64,000 nucleotides of DNA from Amyelois transitella. Taxonomy: Eukaryota; Arthropoda; Insecta; Lepidoptera; Pyralidae. The stretch covers positions 3,244,001-3,308,000 of the forward strand of contig NC_083526.1 in the NCBI RefSeq assembly GCF_032362555.1, read 5' to 3'. The position numbers and the translations under genes were made by a program. The notes beneath the pieces were generated by a model, which saw only the letters and a list, made by a program, of their open reading frames with translations, did not search any database and was not told where the DNA came from. Shown here in pieces: positions 1-64,000 of this stretch; the first letter of the stretch is position 1, and every line of letters begins with the position of its first letter.

Positions 1-1
1 T

Positions 2-187
2 TGCGTTGTAGAAGTTGCAAAATGGCGAAATCGTGATTCTTACTGGATTATTTGTGAAGACGATTTTAGAGAATTTTACTTGGGACATAATAACTTTTTG
101 GCACCATTAAATTCCTCAATTATTGGACTTTGTGGAATAGTAAACAAAAACAGAATATATGAAAGATGTAAATTGCAAAATCAGTAA
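2..187 (+). other. Open frame fragment entering from the left edge, unrecognised
   Basis: Frame 2 is open from the first base to a TAA at 185-187, giving 61 codons with protein-like composition (it starts CVVEVAKWRNRDSYWII and includes GLCGIVNKNRIYERC). There is no ATG, so it would be the end of something starting outside the window. An AATAAA lies about 125 bp further on. It sits in the presumed next polybromo intron, on the opposite strand. It may be a transposon or nested-gene fragment, or chance. Confidence 0.25.
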
Positions 188-605
188 AATATTTACAATG
201 GATAATTTTTCGGTAAGTTTTGAATTCAGTGACCTAAATATAATAAACGCAAGTGTTTTTTCGCATCAAAATTTATTGCATATGATTCTTCATTTATATA
301 TCTTTAAAAAAAAATAAATTTTTGGGTAGGTCCCAAATAATTATATACAGATATACAACAAAATCTAAGACACTGCGCGCCCGTCCGCCGCGGCGCTTGA
401 ACGCCGCAGACGAGGTGCGCAGTTTGCGTATAGCCGCCGCAGCTGAAGGGTTAATTTTTGTTATTTATGAGCGCTAGAAATATTTTAGAGGTACTCATCA
501 ATCAAGGAAATACTTGTCCTAACGATATCTCTATGTATAGAAGGACTAACCTTAATGATCAAGGACTCGTATATCGTATCGTATACTTATCAAAGAAATA
601 CTAAC
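188..605. other. Presumed polybromo intron with a GC-rich block
   Basis: I found no coding exon here. Bases 372-450 are strikingly GC-rich and CpG-rich in AT-rich surroundings, with GCCGCGGCGCTTGAACGCCGC forming a short imperfect palindrome. A 13-bp direct repeat (ACTAACCTTAATG) is at 545-557 and again over the exon 10 donor at 600-612. Confidence 0.4.
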
Positions 606-3600
606 CTTAATGTTACTCTCAATAGCGATCATATCAATGGGCCTGTCGATCACGTTATAGTACTCCGGGTACAGCTTCTTGCTGGGCTTCTCCATGAAGA
701 GCAACATGGGCTGGCGGCCGTCAGCGCACGTGAACTCCACCATCTGCTTGGAGATGTAGTGCAGCTTCTTCTTCAAAGGAAGTGAGGATTTGGGTACAGA
801 CGGTGAGGGGGCGGGCGAAGCTGTGGCCGGTATGGGGTTAACGCGGGGACGACCTGGTAGAAAAAACAAATGTCTTTTTTGGTTATCTGAAGTGAGAAAA
901 AGAGATAATGCTCTGTCAACGTGCGTGAGTGTGAGGGCTAGATACAACAACAACTGGCACCTTCTATTTATAAACATAAAATCCCCGTAATCTTCAATTT
1001 CCGCGGGAATTTTGGTAAGGCAATTACACACCAAGACAACTTAAAGAATCTACATGGCTTTAAAATCTCTTAACTCGGGGTATGGGCTGAGCTATGCATG
1101 CGACCAATAGTGAAGTGATTTGATAAAAGTGCACTGCTGTAAATTATAAGCCGACTGTTTTATAGTATAGTAATAAAATAGCCGAAAACCAGACTGACTA
1201 CTTAAAAGCGTTGGGTTATCTTCACTTTTAGTAATTATCGCCAACTGAATATTTTAATGCATTAAATAAATTGAAATTAATTCACAATCAATATGGCGAG
1301 CTCTGCTAAATTTCGAGACAAGGTATAATTAGGTTATAATCACCTCTGGGCCTAGGCGTCTTCTCATTCTGACTCTTCACTGTGGAAAGACTCTCATCAT
1401 CACTTGATGAGCTCTGGATAATGTCCAGCAATTCTTGAACCCGTTGTTGCATCAACCTATACATATAATGTAATATAGGTATAAATACATTTATGTTGTT
1501 AGAAAGTATGTGTAAAATAAAATGTTTTTTTATGAAGAATGCAAATTGCAGTAATTTTGTTAATGATACACGAGCTTTGCTGGATTGTCATTTATGTGAA
1601 TAATAAAATTTAAAAGGTTTAAAAGCAAATTTTTGTAAAGAGAACTAACTGAGCCACTATGTGTAATCATTAACTTTAATCTTTTATTTACTGTTTTAAA
1701 ATTGTGTGCAATAAACTGACTTCGAGCTTTATTTGGTATTATGATATATTATTCTAGTAGCAACACTTACATACATTGTGTTGGTGTCCAGGGAGAAACG
1801 TTTTGTTGAGGCACATCCACATCACTAGTGATGTGGATGCGGATGGGAAGAGAGTTTTCCTCATGATCTTTGTACACATTTCATGCAAATTCGTCAGTCT
1901 AAGAAAGTCTTGACTGACAGTTAGGTTAAGTGTAAGACAAATTGCCTCACCTCTGCAGTTTGACAGCGTCTTTATAAAGCCTGGAGGAGGGCACGTTGTA
2001 CTGCTTGGCGTTCTCAAACATGATGTTCATATCGCCCGCCACCTCGGAGAGGGTCCCGTAGGCGCCGCGGCGGATCTTATTCCTGATCTGGTTGAGGGAC
2101 ACCGGGTTCTTTATCTCCTTGTAATAGTCCGGGTAAGCGCGACGGGACGGTAGCTTCGCGAATGGATCGGCCATTGGGGTTCCTGGGGGATAATAAGAAG
2201 TGTAAACCCATGATGAGCCACTTTCTTTAGACAAACTTTAGAAAGTACAATATTGCGCGAGGCTTCGCTCCCGTGGAAATTTCCATGATTTTTATACATA
2301 CATACATATTATATAAACTCAAGCTTCTTTCTTGGAGAGACTTCATCTTCCTTACACCTTGTGACACCTACATACTTTTTTCACTCCATCTACATTACAC
2401 TATCACTCTATTAGTGCGAGCTCATTTCCAATTTGACCATTTTTGTGTATTCTAGGTCTCCCTTTCTTATGTTCTGATTCACACTCTCTTTGTGCATTTT
2501 CTAAGTCAATTGAATTTCTGTCTTCTTTAATTTCTGGACTTCAACTTCAACAAAAGCATCCACTTACCATTAGCTCCCAAATGATTTCTGACAGTCTCAT
2601 ATAATTTCCACAGCGGAGAGTTCTCGTATTCAATCTTGTCCTCGTCGCTTTCACCGCCACTGTCTTCTGAGTGCTACAAACAAACATACACTCATAATAA
2701 GACATTATTAAAACAATTAATATGATTGTTGAATAAAAACGTTAAGAAAATTACTGTAGGACAGAACCTTGTTAATGGTGGCTTTGAAAATAATGGTGAA
2801 GCGTACGTGTGGCGGTAAAGACAAGTTTAAAAAATTTTTTTGTAACCATGCGCATCACAAGCCTTCAAATATAGTAAATTTTTGCCTTTTTCTCTGTGAT
2901 AGTAAGAAAGTCAGTGAAATTAATAAACTTTTTTATTTTTAATATAGTACAGAAGAAGTGTATGTGTGAAGTGATGTGAAGAAAACATGAAGAGGCCCTT
3001 TGGTACCTTTTGTTCTAATGAGTCTGTCTGTCCCTTGATGAACCAAAGGTTTTATTATATAGATAAACCATTTTAAAATTTTGTAGAGTGATAAAAAAAA
3101 CCTACCGGAAAAGGTTTTTCTGGAAAATCCCACGGAAGAGAATTATGTAGACTATATATAATAATCTTGTACATAATTTGTTGTCATTGTCTGAGACTGC
3201 TTCTCTCAGTGGACTGACCTTGACATCGGCGTCGTCGCAATCCGGGGGCTCCATGATGGCCAGCTCCTTGCTGCTGGGCACGGGCCCCACTCGGGAACTC
3301 CTCTTGCTGCGGATCCTCTCCGAGGTCTTGGCTGGCCCGCTGCGACCGTGCTGGTCTATTTCTTGCTTGCGGACCTGGATCACCTGGTGATAACATAGTT
3401 TGATTATTAATCTTCTTCTTCCACCTGTCGAGAGACCCGTTCACATCCCCACCACTTGTGAGAGGAGCTCAGAGTGCGCCTTTGAACATTGAATTGGGAG
3501 AGACAGGTTTTTACATAAAACAACTCCCATCTGAACTCGCAACCCATTTTGGTAATAAATATGTACCTATATCAAATAAATAACAGAACGTGAAGGGAAA

Positions 3601-6600
3601 TTTTACGACAAGGAAGTACAACCAGATATTTCCACATTTTCCCTTTCCGGAAAACTGTGTATGTTCTGCACTAACCTTTTTCAACATCTTAGCATCCTTA
3701 TAAATCTGACTGCCTGGCTCATTGAAAGCACATGCGTTTCTGACCATCAGTTGAAGATCTCTCTCCAGTTCTGTCAGGCTGACATACTCCCCACCCTGTA
3801 TCTTGGCTGCGATGGTCTTCAGATCTATGGGGTTATCTATCACGCTGAAATACTCTGGGTAACGGCGTTTGGAGGGGAGGAATTGGAATGCCGGGTAGAG
3901 CGGTCGCCCGTCTGCGTTTGCTGTCATTACCTAGAAACGAAGAAATATTTTTAAGTGAATTTAGGGTATAGTCTCTCTCTGTTTTATACATACATACCAT
4001 CACGCTAACTTAGCTAAGGCCACACGAAAGAGAAGTCATTAACATGTGTACTTGCTGCAACCGCCTTCTTACACGCGAGACCTTTCAGTGATATAAAATT
4101 CATATTCAACTAATAAATACTTACAGCACTGAACAGTTCCTCATAGATGTCTTCTTCGTTGTTGGTTGATGTCTCCGATATATCTTCGGCCACGTCAGAT
4201 CGGCGGCTTGAAGACCCATTGCGAGATAGCTTTGAAGTTTTTATCTCCTCGCCTAGAATAAATAAATAAATATGTACAAGGCAAATTGTTGAGTGAGTGA
4301 GTTAGTTCGAAATTTGTGATACGAGATACTAACACAACAAATTGTTTGTTTACGGCAATTTATTGATAGGCGTCTTGGCACTGTGGTAGTATTACTGTCT
4401 GTGAAGTTATAATGAAAAAAAAAACTTTTCTTATTTGCTTTAGTTTTGGATGTTTATCTATATGTATAAGTGTTATTATAAATATTACTTTATTGAATTA
4501 AAATTTTATTAAACAGTCTTGAACTTTACTTTTACTTTGGGACAAAAATTAAAGGCCAGCCATATAGAAGCTTACTCCAACAAATACCCTTTACTAGATC
4601 TATCAAAAGTTTTTGGGTTCATACTTTACAATTAATAAAATTTTTGAGCAAATAAAACATTTTTTTTTTCAAATAGGTATGTTGATTAACCCATTCCTAA
4701 AACAAGTTCTTACCATTTTCCAAAGCCAGTTTAGTCTGTTTGTACAGCTTCCAGAGGTCAATGGCATCCTTGTATTCCACTGAGTCAGGTTTGTAGAACG
4801 CCTTTGCATTGTTAACAAGTAGTTCTATGTCCGCAGACAGCTCTTCTATGTCTTCATATGTGTCAGTTTTTAGCTTTTGTTGAACCTGTGAACAATATTG
4901 TGAATCAACAATCAAAATCTTTTCTAGTAAGCTAGAGACAAGAGTTAAATAGAGCAGGATAAAAAAAAAATACAACCTATAGTATCTTCACTCTGCTAGC
5001 AATAAAAAAGATATGTCAATAGGTGCATTCTCAGTTATTTTTTTAATGTGATACCAATTGATGCAAGAATAGAATAGAATAGATTTATTTTCAAAATTGG
5101 ATACAAGGTATCACTTATTGACGTCACATAACTTAAATCTAATTATAACTACTACCGCTTCCAAAGTCCATGTGTAGAAGAAGCGGCGGAACAAACTACA
5201 CTGCAGCATTTGCATCGGACGTCAATCTATACTAATATTATAAAGCTGAAGAGTTTGTTTTGTTTGTTTGTTTGTTTAAACGCGCTAATCTCAGAAACTA
5301 CTAAACCGATTTGAATAATTCTTTCACTGTTAGATAGTCTATTTATCGAGGAAGGCTATAGGCTACATTTTATCCCGGATTTCCTACGGGAAACGTCAAC
5401 AATGCAGGTGAAAGTTGAATGAGTCGGTCATCTGCGAGCTTTCCACGCGAACGCTGCGCAAACCAACAAAGATATAGTAAAACAATGTACTAAAGATGTG
5501 AAGTACTCATTTTTTGTCACAAAAAAGTCCGCGAGAGCATATATCTATCTCTTAAGGTTTACTTACAATAACCACTTTTATGTTCATTTTTTAAGATTAT
5601 TTTTTCATTATAAACATATGTTATTTTGAAACCAATTTTCTTTAATTCAGTATTAATCCTTATCCAAATAAATATGTTTATTACTTTCGGCTTTTCATGT
5701 AGACTAAAATTGCCATTTACAGTATATAAATCAGACAAATAGGTTTTGAGATATAGTTGTTATAAGCAATTTGCAGCGAAACATTTAATACGGCGAACCA
5801 GCGTTCTTTCCAATACGCGTGACTGCCTGCAAAAATAAATATGATGCCCAAAATAACTATTCCACGCGGACGAAGTCGCGGGCACAGCTAGTTTACAAAT
5901 ATAGATCCCTTAAATCTAAATTGTGGATGAATGCACATTGCAAGTGATTATTTACTAGTGACAAGAAAGACAACCTAAGTGAGGATGATATTAAGTGTAT
6001 CTTCATTATTGTGCCTGCATGAGTGACAATAATTCTCTACGTCATAATATGTTTCTTTCCAACTTAAAAAAATGTACCAATCAGTGTAAAACCAGGTATA
6101 GAATATTTAATCTCGATAGAGAAACATAAAATAATAAAATAGGGAAAAGTCGGGCATTGTGCATTTTTTATTTTTTAATATCCTTAATATGTAGTAGGTA
6201 CTAAAAATTTGTTATGTACAATAAAGTTTTTACAAACAAATCAGCAAACTAAGTACTAAATTGACAACACTTACTCGTAACAAGTCAATAGGCTGAGTGA
6301 CGACTTCGTAGTACTGGGGCTCCTGCCGCCTTTTAGGAGCTCTTATGAAAGAGTCACAGAGCAAAGTACCATCTTCTTTTTTATGTGACCTTATTGTGTC
6401 ATACAACTGCTGGCAAATTTCACCCTGAGAACATTAATAAATATGTAAAAATCTGGATATTCCCTGATTGGGATAAGTCCGCCATTGTACACATTTTTCT
6501 TAATCCAATTACTGTTTTGTAATTTGTTATATTATTTTATATGTGCAATAAAGAGTTTATAAACAAACAAATAACTAGGAATAATAATAATATGAAGCAA

Positions 6601-7325
6601 ACCACAGAATAAATATTAACTAAAATGTGTGGTTCCCAACACCAATAGAAAAAATAATAGGACCACTTTACTTTTTCCCCTCTAGATTTAATAAAAGACG
6701 ACTAAGTGATAGGCTTACAAACTTGGTGTGCTTCGTTTAGGCAATGGGCTAGCAACATGTCGCTATTTGAATCTCAATTCTATCATTAAGACAAAAAGCT
6801 AACATAACTTGTCAATCTTTTCAAGACTGTTTCCTCTGTCTATATATAAAAAGGTGATTATATGTATTAACTAAAAATTGTGTGTGTGTAACCTTTTTTG
6901 TGCTTTTCCCGTGCAGATTTAAAGTCAATCAAAGAAAAGGCTTGAATATAAAGTTGGGTTATCTTTAGGGTGATTTAGATAGTTTGGCATTGTAACATTA
7001 TGCCAAATGGGATAGATGGCCAACCTACAACTATGACAAAAATACTTCTATAAAAAATTTAAGTATAGAAAGTTAGAATACAGCTAAAATAATACATTTT
7101 TAGTGAACATATTAGACTAATTCGTATTTTCAATTTTATTTTTCCCCTTTGCATGTTTGGCGTCGGCGTCATCGGAATTGATACGGAACAATAACTTACT
7201 GGGTCCAGTTTCTTCTTCTTCCTAGATGGCGGTGGCCCAGGGTTGCTGAGCTCCACTCCATCATCACTATCATCACCATCAGCACCCCGGCTAGCAACAG
7301 AGGAAGCACGGCGTCGTTTGCTCAT
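606..7325 (-). CDS. polybromo: Polybromo (BAF180/PBRM1-type), 5' ten coding exons, 3' part outside the window
   Basis: This is the chromatin-targeting subunit of the PBAF form of SWI/SNF, which reads acetylated histones in the nucleus. I read ten exons, all with GT-AG borders and matching phases: 7325-7200, 6424-6275, 4885-4714, 4252-4125, 3930-3676, 3383-3219, 2673-2568, 2182-1951, 1456-1344 and 853-606, about 565 residues. The product opens with a basic/acidic tail ending RKKKKLDP. Bromodomain 1 (about 45-148) has RAPKRRQEPQYYEVV and PIDLL; as in vertebrate PBRM1 BD1 the usual acetyl-lysine asparagine is replaced (FYKPDS). Bromodomain 2 (about 187-277) has LPSKRRYPEYF and FNEPGSQ. Bromodomain 3 (about 350-455) has LPSRRAYPDYY and YNVPSS. 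Bromodomain 4 starts near 505 (KPSKKLYPEYYNVI) and is cut after NIK by the last visible donor. Introns hold repeats, including a Helitron-like element in intron 2. Identity is very secure; the remaining bromodomains, BAH and HMG parts must lie left of base 1. Confidence 0.95.
2294..2460 (+). repeat. Diverged family B repeat copy in a polybromo intron
   Basis: It has a (CATA)n head, then a C-rich CTTTCTTGGAGAGACTTC segment and CTCCATCTACATTACAC. This is the layout of the clearer copies at 10464 and 43641, at lower identity. Confidence 0.45.
3452..3545 (-). repeat. Fragment of SINE family D
   Basis: GAGAGGAGCTCAGAGTGCGCC followed by a TTTTTACA...ACTCCCATCTGAACTCGCAACC stretch matches the body of the full SINE copies at 45140 and 51199. 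It lies in the intron between polybromo exons 5 and 6. Confidence 0.5.
4258..4330 (-). repeat. 3' tail fragment of SINE family C
   Basis: AATAAATAAATATGTACAAGGCAAATTG followed by a GAGTTAGTTCGAAATTTGTGATACGAG-like segment matches the tail of the full copy at 17399-17655. Only the tail half remains. Confidence 0.5.
5068..5222 (-). mobile_element. 5'-truncated LINE 3' end (Jockey/CR1-type)
   Basis: On the minus strand this reads as a LINE 3' UTR ending in TTTTGAAAATAAATC and then (TATTC)n. It shares a block with the long LINE at 60.1 kb: CCGCTTC (5155-5161), GAAGCGG (5180-5186) and a CACTGCAGCATTTGCATC-type segment. It abuts the Helitron-like element that begins at 5226. Confidence 0.65.
5226..5889 (+). 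mobile_element. Non-autonomous Helitron-like element, about 664 bp
   Basis: It starts A|TCTATACTAATATTATAAAG and ends CAGCTAG|T, the termini and A/T insertion site expected of Helitrons. A bulged hairpin (CGC-G-GAC / GTC-GCG) lies just before the CTAG end. There are no inverted ends, no flanking duplication and no coding capacity. It sits in polybromo intron 2. The end sequence resembles other copies in this window at 25.1, 30.8 and 35.7 kb. Confidence 0.7.
6628..6870 (-). repeat. Family A repeat (hairpin-ended, microsatellite-headed), diverged
   Basis: It begins GTGGTTCCCAACACC and contains AAAAGACGACTAAGTGATAGG, GCTAGCAAC, TATTTGAATCTCAATTCTAT and TTTTCAAGACTG in the order seen, inverted, in the reference copy at 48617-48880. 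It lies in polybromo intron 1. Confidence 0.6.
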
Positions 7326-8001
7326 TTTAGCGTATGTAAGTACATGAGCGGCCTTATTTCCTATCCACGAAATGTGATGAAATTCACAAGAAAATCACTT
7401 ATACAAGCACCTATTTCATTTCTTATAACTGCAGTTGTTTAACAATAAATGTGTACATAGTCAGGACAAATAAATAATTTATTTTTATTACAATTATCGC
7501 AATGCAGCGAACAACAAGAAAATGTCAAGTCAATAAACTTGTCACGCGTCAATTAATTTACTGTCAAATAAAAAGAAAATGAAATTGACGTATTCAACAA
7601 AGAGGCAAAGACGTAAAGAAACCTAAAGCCAATTCTGTTATGCTTTTGTCGCTCTTGGAACCGCTTGTGACGATTAATTTGGTTTATGTAGGTACACATG
7701 TGAGCACTTGTGAGATGGAGGTTTGGAAATAGTTAACAAACCTACTTACTAATATTAATTCTAAGTTATTTTTTCTTCAATAGGTAGTTTCTTTAATGTC
7801 TATAGGCGATTTCGTTTTAATATCATTTTGATAACTTGTACACATACATACCCACATATATTTTCAAGTCCCGAGGTCTCTGAATGAACGTTCAACCCAG
7901 TAGACATGTAGGTTATATAACATTTTTGAGGGTAGTTAGATTTTATACATCCTCTTCCTTTAAATTCAGTTTTAGTAAGCATAGAGTAACTTTTAACTAC
8001 T
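7326..8001. promoter_or_regulatory. Shared 5' region between divergent genes
   Basis: This 676-bp interval separates the start codons of polybromo (minus) and the zinc-finger gene (plus). It must contain both 5' UTRs and both promoters unless an upstream non-coding exon exists. I saw no convincing TATA box at a fixed distance. The assignment rests on position. Confidence 0.5.
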
Positions 8002-10902
8002 ATGAATAAATATTACAGAAACTTTATTCTGTGTGGTAATGTAGACCACTACTGCCTTCTTTGTGATGAAACATATACTAGAGTGGAAGACGTTGATAAA
8101 CACATCCGATGGGAGAACCACCGGAAAATATTGAAGGCACAAACCTACTTTCCTAAGTTCCGAAAAAATGGTATTTTTAAGGTAAGTGTTTAATTAGTGT
8201 ACCGTGTGGTTTCCGGCACTTTATAATAGAACCACTCATATCTTCCATCCCCGTTCCCATGAATTTCGTAAAAGACGACTAAGGGATAGGATTATGAAAC
8301 TCCTTTTGTAAGCGATGCGCTAGCAACCTGTCACTATTTGAATCTCAATCCGATCATAAAGCATACCTACAGCTAAACGTGGTCTTTCAGCTGTTCCAAG
8401 ACTGGTGATACTATCTACCCCGCATTGGATATAGACGTGGCTATTATGTACTTTACATGTACTTTCGAGAGGAGCTCGGGATTCGCCTATCACCATGATC
8501 CTGGATTGGGTTAGTTAAGTTTTTACACGAATCTGACGTCTGACCTCCGTGATCTTTATAGAACAACATACTTAACCGTAGGGGAATTCATTAGCATTGT
8601 GTCAATATCATTCATAATTTCATAGATTGAAGCGTAAATACAACCTCCTCGGAGGACTCAACATCGTTGGAGCCGCAGTTCCACACCATTACGCCGAGCC
8701 TGACGGCAGATCTTCCCTTTGTGGCGATTGAGCCCGAACTATTACTACATCTACAGATCTGTTGCATCACGAGTTTTTATTCAGGCAGTGATGGAAGTGT
8801 CCTACCACCGTACCTAAACTTATTTACTTAGGTAATTGTTTCTTCACAGCTTGGACCTAAGTTCTACTGCGAATTTTGCAACATTCTTATACCAGGCTTA
8901 GAAGATGCCAATACTCATATTAAAACTGGATTACATATCACCAATAAGATGGATCCATTTGCAGTTAAAGAAAAAGTTCCTTGCAAAAAGGAATCAGGAT
9001 ATGTCATCGTATCTGATATAATAGTTACCATGGAAGAATGGAACTCTGTGATAGATAACCATTGCATGATTTGTGATGAACCTGTAGCAGTGTTAAGTAT
9101 GCACGCGAAGTCAAAAGATCATCTTGTTAAGCTGATTCAATCAAACGTTGTAATGGAAAATGAAGACCGTTGTTATAGAGAGGTTGGTATAAAAATACTT
9201 TAGTGCACAATAGTCGAGTTTTCCGAGTCTTTCAATCCAACAAAAGATACACAGACTTAAAAACATAACATACCTACCTACTTACGCGAGGAAGGTTTAC
9301 CCTGTGCGAGGTCTAAGTTCGCAGCAAACGACAAGTACTATAAATTTTACACATTTAATTAATTTTATTAACATTTTTGCAGATTAATCCTCAGTTGGTT
9401 TATTGCTTTATGTGCAAGAAGACCGTACCTACTGAAACTCTTAGCGGGCACTGGGAGAGTAAAGAACACAATGAGAAAAAGAATATAAGTATAAATAGAA
9501 CTTCTAAGAGTTCTAAAGATCCTAAACGCCGACAAAAGGAGGCTAAGAAGAGGCTCATTGAAATACAAAAGATTTTATACAATATTAATCTCAAACATGG
9601 CACAGCAACATGTAAACAATGCGAGAAAGTGATAAAATTTCATTTTAATGAAATGAAAGAACACCAAGATGCACATAAAACTGAAAAAAGTGAAGATAGT
9701 TCTGATGATGAAGCAGTTGAGTCCTATAAACCTAAAACTGCGGTGATAGACCACGGTAAAAAGAGAGCAGAAGTGGCTAAATACGGAAGAAAACACAACA
9801 TTAAACTTAATGCCGGAGGAAGTAAAGGTTATTGTTTCATTTGCCACATTCATATTTCTGCGCATGTGAAAGTAGTCAAGGAACATATTAAAGGGTGCCA
9901 ACATATAGCACTTTTGGAATACAAGGGTGTAAGGAAAGAGACTGACAAAAAGGCACCAGTTTATACGACAGAGCCCTTGGCTCAGTATTTAAAAAGCGTA
10001 TTCCACTCAATTTCGTTTAGAGTATTATGGGTGAATTCGCTTTTCTGTATAGATCTGAATAGCTTTCTTTTGGTTGCTCCTGTGCAAGATTTAGAACCAC
10101 CCAGAAAAATGATGTGTCTGGTTTGCAACGTAGAATATAAAATTGAAGATAATTATAAGCATCTCAGAACTGGCGAACATAAGACACACTTTATGGAAGC
10201 TGATGTAGTTATAATGCCTAGAGAATTTATAAGAGAGGTAAGAACCGTTACTTATATTATTACGAAAACATTCCTTTGAACTCTGTAAGCTGATATCTTT
10301 CGTCAAAAAAAACGAAAGCAATGGCTCCACGTAAAATAACAGTAAAATAAATAAAAGCCCAAAAGCATACAACGGCGTCAATGGCGCTAGTTTCTGTGTC
10401 GTTATGTACCTGCCCAGCGATTTCTATGTCTACCCTCTGATCTTTTACTTTTTTATATATTACATACATACATACATAAAATCACGCCTCTTTCCCGGAG
10501 GGGTAGGCAGAGACTACCTCTTTCCACTTGCCACGATCTCTGCATACTTCCTTCGCTTCATCCACATTCATAACATATATACTTATTACATAAACCTTAA
10601 CTAGGCCAAAGTTTCAATATTTCTACCAAAACTAATATCAAATTTTTCAGGTCGCTGAGAATCTCTTCCATTGCGGATTTTGCAACCGCTTGATTGCATA
10701 TTTTGAAAATGTTTCAAAACATATCCGGAGCTCGGTTCACCGGTTTAACATGGTCAAGAGGGAAACATCATCATCTTTTTGTCAGAAGTGGTTGAATGAA
10801 AGTGTCATAGCCATACTGGGACCCAATCCTGATATAATGTACTTGCAGTTGCTGAGGGAGGGCGTTGCGTCAAAATTGCCCGCTCACAGTAGGGTAATCT
10901 GA
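8002..10902 (+). CDS. Multi-module zinc-finger protein, four exons, 539 aa
   Basis: Exons are 8002-8181, 8850-9182, 9383-10237 and 10651-10902, all joined in phase 0. Acceptors are clean (CACAG, TTGCAG, TTTCAG); donors are GTAAGT, a weaker GTTGGT, and GTAAGA. The product repeats a U1/C2H2-like unit eight times, each with CX2C then H and a second H 4-7 residues later: YCLLC, FYCEFC, HCMIC, YCFMC, TCKQC, YCFIC, MCLVC and FHCGFC. Exon 1 carries one unit, exon 2 two, exon 3 four and exon 4 one. Between units are lysine-rich linkers; after unit 5 there is an acidic SEDSSDDEAVES stretch. The spacing suits matrin/U1-type fingers that bind RNA or DNA, but no ortholog name is recognised. The start ATG precedes the first finger closely. 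It is divergent from polybromo. Confidence 0.85.
8199..8450 (-). repeat. Family A repeat in intron 1 of the zinc-finger gene
   Basis: ACCGTGTGGTTTCCGGCAC opens the copy. It continues through GACGACTAAGGGATAGG, GCTAGCAACCTGTCACTATT and TCTACCCCG...ATATAGACGTGGC, the inverse order of the reference copy at 48617-48880. It is nearly full length. Confidence 0.75.
8462..8556 (-). repeat. Fragment of SINE family D
   Basis: GAGGAGCTCGGGATTCGCC, CATGATCCTGGATTGGG and TTTTTACACGAATCTGACG correspond to the body of the SINE copies at 45140 and 51199. Confidence 0.55.
10464..10580 (+). repeat. Family B repeat in intron 3 of the zinc-finger gene
   Basis: A (CATA)n head is followed by AAATCACGCCTCTTTCCCGG, GTAGGCAGAGACTACC, CACTTGCCACGATCTCTGC and CTTCATCCACATTCATAAC. 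Near-identical sequence is at 43641, with further copies at 44876 and 13378 and a reversed piece near 56285. The family's class is unknown to me. Confidence 0.75.
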
Positions 10903-11921
10903 GTCTATCATCCCGGCCATATGAAGTCCACTCATATAGGCGTCCTCCAAAACTCTTTCACGATGTCCGGTTGGAAGTGGCGTACATTATATCTGTCTCG
11001 ACAAAAATGTATCTTTATATAGCTTACTTAACGATTTTAAACTTAATCACATAGACATTATAGATCAACCAATTTGGAATCACCTTACCATTTTCACTAT
11101 AGGACATATTTTATTGTGCTTCATAATAATTGGCACTAAGACTGTTTAAATTAAAATAGTTCCTACCTACCATGGGGAAAGATTTTCATTATTATTTTTT
11201 TTACCTATGTTAGTTTGTTAGACACTAATTATGTTACATTAGTTAATATTTTTACCATAAACTTTTTTAGGCTGGGCTTGCAAGTTTTAAAAGTAACTTT
11301 ACTACCACTTTTTTTTTACCATTTTAAAGCTTTTTTGTTTATTATAAATAAAATATTTTAACACAGTATATAACTATTTTTTTCTGCTCTTACATTACAT
11401 CATTAAAAAATAAGAATAACATAAATTAAATCAATATTTAAATATACATATTACCTGTCATACTTATTGATGCATATATACATATAATCACGTCTATATC
11501 CCTTACATGTAAAAAAATATATACAGGACAAATTACACAGATTGAGTAAGCCTCAAAGTACGTTCAAGACTTGTATTACATTACATACATATATTACATA
11601 CATTGTAAGTTAGGATTTCTCCCTCTTAATTCATTTTCTGTAGTCAGTTTTATTAAAATTAAAACATTTTAGTGCATCATGGATGCTTTGACGTAACTAG
11701 TGTGCTTCTGCCATTAATGTCTTTAAATACTTATATGTAATTAATGGTAATTCTTTTATCCATTACTACTTCTAATAAAAAAAAACAATTTTGACTAAGC
11801 CACTCACAAAAAATAGCAGTTACACTAAAGTAACAAGTAAACCAAAGTAATATTGTAAGTACAAAATTGAACAAATAAAAATCTTACAATATTTAATTTT
11901 TAATTTATATACATATAATAT
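10903..11921. other. Convergent intergenic region with a polyadenylation signal
   Basis: This is the 3' side of both the zinc-finger gene and the 353-aa gene. An AATAAA at 11347-11352, 445 bp after the plus-strand stop, is the best candidate end of the zinc-finger transcript. On the minus strand an ATTAAA at about 11891-11896 lies close after the stop of the other gene. A fragment of the SINE family C tail (minus) is at 11519-11575. Confidence 0.45.
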
Positions 11922-12983
11922 TTAAGTATCAACTGTAAGATGGCCAAAGTAAATATCAAACCACTGTGGGAAGTGAGACAGTAATAATATCAAGTCACTT
12001 TCAGACTCTTTATGCAAATTACGCATATATGGTAAACTAGAATTAATATACTGTTCTTTCAGATGGCTTGGTAGGTCATTGACATCAAAATCCATTAATA
12101 TTACTAAATTATTCAAATGTATCGGGTACAGACGTGACGCACTGCCTGGATATTTCTTCTTCACCAGTTTTATGAACCTTGGAATAAACATTTGCATTCG
12201 CATTTCAAAATTTGTCATTATAAAAATGAAGTTTAATATCCCAGAGCATATTTGAAAGCACATTGGTGAATATCCACATTTATTTACTAAGTCTGTGAGT
12301 TGTGCATTATCTTCCAATAATCTGTCCAGGTTGAAGTCTCTAGATAACACTTCTAGACAAATATTCAATAACATTTTTTCGATTTCAGCTTTCATTTTTA
12401 ATGATATGTCATCTTTAACATTACTATTGAACTTGTCTCTTAAATTCTGATCCCATAATTCTTTCAATAAACACATGTAATTTCCATTTCTAATATGCCA
12501 ATGAATGATATCATTTGACAGCATGCCCAAATAGACTCCTTTATCATTTAAATTTATTAAAGCCTGAATAATTTCGGGATTCAATGTAGATGAACATCTT
12601 GGAATTATTTCCATTTGAGTGAATCGGCGAATCAAGAATGCGTCCAGTTGTTTCTCGACAGGATCCACCTGTGAAGTGGTGGCTTCAAGTGTATGCATCT
12701 GATAAAGTTCTGTTAAAGTCTGAACCAAGGAATCATCAATGGTGACGTGGTTTTTAGGCTCGATTTGGCACATTTTCCTTATGTTCTCTAGTATGGAAAA
12801 CCGCAGGTTGTTGTTAATTTTAGAGTTCTGCCCAGAAGTACTGAGAATTTTGACAAAACTTGATGAGAGAGCCCTTGCTACATTGCGATCAAGTACTGGA
12901 TTCTCATAAACGAAATTGGGACAGTCTCCGTTGTTAGACTTTATTACTTTTTCAATCAATTGGTGGTTCATGTTTGTAAACAA
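11922..12983 (-). CDS. Single-exon 353-aa protein, function not recognised
   Basis: This is one uninterrupted frame from ATG at 12981-12983 to the stop at 11922. The ATG is followed by NMNHQLIEKVIKS. The composition is rich in Leu, Ile, Asn and Lys, with long runs likely to be helical (for example LKMKAEIEKMLLNICLEVL and YPIHLNNLVILMDF), suggesting an all-helical, possibly HEAT/ARM-like fold. No signal peptide, zinc site or enzyme motif is visible. Length and codon quality make it a clear host gene rather than a transposon. It converges on the zinc-finger gene, and an ATTAAA lies within about 30 bp of the stop. I could not assign a family. Confidence 0.8.
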   Translation of the reverse strand: MFTNMNHQLIEKVIKSNNGDCPNFVYENPVLDRNVARALSSSFVKILSTSGQNSKINNNLRFSILENIRKMCQIEPKNHVTIDDSLVQTLTELYQMHTLEATTSQVDPVEKQLDAFLIRRFTQMEIIPRCSSTLNPEIIQALINLNDKGVYLGMLSNDIIHWHIRNGNYMCLLKELWDQNLRDKFNSNVKDDISLKMKAEIEKMLLNICLEVLSRDFNLDRLLEDNAQLTDLVNKCGYSPMCFQICSGILNFIFIMTNFEMRMQMFIPRFIKLVKKKYPGSASRLYPIHLNNLVILMDFDVNDLPSHLKEQYINSSLPYMRNLHKESESDLILLLSHFPQWFDIYFGHLTVDT

Positions 12984-14450
12984 AGGTTACAAAGGTAGCG
13001 GTAGGTAATTCTAGCGTTATTATAGTAAAAAAGTAAATAGTTTGTTACCCACGATGTTCCTAAAATATAATGGCTATAATATGTAAGTTAGTCGTTTATA
13101 TTCATTAGTTTCTTTGATGTTGATTAAACAAAAACCATTTAGCCACTGATAATGGTAGCGTAGCACAAAAACAATCAAACCGTGCTAAGTAAACAAGAAG
13201 ATATGTCATTTGTTTGGTTTTTTTGACAATGACATCACCCCAGCATACGATTATAACGCCATCTAACGAACCAATCACTATATAGTTTGTATAAAAAGCA
13301 ACTAGAGGGCCCTACTTGTTTCCTCATAAAATTACAAATTTCGAACAGTATGTAGTCTCCTCGTCTTTGAATACCTATATTAGGAATCACGCTTCTTTTT
13401 TAGTCTTTCCTAAAGGTAGGTAGAGACTACATGGAGGGTAGAGGATCTTTACCTAGGACGTCCTTGATTTAATTAATTTACGTTTGTATAGGTCTCCTAT
13501 TTCCAATTCCAACGTTTCTATTTCAGATTCTTGTAGGTCGCTGTAGGTGTAGGTATTTTTTTACTTTCATTCACCCTCTATCTAAGTATGTACGTACTAA
13601 ATACTTAGGTACGTAATAAAATAACCATTTCCTATTCCTATTCCTATACCAGATACTATCTTCTTCTTTCACATTACAGCATTCTTTTACCACACTGTTT
13701 TAGATAACTACCTACCTACTTATAAAATTTATTCTAATATGTAGGTATTAGGTTGTAGGTACTAATATGCGTAACAGTCGACAGTGGTAGATACTTACAT
13801 GACCAGGTCCATATTCTACGTAGGTACCAAAAGGGGTTTTATTTATCTACTTATCATTGACTACTTACAAAAAAAAAAACAAAATTCGCCCTGAAGTTTC
13901 AGAGATTCACGCGTATTTGCAAACAAACAAGTTTTTTTTCACATACATATGTTACCTACTGTTAGGTATATTATTATCACGTCTTTATAAATTATGGGAT
14001 TGACTAGACAAAACCAAAAATGTCGAAATGATTGGAAGGCCTAAAAACATCCAAAGATTATAGGGTATTATAAGTACCTAAGTACTTACATTTATGATTT
14101 TTCCGACAGTTTATGCGGGTTGTAAACAGCCAGCGCTGTACCTACTTCCCTACCTGCCATAAAACATTACAATCTTTTCGCCTTTCGTCAACAGAATAAC
14201 CACGCATCTTCCTTCTTCCTCCTGCCTGGCGTCGGTTTGCCTTCACACACGGTTGCCAACTGTTTCCAAAACGCCAGTTTGCCGAAAACAGACGCTACAG
14301 ATCTTTTGGAAAATTTTGAGAAGCTCTTATTTTTTTTGCCAACCCTGAATTCTATGAATGACAATTAAAAAAAAAAGCGTCAGATTAATCAAAATGGCCG
14401 CTAAGCTTTCTTTCACGTACCTACTTACTTACCTTTATAGAGAGAAGCCC
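12984..14450. other. Intergenic, no gene seen
   Basis: This is AT-rich sequence upstream of the 353-aa gene, so the first few hundred bases should include its promoter. A diverged family B copy is at about 13378-13470 (ATCACGCTTCTTTTT ... TAGGTAGAGACTAC ... GGACGTCCTTGATTT). The rest is rich in TAGGTA/TACCTA words, a pervasive low-complexity pattern of this genome. No coding frame looks real. Confidence 0.4.
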
Positions 14451-14454
14451 GAGA

Positions 14455-14550
14455 TGAGTCTGTGATCATGATCCTAGGTCGAGTTCCTAAGTCAAATTTA
14501 ATACCTACATAAAGCTGTGTAAGACTCCCGTCTTCTGACCTTTTAACCTT
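14455..14550 (-). repeat. Fragment of SINE family D, abutting a SINE family C copy
   Basis: GAGATGAGTCTGTGATCATG and AAGACTCCCGTCTTCTGACC match the body of the family D copies. The family C copy begins directly after it. Confidence 0.45.
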
Positions 14551-14730
14551 TGCTTGGAATAGCTGTGAGCATTTGTCTGTGACACAGTAGGTCCTAGGTT
14601 CGAATCCCAGCCAGGGCGATATGAGAAATGTACTGTTTCTGATTGGTTTGGGTCAGGATCATAAATACCTAGTTACGTAATAAGGTCTCGAATTTATTTC
14701 GAGGATAACTCATTCTGTGCAATTTGTCCC
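14551..14730 (+). mobile_element. tRNA-headed SINE (family C), diverged copy
   Basis: The head retains ATTTGTCTGTGACACAGTAG and a perfect pol III B box, GGTTCGAATCC. The body has CTGATTGGTTTGGGTC and the tail GTCTCGAATTTATTTCGAGG, then GTGCAATTTGTCC. All segments appear in the same order, inverted, in the copy at 17399-17655. Confidence 0.75.
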
Positions 14731-16271
14731 CACTCGTAAGTATACTTATTGGTTCTGAACCTACTTAGGTACTTACTTTGCGTGGTTCTGTTCTAAAGTG
14801 GCACACACTGGCCGGTTTTCCGTCAAGCTAGATTAATAAAAAGTGGTGTTACTTACAAATCAAGGTTTAATTAGATATCATGACTGATGAGGACATATCT
14901 TCAACAGTCTTCGAGCGAGACAAAAATCTTGCATCTCATTCTCGGGCGGGGCCTCACCGTGGTATAGCCCATGTATTTAGTGGCACTCTGTGAGGTCTGA
15001 TAGTAATTTATTAGGCCCCACAGATGCGAGCTTTCGAAACACACTATTCAAGAAACAGCGTGAATTATTATGAATCGATGACTTCTTTATTAATATCGTT
15101 ATTAATATAAACTAATTAAGACATATGAAAAGTGTTGGTGATCTTTATTCATAATTTACTAGGTAGACTTTCTCACGTCAAGATTATTATTTATTTCGTT
15201 TTGATTTAATGGCTGTTTCGTGACTTGGCGCGTTATTTGCAGCGATTCATATAGATATAGAGGTGCACTACATTTTTTTTATTAGGTAGGTAAATACTTA
15301 CTATCTGTAGAAATATTAAAGTAAGTAAGTACTTAGGTACTAGGTATATGTAGAAAAAGAAAAAAAAAACTGAATTAGAATAAGAACAAAAATTTTATAC
15401 TTATCTACTAAGCAGATGAAACGGAAAACACAACCTTTTATTCATGTATAAAATCTAAGAGGTCTATTGACGTGCAAAGGCTTTAGCTTATTATTTTCTC
15501 TCACTCCCCTGGATTATTTATGTCTACCTAACATCCCTGATAAGGAATTAAATGAGTGTTGTAGATCACTTACTTCTTATTACAAAAATGTAGGTATTAT
15601 TTTTTATTTTGTCATATTATCTACACAAATATGACAAAATAATAAAAAATCAATGTGACTATAGGTAAATAAATGTAGTAAATTTGTTATTTAGTGATTC
15701 AATTAGGTATATCAGACAGGTAACGCCCACTCCAATTTTCAAAACAACCTTAAGTACTTATAAGTTTAAGAAAAATATTGATCTAAACTGTCGAAAGTCG
15801 ATTGCGTCAGCGCAATCATCGAGAATCGTCGTTGACTCGACGACATCTTTCGCACGCTTTCATTGGGACATTTGAGGCCATTTGGGGCCAATTCTTTTGT
15901 TTGATGGTTGTATGTAATGGCCTTTACGAAGTCACGTCTGCGATCAATCATTGACTGTCATGTATAGGGCTAGTGCACACTTTTTCCTGTAGATTTTCCT
16001 TAGATTTCTGAAAATCATAGACGTAAATAGGTAGGTAGGTATTATAGGTAATCTTGAATATTTGATAGAAGCTGAAATTTTGTACTTTGGCTAAACTGGA
16101 GAATAGGCACATTAAGAACTTTCAATTGTGTAGGTGTGTAGGGATTTATAATGTAGAATATGTCCAGCTTATAATGCTACGGCTTTTTAAAACTTGTGCT
16201 AAAAGAGTGTGAAAGCAGATATCAAAAGTCAAACAAGGAAAAGAAGACTAAAACGCAGCAATTCGGCGGAT
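14731..16271. other. Intergenic, hairpins only
   Basis: No gene was recognised. An imperfect inverted repeat at 15596-15618 and 15628-15650 has the core arms TATTTTGTCATATT and AATATGACAAAATA. The ORF-sized frames near 15.7-15.9 kb have no protein-like features. Confidence 0.4.
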
Positions 16272-16400
16272 TTTTTAGGTAAAGGTCTCGCAACCTTCCA
16301 TTATTTGCATTCATCAAGCCATATACAGCTACGCTGCCTTACAGTCTTTTCAAGACTGTTGGGTCTGTCTACCCCCTAAGGGTTAAGATCTGATCCAATG
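16272..16400 (-). repeat. Family A repeat fragment
   Basis: CCATTATTTGCATTCATCAAG, TCTTTTCAAGACTGTTGGG and TCTGTCTACCCCCTAAGGG are the middle and head parts of family A. Confidence 0.6.
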
Positions 16401-16483
16401 TATGTTGTAAGTTTTTTAATTGAATGAAAAACTACTTACTTCCTCAACTTTCCACACGATGGATGAAAACGCTACGAGCAAAT

Positions 16484-16572
16484 CGATTAATCGCCGCTCA
16501 TCGAGTGATTAATCGCGGGGAGATATCGAGCGCGAATTAATGCAATTTTAATTCTGTCCCATCGATTACTTC
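16484..16572. promoter_or_regulatory. Cluster of homeodomain-type sites
   Basis: Two identical palindromic GATTAATCG words (16484-16492 and 16507-16515) are followed within 60 bp by GCGAATTAATGC, TTTTAATTC and ATCGATTAC. The local GC content and word order stand out from the surrounding AT-rich filler. A regulatory role is inference. Confidence 0.3.
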
Positions 16573-17398
16573 GTGTGTGTGTTCCCTTTGGGTCTAATTG
16601 AGGGTGTAATACCCGAACAATTTAAAAAACGGTTTCGCCCGAGGTTCATGTAAATAATACCCGCAGAAAATTTATTTTCTGTTTTTTATTCGCGTATCTA
16701 TCTAAGTAATTATGATCTTATATGACGGGATATATTTTTTTCAATTTGAATTAGGTACACCGATTTTGATAATCCTTTCTTCATCATAATCACAGTAATC
16801 GTTGTCTGAAATAGTTAACTTCAGTCGTTATGTGTTTACACGGTACTTACCTACAGCAGATTTATTTTCTACCCCACTTTACTTACCTAGGTATCATTAC
16901 GATACCTACTCCCGGATGAGTCCTTAGACTCACTTAATCAGAGTTAGTGATATTAAAATTACTCTAAAATAAATATGAACAGTATTTTGGGCGTATAAAA
17001 AACCAAAAAATTAAACATTTAATTTCCCTTCAATCGGGACAAATTAAAGAAACCAAAGGGAAACTACTACATCAAGGCGATTTATTATAAACTGTGGTAA
17101 TAGCGTAAAAAATTATCGTCATATTCGATTCGCCTCCTCTTTCTCTTGTTATGGACCACAGCAGGAGTGAAAGAGAGGGAAAACCTCTCTGGGTGGCCAG
17201 CATACGGTAATCACGCCTAAACAATGATCTATTATTTCAGTGCGCAAGCGCAAGATTGTATTCTGAATGACTTTATCGTGTAGTGAACCTTTGGAACGTC
17301 GGATCATTACAGGAATTATAGGCGGTAATAAGTTTTTAAGAAAGCGTAGAAAAAGGTTCATAGGTGAAATGTACCTACCTATTTGTATTGATAACTAA
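16573..17398. other. Intergenic, nothing recognised
   Basis: No gene, repeat family or strong structure was identified. The minus frame at 17149-17361 lacks any familiar motif. Confidence 0.4.
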
Positions 17399-17655
17399 GT
17401 AAATAAATAAATATACATATACAGGACAAATTACATGAGTTAACCTCGAAATAAGTTCGAGACTTGTGTTACGAGCTACCTACTAATTCAACGATACTAT
17501 AATATTTTATAATAAATACTTATAGGTATAGATAAACATCCAAGACCTAGGCCAATCAGGGAAAGTTCTTTTCTCATCATGCCCTGACCGGGATTCGAAC
17601 CCGGGACCTCCGGTGTCACAGACAAGCGTGCTACCGCTGCGCCACAGAGGCCGTC
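17399..17655 (-). mobile_element. Full-length tRNA-derived SINE (family C)
   Basis: On the minus strand the head is tRNA-like: an A box TGGCGCAGCGG (17634-17644) and a B box GGTTCGAATCC (17591-17601), within a segment that could fold as a tRNA. It is followed by a body with CTGATTGGCCTAGGTC, then ACACAAGTCTCGAACTTATT and a tail ending in TTTATTTATTT. A-box to B-box spacing and the retained CCGGGTTCGAATCCCGG stem suggest derivation from a tRNA gene, but the tail excludes a functional tRNA. Confidence 0.85.
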
Positions 17656-18023
17656 TAAGTAAGTAAGTAGCTCCAAAATTCATCTCTCCTCTCATGGGCC
17701 TACTGGAAGATATTTCTATTGAATTAAGAAGCACCTTTGTACTAGAATTACTGTATTAAATGCTCCTGTATATAATTATGTGTTCATAAATAAATAAATA
17801 AGTACCTATACATTATCTTAATTGACCATCTTAAAATTGCAAAAAAATACTTTTCTTCTGTTCTGTTCCAGTACCAGGCTTCAGGTAGGTAATCAATACA
17901 AATTCCTTCTGTTCGTAATAATTGTAGAAAGATAATATTTCTTTGTTTTAAGGCTGTATAAAATTATGCTAAAAACTTTAGTTGAAATGGAAATAAAAGA
18001 AAAATGGAGTTTCACACTGAATT

Positions 18024-18083
18024 GTGACGTCAATAAGTGATACCTCGTATCCAATTTTGAAAATAAATTAAAAAAAAAAAAAA
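18024..18083 (+). mobile_element. LINE 3' tail remnant
   Basis: TGACGTCAATAAGTGATACC then CCAATTTTGAAAATAAATTA and an A-run. This is the same terminal segment as the copies at 5068 and 23860, here on the plus strand with a poly(A)-like end. Confidence 0.6.
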
Positions 18084-19718
18084 TAGGTGCCATATGGCAA
18101 CCTACTACTTGATTATAGATTGTGCTCAACAACAACAGTGTACCTACAAGCGCGTTTTGGCTATGTTGATGATATGAAGTTTATGATTCAACTTTCAACA
18201 ATTAAGCTATTTTGATGGCGATATTTTTATTATCTTATAAACAGTTATTAAAATACCAACATTCGTAATTACAGTTCGTAACAACTGCTGCGTGTAAAAT
18301 CCAACGAGATGTAAAGTAGCCGGTCTTCGGTAATGGCGCCAGTTTGTCAATAATTTCCCCAGCGAAATTGGTTGCGCCCGCGCATGGAACCGTCAGTTCT
18401 TCGTGTGAGGCGTAAACTTGGCCACCGTGAAGTGTTGCCGATATCCGATAATATATTTTTGTATTTACCTAAATAGGTATGTACCTAGACATGAAAAGTC
18501 TTTTTCTGTTATTGTACATGACACAGAAAAGAGTAATTTGCTTTGAGAATCTATCAAAATAGCCAAAGTAGAATGAGTTACTTAGTTAAGAAAGTACTAC
18601 ATTTTGTAAAGGTAGGTAATTAATAACAAGTTCGTATGTAATTAGGTACTTACCATTCTAATAGGCGTATATATACGCAACATAACAACCCGTCGCCGCC
18701 ACCACTAATGAAACGCGTGACAATTATCACAGCCAATAATTTTGAGTCAGTAATCGACGCGGGGAGGTTAGCGTTTACTTCGTGTGAGGCATCGTTATGA
18801 TATTTTAAGGATAGTTGTCCACTAGAAGGATTTAAACTTTTTTTTAGGCCCTTTTCTGTAAATATAGGACATAACGTGATTAAGGCACTCATTTCCGCAG
18901 TCATAGGTGGATCTGGGTTTCTTCAACGTAACCGTAAAATTAAAGGAGTTGAAAGCGAAAAAAGCTTTGGAAATATACATATAGCATTAAAAATAAGACA
19001 AACTCAAACTACTTACAAAGTTTTTTAACCCGCTAACTGCACCGACACATTATTGCAAGACATGCCGTGTTTAGGTCTGCTGGAGTAAACACAGCTGTTA
19101 CAGCGCTCGCTTAGTATAGCTCACCTTAGGAACGCAAGCCTTAAACCGAACGATAGATTTCAGGCGAGACGAGTAAAGAAATAAAGGAAATTAAACGTGT
19201 TGCTTATATTTACGGCAGGCGATCACGGCATAGTTGTTTAATAAAACAAACTTGTTGCAGTATAATATTGATTGCTCCGACTTCTTGCGTCGTTAATGTT
19301 AAAACATTGATTTAGTTAATTAGACAGGTTTAATGTGAGAAGATTAAGAAGATAAGTACCTAAGTACTTTACTAAAATTGTCTTGCTGAGAAAATCATGA
19401 TTTTCTAGGATTAATCCTGAAACTTAGGATGGAAAACCCTTTGTGCATTGTAAGTGCTATATAATCAATCCATCCGGGGTATACAAAGTTAACTGTAGGT
19501 AGAATTGAGATCAAAATAGTGAGATTCCTAGCATATCGCCTTCTTAATAAGATTGTTTTTATCGATCCGCAGGTGTATAAGTATAGATACTTAAAGTAAT
19601 ACTACTTACTCGTACATAGTTAAGATATTAGGATCCCTACGTTCTTGTTTAAAAATGTTGATTGTTGAAATGTTGAGGCAAATAAAATTGGGATTGTTTT
19701 AATAATCCTTAATAAACC
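18084..19718. other. Intergenic, no gene seen
   Basis: A GC-richer stretch at about 18320-18430 (GGTAATGGCGCCAGTTTG, TTCGTGTGAGGCGTAAAC) and a partly similar word near 18780 (CTTCGTGTGAGGC) may be non-coding conserved sequence. A very diverged family A piece may be at 19470-19543. The minus frame at 18650-18904 shows no motif. Confidence 0.35.
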
Positions 19719-19857
19719 TTTATTTTTACAATTTGTTCATTATTAACATCATGCAGACCAGGAAAGTTTCTACATTAATCATATACCTACCTACAATCTA
19801 AGTAGGAAGTTACCTATAAATTGAAGAAAAGTTTACACGAAATATTTCTTCAATAGA

Positions 19858-20072
19858 TCATTTAACAATAATTCTTTCATTAAAACTGTGATATCCGTTA
19901 CGTAAATCCAAAACTACTAAGCAGTAGTCATGCTCATCGTCAACACGGGAATCAATCACAAAAAACTTATAAAATATAATATCCGAATGACCTAATTCGT
20001 CGTCTCTCCCCGCGTGCGGTCTCATAAGAACATAATAAAACCTCTTTGACGTATCCATGGCAAAATCCCTAA
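19858..20072 (-). CDS. Possible terminal exon or small gene, unrecognised
   Basis: A 66-codon ATG frame (20058 to 19858) has balanced, protein-like composition: it starts MDTSKRFYYVLMRPHAG and has HSDIIFYKFFVIDSR and YCLVVLDLRNGY. The frame continues upstream to a plausible acceptor CATATCAG at 20073. An AATAAA lies at 19719-19724, about 133 bp after the stop. It may be a last exon with distant upstream exons, a captured fragment, or chance. No family is recognised. Confidence 0.35.
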
Positions 20073-20215
20073 CTGATATGCCCCTTTACTCAGTTAAGGT
20101 GTTAAGAAAGGAGTTACAGCGCGTATAAGAATGTACTTTATAGATATAAAAATAAGAGTTAGTTTGTTGTGGATAGTAGCGCTCGTTTGGTGGAGTACAA
20201 AGGCGCCGATGGGCT

Positions 20216-20232
20216 TGGCGGCTCCTTTGATG
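20216..20232. promoter_or_regulatory. TCF-type site with adjacent helper-type motif
   Basis: CCTTTGATG (20224-20232) is a perfect match to the TCF/Pangolin HMG consensus. On the opposite strand GCCGCCA (20216-20222) matches the helper consensus GCCGCCR, one base away. A TAATTA homeodomain core follows at about 20243. Family knowledge of fly Wnt enhancers makes this a good candidate; function is inferred. Confidence 0.4.
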
Positions 20233-20687
20233 ACGCGGTCTGTAATTATGTAAGTGTTCGAAGTTCGATGCTTGGGGAATGCGAGTTGGTTCGGATAGCG
20301 TTGTTGCTACGGATTTCTTAGTGTTTGTGTTCCGCACAATGAGGTCCTGGGTTCATCTGGTCAGGCCGTGATGGGAAACGAGCACGTACATATATTTTGT
20401 TTAAAAGCTAGATCTAAATTCAAAATGGGTAAGTTTCTCCTAAGCTCGCAGAGGTCAGATGAATGACTTCCTCTTTCCTGACCCTACTCCAGTTTTGGAG
20501 TCATTCATTCATCCTTTATCGTCAGCATACTTCATGAACCACATTCCAGGAATAATGTCACCTGGAGAAAAAACTAGGAGAAATGAAAACTTTCTAAGCA
20601 GATTGTAGCAGGATGTCAATCAAAAATATCTATTTTTTACCTACCTAAATAAAAAAAGAAAATATGTTTTAAATTTAAATGAAAATT

Positions 20688-20890
20688 ATGAATGAATGAA
20701 TGAAAAATTATTTATTCAAGTAACCAGACTCATTATGTTAGTATACTTATAACTATGTTAGTAGGCATAAATAAAAATAAAAATTAAAATAAAATTCTAC
20801 AATTAATTAATTACTGCGCAGACCACTCCTGCACTGTCCCCCCAGATACAGTACAGCAGTGGTTTACGTAGACGCAATCCAGCCTGAATT
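20688..20890 (-). mobile_element. LINE 3' end with ATTCA tail
   Basis: Read on the minus strand, it has a GC-richer segment (GTACTGTATCTGGGGGGACAG), then TAATTAATTAATTG and AATAAATAATTTTTCATTC with an ATTC-repeat end. This is the layout of a truncated non-LTR retrotransposon tail. No coding part remains. Confidence 0.45.
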
Positions 20891-20989
20891 GCCATTATGA
20901 AATGCCATTATGAATGCCATTATGAAAAGTATATAATGTATAAGATATGAGTACCTACGTATGTAAGTAGGTAATATCTATAATTTCTC

Positions 20990-21085
20990 TAAACTACCTT
21001 TCACTATTTGAATATCAATTCCATCATTTAGCTATACAACTGAACGTGGCCTTTCTGTTTGGCTCTGTCTACCCTGTAAGCGATC
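20990..21085 (-). repeat. Family A repeat fragment
   Basis: CTTTCACTATTTGAATATC, ACTGAACGTGGCCTTTCTG and GGCTCTGTCTACCCTGTAAG match the central part of family A. Confidence 0.6.
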
Positions 21086-23859
21086 ATCATGTTTAGGTGG
21101 GCATAAGTGGGTATATATGGTTATAATTTCTCATTAATCTGCAAACAGCATCCACATTCCCAAATCCAATTAGAAATATCGTAAATCTACGACTTCCGAA
21201 ATTAACCAACTGGACATTTTCTTCAATAATTAAAAGCATTGTCATTACACTGTGACGAATTGCACCACAGCGGGTAGCGGGGCGGGGCGGGGGCGTGGCC
21301 TACACACTTCAAAGGAGCCGCTCTACGCACTACAAGAGCCCACTTATTGACGTGTAAAAGGGACAGCGGCAGAGAAAGTACGCGTGAGACAGAGACGGCA
21401 GACGTATGTTTGTAGTAGTAATGTGTACTGGTTGATTCAAGATTATCGGAATGGCGGATAGACGCGGGTGTATTCGGTAATAAAGCAGTTTATTGGTATC
21501 GATAAAAGTTTGATAAATTTTTAATAAAGTTTATCGATAAAAAAATGTTACAACTACTAATAAGATCTTAGTAAGAATAATTATATTGAAGATTGACTGT
21601 AGCCTATTCTACCTAATACATATTGTAAATGCGAATGTAAGGTTGTTTTTTCTTCAAAAATTAAACCACTGAACGGTTCTTCATGAAAAAATGTAGGTAC
21701 CTATAAGTAGTACAAAAGCGAAAAAGGACAAAGGGAATATTTTAAAAAATGCCAGGAAAAAGAAGCTAATATAGGCAAAGAGCACATAAATTTTCGTAAA
21801 AATAAAAGATTTCGCGAGGTCTTATTTCGTGGCGAACAACTAGTTTATAGTACTTAATTGGATACTTATGTAGGTAAAATTATGGTCAGAATGGATTACC
21901 TAAACAGAATATCGATAATCCAGCTTCCGGCCATATCCCATCACTGACGATAAATCTGACCCGCTAAAGAAGCTTACGTCATTGACGTATTGTTTATAAA
22001 TCAGAGACCGCCTCGCCGTATGAGATCAAGCCGACAACGCTATCCGACCAAATTGAATATACGTGTGTTACAAACATATACTATTCGTAGAGATTCTCTC
22101 TAAACTTGGTGCGAGAGGGATAATTAAAAAAAATTGTGCTTACGCGTTTGTGTGGTTGAATAGGTACCTTTAGGAAAGAAATGAAAAGAAATCTAGCTGA
22201 ATGCATTGTTTGTTTGTTTTATAAGAACATAATTATCTACTTAATTGGCTCTGTCTACCCCGTAAGGAAAAAAGACTTATATTAACAAAGTTTCATATTT
22301 TTAATTCACATAGGCTAATGAAAGAAATGAATAAGAGCTTTTTATTCTTTTATTATTTAGTTTTTAATCAGGTCTTCGCATCCGTGTAATTTTGCAGCCA
22401 GTCAGTAGCCATGTTATTACTGGCTCTACTTTTTCTCTGTGCCCTGATCATCAAAATCGGTCTATATGATAAAGGCTGAGTGAGAAGGCTTTTTACAGGA
22501 CTAATGACTACTTGAAAAACTAAAACATGTAAGTAAGCAGTTTGAGCTTGGCGCAGGAACAACGTAAAGATTTTGGTAAATACTAAGGTTCAAATCAAAA
22601 TTTAGTAAGTAAATGAGTAAGAAGAAAGTACCTACCTACTTACTTACTCATACTCTTTAGTAGTACTAACTTACTTACACTCGTACATATATTTTTTTTA
22701 ATTTGACATTTCCTTTGAAATTTTATGTATTAGGCTTAGGTACTTTTATTATTTAAATTTCAATGAAATCAATTTAGTCTAATCGAAACGATTTAAGAAT
22801 TCTCTCGTCCACATTTCTATTCTAATTACAAGTTAGGATAATTGTGAAGTTGGCGTTATTGAAGACAATGCTGCAGTGCAGTTTGTCGGCGCATCATCTG
22901 CTCTAGGTAAAGCTTTGGAAGCGGTTTAGTTTTAAGTAATTTATTTGACGTCAACCCATGTTGTAAAACCAAAAGATAATGTGACCATCAGGTAAAGTAT
23001 TAGGTAAGTGATGTTTGAAATGTCCCACAATAATACCTAAATAAAAATTCTGAATTTGATTTGAGCTTAGTGAATTAAAAAATTCCTATGGTTGATACCA
23101 TTTTAAAAAACATTATTTTTTGTAGCTACTATTCATGTCCCTCTAAAGAACAAAAGTCTCCCCTTCCCTTCAGACCAGAACTCCCTTTTTATTATCTTGT
23201 TTGTATTTTCGAGTCAAATTTATTAAGTTCTTTTAATGCAAAATATTAAAAGAAAAAAAACTTTTTTTAAAACATTGTTCTGTAATTACAATTAGTTTCT
23301 ACCTAATCTCATAATTTATAATTTCTTGTCATTGTCAATTTCCCACGACTAAGTTGGCCTTCTTAGCCACCATAAAAAAGAAAAAAAATCGCAGGCTTAA
23401 TACAACCACGATCGTTCCTAATTCGATTATTAACAGGTCCCAGCCATTAAATCGAATTATCTATGACATGTACTCAAGAAGACAGAGATAACTACTCATT
23501 AGATGTGATATGACCAAAATAGATAGAACTATCACATATCTTCCAAGCCCCTTTCTTTCGCACAGGTTTAAACTTACCGAGGGCGGGGTAATGGATCAAG
23601 TTACGTTGGTTTTGGGTTAATATAGCAAGATGCTGACTCACGTAGGTAGACGGTATATCAAAGTGGTGAAGCGCACTATGGTTTCCCACGATCGCGAAAT
23701 TGATAAAGATGTTTCAATTTTCAGATGAGATATTTGGGTAAGAATTAAATAATAAGTTTACGAAACCATCCATTAGTAGCCGGTAGGTACATTTTTAATT
23801 TTAATTATTAGTTCGCTTTATCTGATAGGATCTTCTTCATAGTTATGGAATAGAATAGA
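21086..23859. other. Intergenic, scattered motifs, no gene seen
   Basis: At 21270-21330 a GC-rich block ends with TTCAAAGGAGCCGC, related to the TCF-type sites at 20.2 and 33.6 kb. Two TATCGATA-type sites in inverted orientation are at 21497-21506 and 21530-21540. A frame at 22368-22562 (minus) ends in a plausible stop but has no recognised motif. The rest is AT-rich. Confidence 0.35.
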
Positions 23860-23950
23860 ATAGATTTATTTTCAAAATTGGATACAAGGTATCACTTATT
23901 GACGTCACATCACTTAAATCTAATAATAACTACTAGGTACCGCTTACAAA
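23860..23950 (-). mobile_element. 5'-truncated LINE 3' end (Jockey/CR1-type)
   Basis: GATTTATTTTCAAAATTGG, TATCACTTATTGACGTCACA and ACTTAAATCTAATAATAAC are nearly identical to 5068-5160. The copy breaks off at CCGCTT. Confidence 0.7.
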
Positions 23951-25119
23951 TGCATGTTTTCATAGTTTTAATAGTTAAGTATTATACTATTATTAGGTAT
24001 ACTCTGTCTACCCCACAAGGTATATAGACGTGACCATATGTATGTATTATACTAAAATTGCCTTAACAAAAAAATTAGAATAAATCTGCATCCATACCAA
24101 AATCGTGACCTTGACAAAATCGGAAAGCACAACAGTTGCAAACCCATTTAGACCGAGTTCCGACTCGAATCACAGCCCCGCCTACCCTCCGTTCAGTAAT
24201 TAACTATCATTTATCTTTGCGCCTCTGTCAAAATTGTGTCGTTCGTTCGAAAACATTTTAAAATGTTGCCATAATTAGGACCACTTGATTAATTTGACCA
24301 GAGCGAGTTCGAACGTCAAATTTGCCTTTCAAGGTGTGAATTAGACGATTTTTCTCGTTGATAAAGGCTGACGGATGTGAAACGTACTTTTGTGAGTTAA
24401 TTATCCATGGTTATCTGTTAAATTTATTTAATTACATGCTGTTGTAGGGTCTATAGTAGATGGATTTGCGGTGGACGTTGGACGTTGTTAGTGATTAATG
24501 ATTTAACCGATTCATTGCGGATGGCACGCCTGCCGTGCCATTACTTTCTTTTACGTGTGGCGTAGGGCGCGGGAGCCGTGTCATTTTTAAATCGATGATA
24601 ACTCCTTCAAATTAGGTTTTAGGGAGATCTACCCAGAACAAAATTGTCGCTATTTTTCATCTAAATCAAGGTCGTAGCCTTCGTTTCTGGTAATTGTATG
24701 ATTTTATTAAAAGCAGGTGTAACCAACCTTTTCAGATGCTTAAAATTGCAATTTAATAATACCTAGGCTACATGACTCAATTTTGTTTTGTTTAAATATG
24801 GAAACACCTCTAAAAATAAGCCCACTAGTAAAAGAAATACCATGATTACTGAAGAACTCTTTGACATAAAGTCACACTTTTTTGGCGAGTCCAAAACGTT
24901 CCATAGAGAAGGCTACCTAGGTGTGACGTCACTTCTAAATAATATGTATTTCGTAGGACACGTGCGTGAACTTTATATGATAACTATGTAAAATATTGTG
25001 TTTATGGTATAGGCCTCTTAATAAAAGTTGCTTTGATTTTAATAAGTTACCTTATGATAATACAATTTTTTGCTTTTTCTATAGTTTTAAAATGGACTTG
25101 CCCAACTAACTTCAAATAA
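23951..25119. other. Intergenic with a short family A piece and a shared 17-mer
   Basis: A family A head fragment is at about 24001-24040 (CTCTGTCTACCCCACAAGG). TTAACCGATTCATTGCG at 24503-24519 recurs inverted at 31501-31517. GC-rich GGCACGCCTGCCGTGCC at 24520-24540 is palindromic. No gene seen. Confidence 0.35.
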
Positions 25120-25297
25120 TCTTTAATATAAAAATGAATCGCTAAATGTGTTGGTAAGCACTGTGGTAAGCGCATAACTCAAGAACGCCTGGACCAATTA
25201 GGCCAATTCTTTTTTTTTAATATTCTTCGTAGCTCAAGGATGGTTTTTACGGCGAGAAAATGTATGTACCTCGGGCGAAGCCGGGGCGAGCAGCTAG
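25120..25297 (+). mobile_element. Short Helitron-like element, about 178 bp
   Basis: It starts A|TCTTTAATATAAAAATGAATC and ends GAGCAGCTAG|T. A GC-rich subterminal CGGGCGAAGCCGGGGCGAG lies just before the CTAG. The same GCGAAGCCGGGGCG word recurs in a decayed copy near 44055. Confidence 0.6.
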
Positions 25298-26011
25298 TAG
25301 TTACAAAATTAAAAGTGTGATTATTAGTTTCGGTTAGGTAAAAATTTATGTATTATGAAACATTATTTCCAAAACTCTACTCCTGTCATGTAGCCTATTA
25401 GTTATGGAAAAATACCACGTGCGGTTCAATATGGCTAATATGAGTCTTATTGCACACGACACTTCATGTCCTAAACAATGGAGGATCCCTGCCGGAGAGA
25501 TAACAAATTGCATGTCCCTACGAAGTACCAACAATGTAAAATGACCAGTACGTTTTGTACAATATGGTCCATTTTTGCGTGGACAGATAAGAAAAAGGTC
25601 CTAAAAAATTCGAAGGTGAATGTTTTCTCATCTTTTGTGAATTAGTTCTGTTTTGCTATCCTTGGTGATCAGATCTGCGTGCGTATCGATGACATTGAGA
25701 TCGTATATCTGGGCTTTCGACATTTGTGTTGTGAGGACTGTGTTACTGTGCTCTGATCTTCGTAAAAAAACGACTGCTGCTTGTATAACTGGACTCCGTG
25801 ATCTGCCAATGTGACGACTCAGCCTGTGTACATAAATCTCTGCTTGCCGTAAACTTCATGTAAGTAATTTTTTCATGCCTAATCTGTAGTGTATAGTTAA
25901 AAATAGTATATTAATAAAGAAATTGTATTCTAGTAGATACCGTATTAGGTACTTATTGGGTAAGTTACTCTTATTGGTACTCTTAACTCCTATAAGAGCA
26001 CACTATAAGGT
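25298..26011. other. Region upstream of the piggyBac element, nothing recognised
   Basis: No gene or named repeat. The terminal inverted repeats and flanking TTAA of the piggyBac element should lie here or just to the right, but I could not identify a convincing matching pair. Confidence 0.35.
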
Positions 26012-26055
26012 AGGTACTCTTTTGAACAGAGTAAACTTTGTTCAAAAGAGTACCT
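26012..26055. repeat. Perfect 17-bp inverted repeat with 10-bp loop
   Basis: AGGTACTCTTTTGAACA (26012-26028) and its exact complement (26039-26055) flank AGAGTAAACT. It lies about 470 bp upstream of the transposase start and may belong to the transposon's left end. Confidence 0.7.
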
Positions 26056-26105
26056 ATCTATGTATCCAATGGAGGGATCCTGTTTGTTCTCATGATTAAA
26101 TTTAT

Positions 26106-26308
26106 CATAATATGGTTTGTCATAAGGCCTTTCTCATAATTTTTCTAACATAATAATTGATTCACATAAAGTTTATTGCTATAATGCTTGTGTAGGCATA
26201 ATGTTAGTTTATAATAATGAGTTTTGCTATAAAATAGTATATCATAATGGGTTTGTCATAACAGTTATAGTCATAATCATAGTTTATTATAATTTATTTA
26301 GTTCATAA
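26106..26308 (+). repeat. Degenerate tandem array of about 14 CATAA-rich units, about 15-bp period
   Basis: CATAA or TATAA words start at 26106, 26121, 26135, 26149, 26164, ~26180, 26197, ~26211, ~26228, 26243, 26257, 26272, ~26287 and 26304, i.e. every 14-18 bp. Units look like CATAATGGGTTTGT. It lies just upstream of the piggyBac transposase gene and may be subterminal transposase-binding repeats. Confidence 0.6.
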
Positions 26309-26528
26309 ATTCTATTCTAACTCTATTTTAAACCCTTATAAGTGGCTAAAATTTGAATAAGTTTTTTCATAAGATTTTCTAACGAGAAAACGAGAGAATT
26401 TTGTTGATGGTTTCCTGAACCTGAAAATGTAAGACATTAACATTTCAATAAGTATTTTCACTTTAAATTACTTAAAAACACTAGTATAGGTTAAGGTTCT
26501 TCGAACTCTTCGGAGCCGCCATCCGCCA

Positions 26529-26870
26529 TGGATCCTTTGAATCCAAGTATTAATCTGCCAAGTTCGCCAAAACCTGGACCATCATCGGGTATAAATCCTT
26601 TGGAAGCTTGCAGTTCGCCGCAATTCGGTACATCAACTTCTCTGGATCCTTTGAATCCGTATATGATTCTTCCAAGTTCACCAACACCTGGACCATCATC
26701 AGCTATAGATCCTTTGGAAGCTTGCAGTTCGCCGCAATTCGGTACATCAACTTCTCTGGATCCTTTGAATCCGTATATGATTCTTCCAAGTTCACCAACA
26801 CCTGGACCATCATCCGCTATAGACCCTTTGGAAGCTCGGAGTTCGCCGCAATTCGGTACACCAACCGCAT
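26529..26870 (+). repeat. Three 114-bp tandem repeats in the transposase N-terminus
   Basis: The unit starts at TGGATCCTTTGAATCC at 26529, 26643 and 26757, an exact 114-bp (38-codon) period. It encodes DPLNP...LPSSP.PGPSS..(I/N)PLEA.SSPQFGT. Copies 2 and 3 are nearly identical; copy 1 is more diverged. The sequence after the insertion resumes with LDPL, so a fourth partial unit is cut by the Harbinger element. Confidence 0.9.
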
Positions 26871-26872
26871 TA

Positions 26873-27513
26873 GGCGATTATCACACGGCACCGCGCACCG
26901 CCGCGGAGGGCGGTGGCGGTAACGCGGATTTCGCAGCGGTGCACCGCGCGGTAAGGCGGTTTACGCGCCTGTACGCGCGGATGGATTTAACGCGGTTTTG
27001 ACCAGTTTGATTGCAGACGCTGGCAAGAATGGACGCTGAAGTGGTGGCAGCAATCTGGCTTTTATGGCGCAGAAAGAAAAAAATAAGAAGATACTGGGTT
27101 CATCCATTTTTACGAAGCAGAACTCTAAATGGGTCATTCATGTTATTCTATAAAAGTTTGAGAAAATACGAAGATAATTTTTTTAATTATACGCGAATGT
27201 CCACTTCTTCATTTGATAGCAGAGCGACTTTGAATCTCTGAAATAAACTTTTCGACATCGAAATCCATTTTTAAATTGCGACACGTCTTGCTTCCACGAT
27301 GTTCCGCGCGGTTATGCGGTGCCACGTGTGTGAGGTGCCGCCCCTCCGCGCTGCCGTCCGCGCGGAGAGGCGGTGGCGGCGAGAGCACCGCTCGACCGCG
27401 CGGTCGGGCGGTGAACATGTGTTTAGTATCAACGGATTTAGTAGAGGCTTATGCGACATGAGATCCGCTTCACCGCCTGCCGCGGCGGTGCGCGGTGCCG
27501 TGTGATAATCGCC
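26873..27513 (+). mobile_element. PIF/Harbinger deletion derivative, 641 bp, inserted in the piggyBac gene
   Basis: The ends are inverted repeats starting GGCGATTATCACACGGCACC; 34 bp match perfectly and similarity continues for about 20 more. The flanks are TTA (26870-26872) and TTA (27514-27516), the 3-bp duplication typical of PIF/Harbinger. Internally, a short frame (about 27032-27241) contains RRYWVHPFL and FNYTRMSTSSFD, the N-terminal signature of Harbinger nucleases, and stops before the catalytic core. The subterminal regions are very CpG-rich. It is non-autonomous. Confidence 0.85.
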
Positions 27514-29208
27514 TTAGATCCCTTAACCGTAGAATTAGGAAGAATGATGTCTCCACAAGAAACTATGCCATTATACGATATGGAAGGCTTAGATTTTATT
27601 GGTGACGAAGAACTATACGGGATTTTGACCGGCAATAACGACGACACATTGGATGAACTTAATAGTGCAGATCCGAACGAAGACACAAATATTAGCAATT
27701 CTTACGAAAATCAACAGGCCGAAGAGGAAGAAGATACTTCTCCAGAAGAGACGACCGGGTGGTATCCGGGTAATCCTACAAATATGTCCAATATAATCTT
27801 TACAGGGACAAGTGGTATGTTGCCGCCACATGATGTAAACGTCAAAAGTCCTTTGGACTATTTCTTTTTATTCTTTAATTCTCACTTTATAAATTTAATT
27901 CTGGAGTGTACTAATAAGTACGGTAACAAACTAAAAGCAACAGCGACTACTCCACGCGCTCGTTTTCGCAAGTGGACTGATGTAAGTGTAGCCGAATTCA
28001 AAACTTTTCTCGGTCTACTGTTGCTGATGGGGACAATTAAGCTAAATAGACTAACAGACTATTGGTCAACTCATTATTTGTTTCGTCTATGTGTACGTCA
28101 ATTTATGTCGAGAGATAGATTTTTTTTAATTTTAAGAGCTTTAAACGTGCAAAATAATGAGAGAACCCAAAGTATATTTAAAATAAAGTCGTTAATTGAT
28201 TTGTTCAATGACACGATTGATTCGGTATATTATCCATTGAGAGAATTAACTATTGATGAATCTCTTATTTTATGGAAAGGAAGACTTCGTTTTCGTCAAT
28301 ATATTACAGGTAAAGCCCATAGATACGGTATCAAGTTGTACATTTTAGCCGACGCTAACGGAATTATTTTAAAAATTCACGTGTACGCAGGGTCTCAAGA
28401 TACACAAGTAGGCGGTAAAAATCATATTAAAAAAGTTGTACATCTTCTTATGAAAAAATATATTGAAAAGGGACATTCCTTATATTTAGATAACTTTTAT
28501 ACCAGCGTGGGGTTATCTGAGGAGTTATTGTGTAAAAATACATACGTAACTGGTACCTTAAGAGCAAACCGTATTGGTAATCCAACGGTAGTAAAAAATA
28601 TAAAATTAAAACCAGGAGAATCGTGTATAGTACACAACTGGAAAAAAATTGTAGTAACCAAATGACAAGATAAACGGGAGATATTGTTCATAAGTTCGGA
28701 ACACACAAGTCAATATAAAGCGACTACTAGTCGCCGTGTACGCACCGTCAAATACAAACCGGCCGTACAAATAAAATATAATAAATACATGCGGGCAATA
28801 GACCGACATGATCAGATGTTAAGTTATTATTGCTGTGAGCATAAGACCCTGCGCTGGTACAAAAAAGTTATTATACATATAATACAAATATGTCTAGTAA
28901 ATGGCTTTTTGCTTTTTAACGCAAGAAACAAAGGAAATGAAACAACTTTGTACAAATTTAGAATGGATATAATGGAGAAATTACTGCCAATGCCAAATAG
29001 AACAGAACTTTCTCGGTCTCTATCAGAAGGAAAAATACATTTACCTGCCAACTTGCCAAAGAAAAATGGCAATACCCTAAGAAAAAGATGCAGAGTGTGT
29101 TATTTGAAAACCAAAAAAAGAGTTTCTGTTTTATTTGGCTGTCCTGATTGCCCCGGATTTCCGGGTCTATGTATTGATAAATGTTTTAGAGAATTTCACA
29201 AATATTAG

Positions 29209-29983
29209 CATACTGTATTGTGATTGTTAAAAATTACAAATTGTGTTATAGAAGATTTTTTAGTTTTTTATAATACTTAACTTGATTGGCAAGAGGCTAC
29301 TCACTATAATTTGATTTTGCTGATTTTCAAATTTAAATGTTTAATTAAAAAAAAATACGATCAGTCAGGTACTTATTTTAAAAATACTACTGACAGTACA
29401 TACTGGTTGTCTACGGACTTCTGAACTATTTTTGTAATCACATGTTCAGTTTACTTTTATAAGAAATGGTCAATAATAATAGAGCAAAATTTGTGAAACA
29501 CCATTTTTTTTTTGTAAAGGATATTGATTAAAAACTGAATAGGTACTGATTAAAAAAAAACTTCTTAATCATAAAAATCAATCTGGCACTTTACTTAAAA
29601 TATCAGTCTCCAGTCTCCTTTAAATGATATACAATCAGTCTTATAATTTAAGAACAATGTCAGTAGAAAAGATTAAGATGATCCGATTTGCATTGAGCGG
29701 GATGGCGGGATAGTGTTAAAAATATTGACCATAACTCAATTGTATACGGTTTCATTTAGGTTACTGCAAAAATGTCTGTTACTGAACGAAAACTACATTG
29801 ATCTATGTATTTCAGTTCGCCAAATGCAAAAATACTTGGAAATATTATTGTGTACTTAAATTTCCCGCTCAAATTGATCGAACCGGCATATGTAACTTTT
29901 TTAAATATATGGTTTTCATTTAAAACCTAGTTTCATTAAAAACTCTTTTCTAATTTTTTTTATATTGTACCTACTTACTAAAA
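29209..29983. other. Region after the transposase, no gene seen
   Basis: It is AT-rich and should include the right end of the piggyBac element. Short inverted words TTGAGCGGGA (about 29694) and TCCCGCTCAA (about 29864) were noted but are too short to define an end. Confidence 0.35.
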
Positions 29984-30399
29984 TTATTTTCTTATCATAT
30001 CCAAAATTTGCTGCATTTTTATATTTCTGTCATATGGCTTGAAGCGCAGCAATTCATTTGAAACCAACTGGCCAAAATATTTACATCCATGGATGTCCAA
30101 GATAGTTGGGACCTGATCCTCATCTTCCTTATTTTTTTCTATATCCTTTGCACTGCCCGCCATTGTATTTTCTGTGCAAATTGCTCTATCCACCATTACT
30201 TTTTCTGTACATGTTGCACTATGTACCATATTTTTTTCTGGGCACATAAAAATATCCTTTGTTTTTATATTTTGTGTAAATTCGAAGTTGTCCCTGTGTA
30301 GTAAATACTTTTGCGAATTTGGCTCGAAAATTTCGTCATCAGATTCGCACTGAGTTTCAGTTTCTGTCTCGGGAATGTACTTTCTTTTTCGCCGTAATT
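29984..30399 (-). CDS. Orphan terminal exon of a MADF/BESS-type protein
   Basis: An acceptor TTGTTTAAG at about 30400 opens a frame of 137 residues to the stop at 29984, entered with two bases of a split codon. It starts LRRKRKYIPETETETQ, is acidic in the middle, then carries an 11-residue tandem repeat (CPEKNMVHSAT, CTEKVMVDRAI, CTENTMAGSAK; 30244-30146). It ends with a BESS-like helix pair (KYFGQLVSNELLRF ... KMQQILDMIRK). MADF-BESS proteins are DNA-binding regulators, and Harbinger elements carry a related protein. No MADF-coding exon is visible upstream to 33 kb, so this may be a captured or decayed piece. Family call is moderate. Confidence 0.5.
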
Positions 30400-30479
30400 C
30401 TTAAACAATAATAGGCAATAGGTAATTAGAGTATAATGGCAATATTAAGCAAATTAGGATTTTGAATGACTGAGATTGA

Positions 30480-30775
30480 AGGCACCCGTCTATTTACTCT
30501 TTTTCTTAAAATGTAAAAATCTTATTCCATAGTGCCCTAGTAAACGACTCATAGTATTTTTGGTACTTACATATAAGTTTGATAATTTTTCCTTTGGTAA
30601 ATTCAGAGAAAAATTGATTACCGCCGAAAGTGGCCACTTTTGGCGGTAATCAATTTCCCTCGGCGGTTTTGAAAGGAAAAAATATGAAACTGCGAAAAAT
30701 ACTATGTGTTATTTACTATGACACTATGGGATTAGATTTTTAAAATATGATACGGAATTTATAGACGAGTGGCGC
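30480..30775. repeat. Foldback element, about 300 bp, with a 46-bp central palindrome
   Basis: The left arm (CCGTCTATTTACTC ... AAAATCTTATTCCATAGTG ... CATAGTATTTTTGG) is matched by the complement of the right arm (CACTATGGGATTAGATTTTT ... GACGAGTGGCGCTAG). The arms meet at 30611-30656, where 23-bp arms are complementary with one mismatch and no loop. Confidence 0.7.
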
Positions 30776-30824
30776 TAGTTTCGCTGCACTAGTCGTCTTA
30801 ATGACTTAATGTATCATATGACAA

Positions 30825-31012
30825 CCATACTAGTAGTATTATAAATGCGGAAGTTATCATGCTTGTAATTTTGTGAATTTGGATGTTTGTTCTCAATCAC
30901 GCTGAAACGGCTGAACTGATTTGGATGAAATTCTGAACGGGAATAGTACAATCAACTTAAGCTTAGACAATGTATAAATTTGAACGCGGGCGAATTGCGG
31001 GAAAAAAGCTAG
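30825..31012 (+). mobile_element. Helitron-like element, about 188 bp
   Basis: CATACTAGTAGTATTATAAA and then GCGGAAG match the usual 5' segment (TACTAATATTATAAA...GCGAAAG). The end is GCTAG|T. Internal text CTGAACTGATTTGGATGAAA is typical of these elements. The first base of the expected TC has decayed. Confidence 0.5.
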
Positions 31013-33300
31013 TATTTTTAATAAATATATACCTATTAAGTACTAAATCAAACTTGACAGTTTATCATTACGTAGTGTAAATAAGTTGAAATTTCTTGTG
31101 AGCAAAACCAAAACAATAATTACAGAACTAACTTAAAACCTCATTTAGTCAAGCCCACATTCCTATAAAACTATTCAAACCATTAGGACTTAAAAATAAG
31201 TTCAAAAGGTTTTGCACACCTTCATTAGAAATGTCACTTACCTTCCATTTTCAAAAATACACTTGTTATGCCACTTATAATCACTTGAAACAACGTTTCT
31301 GTATGTTCGCGTTAGATTTCGAATGTCAACTAAAAGTATGTAAGCCTAAAACATGTAAAAACTGGTTGAAATACTGTATTCTTTTCCACATGGCTGAAGA
31401 CACAGGAGGCGTGTCATGTAATCGTATGGCGCTTGACCCGGCAGCCGTGTCACATAGTTTTTGTTGAACGCCATTAGTAAAAGTTTGCAAAATTAGGCAT
31501 CGCAATGAATCGGTTAAGTATGATTTCTCGTGGTTATTTCGGTTAGGTACTATAAATTTATAACTTGTTTTGCTTTCAAGGTTTGGCGTTTATCTTTAAC
31601 TTTAAATTAAGTACCACAAGAACTATTTCTACGAAAGTCATTTCACCTTTTTGAAGTGTCTTTTCAGGTTTCTTTGCATTCAGAAATTTCAGAAAGAAAT
31701 GTTGCCAATTTTAAATTAACAAATTCTCAAATTCAGTATTCGTACCTATAGTTAATATCAAAATAGTACCTAATTTTCGTATACCTTAGCCAGTGTGGTC
31801 AAACATAGATTATATAAAACATTTTAAAGTGGACGAAATTAACATAAACAACACATTCATATTTTTACTACTTGAACAAGGGTTACCCAAATTATCTTGC
31901 ACAATGGGCATTTGGGAAGTAAACCCATAATTTGGTTTTAACCCTCTCCCAATTGGCTTTGTCTAAGTATTGTTAGCTACACATAAGATAATGCTTGACC
32001 AGAAATATAATATAGGTAGGTACTAAGTACCTATACCTAAGTACGTAGCATAAAATAACACATAACCTAACGCCAGTCTTGTTTAGTATGGTTCTAGTTA
32101 TCACACTATAGGTGCATCAATGTGAAATCAACATACCTAACATTATTCAATGTGATATAGGTATCTACTTATTCAACTAATTGGTGTTGGTAGGTATATG
32201 AAATGAAACGCAGAACTAGGTACTCTTTTACTTCTGCTATAGTTCTGGTCAACTGTATCAATAGGTATTAATAATTAATGTTTATTTACTATTCGTTTCT
32301 GTTGAGTTTTTACTTCAATCATGAGATTTTTTATGCCTGCTTAGCACTTATTGAAACTGAGGCCAAAGATTTTCTCTTCTTTTCTTCATTCTTTATTTTA
32401 AAGTAATTTTTCTTTATTTTAAATAAGTATTAGGACCACCAGATTTTGTTTTTTTTTCTGATATAACGCTGTTTGTATACACGTCAATATTTGCGTCACT
32501 ACAAATTCCGGTTGGCTTCTGCATGTTCACTAACCTTTATGACACCTTTTCCGTAGGTAGATCGATGATTCATATGTTGAGTGTCCATAAAAAATAAAAT
32601 AAAGTGTTTTAAAAATCAATAAGTACCATTAAAATTGTACATTAGCCGAGATCTTTTTACAATGCAACATTTTGCGCTGAAGTGGTTAACCGAAAGATTT
32701 TATGAGTTAACAATAAACGCTAATGGTCATTGCAATGCAATATTAATCTGAAATGAACACAATGTGCCTGGGAAAATGTTTGATGCACATGAATTTGGGA
32801 TTACGACAGTTTATAGAACGGTATTTAATATAAGTACCTATTAGATAAATTTACCACCATTTTTGAGTTCACACAAAATTACTAGATATACCTAAGTATA
32901 ATAAATTGCAGTGAATATCAGAAGATAAGCCAAGCCATATAAGAAATAAAAAATATGTAAATACAATTTCATAGTTTAGGTAAACTAAGGATTTTCACGC
33001 CGACTTCATTTATTTTCTTGTCTAAGAAAATAAATTGAGTTTCGACTGTCGAAGTTAATTTAGTATGAAAACAGATTTATACTTTTCAGTAAAACAAATT
33101 TTTTGTACTTTTAACAAATTTTTCTAAATATGATAGTCAAACCTTACTGTAACGTTAATAATAAAGTTAAATAAGTTAACAATAAGAAAATTCATACGAA
33201 GATTTATGAAGAATAGTATTTTAATAAATGTTATTTCAAATAAGTAAGTACATATTATAAGTGAAAAATTATATAAAGTTCAGCAAATACCTATCACAAA
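31013..33300. other. Intergenic, no gene seen
   Basis: The 17-mer CGCAATGAATCGGTTAA at 31501-31517 is an inverted match to 24503-24519. The plus frame at 31231-31467 has no known motif. The remainder is AT-rich. Confidence 0.35.
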
Positions 33301-33313
33301 GCTATATATATAA

Positions 33314-33410
33314 TATCGATATTCACTCCATTCGCGCAATCTCACAAAAACATCGATGATAATTCATCGACTAATTGAATCGATCATCAAAAGGCTAAGT
33401 CCGAAAATGA
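33314..33410. promoter_or_regulatory. ATCGAT-rich cluster
   Basis: A TATCGATA word (33314-33321) is followed by ACATCGATGATAATTC, CATCGACTAATTG and AATCGATCATC within 100 bp. DREF/BEAF-type or homeodomain/cut-type binding is possible; no function can be read directly. Confidence 0.25.
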
Positions 33411-33568
33411 CAGGCAAAGCAAGTAATCGCTATTAAACCGGCTTGTCAATTTATATTGTCTCGTAAGTAATTCCACATTCCCAACTCGATTGTGAGGCGT
33501 TATAATGACAGGAGGATGACGTATGGATTTGTCGCTTACGGCGTTTGGAGGCGCGCGCCATCGGCCAC

Positions 33569-33608
33569 ATCAAAGAGGTGGGCTCCTTTGATGTTGCCGC
33601 GGTACCGC
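33569..33608. promoter_or_regulatory. Two inverted TCF-type sites in a GC-rich block
   Basis: ATCAAAG (33569-33575) and CCTTTGATG (33585-33593) face each other 9 bp apart, followed by GCCGCGG and ACCGCC. The preceding GCGCGCCATCGGCC resembles the block beside the site at 20.2 kb (GGCGCCGATGGGC). Confidence 0.4.
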
Positions 33609-33990
33609 CCTGAGGGCTGGGACACCGACTGTTTTTAAACTGAAGGTGGTATCGATGAAATTTTATCGATTTGTATGTGATATTATTATTAAGGTTGATA
33701 AGCATTATCATAGATTAAGTATAGGATAAGATGTTATGTTAAAATTTCAATTCGCAATGTATGCAAGGTATTCATTTGTATTTTATTCATTGGTTTAAGG
33801 TCAGTTGACCTACGCACGTTATGCGGATATAAATCAGAGGTGAAGTGAGCTTCTAGCGTTTGGCTTGCGTCAATTTATATGTTTGCTGGTTGATGGATGA
33901 AATGATTTAGTAATCGACTAAATAATACCTGCATAGACTGTAGGTACACTGTACCAAATAAATTTGGATATGCCTGTATTTTTTTGTAAA

Positions 33991-34041
33991 ATTCGTAGGT
34001 ATAATTGTAATGTATGTTACATTACAATTATACCTACGAAT
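33991..34041. repeat. Perfect 24-bp hairpin with 3-bp loop
   Basis: ATTCGTAGGTATAATTGTAA then TGTA (33991-34014) is exactly complementary to 34018-34041, with TGT between. No flanking duplication was seen. The 3-base loop argues against a miRNA precursor; a foldback insertion or recent template-switch event is more likely. Confidence 0.85.
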
Positions 34042-35657
34042 AGAAATCTATTTCCAGTTTCATTTATATAACATTTTATAATAAGAAAAGCAATCAAAGG
34101 CTTTGCTTCATTAAGAACATAAAAGAAATCGGTAAGTAAAACTTAGTCCAAACATGACCTGAGAACTTTCATCTTTTCCGAAGAGGGTTAAAAATTATCG
34201 ATATCGACTTTCCAAATCTCACGCTACGCGTCCCGCTGAGGTAATAAAACGAATGGAGCACGTATTTTGACGTGAGCGGCGCTTCTGGTCGGCTGTCCCT
34301 CTTACTCGGATGCGTGTGTCTCCCTCGCTCTAACGGAGGTGGCTCGATGCTATTATAGTCTTATAGCTCGAGCTTTGCTATAAATTATGGTGCAATAGCA
34401 CCTATTCTTTTGGACACTGGTTCGCTTAGCTTCGTTTTATTTTGCATTGCTCATGTAAAATTGTTGTAAACATATATCTAGAACATAGATTAGACCAAAG
34501 CCGGGTTAAGTTCCTCTGCAAAGTTGTAGAGGTAAGGAAACCGCATAGTTATTTGACTTAGGTATATTCTCCAGTCTTTGAAGTCTGAGATCAAGCGGTC
34601 GCGAACATAGGTGAATTTGTTTGATTTTTTATAAGAAATAATGACACATGGGAATTTTACTTTAACGCTAGCGGAGCTGAAGGTAAAAGCTAGAAAAAAT
34701 ATAATATTTAGTTAATAAATTGTAAAGTTACGATAAAGTTTCGAGGCCATGCCAACATTGAGTAATTAACATACCTACCTACCTCTACAGAGATAGAAAT
34801 AAACGATTTCTTAAATCAAATTCAAACACAGAGATTCCATTAAGCGGTTACACAACACAGGATTTGAAAGGTTCAAATTGACGAATTGAAATCTCTGATT
34901 CGACGTGTTTGCCCAAAAACTTAGATTGGAATAGAAAAAAGAGGTCAATAAACAACGGTAGGCCTTTGGCGGCCCGCTGGGCCCATAAAACTGCCTATTA
35001 GGGCGTCTATTAACGCCTGTTTCCAAATAATTAGGAACTATTCACCGCCAAAGTTGTTACATTAATTGTTTATTAATATAATGGACTTCAGCTGCCAGAA
35101 TTTATAATTTTGTTAGGGGGATTGTTTATTGTAATTTGATTATGTGTGTATTAATTACAAGGATACTTATTTAAAGGTAAGTGCAGGTATTTACTTGTTT
35201 AATAAAGTAGGTACTTCTTTATTGCGATTTTTAGCGAGTGGGCTCTTATGAGATAATGAACACTTGATTATGTGTATGAACTTCTATAATATTAGGTACG
35301 TGTTAGTATAACTCTTTTTATCTCTTACGAAATGGAGAAAGTTATAGGCAAGTTTATTAAACTAGTCTTAATAGAGATCGTATAATCCTGGATCAGACCG
35401 TGTAAACAAAGTTCCCATCTAAGAAATGTTAATTTATTATCTTAACTGTAAACCAGACATAAACATATGACTAGAGATTTATTTCTTATTTATGAAAACC
35501 GCTTCCTTTGACGATTAAAACCAGAATATCATAATTTTATGAACTTTATTCCTTTGATATTCATTTGTTATTATGTCACGAAGAGAAGTTAACCAAAGAT
35601 TATTTCAACAATTCTGCTTAGCAGTAAGTTGACAGTTACTTATAGGATGATAGTCTA
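34042..35657. other. Intergenic, GC-rich patches, no gene seen
   Basis: At 34240-34350 a GC-richer stretch (GACGTGAGCGGCGCTTCTGG) and at about 34960-34990 CCTTTGGCGGCCCGCTGGGC stand out. The minus frame at 34811-35026 reads through this and has no motif. Confidence 0.35.
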
Positions 35658-35862
35658 CTAGAGGCCGCCCGCGACTTCGTCCGCATGGAAACCCTATCAA
35701 TCCCGCGGGAACTCTGGGATAAAAAGTAGCCTATGTGTTATTCTGGGTCTTCAGCTACCTACATACCAAATTTCATGGTAATCGGTTCAGTAGTTTTTGC
35801 GTGAAAGAGTAACAAACATCCATACATCCATACAAACTTTCGCCTTTATAATAGTAGTAGGA
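35658..35862 (-). mobile_element. Helitron-like element, about 205 bp
   Basis: On the minus strand it starts A|TCCTACTACTATTATAAAG and ends GGCCTCTAG|T. A GCGGACGAAGTCGC hairpin lies close to the 3' end, as in the 5226-5889 element. Internal ACTGAACCGATTACCATGAA is the common motif of this group. Confidence 0.65.
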
Positions 35863-36451
35863 TATCACTTTTTTAATGTTACGTTAGCCAGTGTTCGTTT
35901 CATTTAGATCTACTTTTGGTAGTTACCTAGATTAAAGTCTAGTCACGCGTGCCATTCTACAAAGGCTGAACTGCCACGCAAGTTGCATCCTCAGAATTTT
36001 TAAAACTAATATTCACGTTACATTATTAATTAATAACATCTAATTATAGCCATACTTGACCACCATCAGTCTGACGTGACCGTTAATTCTGACGTTAAAT
36101 ACATCCTTATAATATTATCGGATTAGGTATACTATGTAGGCCTACAATATACGAAAAACTTCTTTATAACCTTGATATAAGAATCAAAATCTAATAGTTT
36201 GTTAATAAGATTGTTTGACAAATCTGACAGACGGCAATGATCAAAAGGAACTTTGTCTCATTAGTACTCGTGGCTCAAATGAATTGATATGCGAACAATG
36301 CCTTCAAATCTTTAATACGATAAGGTCCTCGGTGGATTAAACACGCGTCACAATTTGGTATGGTGAACTAATAGTTGAGAGATAAATACAGAAAATATAT
36401 CATTTATAGCTATGAATATATTTTACTTGCGGCTATACACACGGGAATTGA

Positions 36452-36739
36452 GTGCCGCAGTCACGGGGCGATAGAAAAACTATTGCAAAATTTCAGCCTG
36501 TAAAGTATGTTGGTAATGGAGAAGGAGATACTCGTACTTATCGCTTGAACAAAAGCGAGTACATTAATACGGCAGATCAATTTATAGATGTAAATTATAG
36601 AACGACACAATTTATAACATCTTTCCACAGGAATCGACTGGGCAATACGAAAATTAATTTAAATTTCGAAAAAGACGTGCCATCTCTTCGTCTATATTGG
36701 TGCGGCCTCTTTAGTCCGGGATTTAGGCTCGTTATGTGA
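36452..36739 (+). CDS. Unrecognised 95-codon open frame
   Basis: The frame has even, protein-like composition: it includes KFQPVKYVGNGEGDTRTY, INTADQFIDV and TSFHRNRLGN. It is open a little further upstream, and nothing around it supports a promoter or splice partner. It may be a decayed mobile or captured sequence. Confidence 0.3.
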   Translation: MPQSRGDRKTIAKFQPVKYVGNGEGDTRTYRLNKSEYINTADQFIDVNYRTTQFITSFHRNRLGNTKINLNFEKDVPSLRLYWCGLFSPGFRLVM

Positions 36740-37341
36740 CAGTGACGCGACAGCCTGCCTGCTTAGCTCATTGATACCGGTAACCGGTACCGGTACCAAT
36801 GACACCCATCGACCAATTAAAACTATACCGACGTTATTTCTAGTGACGTTGAGCTGTTGAGATGAGATTAAATTAATAAAAGGTCCTTACGGCGTTTTGT
36901 TTTAATCTGGTTTTTGGGCCGAGCGAAATAATTTGTAGGTATGTCGTATCGGCGATTAAGGACTCTTCACTTGGGAATCCGCAGCTCGGCTCGCGAAAAC
37001 GAAAATACCTCATTTATTTGCTTGTGATAACTTCCTAGCTAAATTTGCTAAATTTCAATTTGGTAATTACTAGTTTCCCATTAAGCGAGAATAAACATAC
37101 ATAAAGATAGTCTGATAAAAACATAAAAGTAAATTTAATCTTCTTTTTGTCAAATTCATATAGAAACCTTATAAGTACTTATAATTTTGTTGGCCATATC
37201 TTTCAAGTACTGAATATCAGTCAGTTACAGATTTTTATATGTAGATAGATAATAGGTATGTATCTGGTATTCAGCTTCATTTTGTTATTAAACGCCTAAC
37301 TTAAATCATTAACGTTTTTTAATTAAGTATAACTAATAATT

Positions 37342-37397
37342 GCTTCTCTTCCTGCCGGATTGTAAAAGTGCTTCTCTGCCTGCCGGATTGTAAAAGT
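37342..37397 (+). repeat. 28-bp tandem duplication
   Basis: Two units (37342-37369, 37370-37397) of GCTTCTCT.CCTGCCGGATTG plus TAAAAGT differ at one base. Confidence 0.85.
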
Positions 37398-37440
37398 AAA
37401 TAGAGGGATGGCGTTTTCACTTGAAATTATTCTCTTAGGT

Positions 37441-37690
37441 AATTTGGTTTCCGGTAAACTTTAAAATAGAACCACTCTAAATCAAAATTTCCATGGATGT
37501 CGTGAAAGGCGTTTAATGGATATGTTTAAAAACTTAAGATGCCTCTTATAGGCGATGGGCTAGCAAGCTGTCACTATTTGAATCTCAATTCCATTTTGAA
37601 GCCATATAGCTGAATGTGGCCTTTCAGTCTTTTCGAGACTGTTGACTCTGTCTACCCCACAAGGGATATAGACGTGACTATATGTATGTC
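37441..37690 (-). repeat. Family A repeat, near full length
   Basis: GGTTTCCGGTAAACTT opens the copy. It is followed by AATAGAACCACTC, GGCGATGGGCTAGCAAGC, CACTATTTGAATCTCAATTC, GTCTTTTCGAGACTG and GTCTACCCCACAAGGGATAT with ATGTATG at the end. Confidence 0.75.
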
Positions 37691-38153
37691 TACGCATTTG
37701 GATAAAAGATTATCTTAACAATTCGTAAATCATGTCATCATCTGCTCCGAACTCTCGATGATGGAATAGTCATTATGAGAACGTTAGTTTCACAATTCTA
37801 TTATGGTGTAGTCTGTAATTTTATTCTGAATGTAAGAAAGTATCTAAGTACATGTCAAAAGAAAAGTGTTAACTATACTTCAGTTAGGAGTACTAAAGAC
37901 AAAACTATTGTCGATAAAGGTAAATTTTTTACACTCAGGATTCCTTTAAGGCCGATGGGCTCTTAACCGGTCAACATTTCCAAAAGACAATACCATTATC
38001 AATCCCTCCAGCGAAATGTGACTTTGTGACTATCAATGTTGTCTAGCTCGGAAGAGAAAAATACATGATGGGTAAGTATTAAGCGTATCGTTATAGTCAA
38101 AAAACTAAGGTGCACATTCTGCAATTACGAGTATATGTAGTTAGATTTTCATC

Positions 38154-38268
38154 TCTAGCGGGGTAGAAAAACCCTCTGTCATCAACAGTCTTGAAAAGAC
38201 TGAAAGATTGTTTGGCTTCGATATGGAATTGAGATTGAAATAGTTACTAGCACATTGCCTAAAATAAC
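38154..38268 (+). repeat. Family A repeat fragment
   Basis: GCGGGGTAGAAAAACCC, CAACAGTCTTGAAAAGACTG and GGAATTGAGATTGAAATAG in plus orientation. Confidence 0.65.
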
Positions 38269-39262
38269 AAATATTAATGGCTTTTAAATATAACTTTTGC
38301 AATTTCTTTTATCTATCAAATTTTAAAGCAGTTTAGTACGTTATTGTACACTGATTTCCAAATGCCAGTTTCAAAATGCGCCGTGCGATCCTTCGTCATA
38401 CTAATAGTCCAATAAACGCCCATTTATAACATAATTGTACTTTAATATACCCACACACGCCGCGAAACGCCGAAAACATGACAAAACCACTTCATTATCG
38501 CCTATTGTTGCGATTTCACTCCACTTCCAATAGTTATTGTGATCATCTACATTTTGGCACGCTGTTTATTTTCTGTGCATCTAACTTGGGATGTAAAGTT
38601 TAAATTCCTTTGTCAATGACGTTGGTAAATTTTATGTCATCAAAATAAATAATTCTTTCTGAATTCGAATATGAATAAATTGGTTTTGGCGCGTTGTGAA
38701 AGAATTGTCTATGGAGGTACGAAGTATTGAGCCATAGAGTTGCATTTACTTTTTTTATAGGGCAGTTGTGCCAACTGCTAAACGATTCATCATTTTGGCG
38801 ATGCCTCTTGTTAATTCGTTACAGGAGGCTGGGTATTCGGGTCATTCTTTATCCTTAGGGGAAGTGTGAGAAAAAAGTTAAGTTCTATTATTGAATTTCT
38901 ATTAATATTATGTTCGATTCGATTTTATCGATCGATTATAAACTGTATGTTCTAACGTAATTTATGAGTCATCAATTTATAGGTATTTATTTCTTCAAAA
39001 TTCAAAGATGGTTATGTAAAAATCATACCTAAACAATTTAGAAAAATAAATTACTTACTACAAAATAAATTGAAATAAATATACCTATGCTAAATTATTT
39101 CCAACGCAGTTATCTTTAATTACCGTATCCCAAAAGGTTATTCATAAATAGTAAAACAGTATTTAGCTTTAATTCGTAATGTTACAAGGCAATTTGTTGT
39201 GGAGTAAAAAACATATTATTTTTATTTATTTATAGCTATTTTTAGGACAAAGTTACAATTAA

Positions 39263-39345
39263 TAAATATTTGTAATAATCAATGCTACGAGGCCTACGAG
39301 AGCTACGAAGCCACGACTGCTACGAACATATAGGTGAGTTATTAA
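39263..39345 (+). repeat. Degenerate GCTACGA-type tandem words
   Basis: CAATGCTACGAGGCCTACGA, GAGCTACGAAGCCACGAC and TGCTACGAAC form a short array of imperfect 10-13-bp units. Confidence 0.4.
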
Positions 39346-39403
39346 AAATCTCGTTGCAATGGGTTATTATATTATTTATTGCTTTACCTCTTTATTAAAA
39401 TAA

Positions 39404-39440
39404 CTAGCTCTTACCCGTAGCTTCGCCCGCGTGAAATTAG
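39404..39440 (-). mobile_element. Helitron-like 3' end fragment
   Basis: ACTAGCTCTTACCCGTAGC and TTCGCCCGCGTGAAATTAG are the reversed terminal CTAGT and GC-rich subterminal segment. The rest is missing, and a family A fragment begins shortly after. Confidence 0.45.
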
Positions 39441-39457
39441 CGTCACCTACCCAAAGA

Positions 39458-39575
39458 ATCTAGTATTTGAATCCAAAATTTTGTCATTAGGACAAACAGC
39501 TGAACGTGGCCTTTCTGTCTTTTCAAGGCTGTTGACTGTGTCTTCTCCGCAAGGGATATAGACGTGTTTATATGA
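39458..39575 (-). repeat. Family A repeat fragment
   Basis: CTAGTATTTGAATCC, GCTGAACGTGGCCTTTCTGT, TTTTCAAGGCTGTTGACTG and CGCAAGGGATATAGACGTG. Confidence 0.65.
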
Positions 39576-42500
39576 ATTAATACAATACAAAAGAATACAG
39601 TATTGCTATGCTATGTACGATTAAAAAAAAATTAAATGATTAAACGTTTTATCTAGTAAAACTAATAAAGTATCTATAATAGTATTACTAATTACATGAA
39701 AAATGAAATGGTTAAAACCTATGACAAAAGAACAGCACGCCAAAAAAAAATTGAAACAAAATGGCGCACAACTGTCATCGCTGGAGGCGGCGTGTTCCTA
39801 AATTAATTACACAAATGTTAATTAAACGATGTTTCCATTAAGACGACCATTATTCAATGTCTATTCGTATCTGACAAACCGTGACGTGTATTTAATTTTT
39901 TATATTTCTAGACATTAAAGGGTTGTAAAAACTAGACATCAGGCGTTGTTATAGCAATCGGCAAATGAACTGAAAGGTTCTTCTCGCTGGTCAATGAATG
40001 TCAGTGATTACAACTTTTTGGCGGAAGCGCAAACGTCATGTTGTTTGTGCTGTGATTTTTTTTCCAACATGTGTGTAATCGACTTTAAATAATTAATAAG
40101 TGTGGATTAATGACTTTAACGTGTTCGTGGACAAGTATGTCTATGGGAGAGTGTTACAATACTTATAACGAATTGAGAGATTTTTGATGTTGTTTCAAAA
40201 AGTCCCGAGAAATGCTGAAGTAAAGCATCCACAGGCTCTACTCGACACTGGCACACTTATCAGCTCATGAAGAAGTTTAATTGGCATAATGAAGAATGAA
40301 GACAAATGTTACGATTCTTGAGTGGGTAAATTAGGTTTTGCACAAAAGCGACTCCCGTCTGAACTAGCTCTGTAACATTGAACGGAAACATAACTTATTC
40401 ATACATAATAACTATTCGAAAATTAGTAGGTTTAGTTTATTTCCTAAGTTTTTATTTTTGGTCATAACAAACTCATAATGTGGGGTTTCACATGGCTATT
40501 ACATGTTTCAATCTTATAAACAGCATAACTAATAAATACTAATAACGTACGGCAATATGTCCGACTTTTGTAGATTTTTTGTGAAATAAAATTTTAAATA
40601 AATAAATAAATGTAAGCCACGCAACGTAAAAACTCACAGAGATATGAAATTGAAGGACATTACATTTCTGTAATTATGTTTAATATTATATGTAGAACGT
40701 GAGTGTAATTTTCTAGATGGGTACTTACTTAACTATTTTATTAGCAGTAGGTATAATTTGTAGCTACGAAAGTATGTTTTTACATTATCTAAACACTCAA
40801 TGCTCATAATAATTATGTTAATAGCACAACAATAAATTGAATACCTTCGTTTTGGTAAATTACACGAATGATACGAGCACTCAAAAGAATAATTACAGCT
40901 TGCAACACCTTCAGAAAACAAATTCCCTGCCTTTCATTGCGGTTCTAAAACAAATGTAACGTAATAACATCCTATGATTGTGCTCCATAATTATTTTGAA
41001 TTTCGAATTGTTGCGTTTGAAATCAACAACTGTTTTATAATTTTGCCAGTGTAAGTTGACACCTCGACGTTAACCCCGTCTTTGCCAAAAGATGACTCAG
41101 TAGGTGTTCGAATACGTTTTTGGGGGCGTACTAAAATTGGCCGCATTACAATGAAACGCTACACCCTACCATCACGGAGGCCGACCTCAAAATTACAGTA
41201 TTAAATTCGGAACAAAGAGACCGAAAGTTGTACTTTTAAAATTTCAATATCGAAGGACTTAAGGGATGTATCAATAGTCTTAATTAGTTTGTAAATGGAA
41301 GTTGCATTAACAGCTCATGGCTATATTATTATGGGTTTTCTTCAATGACGCATTTTATTTCGCTAATGATCGTATTGCTTACTTAATTTGTTTAATTCTT
41401 TTTAATTTTTCGTGTTCTTCGATGAATTTCATTGTTGCTATATTTTTTCATGTTAAATTTTTTTTCAATTGGTACTGGCTAACAATAAAATTTATGTTTT
41501 TAACAAAATCTGGAGTGTTATTATATTAAAAAAGGTTGTTGAAAAAAGGTTTTATCGAGATCTTTTCTTATATGTAAATTACCAGACCCACCTATGTATC
41601 CAACAATAAAGAAAACTTCTGGGAAAATTATACATTTAAGTACAATTATTCATTCTTGACCCCTTACAAGTTATACTTTAATATTCTTTTAGTTTCGGAA
41701 ATACTACGTTTAGCTGGATATTATTAGATATGGTATTGGGAATCGGATAGTGATGGGTTGCTTATAAGTTCAATGTTTATCTTCTTTTATAATCTGAGCG
41801 GGATAAAAAACATACTTCGTTTTTGTTTTGCTATCAGATAAGCATGGAAGCTTACAAAATAGAATGTTTGTTGCCTTAGTTAGTTTGTACGGCTTTTACG
41901 ACATCTACGAAAAAGATTTTGATGAATAAATATAGAACCTAATTAGATAACAACTAGGTAAATATCTATTAGAAATATCGACGCTCATGCTTTAGATATT
42001 TAAAATAAGTAGGTATTTCATAGAGTTTCTTATGAAGTCTAGGGGATATTTTTTCAAAATTACCACGTGATCCAAAATATCGTAATATTTTCATTAAAAA
42101 CGCGTAGAGACACTAGCTTACTCTAGTCTAAAAATAAGAGTAACATTATCACGATCGACTAGAAAGTGGTGTCCACGTGCCGTCGAGGACAATCTGAGCA
42201 ATTAAAAGTCGTCGACGCCACGGCAACGCTCATCGAACAATTATTTATTGTTTACGGTTCATCACTTGAGGATACCGACATTGTTAACGTATTAAAACCT
42301 CCGTTGAATATTCAAATACCACCACATCGGTATTGCGTGATACGTTATACGTCTATTGTAACAAGAGACTCGATTTTCTTTTTGAAGTAAGTGTGCCAGA
42401 GCTCTTTCAAAACTGGTGATTGTGCGACCAATTAACGAATAACAAACTCAGCCCGTAACTAATACTCGTACAGTTTTAACAATTTGAGTTTAGAACGTAT

Positions 42501-42868
42501 TTTTAATTTGACATCGGTGTTACGTATGGTAGAATACTTAGTGATGGGACAATTTTGTCGGGAAATATTTAATTTTCATATTAATTATTCATTTGATGGA
42601 GGACACGACTGAAAGGTTTTCAGTTGGTATTCTGTTGAAATAAACTAAGGTGAAGTCACGTTTAACTGTTGTCCCCCGCAAACTTAGTCCTCGCGAACAC
42701 TAACTTTTTTTTTACAAAATTTTAAATATCTTAGTCGCTTTGCTCGCTCGGTCATAAAGTTTTACATGGTAAGCTTGACCATAATATAGAAGCCTTAGTT
42801 CGGTTTAAAAAATTGAACTGTCAACAGTTACACAAACAGTATACATTCTCAACGTTATTAAGTAGTCA
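39576..42868. other. Intergenic, no gene seen
   Basis: A SINE family D fragment (minus) lies at about 40306-40380 (CGACTCCCGTCTGAACTAGC). A GC-richer block at 41060-41170 and a patch at 42160-42380 have less repeat-like sequence and could be conserved non-coding DNA. ORF-sized frames here show no motifs. Confidence 0.35.
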
Positions 42869-42945
42869 GTCCCGGTACTTAAATAGAATTGGACCACTCC
42901 ATCTCTTTCCCATAGATGTCGTAAAAGGCTTATAAGGGAATGAGC
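42869..42945 (-). repeat. Family A repeat fragment
   Basis: CCCGGTACTTAAATAGAATTG, GGACCACTCCATCTCTTTCC and ATAGATGTCGTAAAAGGC match the hairpin-proximal part of family A. Confidence 0.65.
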
Positions 42946-43245
42946 ACATCTAGTGCAGCTAAGTCCAAGTCAGAGGGGAGTCATCATTATCATCAAATCA
43001 GCCGTATCAGGCCCCCCAATGTCTTCCACCTCGCTCTGCTGGAGGTGACCTGCATCCAACTTTTTAAAAGATAAAAGACTAGAGCGCTTTGTTAAAAAAA
43101 TCTGACTTACCCAATCCGTTATCATGGTTAAAACGCGTACTGCGCCCGCTCCTATATCTCCTCCTAGAGCTCCTAAATCAATAAAGGTAAGATGTAACCG
43201 GAATTAATGAGAGGAGGAGGAAGATTAAACAATTTGCGAAATTAT

Positions 43246-43330
43246 AAACATACATACATATAATCACGTCTATATCCCTTGCGGGGTAGACAGAGCCAAT
43301 AGTCTTGAAAAGACTGATAGGCCCATCGGA
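43246..43330 (+). repeat. Family A repeat head with (CATA)n
   Basis: ACATACATACATATAATCAC, GTCTATATCCCTTGCGGGG and AGTCTTGAAAAGACTGATAG. The copy ends near a hairpin at 43335. Confidence 0.75.
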
Positions 43331-43334
43331 ACCG

Positions 43335-43372
43335 ACACTGCATGAATTATTTGCATGTAATTCATGCAGTGT
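43335..43372. repeat. 15-bp perfect inverted repeat
   Basis: ACACTGCATGAATTA (43335-43349) and its complement (43358-43372) flank the loop TTTGCATG. Confidence 0.8.
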
Positions 43373-43640
43373 GCTAATTATATATATTCTTATCTTACCA
43401 GGCACGCGACGTCCTATCGCTTTTACTAACAAAGCGAATTTTCGTAATACGTATCCGAGCGCGGAGCCAATGGCTTTCACGGGCCCATGAGAATATGGAC
43501 ATTTAACACGGCTAGAACGGCTTGTATGGAATATTTTTAATTGTTTCTCCCTAGTTGGTTTGTTTTTCGGCAACTTTGATCCACGTGGGTCGTTTTGGGT
43601 CAATATTTAACTTTATACTTACTTACCTTATTTCTAGTTA

Positions 43641-43830
43641 CATACCTACATACATAAAATCACGCCTCCTTCCCGGAGGGGTAGGCAGAGACTACCTCTT
43701 TCCACTTGCCACGATCTCTGCATATTTCTTTTGCTTCATCCACATTCATAACTCTCTTCATGCAAGCTCGGCGGTTTCGGGTGCTTTTGACCTGACCCTT
43801 TACCAGGACGTCCTTAATTCTAGTTTCAAG
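43641..43830 (+). repeat. Family B repeat, longest copy
   Basis: A (CATA)n head, then AAATCACGCCTCCTTCCCGG, CACTTGCCACGATCTCTGC, CTTCATCCACATTCATAAC, TGCAAGCTCGGCGGTTTCGG and CAGGACGTCCTTAATTC. It serves as the reference for the family. Confidence 0.75.
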
Positions 43831-43984
43831 TCTTAATGATTTTGAAATAAATAAAGATGCACGGTTTCTGATCTTGGAAACTGGTACCAGTTGCAGTACT
43901 AGTGTTTAACTTCTAATCATTACATAGTATAAAGAAAAGTCATTTCCCGCGTCTCTCCTATGTAAGTATGCTTAGATCTTTATA

Positions 43985-44270
43985 ATTACACATCGGATTT
44001 TGATGCAGTATTTTTAGTGATTCAAGAGAAAGGTATATGTATAAATGCTATTCGTGCGAAGCCGGGGCGGGTCGCTTGTTTATTGGCTAATGATTTTGGT
44101 TTACATGGCTTTCAGGAAATCGCAAGTCCGGGGTGTGCAAAAAGTCCTGTTGACGCCCGTTGCGCCGGGAATTTCCTTTCTTAACAGAGGTCTTCTAGTT
44201 ACAATCTACCTTCCTGCCAAATTTCATCTTTATGGGCTCAGTATTTGATATTTCGTGATCAGTCATGTCA
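43985..44270 (+). mobile_element. Decayed Helitron-like and adjacent repeat fragments
   Basis: ACATCGGATTTTGATGCAG and GTGCGAAGCCGGGGCGGGTC are the body and end of the Helitron-like group (to about 44080). From about 44190, TTCCTGCCAAATTTCATC and GTATTTGATATTTCGTGATC belong to a second dispersed repeat. Confidence 0.45.
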
Positions 44271-44694
44271 GTGTTTTTTCCTTTCTATAGATGCCGCTCT
44301 CTACATATACATAGATGTTTCTTTAGTAGAAAATTGCCCAAAACTGCGAGCGAAACTCATGAGTTTCATAATTAAAAATAAGTATTTCATTTTCTTTCTA
44401 TCATTTACAAATTAGACCAATTAGAAAAGGGAAATAAGTTATTAGGTTATGATACTTACAAAAAGCTCGCGAACGAACTTATAAGAGCTTTCCCATCAAA
44501 TGTTCCACTACCATCACCGATGATTGATGAGGCCACACCTGTGGTCTAAGACCCGCTGGATGGCTCTATCAGGTACAGGGGACCACACATAGAGTGTGTT
44601 TTTCAATAAATATTATAACTTTATGTATTAACTATTAATAAAACTGAGCATGTGCATTTTTTAATGTGCTAACACAAATGGGATTCTTATTTTA

Positions 44695-44802
44695 GCTGAT
44701 AAGCTAGCAACCTGTCGCTATAACACTCGTCATATAGTCTCTTCCAAGACTACAAGGCTCTGTTTACCCCTTAAGGGATAAAGAGGTGATTGTATGTATG
44801 TA
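44695..44802 (-). repeat. Family A repeat fragment
   Basis: AGCTAGCAACCTGTCGCTA, TCTTCCAAGACTACAAGGC and CCTTAAGGGATAAAGAGGTG with a (TATG)n end. Confidence 0.55.
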
Positions 44803-44875
44803 TGTGATTTTAGTTCGTGTCACAGAATCCGTACTGTACCTTAGGTATCCTGATTTCTACAATATCTTTGATAGA

Positions 44876-44970
44876 CATGCATACTTACATAAAATCACGC
44901 ATCTCTCCCGAAGCAGTTTCTACTTGCCACGATCTTGCATACTTCTTTTGCTTCATACATACAAGTCATG
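44876..44970 (+). repeat. Family B repeat, internally deleted
   Basis: GCATACTTACATAAAATCAC, CGCATCTCTCCCGAAGCAG and CTACTTGCCACGATCTTGC. Confidence 0.65.
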
Positions 44971-45139
44971 CTGTTTTTATTGCTTTTGATATTGTAGAAT
45001 AATAGTAAAGTGTACGATTGTTTCTGCACCTAATCTTGAAATTTCACCCATACACTTGGTTAGGAATAAATAAATAACTAGGTATATAAAGAAAATTTTT
45101 AAAAATAGAAAATTGCTTTGTATGTATTTTGATGATTTA

Positions 45140-45571
45140 AGTTGTAGCTTACGTCACTCTCCAGACCATTAACTAAGTATCTTAACTCAAAAATAAAACA
45201 TTAAAATACGTTTGCACGTGAAGACGAGACATTATAAAGGGATAAGATTCAGATTTTCGGTGGTCGAATCGGTAAGGTGCCCGGTTAAAATGCGTGTGGC
45301 GCAAAAAGGCACAGGTTCGAATCCCACCTTGGCTATGTACTCCAATGACCATTTTCGAAGTTATGTACATTCGTCGTATACTTACCGATGGTCTTTCGGC
45401 ATAATTCAGGCAACTGGATGTGTAACCATGATCGATCCAATCCGGTTAGCTTCCCATGCAAAGGTTGCGGGGGTCAGAGTGGAGTCGCTTCGTGTAAAAA
45501 CTAGCTTCACCCAATCCATGGTCCGGAGATAACCCCGGACTCTGCAGAGTGGTGAGGATGCAGAAGAAGAA
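45140..45571 (+). mobile_element. tRNA-headed SINE (family D) with 16-bp target duplication
   Basis: The element is bounded by GTATTTTGATGATTTA at 45124-45139 and 45572-45587. The tRNA-like segment starts near 45256 (GGTGGTCGAATCGGTAAGG) and has a perfect B box GGTTCGAATCC (45313-45323). The body includes GCAACTGGATGTGTAACCAT and GTTGCGGGGGTCAGAGTGGA; the end is GATGCAGAAGAAGA. About 116 bp upstream of the tRNA-like part is not found in the second copy. Confidence 0.85.
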
Positions 45572-45587
45572 GTATTTTGATGATTTA

Positions 45588-47308
45588 GGGTTTAGGCGGT
45601 AATTAAAAAACAAAGTAATTTTAGAACACATAATTGTTTATTTACACTAAGTAATATTCACATAATAGACGCTAGAAGATTTTAATGCATTATTGTATAA
45701 AATCGAGCTTACAATTGTTATAATTATATAGTAGGAACAAGGTTTTACTATCATAAAACACATAGAAATTTAGAAGGAAAACATATGCTAAGCAAAGAAT
45801 TTGGAATAAGAGATGCCATTATTTGATAGTAAATGACGTGTCGTCGTCTGGCAACGTATGGATTTTTCTACGTAGTTAACTAGGTATGCAGAAAAATGCG
45901 TGCTGTTCAAACCAAGAATTGTGATACAATATAAAACTTAATTGTGTCTGATGGTAGTCATTATATTAATACACATTCTATGGTTATGGTATAGAACTGA
46001 AAGGCTATTTTTGATCATTGAGCATCTCTCTTTCCCTTCTCCATCGAAACCGAAGAGAAATACTATGTTTCAATTATTTTATAAATTCAAAACATACCTT
46101 TTAAAAAAGTTTATCTCTTTGGTTTTGATGGGGAGCTCTAAAGAGATATAAAAAGATTTATGTCAGTTCGTAAATAGATCCATTGAAATTGTTAAACTTT
46201 TCTCAATTTTACAGACGCAAATTAATTATTTTTTTTCAAAAGTGCCGTGAGAAATCATTATCATAAAACATAATACTTAAAATGAAAATCGATGTTTTGT
46301 ACAAAAACATTTACATACATAAATATCTAAGTTGGTTCTTCATAGGCTGTTTGTTGTTCTGACACTTTATTATGATTTTTTGTATTGCCATTTTGTGTCC
46401 CGATAGAGCAAATTGTTTTAAAATACATGGGAGTTTAATACTTATTTTTGAAGATAAATCATATATATGATATTACTTAGTATGCAATGATACGGTCTAA
46501 CAGACGCCTTGCTCTATAAATTTTGCTCATTCATTAGTAAAATTTGCAATAATTTACAATTAGTAATAACTAATGATAAATACATTTGCCGGTATGATTT
46601 AAGATTGTATATTAACATTACAAAACTACATCAACTAAAAGAGATTGTACTAATATTACTATACAGGAGTATGTACAATTTACCGGGTCTTATTACAGGT
46701 TCATATTTTATATTTCCATTCATATTGCACTTAAATTTAATTGCTTGGTGATTGTTGTGCACTCGTACTCCAATGATATCTTTAATTGTTAATCATTAAT
46801 AAAATAAATTTCTAGTTTCATTGATTCTATTGATTTTATTTGAGAACAAACTTTATAGATTGTACAATATCGATAAACATCAAAATTAATAATTATCTAC
46901 AAAGCCTTCACAATAACACATTACGAGTACGAGTTAAACAAATTAAATCTATTTTCACTGGTTCGACCATTACCAATAATAAAATAACCCGACGAAATAA
47001 ATAATTTAAAGATAACTCTATAAAATATTAAGTACTTAAATAATAAAATCAACTATCACATTTATCGAACGAAGCTTCTCTTCAATTATTTTGTACAGTA
47101 AACTACGCATCTATCGATGTATTTACAGTCATTAAATAGTGATGTACTTTACGATTCTAAAGTGAAGATAAAACGTTAACGTCACTAATGTCCGTTTGAA
47201 TAGTGTTGCACAGCAGTCTATGTTTATCGATATCGCTAAATCGATTTAGTAATCGAGCACGCGTCGATCATAATTGCCACTGGGAGCGATCGCGCGCGAG
47301 GCCTCGTT
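45588..47308. other. Region downstream of the ladybird exon, presumed 3' UTR and intergenic
   Basis: AT-rich with no gene seen. A minus-strand AATAAA at about 46836-46841 is a possible transcript end for the homeobox gene. TATCGATA-type words occur near 46868 and 47226, and GC-rich GCGATCGCGCGCGAGGCC sits next to the stop codon. Confidence 0.35.
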
Positions 47309-47700
47309 TCATTTGGACGCATTCACGACAAGATTTGTAGCAGCCTCCTCGCTCGCGCCTATGCTCATAGCTTTCTTCTTCAATATACCCAAATCAGTCA
47401 CGTTTTCTAGAAAACTCTTGTGCGCAGAAAGTACCTTTGCACTTTCAACGTCTTTCTTCAACTCCTCCATATCCCGCTTCAGTTTTGCTCGTCTGTTTTG
47501 GAACCACGTTATGACTTGGGCGTTCGAGAGCCCTAATGAGCTTGCGATTTCGTCTCTGTCGGCTGGAGAGAGATATTTTTGGTAAAGAAACCGTTTCTCT
47601 AGTTCAAAGATTTGGTGGTTCGTAAATGCTGTTCTGGATTTTCGCTTCTTCTTCGGCTGTGGCCTGTTGTTGAAGAGGTTCAGGTGATTCGACTGGCCGT
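47309..47700 (-). CDS. lbx: Ladybird/LBX homeobox gene, terminal exon with complete homeodomain
   Basis: The exon opens after acceptor TTGTTACAG at 47701, entering mid-codon, and ends at TGA 47309-47311. After [18 protein letters not shown] comes a full 60-residue homeodomain: [39 protein letters not shown] and [14 protein letters not shown], with Thr47, Gln50 and Asn51 of the recognition helix. The [13 protein letters not shown] and [13 protein letters not shown] segments are diagnostic of the ladybird (LBX) family rather than other NK-cluster genes. It is a nuclear transcription factor for muscle, heart and neural identity in flies. The N-terminal exon(s) with the eh1 repressor motif are not visible up to base 64000. 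Fly early/late paralogs cannot be told apart from this exon. Confidence 0.93.
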
Positions 47701-47702
47701 CT

Positions 47703-48616
47703 GTAACAAGAGAGAAATGCAAAGTTAATCATGATACTAACCAATCAATGGGAGTATTGACTTCAAAGTTATAACAGCTTAGCCACTGGTATGGTGTTAA
47801 GTTTTCTCAATGTGACGAACTATAGTTACTTAAGCAATAACTTTTTTGACTCAATACAATAGATAAAGTACACTTAAAAATGATCAATTCTAAAAAGAGT
47901 TGTTAACTAACAGTCATCTCATCAATGATTATGACAATTTGTGTCTTAATGACATTAATAAAGATTTATCAATCTGATCGCTTTGAATTTTTTTTATCAT
48001 ATACGACTATTCAATGCTTTCAAGTGTCATCACGCTACAGCTCCATCGCAATCTGGTTTCTCCATTTTATAATTATAAACCTATACAGGTTTATAGATAA
48101 AGCAAACGCGTTTCCTCGTTATCAGGTACTAAAACATCATTCGAGTCTATGGCACCATAATAAAGAGCCCGCAGCGCTAAAATGTTACTCGGCTGTCGTA
48201 AAACATACAATAAAAACACACCCAGGAATCGTTACTTTTTAACGAGCACGCAATCACATACGGGCTGGCTTAAAACATTTTAGAGGCAAAACAATCAGCG
48301 CTGTTGTGGGTAGGCGTCAAAACTAAATAAATGAACGCGATAGCACAAGTTATAGTTGCTACAGGTACTTTCCATCAGTCACTTCTCAAGGACACTAAAA
48401 TGGATTATTAGTATCTTGACCCTAAATCCTGTTTGTAAATGGGTTTGTTACGTTACTATAATTTATCACAAGGCATAGAAATTACCATTTTGTGAGACAT
48501 GCAAATCTTTACAAAGTGTAACGTTATTTTAGGTTAATAAATAATTAGGGTAACGTATCCTTATTTGTTGTTTTAAGATACCGTAACTACTCGTAAATTA
48601 ATCGTAAATTTATTAA
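47703..48616. other. Intron or upstream flank of the ladybird gene
   Basis: This is sequence immediately 5' (on the minus strand) of the homeobox exon. No second exon was found. The words are less repeat-like than elsewhere. Confidence 0.4.
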
Positions 48617-48880
48617 CATACATACATACATATGTTCACGTCTATATCCCTTGCGGGGTAGACAGAGCCAACAGTCTTGAAAGGACTGAATGGCCACGTT
48701 CAGCTATTTGGCTTAATGATAGAATTGAGATTCAAATAGTGACAGGTTGCTAGCCCATCGCCTAAAAAATAATCCCAAGTTTGTAAGCCTATCCCTTAGT
48801 CGCCTTTTACGACATCCATTGGAAAGAGATGGAGTGGTCCTATTCTTTTTTGTATTGGTGCCGGGAACCACACGGCACCA
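48617..48880 (+). repeat. Family A reference copy (microsatellite head, terminal hairpin)
   Basis: It starts (ACAT)n, then GTTCACGTCTATATCCCTTG, CAACAGTCTTGAAAGGACTG, GCCACGTTCAGCTATTTGGC, GAATTGAGATTCAAATAGTG, TTGCTAGCCCATCGCC and GTCGCCTTTTACGACATCC. It ends in a hairpin GGTGCCG...CGGCACC at 48857-48879. This resembles the microsatellite-associated elements described in Lepidoptera. It has no coding capacity. Confidence 0.85.
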
Positions 48881-51180
48881 AATTTATATATTTAAATTTA
48901 TTAAATTGGATTTATTCTCCTCTTTCTTTATTTTTCCAGTAGTTTCGGAGTACGCAAATATAATTTACTTACAATGAGCCATCGGTGGTTGCGCTTACAA
49001 ATCCAATTTTCCCTCTAACGCTAATGAACATAACGGAAATGGAGATAGGAATAACAATGGCGTTATCTCTATATCCGGTAGTTCTGCCCTATTTCTAATA
49101 TCTGCATTTGTTGGTTCAAATTTTGTAACGTGTAATTATTTTTCTAATTTGGAATTTTCACGGTGTGTTTTATCTTTGTTTAGACGGAATGTTCAATTAT
49201 TTATGCTTCTATTGAATATTTTGCATTATCGTACTTACTTCTTACTTCAAGTTAAAACTTAAAAAAAAACTGAGTATTCACAAGAATAATATCTAGATTA
49301 GTAATGGATGCTTGTATGCTTCTTAACAGTCGACATAAGTACATTTTTTAATTAGCCTTTAAGAAGAAAACATTTTATCGAGGTATCTAGATAAATCTTA
49401 TCTACTTATATACTTAACATGGTGTTAAAATATTTGTTAGGTTTGAGTTTTTTATTTGTCTAATACGAGATTTAAACGAAGAATTTGAGGGGAAGAATTC
49501 TACTCTGCCGAAACCCACCCGACACCGTCCTCCATCACAACCTGTGATGGTAGGTTCTTTTTATAAATTTGTAATTTTATACAAAATCGATAGGTAACAG
49601 TTTTTATATTTATATTATATAATATAAAATTATTATTTTTTAAAGACTTCAGTTGTAAAATCGTACAAAAAATATGAAAGTTCGTCCTTCAGAGATATTT
49701 TAAGATCGCATGGTAAGAGTAGCGGTGAACCGCAAGAATTAATAAAATAACTCTGTCGAATATCAGCCATTAAATTAATACTTCGCATTGTCGGATCATA
49801 TGAAACCTCAACATTTAACATTAAATTCGTTGACACAGCCCACACCTTTACTGGTACTTGGTGGTCAAATATTAAAAAATATTTTTTCCAAAGAATATAT
49901 AAGTACCTACGCTTTTAAAAACCTTAAATATTTAATTTGTGTAATGCGATAACGTTTTTACAAAATTTCTCACCAACTTGAAAGGTACAAAAGTATAGAT
50001 AGCTACAGTCAAATAACACCAACAAATTTGTAAATAAATGGTCTCACATTTATTACACGTCAGATTCCTTTAGGTCACCGTCACAACCAATTTGAGAATT
50101 ACAAAAGATTGCCAATTCATTTATAAAATACATGTTATACACCGCCGGCATCGAAATGGCACATCAGCTGTATTAATCATGGCCTAATCGCATCCTTAGC
50201 GAATGCGAACCTCAATTAGGACTGTATAAAACACCAAAAGTGCCAAAAAAGAGCTCCGACCAAAGACATCGTTAAGCCGACATCGCAAAAAACTCAATCC
50301 GACACGGCTTTGCGAGTCAGCCAAAATGCATCCGTGTCAATAAGTTGTTTATCGTTCTTCTACTTAATAATAGCGAAGACCAGTACATCCTCACCAGTAT
50401 ATAAGATTAAGGTTAGTACCATACAGTAAGTACCTTCAGTTGAATCATAGAAATAAGTAGCTGACGTATCCTTAATGTCCTACTGCCTGCAAATTCAACT
50501 GAAGGCATAGACAACAGAAAAAGGTTTTTTTTTAAAGTAAAGTAAGCGCCTTTCAACGATAGTAAAAAATACAAAATTATCCATATAAGACAACTTTTAC
50601 ATGGTTCAACCTTGTTAGTAATACGACTTAACCTATGTTAGTACTTCATCACTAATACGGACTTCGTCCTTTTAATAAGGGCCTACATTAAGTACTTATT
50701 CTTTTTATTTTTATCAGTCATCTTTCCTCAACCCAGTTCCATGAACTTCTAAATTGATTCAAAGATTGATAACCTCGGATGCACGGAAGATTCGATTTTT
50801 TTTGTCAATAAAGCAAAACACATTTGCCAACAACAGTCATTGAATTGTACTAAAGACAAAAACTGATCTCTTAAAAAAGCCTTGCCTTGTTTTTTTTTCG
50901 TTAGGGATACCTACCTACCCACATGAATTGTTTGGATACGCACGTATGATTCATGTTAAGCGTAAAATACTGAGAAAAGGCACGATTTTAGCATGTCTAA
51001 TGACAAATTAATTAAAACGGCAAAGGGACAAAAAACGTGGAGAAACTCAGCAGTTATTAGGTGAACATTTTTTTTTTATTCTTTGAAGGTAGGTACTTTT
51101 GCACATAGATAATAAACTCAGTTTTAATTAGATACTCAGGTAATGCATATTTTTAAGAAGTTCTATCTAATAAGAGGTAT
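48881..51180. other. Intergenic or intronic, no gene seen
   Basis: No exon or repeat family was identified with confidence. A less AT-rich stretch at 50130-50350 (CGCCGGCATCGAAATGGC, TCGCATCCTTAGCGAATGCG) could be conserved non-coding sequence. The minus frame at 49633-49845 has no motif. Confidence 0.35.
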
Positions 51181-51198
51181 TTAAAGCAAAATCGCACT

Positions 51199-51537
51199 TC
51201 TTCCTCCTGGTTGTAGTCCCGGTTGCATCCTCACCTTGGTGGAGAGGAGCCCAGGGTATGCCTTTCACCATGGATCCTAGTCAGCGACTCTCTTCTTACC
51301 TCCGCAACGTTTGCAGGAAAACCAAAGCCGTATTGGATCAATGGTTACACATCCAGTTGCCTGAATGTGCAGGTTTCTTCACGTTGTTCTCCCTCACCGT
51401 AAGAGCATCGGTTAGTATTCAAACTACTTAATGTACATAACTTTGAAAATAGTCAATACAAAACCGATGTGGGATTTGAACCTGTGCCTTTCTGCGCATC
51501 ACGCATTTTAACCAGGCATATTAAACCATCTACGTTC
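51199..51537 (-). mobile_element. tRNA-headed SINE (family D), second copy with 18-bp target duplication
   Basis: It is bounded by TTAAAGCAAAATCGCACT (51181-51198) and TTAAAGCAAAATAGCACT (51538-51555), one mismatch. On the minus strand the B box reads GGTTCAAATCC. The body matches the copy at 45140-45571 in reverse (ATCCAGTTGCCTGAAT, TTACATAAGC-type and TCCTCACC segments). Confidence 0.8.
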
Positions 51538-51555
51538 TTAAAGCAAAATAGCACT

Positions 51556-53857
51556 GGCTGGTGATAAACCACCACTAACAAGTCGAATCTTAAATTTTTT
51601 TGCTTCACCGCACACCCTGTGACGCGAAGGAATCTATCAGAAAAAGCCTTTTCCATAGCGACTATTGTGGCGCGAAAAAAGCGTGGCGAATATTCTCGCG
51701 TGTGTTCCATTGATTTTTGAACGATTGATTGATTGAGACAAGGAGGTTAGGACGCGTTTACACGATTGGAATTGATAAAACCTGTTACCTGGTTACGGCC
51801 TTTGGTGATTTGATGACTTTCGCCGTTGTGGATTGTTTGGGAATGTAAAATAGAATGAGTGAAGACAAAAAATATTACTAGGGATTCACTTTCGGGGTAA
51901 ATATGATACGAGTAAGAGCTTACTTAGTTAATATTATTATTTACCTATAACTAATCGACTGTGAACACATTGCTAAATATTTTAATGGCATGTAAAGTAT
52001 ACTTACGAGCTGATTTAGCAAGTAACACCAAGCTATGAAAACAAACTGCAGCTGATACTATAATCAGATTAACTATGAGATAAAAATGTAATTACGATTT
52101 TGATCAATGATATCTAACTGAATAAAAATGCAAAGTCCATCCGTATGCAATTATAGAAATGGGCCTTAATAAGTGGGCAGGTATTCTTAAAACTATTTGG
52201 ATGTGGCTTGCATATTAATGAGTTACTACAAATGACCATAATTTTTCGTTGGTTTTCATACCTCTTTCGTACATGTAGGTTATAAACCTAATTACTTTGT
52301 TTTGATATAGGATTAATACATTTTTAAGTGACAACTTTAGAAAAGTGTTCAATAGGTAAATCAAATGGAAATTGTTTTTTTCTCTCATGAAAAGCAAAGT
52401 TTCAAGACTGTTACCGCCTCATCCGTGGAAATTTCGGAAAAAAGAAAAGTAGGTATATAATATGCGCAAAAAGAGGATTTCACTGAATCCCCTCGGGAAG
52501 ACAAATTAAATGTAATGACAAATATTTTTTTCGAGTAACGGAGATGATATGAATCATAATGTAGGTCCTTTTGACGGCACCTACTTAATTACAATAAAAA
52601 AGAAAAAAATACAAGAAAACAAGTAATTTTTGAGTAATAGAGGAGATACGAGTCATTTTTTCAGCGCGGCTTTATCAAAACATCGCCGCGACTGAACGGC
52701 TGGGTTCCTGCCACGGCCGGTTGACGACCGTCGGGCGACAGTCGGCCCACTTTGTGTCGCCAAATGAGCTGTGCCATTCGGTCCTCTTAATTAGGTACTT
52801 ACAAGTATCCGGTTAAATAGTGCTTTAATAAACACGATCACGATGAAATATATTGTTGGAATAATATTGGTGGCTTTCAGATGTTTTTGGTGTAAGGTTC
52901 AAAAATAGAAGAATGGGTGCGTTTATAAGGAGAACAATGGTAGGTATATATTTTCTAGGTTATAATAGGACTGAGGAATAGGATCACTCCACTTTTTTTC
53001 TGCGAATGACATAGGAACAAACTTAAAAACAGAAGTAAGGTAGAAATCTTCAAATTGTTCGTTAAATATTCTAAATAATACTTAGGTATTCGATTTGGAA
53101 GTTACGTAGCGAAACTTTTATTTTTATTAAACTAAAAATAAGAATTTATGTAATACAATTTTTTTCAATAAATATAAATAAACAATAAAACTGGTGCGTG
53201 TGACTATCCGACAAGAAAAACAAAATACATTTATTCTTATTTCAACCAATCGATTTGACAATCGAGTGATCACAGAATCGAATGAGAATGATTTAGTTGT
53301 GGTCATTTCTCGGTATTTGAATCGAAGATATTGGATTATCATTGTAAATAAGTTTTGTCTGGGAAATAAAAATATACTATTATAATTCTTATCTTTTAAA
53401 ATTCACAAAGATTTTTTCACGATAAATGTTTACCTATACTATACAAAGATACAATACTACGATCAGAAGTAGAAGACTGTAAAAGTCAAAGAAAAAATGC
53501 ATATTTTTTAAAATTTGGTATTGGCACATTCCAATTTCACTTGTCATTCTTTTAATGTTTTGTACTATTTTAAACGTTTTTATAAAAGTTGGAAAGCCAA
53601 CCAATAAGAATCGGAATATTTTTTTGTCTATTTATGTCAAACCAACACTCTTGGCATTTGCAAAAAAAGAAACGTCTTTATAGATTTATAGTACCTAAAG
53701 AAATACAAGTTTGACATTTATTATAATTTGATTTGAAAGTGTTCTGATTTAATAAAGTGTACCGCTACTGTAACCTAATAAAAACTCTCACGAAATCCAA
53801 ATGATTCACTTTTTTCAGGTTGTCAATTATAAAAAAAAAATTATAAGTAGTAGATTA
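51556..53857. other. Intergenic or intronic, one GC-rich block
   Basis: Bases 52670-52780 are markedly GC-rich (CGCCGCGACTGAACGGCTGG, CACGGCCGGTTGACGACCG, CGGGCGACAGTCGGCCC) with several short inverted words, unlike the flanks. It could be a regulatory element. No gene seen. Confidence 0.35.
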
Positions 53858-54535
53858 GTAAAAGTAAAGTAAAAAAGTATTTATTTCGTCTCCGTAGGCA
53901 CAGAAAAATTACAAAAAATGTACAAAATATTGGTGGAGACTGGCGTCTGTTAAAGACTCAAGCCTGTGTAACAGTACGCCATGCTCTCACAGCGGTTGAA
54001 GAAGAAGTACATACAATTCATAAGTAGAACAATTTTTCAGAAGGTTTACCATTATAAAGGGTGGTTAGTACGAACTTACGAGCTAAATTATATAGTGACG
54101 TGTAACATGTAATTTGGAGTGAGGGATAAAAGTTAGTATAAATTGCATAGATCTACAATAATATTTAATATAAAATAAGTCATGTGAATATAAGATACAT
54201 ACCAAGAAAAATAAATAACGAATCAGATAAGAGGATGTAGGAGATTTTCAGTTTCGTCGTAATTAAGGGAAAACAAATAGTTGAGGATAGATTTTTTACA
54301 AGAGAACGTAGAAAGTGTTACCAAAGCCAATTTTGAGTGAGCCTTGTTGTATAAAAAGGGTCCGGTAAAACAAGTAAATCTATGTGCAAATTTCGTAAAG
54401 AAGAGAGAAGAGGTAGCTACAAGACGGTTGAGTCGGTTCGGGTTATGACGAGTATTGCCGTGCTGTTGAGTAATAACCCGCAAGATGTATAGCTGTCGGA
54501 CAGTTAATGAAATTTTTATATATTTTTTCATTTTA
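53858..54535 (-). mobile_element. 5'-truncated non-LTR retrotransposon with the ORF2 C-terminus
   Basis: The minus frame (54531-54223) has the C-terminal pattern of Jockey/CR1-group ORF2: TRHNPNRLNRLVATSS, GPFLYNKA and CKKSILNYLFSL. The 3' UTR to 53858 ends with AAATACTTTTTTACTTTAC. The reverse transcriptase domain is missing, consistent with 5' truncation at insertion. Confidence 0.6.
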
Positions 54536-55254
54536 AAGGTTCCTTTGACATTATATATCTTTTTATTATTTTTATTCCCTTATAGCTTTCTTTTCCTGCG
54601 TATGCACTTAGTTCAGAATCTCAGACGCCAACAAAGTTAAGTAATTAAAAAAATTCTCGGTTCCAAAGTCGGTATATCGATGTTTTCAAATATTTTTTTT
54701 TCCACCAACAAGCTATTTTGATGCCTTTGAGGATTATGTCTAACCCAGGTTATATATAATTAAACCTACGCCCGCGTAAAACAACAATTCCGCTTATTTA
54801 TGTTTTTACGCTTTCTTGCCATGCCAAATTTGAAAACTTTAGACCCAACAGTTTGATTTGTGTCCTCTATATTATTAAGAAGATGTCTGAGTCCAGCGTG
54901 ATACATTTTATGGAGAAAAGCAACAGTCCCATCGATTCCAAAACCGTACTTTTAGATGGACCACTAAACTCTAAAAAATCTAAGGGCCAATCCGTTGAGA
55001 AAGACCAACGGGGCGTTACACCGAGGACGTGTTGTGGTAGCACCCAAAATGCTGTGTGAACTATGATGGCCGCCGTGGGAATGTGGTCAAGCTGTAACAG
55101 TTATCGAGATTATAGCTATTCCGAAATTATATCTATTATGATTCTATTAACTGGTATACTGGTAGCGAAGAAAAAATACAGTACCCGCGATTGTCGCAAT
55201 TTTATGTCAATCAGTATAAGGCTTGTAGTCTTTTTTTTGGCGATGTTTAAGCAA
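54536..55254. other. Intergenic, no gene seen
   Basis: The plus frame at 54853-55059 has no known motif. Nothing else was recognised. Confidence 0.35.
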
Positions 55255-55380
55255 CCTCTTCTAATCTCAAAATATCAATTTCATCATTAAGACATTAAAT
55301 AAAAGTGCTCTTTGAGTTTGTGACTATTAGCTCTATATAACCCCTAAGGAATAAAGACGTGATCCGTGTTCATGTGTGTA
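55255..55380 (-). repeat. Family A repeat, strongly diverged
   Basis: CAATTTCATCATTAAGAC, TTAGCTCTATATAACCCC and AAGACGTGATCC keep the family order. Confidence 0.45.
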
Positions 55381-55914
55381 CTATCAGTTGTCCATTCCTT
55401 TTACTAAAGCATTCTCATTTATTCTGTCTTCAAAAACAGAATTAATACTTATCGTGAAAAAATCTTTGTGAATTTCAAAAGGTAGGTACTTACATTATAA
55501 TAATCATTTCAAGGGAGGAAACACGCCCAACAACATAAAAATACAAGTCCTTGTTCATGAATAACACATTTTATAAAATATATAACAAAAAATTGCACAT
55601 GGTGATGGCCTTTAGCCAACTTTTACAAAAAAAAAAAAAATGTAAAATCTTAATTTAACTAAGCGAAGTAATAAACCCATTTTCAAATTAGTAATTAGCG
55701 TGTCCATGGGTGTCATAAGCCTAATTGCTTGTTTTAAACATGACTGCATTATTTGTATTGCACATTACACAATAGCATAGCTTTAATTAAATGTGACGAT
55801 GTATTATGAGCGATTAATATTGAAACTAATGCTTAGGTATCATAAATAAGGCATTGATAAAGCCGAGGTCTTGCTGATAGTAATTAATAAACAAGCTGTT
55901 TCGGGATTCGGAAT

Positions 55915-56065
55915 TTCGGGATAAAAGGTTCTTATTTTTCCGTGTATGAAGTTTCTTCAAAATCCGACTAATCATTTTTGCGTGAAAGAGTAAAAACATT
56001 TGTAAGGATGTGTCGACAGATTGTTACAAAATTTCGCATTTATAATGTTAGTAGGCTATCAAAAA
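55915..56065 (-). mobile_element. Helitron-like element fragment
   Basis: On the minus strand TACTAACATTATAAATGCG and then TACTCTTTCACGCAAAAATG are the 5' half of the Helitron-like group. The CTAG end is not preserved. Confidence 0.5.
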
Positions 56066-56194
56066 GATGATGGACTAGGTGCTTACATTGCTCGTCATGT
56101 AGCGAGGAAAAAAATTGTGTGACAGCTGCTTTTTTGCCCGCGCAAATTGCAAATGTCAATATGTCAATCAAAGAAAAAGTTTACCTAAATGGAA

Positions 56195-56340
56195 TTATTA
56201 TTTAGGTGACAGGCTAGCAACATGGCCTCTATCTGATTTCTTGCATGAGGAGAATTGTGAATAAAGATGAAGCGACTGAAAAATACAGAGATCGTGGCAA
56301 GAGGAGAGATTTACATAGTCGCTGGCTGCCCCTCGAAAAT
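56195..56340. repeat. Family A and family B scraps
   Basis: GGTGACAGGCTAGCAACATG (family A) is followed by CAGAGATCGTGGCAAGAGG and GCTGGCTGCCCCTC (family B, reversed). Confidence 0.4.
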
Positions 56341-57021
56341 ATTATTATCCGCTATAAGTTTAACCGAAGCCGAATTCTCTGGGCCCACGCCAGAACGCGC
56401 CAATGTCTCATTACGCGCAATTAGTATGGCATAAATTAAAGACATTGTGTCGGTATAATTATTATAGTGAACTATTGTCTATGACTAACATCATAGAGAT
56501 TGATATATGTTGCACTGTTAATTAAAACTGCCACAGCATAAGTTGCTTTGTAAAAGCTGAGCTGTGATAATGTCAAGCTCATATGATAATAATTATAATT
56601 ATATAACTACTTATTTAAAAAAAATAGCTGCAAACCGTTCCCGTTGTTTTCGTTTCCGTAAGATATTACTGAAAAAAGGATATTATTTGTTTTACGGTTT
56701 ACAAATATCATCAAAATTGGTCCAGTAGTTTTAAGTATATATATGAAATTTTATTTTAATGAATATATATTCATTACAAAAAATACTTATATAAACAAAA
56801 AAATTTGTCTTTTAAATTGTATTTTACAAGTTTTGTGGATTGCAATAGAAAAAATATCTAACAGATGTCGTACAGTGGGAAATTTTAACCCACGTAAACT
56901 AATTTGAAATACATAAAATTATTCCGTTCCACTAATAAAAAAAGACATTAGCGGTAACTTTAAAAGCAGGCGCCAAAATAGTATAATCCAAGGCAGTAAA
57001 TCAAAGGCGCTTAGCGTGCGC
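56341..57021. other. Intergenic, no gene seen
   Basis: Bases 56370-56450 (TCTGGGCCCACGCCAGAACG, GTCTCATTACGCGCAATTAG) look non-repetitive and moderately GC-rich. The rest is AT-rich. Confidence 0.35.
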
Positions 57022-57282
57022 TTACCTTACCATAGACAGCAATGCTTCCAAATTCAAATGGCATTCTAAAATTCTAATTTTGTTTTTCTCATAAAAACGG
57101 CCAGTGGCGCAAAAACTACGTTCGGAATACGAATAAAAACGTTGCACGCGTGGAGTACTGGCAGTTAGCGCAGAACCCGTGACTGAGTAACGACCGATGT
57201 TATCGTTTATGAGCGCACTCTTTAGGCATAGACAGGCGCTTGGCTTGCTGCCTACAATCTGTATCCCGTATTTGGTCTTCAT
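57022..57282 (-). pseudogene. hAT transposase C-terminal (dimerisation) remnant
   Basis: The frame includes ASTPRVQRFYSYSERSFCAT and GRFYEKNKIRILECHLNLEA. This follows the hAT dimerisation pattern, in which a SERxFS-type motif is followed by a KRxRL-type motif and a helix. It is short and degenerate with no catalytic part. A second minus frame at 57371-57604 lies just upstream and could belong to the same fossil. Confidence 0.45.
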
Positions 57283-57370
57283 TAGTTTAGCAATTACATT
57301 ATTAAAGCAAGAACACTCCTTTTTTTAAATAATTATACTTAAATATAACTGAAACTGCTTCTTTGTCCTT

Positions 57371-57604
57371 TTACCACAAATGAAAAAATGTATGTTTATG
57401 CTCACTAACGTTATCACAATGTTTTACCATCCAATCAGTGCGAGTGTCGTTTACTCTTTGAAGTTGCTGAGCCGATAACTTTTTGTACCTCTTCAAGCCC
57501 AAGTAGTCAAAACAAACCATTTGGATACCCTTAACCTGCCACTTGAGTTTATTGCCTCCCTTTATTTTATGTTCTTCTAGCTTGATGCACGCGATTTCGT
57601 TCAC
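57371..57604 (-). other. Open frame next to the hAT remnant, unrecognised
   Basis: It has 77 codons of lysine/glutamine-rich, protein-like sequence (KLKWQVKGIQMVCFDYLGLK, VNDTRTDWMVKHCDN). It is on the same strand as, and upstream of, the hAT-like frame. It may be a further piece of that element. Confidence 0.25.
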
Positions 57605-57782
57605 GTGGAGTCATAGCTTTCAGTTTCATATGATGGAGATACAGGCACCAAAATTAATTAAAGGGTAATGTGGTACCCATAATTAACAGCTTCACAAGAA
57701 TAATAATTATTTTTAAAATCTATCAAATTGTTTCAGGAATCAATAATATTGAGTGTAGGTTCTCCTATTATTTATTGGAATT

Positions 57783-57916
57783 TTTAGGCGATGTGCAACC
57801 GGTCACTATTTGAATCTCAATTCTATCGTTAAGCCTAACAGCTGAACGTGGTCTATAAGTCTTTCAACACTTCTGTCTCTGTCTACCCCGCAAGGGATAT
57901 CGACGTGATTATATAA
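57783..57916 (-). repeat. Family A repeat fragment
   Basis: TAGGCGATGTGCAACCGGTC, ACTATTTGAATCTCAATTC, GCTGAACGTGGTCTATAAG and GTCTACCCCGCAAGGGATAT. Confidence 0.7.
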
Positions 57917-58322
57917 ATGAATTAATGAAGATTCAATTTGACTGGGAAGTCTACAAGACTTGTTTTATAATAGATCTATCCACGGTTTTCTCATAAATAA
58001 GTACTTACAATAACTTTACTTAGGTAGAGAAGGAGATTTATGCAAAGTTGTAGGTATATGAAACAATGAGTGATCCAGCCAGAATACTCCTACGGAAGAC
58101 AATAATATAAATTGATCAGGTTTATACAGTACCAACATTCCCCATAAGACTGAAAGGGAAGCCACGGCTACAAGTTAATAGGCAATAAAAATCAACTTGC
58201 CGTTTGTCCCCCTCAGAAGTAAATCCTGCATGTTTATCTTCGGCTCACGCAGTGGGTTGTCTGACTACTGTTGGTAAATCGGTTTACGGAGAATTTTATA
58301 GCTGGCTATGTTGTCATTGACA

Positions 58323-58466
58323 CCGCGAGGAGTTGAGCAAAATGACGATATCTTATATCGATATATATATTATAATTTGACCATAGATCTAAGAATGTTT
58401 GAACGAGATTGCCGCGAGGAGTTGAGCAAAATGCCGGTTTGACCATAGATCTAAGAATGGTTTGAA
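58323..58466 (+). repeat. Tandem duplication, one copy with an AT-rich insert
   Basis: CCGCGAGGAGTTGAGCAAAATG is at 58323 and 58412, and TTTGACCATAGATCTAAGAATG follows in both. Copy 1 has about 33 extra bases (CGATATCTTATATCG...) between the two halves; copy 2 does not. Confidence 0.8.
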
Positions 58467-60100
58467 TATTGCGATGAATGTCTACTGTATTTTTTTAATG
58501 TTCTTTATTAATTAAAACAAGGACAAAAAATGTTTTTTTTAATTAAAAATAATACAGATGGAAGAAAGCGCTGCATATTTCTAACACTGTGAAAATAAAG
58601 AATAGATTTTTAAATGTAAAAGAAGTACTTGTTGATTTACATTCCATCACAAAAAAAAAATACAAGCGAAGATTAGCGACCCATAGGTGTCAAAAGAATT
58701 TTTGGAATTAACATAAAGTTAATGGTGCTATAGAGATAAACGTCGGAGATCCAGTTTTATTTTATCTCAATCAGACGGAGGCCGAATTTATAACTTTTCG
58801 CAAATAACTAATGAATAATAAACTAAAACTCAAATTAAGCTATAAACAAAAGAAACTCGATCACTTGTGTGGTAGCGTCAACATATAAATCACTGAACGC
58901 CAATAATGTGGGCAAAACCCCCGGGGACGAGCCCCACCGCCCCATGGCGGGGAGAAATGTGTTCGACGAAAACACTTCCTTTTGTCACATAATTGTCCAA
59001 ATTGTTATTAGACAGAATAAAGACATATGACTGTGGGACGCGGGGAAGATTTGTCGACTTCTTGGTTTATTTGGTGGCGAGGGCTGCCAAATTGTGCGTG
59101 TGCAATAGTGTGCATTCTACTGAATTACTGATAATATTATGTCTGTGGTGTAGTCTTGTTTCTCAGCGATTTTTAATGTACGTCACAAATAAAAACGTCA
59201 GTATTAGTTACAAGCTGTAATTACACTTTTATAAAAAAAAATTGGGCTTTTTTTTTTCTAAAGCTCATCAAAATAGTAGTTCAACTAGTTCCACTATGAA
59301 TGTTCTAAACTTTCGCTTACGTTCTGTTCTGGAATATGCCACTAATTTGTGGAATATTTTAGACTGCCTCTTCAAACTGATACCTATAAAAGATCGTGAC
59401 AAAAAGCTGAGTAATTTAGTTAGCAAACGACTTGCTAAAATTGTATTGAAATTGTTATTATCATTTCTAATTTTCTTTTCTCAAATTTGAGTTGCCGTTG
59501 GAATAAATAATGTGATGTGTGTGTGACAGCCCTAGCGCTGCGACAAGACGGATATTTATAGATGAGAGATGTCGGTTTAATAGCGTGATTAGCTCGGTAA
59601 TATTCGGGGATGCCGCTCGGAGTCTGTTTGACTGATTTATGTCGCCACTGAAGCGAGGCGGTTTCCTGTAAACGTTCTTGAAGTGATAGTAAACTTCTTT
59701 GTTTCTCGTTTCGTGACAGATGTAAGTTACTTTACTAGTTAATTTAAATTTTTAACTGAATCCAATGCAAAACGTTGCCGTATCAGCGCTTCGACAGTCA
59801 TCATAGTGTCGTGTGTGGTTGTTTTTGAAACAAATTGCATTTATTTTTGCGTATGAAGTGCCGTTATCTCAAAAATTGGAATATTATATTATTACTAATA
59901 TTATTCCAATTTCTGTGGCTGTTACGCTTATAAGCGCAGAAGTTTGCTATTCATTTGAAAAAGGCATTCATAGCATAATGCGCTAAAATTAAAGGCAAAC
60001 AGTTAATTAGATCATAATATAAAATTACACTTTCAGATAGGTGATAATAATGACATTCGGTATCTATGACGAGTTATTTTCTGTATCTATTATATATAAT
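58467..60100. other. Intergenic, GC patch, no gene seen
   Basis: A GC-rich patch at 58915-58960 (CCCCCGGGGACGAGCCCC, GCCCCATGGCGGGG) contains short palindromes. An inverted repeat at about 59873-59913 has AAATTGGAATA-type arms. The frame at 59242-59490 includes LRSVLEYATNLWN, reminiscent of a LINE reverse-transcriptase segment, too short to call. Confidence 0.35.
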
Positions 60101-63100
60101 TCAAATTCAAATTCAAAATTTTTATTCATTATTATAGGATATTATTATATCGCTTAATAATTGTCGTATGGTTTAACAACTTGGTTGACGTCAAATAAAT
60201 TACTTAAAAACTAAGTTTACTGCCGCTTCCAAGGCGTCAGTGCAGAAGAAGCGGTAACAAACTGCACTGCAGCATTTTCATCAACAACGTCAACTTCACA
60301 AAATTAAATTATACTTAGAATAGAATGTGGACGGGAGAATACATTGTTCACGGGAGATTTATATATTTATGAGATTTAATATTGAAAAAAGAAAAATATA
60401 TATATATATATTATGGATTGCCAATTTTAAAAAGATTTATGTACAGAGTGTACTGAAATTTTGATTTAAGTTCAAATTAAACTACAATTAATTACGAGGT
60501 TCCTGTGCCAAGCTCGAGCCAGATGTTTTTATCATTAAGGTAATCATCAGTCCTATAATAAGCCTTCCCACAAAGTACTTTCTTTACATACTCTTTGAAT
60601 TTTCGGTTGGGCATATCAAGAACAGACTCCGGCAACCTATTATAAAATCGTATACAGTTCCCCATAAATGATTTACTGACTTTGCTAAGCCTATGAAACG
60701 GCATGACTAATTTATGTTTATTACGTAAATTTCTATCAGTTGTGGCACTAACTTTTTGAAAAAAAGAGGTATTTTTCCTAACATACATTATAAGATCAAA
60801 AATGTACTGGGACGCTACTGTAGGTATGTTTATTTTCTTAAAGAGTTGTCTTAACGAGTCTCTTGGTCCTAAGCCGTAAATTGCGCGAACGGCCCTTTTC
60901 TGAATTATAAAAATAGTTTGTATATCAGCCGCGCTACCCCATAAAAGTAAACCATAAGATAACAAGCTATGAAAATAGCTAAAATAAACAAGCCTAGCTG
61001 TAGCTACATCTGTCAATTGTCGGATCCTCCTAACAGCATAAGCGGCAGAGCTAAGTCTATTGGATAGTTTAGAAATATGAGCACCCCACTGTAGCTTTGC
61101 ATCAATTATAATTCCTAAAAACTTTGTATTTTCAACAAATTCTAATTTCTGGCCTTCCAGTGTTATGTCAGTATTGGCCTGCCTTACGTTTGGAAGGGTA
61201 AATTTAATGCATTGGGTCTTATTAGCATTTAAAAGAAGATTGTTGGTTGAGAACCAGATAGATATGGCCGACAGTATATTATTAACCGAACTTACATTTT
61301 CGCTATGGCGATCTAATTTAAATATTAAAGAAGTGTCATCGGCAAACAGCACTATACCCGCCTGTTTTTCCACCATAAAAGGCAGGTCATTGACATATAC
61401 CAAGAAGAGGAATGGTCCTAAAATTGAGCCCTGAGGAACACCCATTGAGACGCTTGATCCGCTTGACTTTACTCCATTAATATCTACAGTTTGAAGCCTA
61501 TCAGTCAAATAGGATGCCATTAGTTTAGTTGATTTGTGGTCAAACCCATATTGACGAAGTTTACGCAAAAGTGTCTGATGATCTACGCAATCAAATGCTT
61601 TAGAGAGATCGCAAAAGACTCCAACTGAATCCTGTGAACTCTCCCACGCGTCATAGATTTGAGTAACAAGTGCTACTCCCGCATCAGTGGTGGACTTCCC
61701 GGCAGTGAACCCATATTGTTGGGAATGGAAAATGTTATTGATTTTAAAATATTGTTGCATTTGATTAAGCATCATCTTCTCAAACACCTTGCTCAAAACT
61801 GGCAATATAGAAATAGGTCTATAATTGCCAAGGACTGTTTTCTCCCCTTTTTTGAATAGAGGTATTAATTTGCTACATTTCATTAAATTTGGAAAAATAC
61901 CCTCATCAATACATTCATTAAATATAAAAGCTAGATCAGATGCAATAATATCTATGATTTGACTTATGATACTAACAGACATACCCCAATGGTCTTCAGA
62001 CTTTTTCAAATTAAGTTGTTTGAACGCCTTTAATATATTATCAGAGTTAACATATTTAAATTTAAAGACAGATTTGATGGGAGTTGTGTTATTATTAAGT
62101 AGGGTTTCAGCGCGCAATGGACAAGAGTCAACGTCAGAAGTTAGCTCCACAGGGATTTTTGCAAAGAAATTATCAAAAGCATTTACTATGTCCTGAGTTT
62201 TAGAAATACTTTTGTTACCGGATGATATTTGTTTAATACTGTCTCTATCTTTGATTTTGCCAGATTCTTTATTAATAATGTTCCATGTTTCTTTAATTTT
62301 ATTTGGTGCGTTGTTTATTTTACTACTTATGTGCAAAGACTTGGCTTGCCTGCAAACTTTTTTAAATAATTTTGAATAATTTTTGACATATTCTACAAAA
62401 CTGGGGTCAAAATTGTATTGTTTCTGGGCATATAAGTCATATAACTTATTCCTACTCTTGTGAATACCTAATGTAGCCCATTCACTGAACTGTAATCTAT
62501 TACGAATATTGACTTGTTTCTGCTTGAACCTTTTTGAGTATTCAGCAGAAATCATATCAAATAAATTGTTATAATGTTCATTAGGATTATTTCCAGAATA
62601 TGTTAAAGTATTTAATTGATTTGCAATGTTTATTTTAAATTTTCTTATGTTTTTGGAAGAAAGAGGTCTACACATAATTTTATCATTATTTAAATTGTTT
62701 AAGGACTCTTTCTCAAAGGTAACATATTGACCGGTGTGATCCGAGGGCAATTTGTGAATAATTGATTTCCGTATATAAAGATTATTGCAAAAAAAATTAT
62801 CCAGACACTTGGCAGATGTAGATGTTATTCGGGTTGGTTCGAAAAAAACATACTCTAAATTATAAGATTTAAACAAATTAATAAATTGTATACTAACGGT
62901 TGATTTAACTAAAATGTCAATGTTAAAATCACCACAAATAATTAATTTTTTATTACATTTTGAGGTAACATGTAACACTTGATCCATTATTTTTAAAAAT
63001 TGTTTAAATTCACTGTTTGGGGGACTGTACACACAAACAATTATATGATGATCTAGCTCGGCACAGGTCACTTCGGCACACCGCTCAACCGAAAGTCTGG

Positions 63101-63461
63101 TTATGTCTGTTCGCTCTTTACAGCGAAGACCGCATTTGATAAATATCATAGACCCACCTCTAATTGCAGACTTTCTGTTTAAGCAGCTCACAATATTATA
63201 ATTGTTTAGGCTGAACATCATCTCCCCCTCCATGAGCCAATGCTCAGTCAAACATAAAATGTCCACATTTAATTCTTCTAAAACTAGTTGTACTTCTAAT
63301 TCTTTGCCGGGAAGACCTTGTATATTTTGATGGATATATTCAAACCAATCAAAAGAAATTTGAAATAACCTATATAAATTGGCGCTATGTTGAACAGGAA
63401 CAAATTTGTGCTTATATCTCTTAATAGTTTTACGACGTTTTAATGTACTGAAACGTTTAAA
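60101..63461 (-). mobile_element. Nearly full-length non-LTR retrotransposon (Jockey/CR1 group)
   Basis: It consists of a 3' UTR (60101-60491) and one uninterrupted ORF2. The minus-strand end is TTTGAATTTGAATTTGAATT, a short tandem 3' tail rather than poly(A). The 3' UTR contains the CCGCTTC/GAAGCGG stem also found in the fragment at 5068. The 5' limit is uncertain: the frame is open back to a TAG at 63462-63464, and no ORF1 was identified. The copy may be 5'-truncated just upstream of the endonuclease. Confidence 0.8.
60492..63461 (-). CDS. LINE ORF2: apurinic-type endonuclease and reverse transcriptase
   Basis: The frame is open from 63461 to the stop at 60492, about 990 codons. No in-frame ATG precedes the endonuclease; a GTG at 63264-63266 is mid-domain, so the true start is outside or lost. 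The N-terminal endonuclease has HQNIQGLPGKE, CLTEHW, VYSPP, GDFNID and SDHTG. The reverse transcriptase follows with LIPLFKKGEKTVLGNYRPIS, DLSKAFDCVDH, GVPQGSILGPFLF and the catalytic LFADDTSL, then a thumb region with KFLGIIID and LLSYGLLLWG. The C-terminus has FYNRLPESV. It nicks target DNA and copies its own RNA at the nick. With no stops, insertion is recent. Confidence 0.9.
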   Translation of the reverse strand, partial: FKRFSTLKRRKTIKRYKHKFVPVQHSANLYRLFQISFDWFEYIHQNIQGLPGKELEVQLVLEELNVDILCLTEHWLMEGEMMFSLNNYNIVSCLNRKSAIRGGSMIFIKCGLRCKERTDITRLSVERCAEVTCAELDHHIIVCVYSPPNSEFKQFLKIMDQVLHVTSKCNKKLIICGDFNIDILVKSTVSIQFINLFKSYNLEYVFFEPTRITSTSAKCLDNFFCNNLYIRKSIIHKLPSDHTGQYVTFEKESLNNLNNDKIMCRPLSSKNIRKFKINIANQLNTLTYSGNNPNEHYNNLFDMISAEYSKRFKQKQVNIRNRLQFSEWATLGIHKSRNKLYDLYAQKQYNFDPSFVEYVKNYSKLFKKVCRQAKSLHISSKINNAPNKIKETWNIINKESGKIKDRDSIKQISSGNKSISKTQDIVNAFDNFFAKIPVELTSDVDSCPLRAETLLNNNTTPIKSVFKFKYVNSDNILKAFKQLNLKKSEDHWGMSVSIISQIIDIIASDLAFIFNECIDEGIFPNLMKCSKLIPLFKKGEKTVLGNYRPISILPVLSKVFEKMMLNQMQQYFKINNIFHSQQYGFTAGKSTTDAGVALVTQIYDAWESSQDSVGVFCDLSKAFDCVDHQTLLRKLRQYGFDHKSTKLMASYLTDRLQTVDINGVKSSGSSVSMGVPQGSILGPFLFLVYVNDLPFMVEKQAGIVLFADDTSLIFKLDRHSENVSSVNNILSAISIWFSTNNLLLNANKTQCIKFTLPNVRQANTDITLEGQKLEFVENTKFLGIIIDAKLQWGAHISKLSNRLSSAAYAVRRIRQLTDVATARLVYFSYFHSLLSYGLLLWGSAADIQTIFIIQKRAVRAIYGLGPRDSLRQLFKKINIPTVASQYIFDLIMYVRKNTSFFQKVSATTDRNLRNKHKLVMPFHRLSKVSKSFMGNCIRFYNRLPESVLDMPNRKFKEYVKKVLCGKAYYRTDDYLNDKNIWLELGTGTS

Positions 63462-63464
63462 CTA

Positions 63465-64000
63465 TCACAAATGTTTTGGCGGCTAATAACACTAACAAAA
63501 ACATGTTTAAGTGAACCAAACAAATCACTGCCACATGGTTCACACTAAAAGCAGAAACAAAACGCCCCACTGACAGAAATATTGGTGACATTGCATTCAC
63601 ATAAAAACCGACGTGAATTTTGGAAACGATCTCGTGAGGACTTTGAACCCTAATTTCTTTCATGTAAAGATAAAATTAGCTGTTCTTAAAATGCATTTTT
63701 GATGAATGTATTAGACGAGTAGATGTAGCAACGTTTTCAGTGTTTATTTTTGCATTTTTATCGTTTTTTTTTGTACAGAATTAGCCCGTCATTTCGCACT
63801 GTGCTTATAGCTGTCGAAGCGATAGACAAATTGCTTTGTCAATGTGGAACTTCTTATGTGGCCTTTGCTGACAAGATTGGTTTTGGGTGGTATTACATGT
63901 GTGGTCTACCAAACTTCCCAAAAAATAATTGTTATTTTTTTTTCTCTTGCGCAATAATTTTCCATAAAAGATTATGCGCATCACCAATAGGTACTTGTTA
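63465..64000. other. Right edge, nothing recognised
   Basis: Minus frames at 63457-63663 and 63805-63987 have no familiar motif. The LINE's ORF1, if present, is not apparent here. Confidence 0.35.

Follow-up and report, generated by a model that had tools for sequence, protein, structure and literature searches.

A non-autonomous PIF/Harbinger element nested in a young piggyBac transposase gene, and the interlocked genes of its parent family

A stretch of 641 bp that interrupts a piggyBac transposase gene in the window (the whole 64-kb stretch of DNA that was analysed) is very probably a non-autonomous PIF/Harbinger transposon, which arose by the shortening of an element of about 3.0 kb and was presumably mobilised in trans into the gene of a young piggyBac element. 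It is a clean case, in which a young transposon interrupts the only coding copy found in the assembly of another young transposon, and the near-identity of the piggyBac copies sets a bound on the age of the insertion. The nesting of a Harbinger derivative in a piggyBac gene is ordinary by itself. What appears surprising, as read from the genome, is the parent family, whose two genes seem to lie interlocked in antisense orientation, together with clusters of Harbinger transposase exons that appear to lean towards one strand.

Structure of the 641-bp insert

The insert occupies positions 26873..27513 of the plus strand and is bounded by terminal inverted repeats that are perfect over 34 nt (44 nt at 95%), the left one at 26873..26906 (plus) and the right one at 27480..27513 (minus). 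It is flanked on both sides by the trinucleotide TTA (26870..26872 and 27514..27516, both on the plus strand), which is the 3-bp TWA target site duplication of PIF/Harbinger elements. An earlier reading of the sequence alone (the sequence-only reading) had described an element of 641 bp, with TTA on both sides and inverted ends perfect over 34 bp, and this description is exact to the base. The in-frame TGA of the piggyBac gene, the complete piggyBac element, the ATG near the right end of the insert and the MADF remnant, all described below, are additions to that reading. With up to three mismatches allowed, a search for the initial 21 nt of the inverted end gave exactly two sites in the 64-kb window, and no site in any of 100 shuffles. 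The ends are also rich in G+C, at 64-66% compared with 34% for the remainder of the piggyBac element. The 641-bp element holds four copies of the palindrome CCGCGCGG, the first at 26944..26951 (plus) and the others starting at 27304, 27358 and 27396; these are all four of the copies in the whole window, and all fall in the element's ends. They may represent candidate binding sites for the MADF protein discussed below, by analogy with the zebrafish element Harbinger3_DR, whose Myb-like protein binds a subterminal motif (PMC9710019).

Two coding remnants are found between the ends, both truncated by the same internal deletion. The first is the 5' part of exon 1 of a Harbinger transposase, 63 aa in length (WVHP...FNYTRMS; 27029..27217, plus), which by tblastn is 98% identical to the transposase of a full-length relative (1.9e-35). 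The second, on the opposite strand, comprises the first 18 codons of a Harbinger MADF protein (27215..27268, minus; tblastn 100%, 3e-7). The junction of the deletion lies where the two remnants meet, and is marked by a 3-nt overlap, GAT, at 27215..27217 (plus). The 70-aa Harbinger remnant gave no match in Pfam (E up to 1) or in the PDB (E up to 10), so the identity of the insert came through the full-length relative only. Searches of viral_contigs with the 70-aa remnant and with the catalytic part of the piggyBac transposase gave no confirmed relative, and nor did a search of viral_contigs and genome_contigs with an alignment of the Harbinger transposase. A 16-nt pattern of the end had two matches in viral contigs, which were taken as chance.

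Origin from a full-length element

The full-length relative is a copy of 3,026 bp on contig C32 (L031:1514-4539), which is flanked by TTA/TTA and carries the same ends as the 641-bp form, the outer 22 nt differing by 0 and 1 mismatch. Exon 1 of its transposase gene runs from an ATG at 1670 to 1953 (donor AG|GTAAGT), and is followed by an intron to 3200 (acceptor TTTCAG) and by exon 2 at 3201-4092. The spliced frame encodes 391 aa without a stop and matches DDE_Tnp_4 (5.4e-33), and the WVHP and YTRMS motifs are both found in its exon 1. A MADF-BESS protein is encoded on the opposite strand, starting at 4294, with an intron from 4122 (donor G|GTAAGT, acceptor TTACAG) and an exon 2 that extends from 3173 downward; the MADF match (3.4e-14) spans the exon junction, and the BESS match (1.8e-7) follows after one frameshift. 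Because this same-end copy encodes both a DDE_Tnp_4 transposase and a MADF-BESS protein, the 641 bp is, on the strength of its sequence, a deletion derivative of a Harbinger transposon. The assignment to PIF/Harbinger, which had been made from two short motifs, is thereby confirmed. An intact source of the second protein (MADF) for this exact family was not found in the assembly, owing to the frameshift in the only near-full-length copy found. The 3,026-bp copy resembles the animal type of PIF/Harbinger, which has a transposase plus a Myb/SANT/MADF protein (PMC9710019; PMC4482050), in its DDE_Tnp_4 transposase of about 390 aa, its MADF protein, the presence of the two genes in one element, and the TWA target duplication.

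Two shortened forms can be laid onto the 3,026-bp copy. The 641-type consists of its positions 1-345 and 2728-3026, with positions 343-345 joined to 2728-2730 (3-nt overlap), and the 776-type of positions 1-431 joined to 2677-3026 (4-nt overlap). The deletion of the 641-type contains that of the 776-type, so the shortening may have been stepwise. In one or two deletion steps, the central part of a full-length element (about 3.0 kb) would have been lost, leaving the 3-nt overlap at the junction, and the product would have kept both ends and the first codons of both genes of the element. The transposase, acting in trans and presumably with the MADF partner, would then have excised such products, which would have been pasted at TWA sites. 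In the rice and zebrafish elements, the transposase and the second protein have both been reported to be required for movement (PMC9710019). Mobilisation by an element like the C32 copy, with a role for MADF, is the presumed route for the element found here.

Copies of the insert in the genome

Whole copies of the 641-bp form were found on five contigs (C22, which is the copy in the window, C15, C21, C17 and C1) in a genome search in which 15 of 15 candidates were scored and copy counts are lower bounds. They are 99-100% identical over the full length, and all five are flanked by TTA/TTA or TAA/TAA. Compared with their majority, the five copies carry nine private substitutions and no shared one, a pattern which points to a star-like recent burst, as expected from one source. 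The 641-type junction is also present in a sixth copy, on C11, which is split by a 1.78-kb element and whose outer flanks differ from each other (TAA/TTA). The interrupting element has GGCG-type ends and lies at a TTAA. The longer form, of 776-778 bp, is present in four copies with the same ends as the 641-bp form (two on C9, one on C18 and one on C5), with duplications of TTC/TTC, TAA/TAA, TTA/TTA and TGA/TAA, respectively. With the single 3,026-bp copy these make 11 same-end copies out of 13 loci, the loci L040 and L041 having been excluded as other families. Clean TTA or TAA duplications were found in 8 of the 11, the exceptions being the TTC/TTC copy on C9, the TGA/TAA copy on C5 and the TAA/TTA copy on C11.

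The ends therefore do occur elsewhere as a mobile unit, in the 10 further copies that were examined, and none of the 20 flanks of these 10 copies matches piggyBac (blastn, E up to 1e-3). The absence of such matches also shows that the insert does not belong to the piggyBac gene as an intron-like segment, so that neither of the two outcomes named with the sequence-only reading as evidence against it was observed. The presence of copies at different sites suggests that the 641-bp element has been mobile. That the copies instead represent a segmental duplication or a satellite is hardly credible: dispersed repeats are common to the flanks of several copies, and the 776-type copies on C18 and C5 adjoin the same 17-nt stretch, so that this pair may not represent independent insertions, though their duplications differ; against this, each of the five 641-bp copies is on a contig of its own, the bases that adjoin the ends differ from copy to copy, the TTA/TAA pairs match, and none of the 20 flanks examined matches piggyBac. 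Segmental duplication was rejected for these five copies on the grounds of contig, adjacent bases and matching pairs.

Miniature elements of the mPing kind (MITEs) are short and non-autonomous, have inverted ends and TTA/TAA duplications, and occur as near-identical bursts, as does the 641-bp element. It is a short internal-deletion derivative with no intact gene and with whole copies on five contigs. High copy number, in the hundreds or more, is a further mark of a MITE, and here at least five whole copies and one interrupted copy were found (15 of 15 candidates scored), so the element is labelled a non-autonomous derivative and not a typical MITE. Compared with Tourist-like or PIF-derived MITEs such as mPing (PMC2836001), it differs in this low copy number and in having retained the initial codons of each parental gene.

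The interrupted piggyBac gene

The host of the insert is a complete piggyBac element of 7,007 bp (24507..31513, plus; 6,363 bp without the insert and one TTA), with 13-bp ends and with TTAA on its left (24503..24506) and right (31514..31517), both on the plus strand. Its transposase gene, on the plus strand, is found in three parts. The N-terminal part (26528..26872) contains three 114-bp tandem repeats and has no Pfam match of its own. The catalytic part (27517..28662) matches DDE_Tnp_1_7 (3.6e-64) and, as the best solved structure, piggyBat (chain 9c0f_C, 7.4e-37). The C-terminal part (28666..29208) matches DDE_Tnp_1_7 (1.3e-11) and the zinc finger zf-Tnp_2 (2.1e-9). The last two are separated by an in-frame TGA at 28663..28665 (plus), which divides one catalytic domain and is a second lesion of the gene, independent of the insert. 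The TTAA duplication, the short inverted ends, the DDE_Tnp_1_7 domain and the C-terminal zinc finger are those of the piggyBac superfamily, as in piggyBat (PDB 9c0f). The present element differs in its length of 6.4 kb without the insert, in the three N-terminal tandem repeats of 38 aa and in that its coding copy is broken twice.

When the flanks are joined without the insert they read ...SSPQFGTPTA-LDPLTVELGRMMSPQ..., and downstream of this join no stop occurs in the frame before the TGA at 28663-28665. The piggyBac frame is thus continuous across the junction, in the codon phase that the sequence-only reading had claimed. In the joined frame (...GTPTA-LDPLTVELGRMM...) a fourth 114-bp (38-aa) repeat unit begins at the insertion point, so the target would have been the TTA leucine codon with which the fourth repeat opens in the transposase gene of a young piggyBac, and the insertion would have duplicated the TTA and left the gene interrupted. 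It might be asked whether the insert acts as an intron or as an alternative first exon through which the gene is still expressed, since the right Harbinger end holds an ATG (27451..27453, plus) in frame with the downstream piggyBac codons and with no stop between. This is very improbable, because translation from the piggyBac start would reach a stop within the insert after 157 aa, and because the downstream frame is closed by the TGA at 28663, with the last part of the catalytic domain and the zinc finger still to come. An intron-like role of the insert was rejected for these two reasons.

A search of the 327-Mb assembly with the piggyBac coding region (27517-29300) gave a single match, the window itself, so that the one coding copy found carries two lesions, the insert and the TGA. 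The right end of piggyBac was found in at least nine other copies at 99-100% identity (40 of 100 candidates scored), on C18, C12, C17, C13, C9 (three), C29 and C26. All nine are TTAA-flanked internal-deletion derivatives, with sizes of 2,936, 2,939, 2,406, 1,274 (three times), 2,238, 942 and 1,192 bp. Over about 16.5 kb aligned they differ from the piggyBac element of the window by two substitutions, small gaps not being counted, and this near-identity indicates that the piggyBac family is very young.

These copies bear on the order of events. The sequence-only reading had held that the insertion is younger than the piggyBac copy, and it is indeed younger than the piggyBac sequence that it interrupts; the part of the claim that is less well supported is the order relative to the landing of piggyBac at its present site, as the coding region has a single match. 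With that single match, Harbinger may have entered an ancestral piggyBac first, the two then moving to the present site as one composite. The assembly yielded no coding-region copy that lacks the insert, so no empty site fixes the order, and the deletions of all nine other piggyBac copies span the insertion point, so that none of these supplies an empty site. We consider a composite move unlikely: no second composite copy was found, and two substitutions in about 16.5 kb leave a short time for an insertion, a joint move and the loss of the other coding copies. Insertion of Harbinger after piggyBac had landed at its present site is the more probable course. A search of the genome for an empty-site piggyBac copy and for a full-length Harbinger element with the same ends had been proposed with the claim of relative age, and it yielded the 3,026-bp copy and no empty-site coding copy.

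Interlocked transposase and MADF genes

In the parent family, each of the two genes has an intron that holds a coding exon of the other gene, on the opposite strand. The exons of the transposase (1, then 2) on one strand alternate with those of the MADF gene (2, then 1) on the other, and in the C32 copy transposase exon 2 and MADF exon 2 lie 27 nt apart with their acceptors back-to-back. The same exon order is found in a family on C24 (L042:360-3505), which has 70% transposase identity to C32 and in which both genes are open and have GT-AG borders (transposase exons at 599-889 and about 2111-2993, plus; MADF exons at 3239-3075 and about 2075-1324, minus). It is also found in a third, dispersed family on C1 (L067), where all four exons were identified by similarity and again have GT-AG borders. 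Three further families, from cluster DNA of C30 and C20 (L065, L066), have the same alternation, with one exon in each being weaker. For two of these cluster families neither a MADF nor a BESS domain was matched by MADF exon 2, whose BLAST match is itself, so that the exon is placed by its position. In the third, exon 1 of the MADF gene was identified by visual inspection, and the matches of its exon 2 are below the cutoff (MADF 5.5e-4, BESS 8e-4). Two cluster families have intron positions unlike those of C32 and a transposase exon 1 that runs further, and in one of those two the whole MADF domain lies inside exon 1. Similarity therefore supports all four exons in three of the six families and at least three exons in all six, the six being a non-random draw and the layout being read from genome sequence. 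The transposases of families with this order are about 35-70% identical, which suggests that the layout has been kept by selection or by long descent.

The interlocking on opposite strands is a difference from the animal type of PIF/Harbinger as it is set out in PMC9710019, PMC4482050 and PMC9179366, the accessible parts of which make no mention of such a layout; the same holds for those of PMC11893794 and PMC3689595. No paper on interlocked Harbinger genes was found by title or start of abstract, in a search that covered few of the older subscription papers on animal PIF/Harbinger elements. We found no description of the layout, and make no claim that it is unpublished. The layout offers a testable idea for how an element might balance its two proteins.

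Clusters of Harbinger transposase exons

A protein search of the genome was made with 180 aa of exon 2 of the C32 transposase, and the best 150 of 360 candidates were scored. No internal stop was found in 149 of these 150 best-scoring exon matches. Seven clusters (defined as at least five hits with gaps of at most 150 kb), which cover about 1.34 Mb in total or 0.4% of the genome, contain 78 of the 150. A lean towards one strand is seen in five of the seven, with p values of 0.001-0.07 each: 14 of 15 exons are on the minus strand in the C30 cluster (p 0.001), 13 of 14 on the plus strand in C7 (p 0.002), 7 of 7 on the minus strand in C20 at 7.3 Mb (p 0.016), 8 of 9 on the plus strand in C23 (p 0.04) and 7 of 8 on the plus strand in C20 at 1.9 Mb (p 0.07). 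The clusters on C27 (10 of 17 plus, p 0.63) and C19 (3 of 8 plus, p 0.73) are mixed. These p values are two-sided, uncorrected for seven tests, and take the hits as independent, an independence that duplicated blocks could break. Outside the clusters, 37 exons are on the plus strand and 35 on the minus strand (among the best 150 of 360).

Harbinger clusters that run in one direction resemble unistrand piRNA loci. Strand-leaning clusters made up of many different Harbinger families would open the question of whether piRNA-like traps can arise against a superfamily of DNA transposons. As a tentative and rather doubtful proposal, the interlock may be obligatory in the Harbinger families of this genome, each pre-mRNA carrying in its intron the antisense of a coding exon of the other gene, and antisense pairing ahead of splicing may couple or self-limit expression of the two proteins; the seven clusters may in addition be dedicated Harbinger loci of the host that act like unistrand piRNA loci for the superfamily.

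One Harbinger element in the C30 cluster lies within the transposase exon of a second one, whose uninterrupted counterpart is present on C20. Nest and empty site agree over 2,661 bp (100%) and 681 bp (99.9%), with a 6-nt overlap at the junction. This nesting parallels the insertion into piggyBac, and in this case the empty site is present.

Gene layout and clustering of the Harbinger elements

The two genes carried by Harbinger elements, encoding the DDE_Tnp_4 transposase and its MADF-BESS partner (MADF), appear from their sequences to be interlocked on opposite strands in all six families that were looked at, such that an intron of each gene holds an exon of the other. All four exons are backed by similarity in three of the six families, and in each of the remaining three one exon was assigned by position or by eye. 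The interlocked loci include the full-length element of contig C32 (L031:1514-4539), families from C24 (L042:360-3505) and C1 (L067:1300-4041), and cluster DNA from C30 (L065) and C20 (L066).

Among the best 150 of 360 candidates from a protein search, many different Harbinger families were found to be packed into seven dense clusters (C7:2.77-3.11 Mb, C30:1.82-1.88 Mb, C20:1.84-2.01 Mb, C20:7.26-7.34 Mb, C23:4.79-4.93 Mb, C27:2.88-3.19 Mb and C19:1.79-2.02 Mb); in the same set the transposase exons are mostly open, and five of the seven clusters lean towards a single strand (p 0.001-0.07 each). In the C30 cluster, the transposase exon of one Harbinger (the match of L066:538-3873) holds another Harbinger of 3.07 kb (L065:4273-7339), for which the empty site is present in the C20 cluster.

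Target sites and neighbours of the short copies

The TWA (TTA or TAA) target rule is broken by a 776-type copy on C9 (L033), which has a TTC/TTC duplication, and unlike flanks are found at the 776-type copy on C5 (L036; TGA/TAA) and the 641-type copy on C11 (L032; TAA/TTA). The C11 copy is also interrupted, at a TTAA, by a 1.78-kb element with GGCG(A/C)TACAT ends (L032:1719-3500). The same 17-nt stretch adjoins the C18 (L035) and C5 776-type copies on the left; either the two copies entered a single dispersed repeat at almost identical points, or they share a common descent.

The piggyBac element and other features of the window

At least nine internal-deletion copies of piggyBac with TTAA flanks were found (C18, C12, C17, C13, three on C9, C29 and C26), and these nine differ from the window copy (24507-31513) by two substitutions in ~16.5 kb; judged by sequence, the burst is very recent. 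A coding-region search of the assembly found the transposase gene kept in the window copy only. Inside this copy lies a 138-aa open frame (29984-30400, minus strand), possibly a captured gene, the tail of which (KYFGQLVSNELL...) resembles, by eye, part of a frame from the Harbinger clusters, which is read as MADF exon 2; Pfam gave no matches for either frame.

Elsewhere in the window, an open frame of 989 aa (60492-63461, minus strand), in which both an endonuclease and a reverse transcriptase domain are recognised, represents an intact-looking LINE. Host gene exons, all on the minus strand, comprise a homeobox exon encoding a homeodomain (47309-47728), presumably ladybird-like, and two bromodomain exons (552-1040 and 3511-3930), which we take to be polybromo-like.
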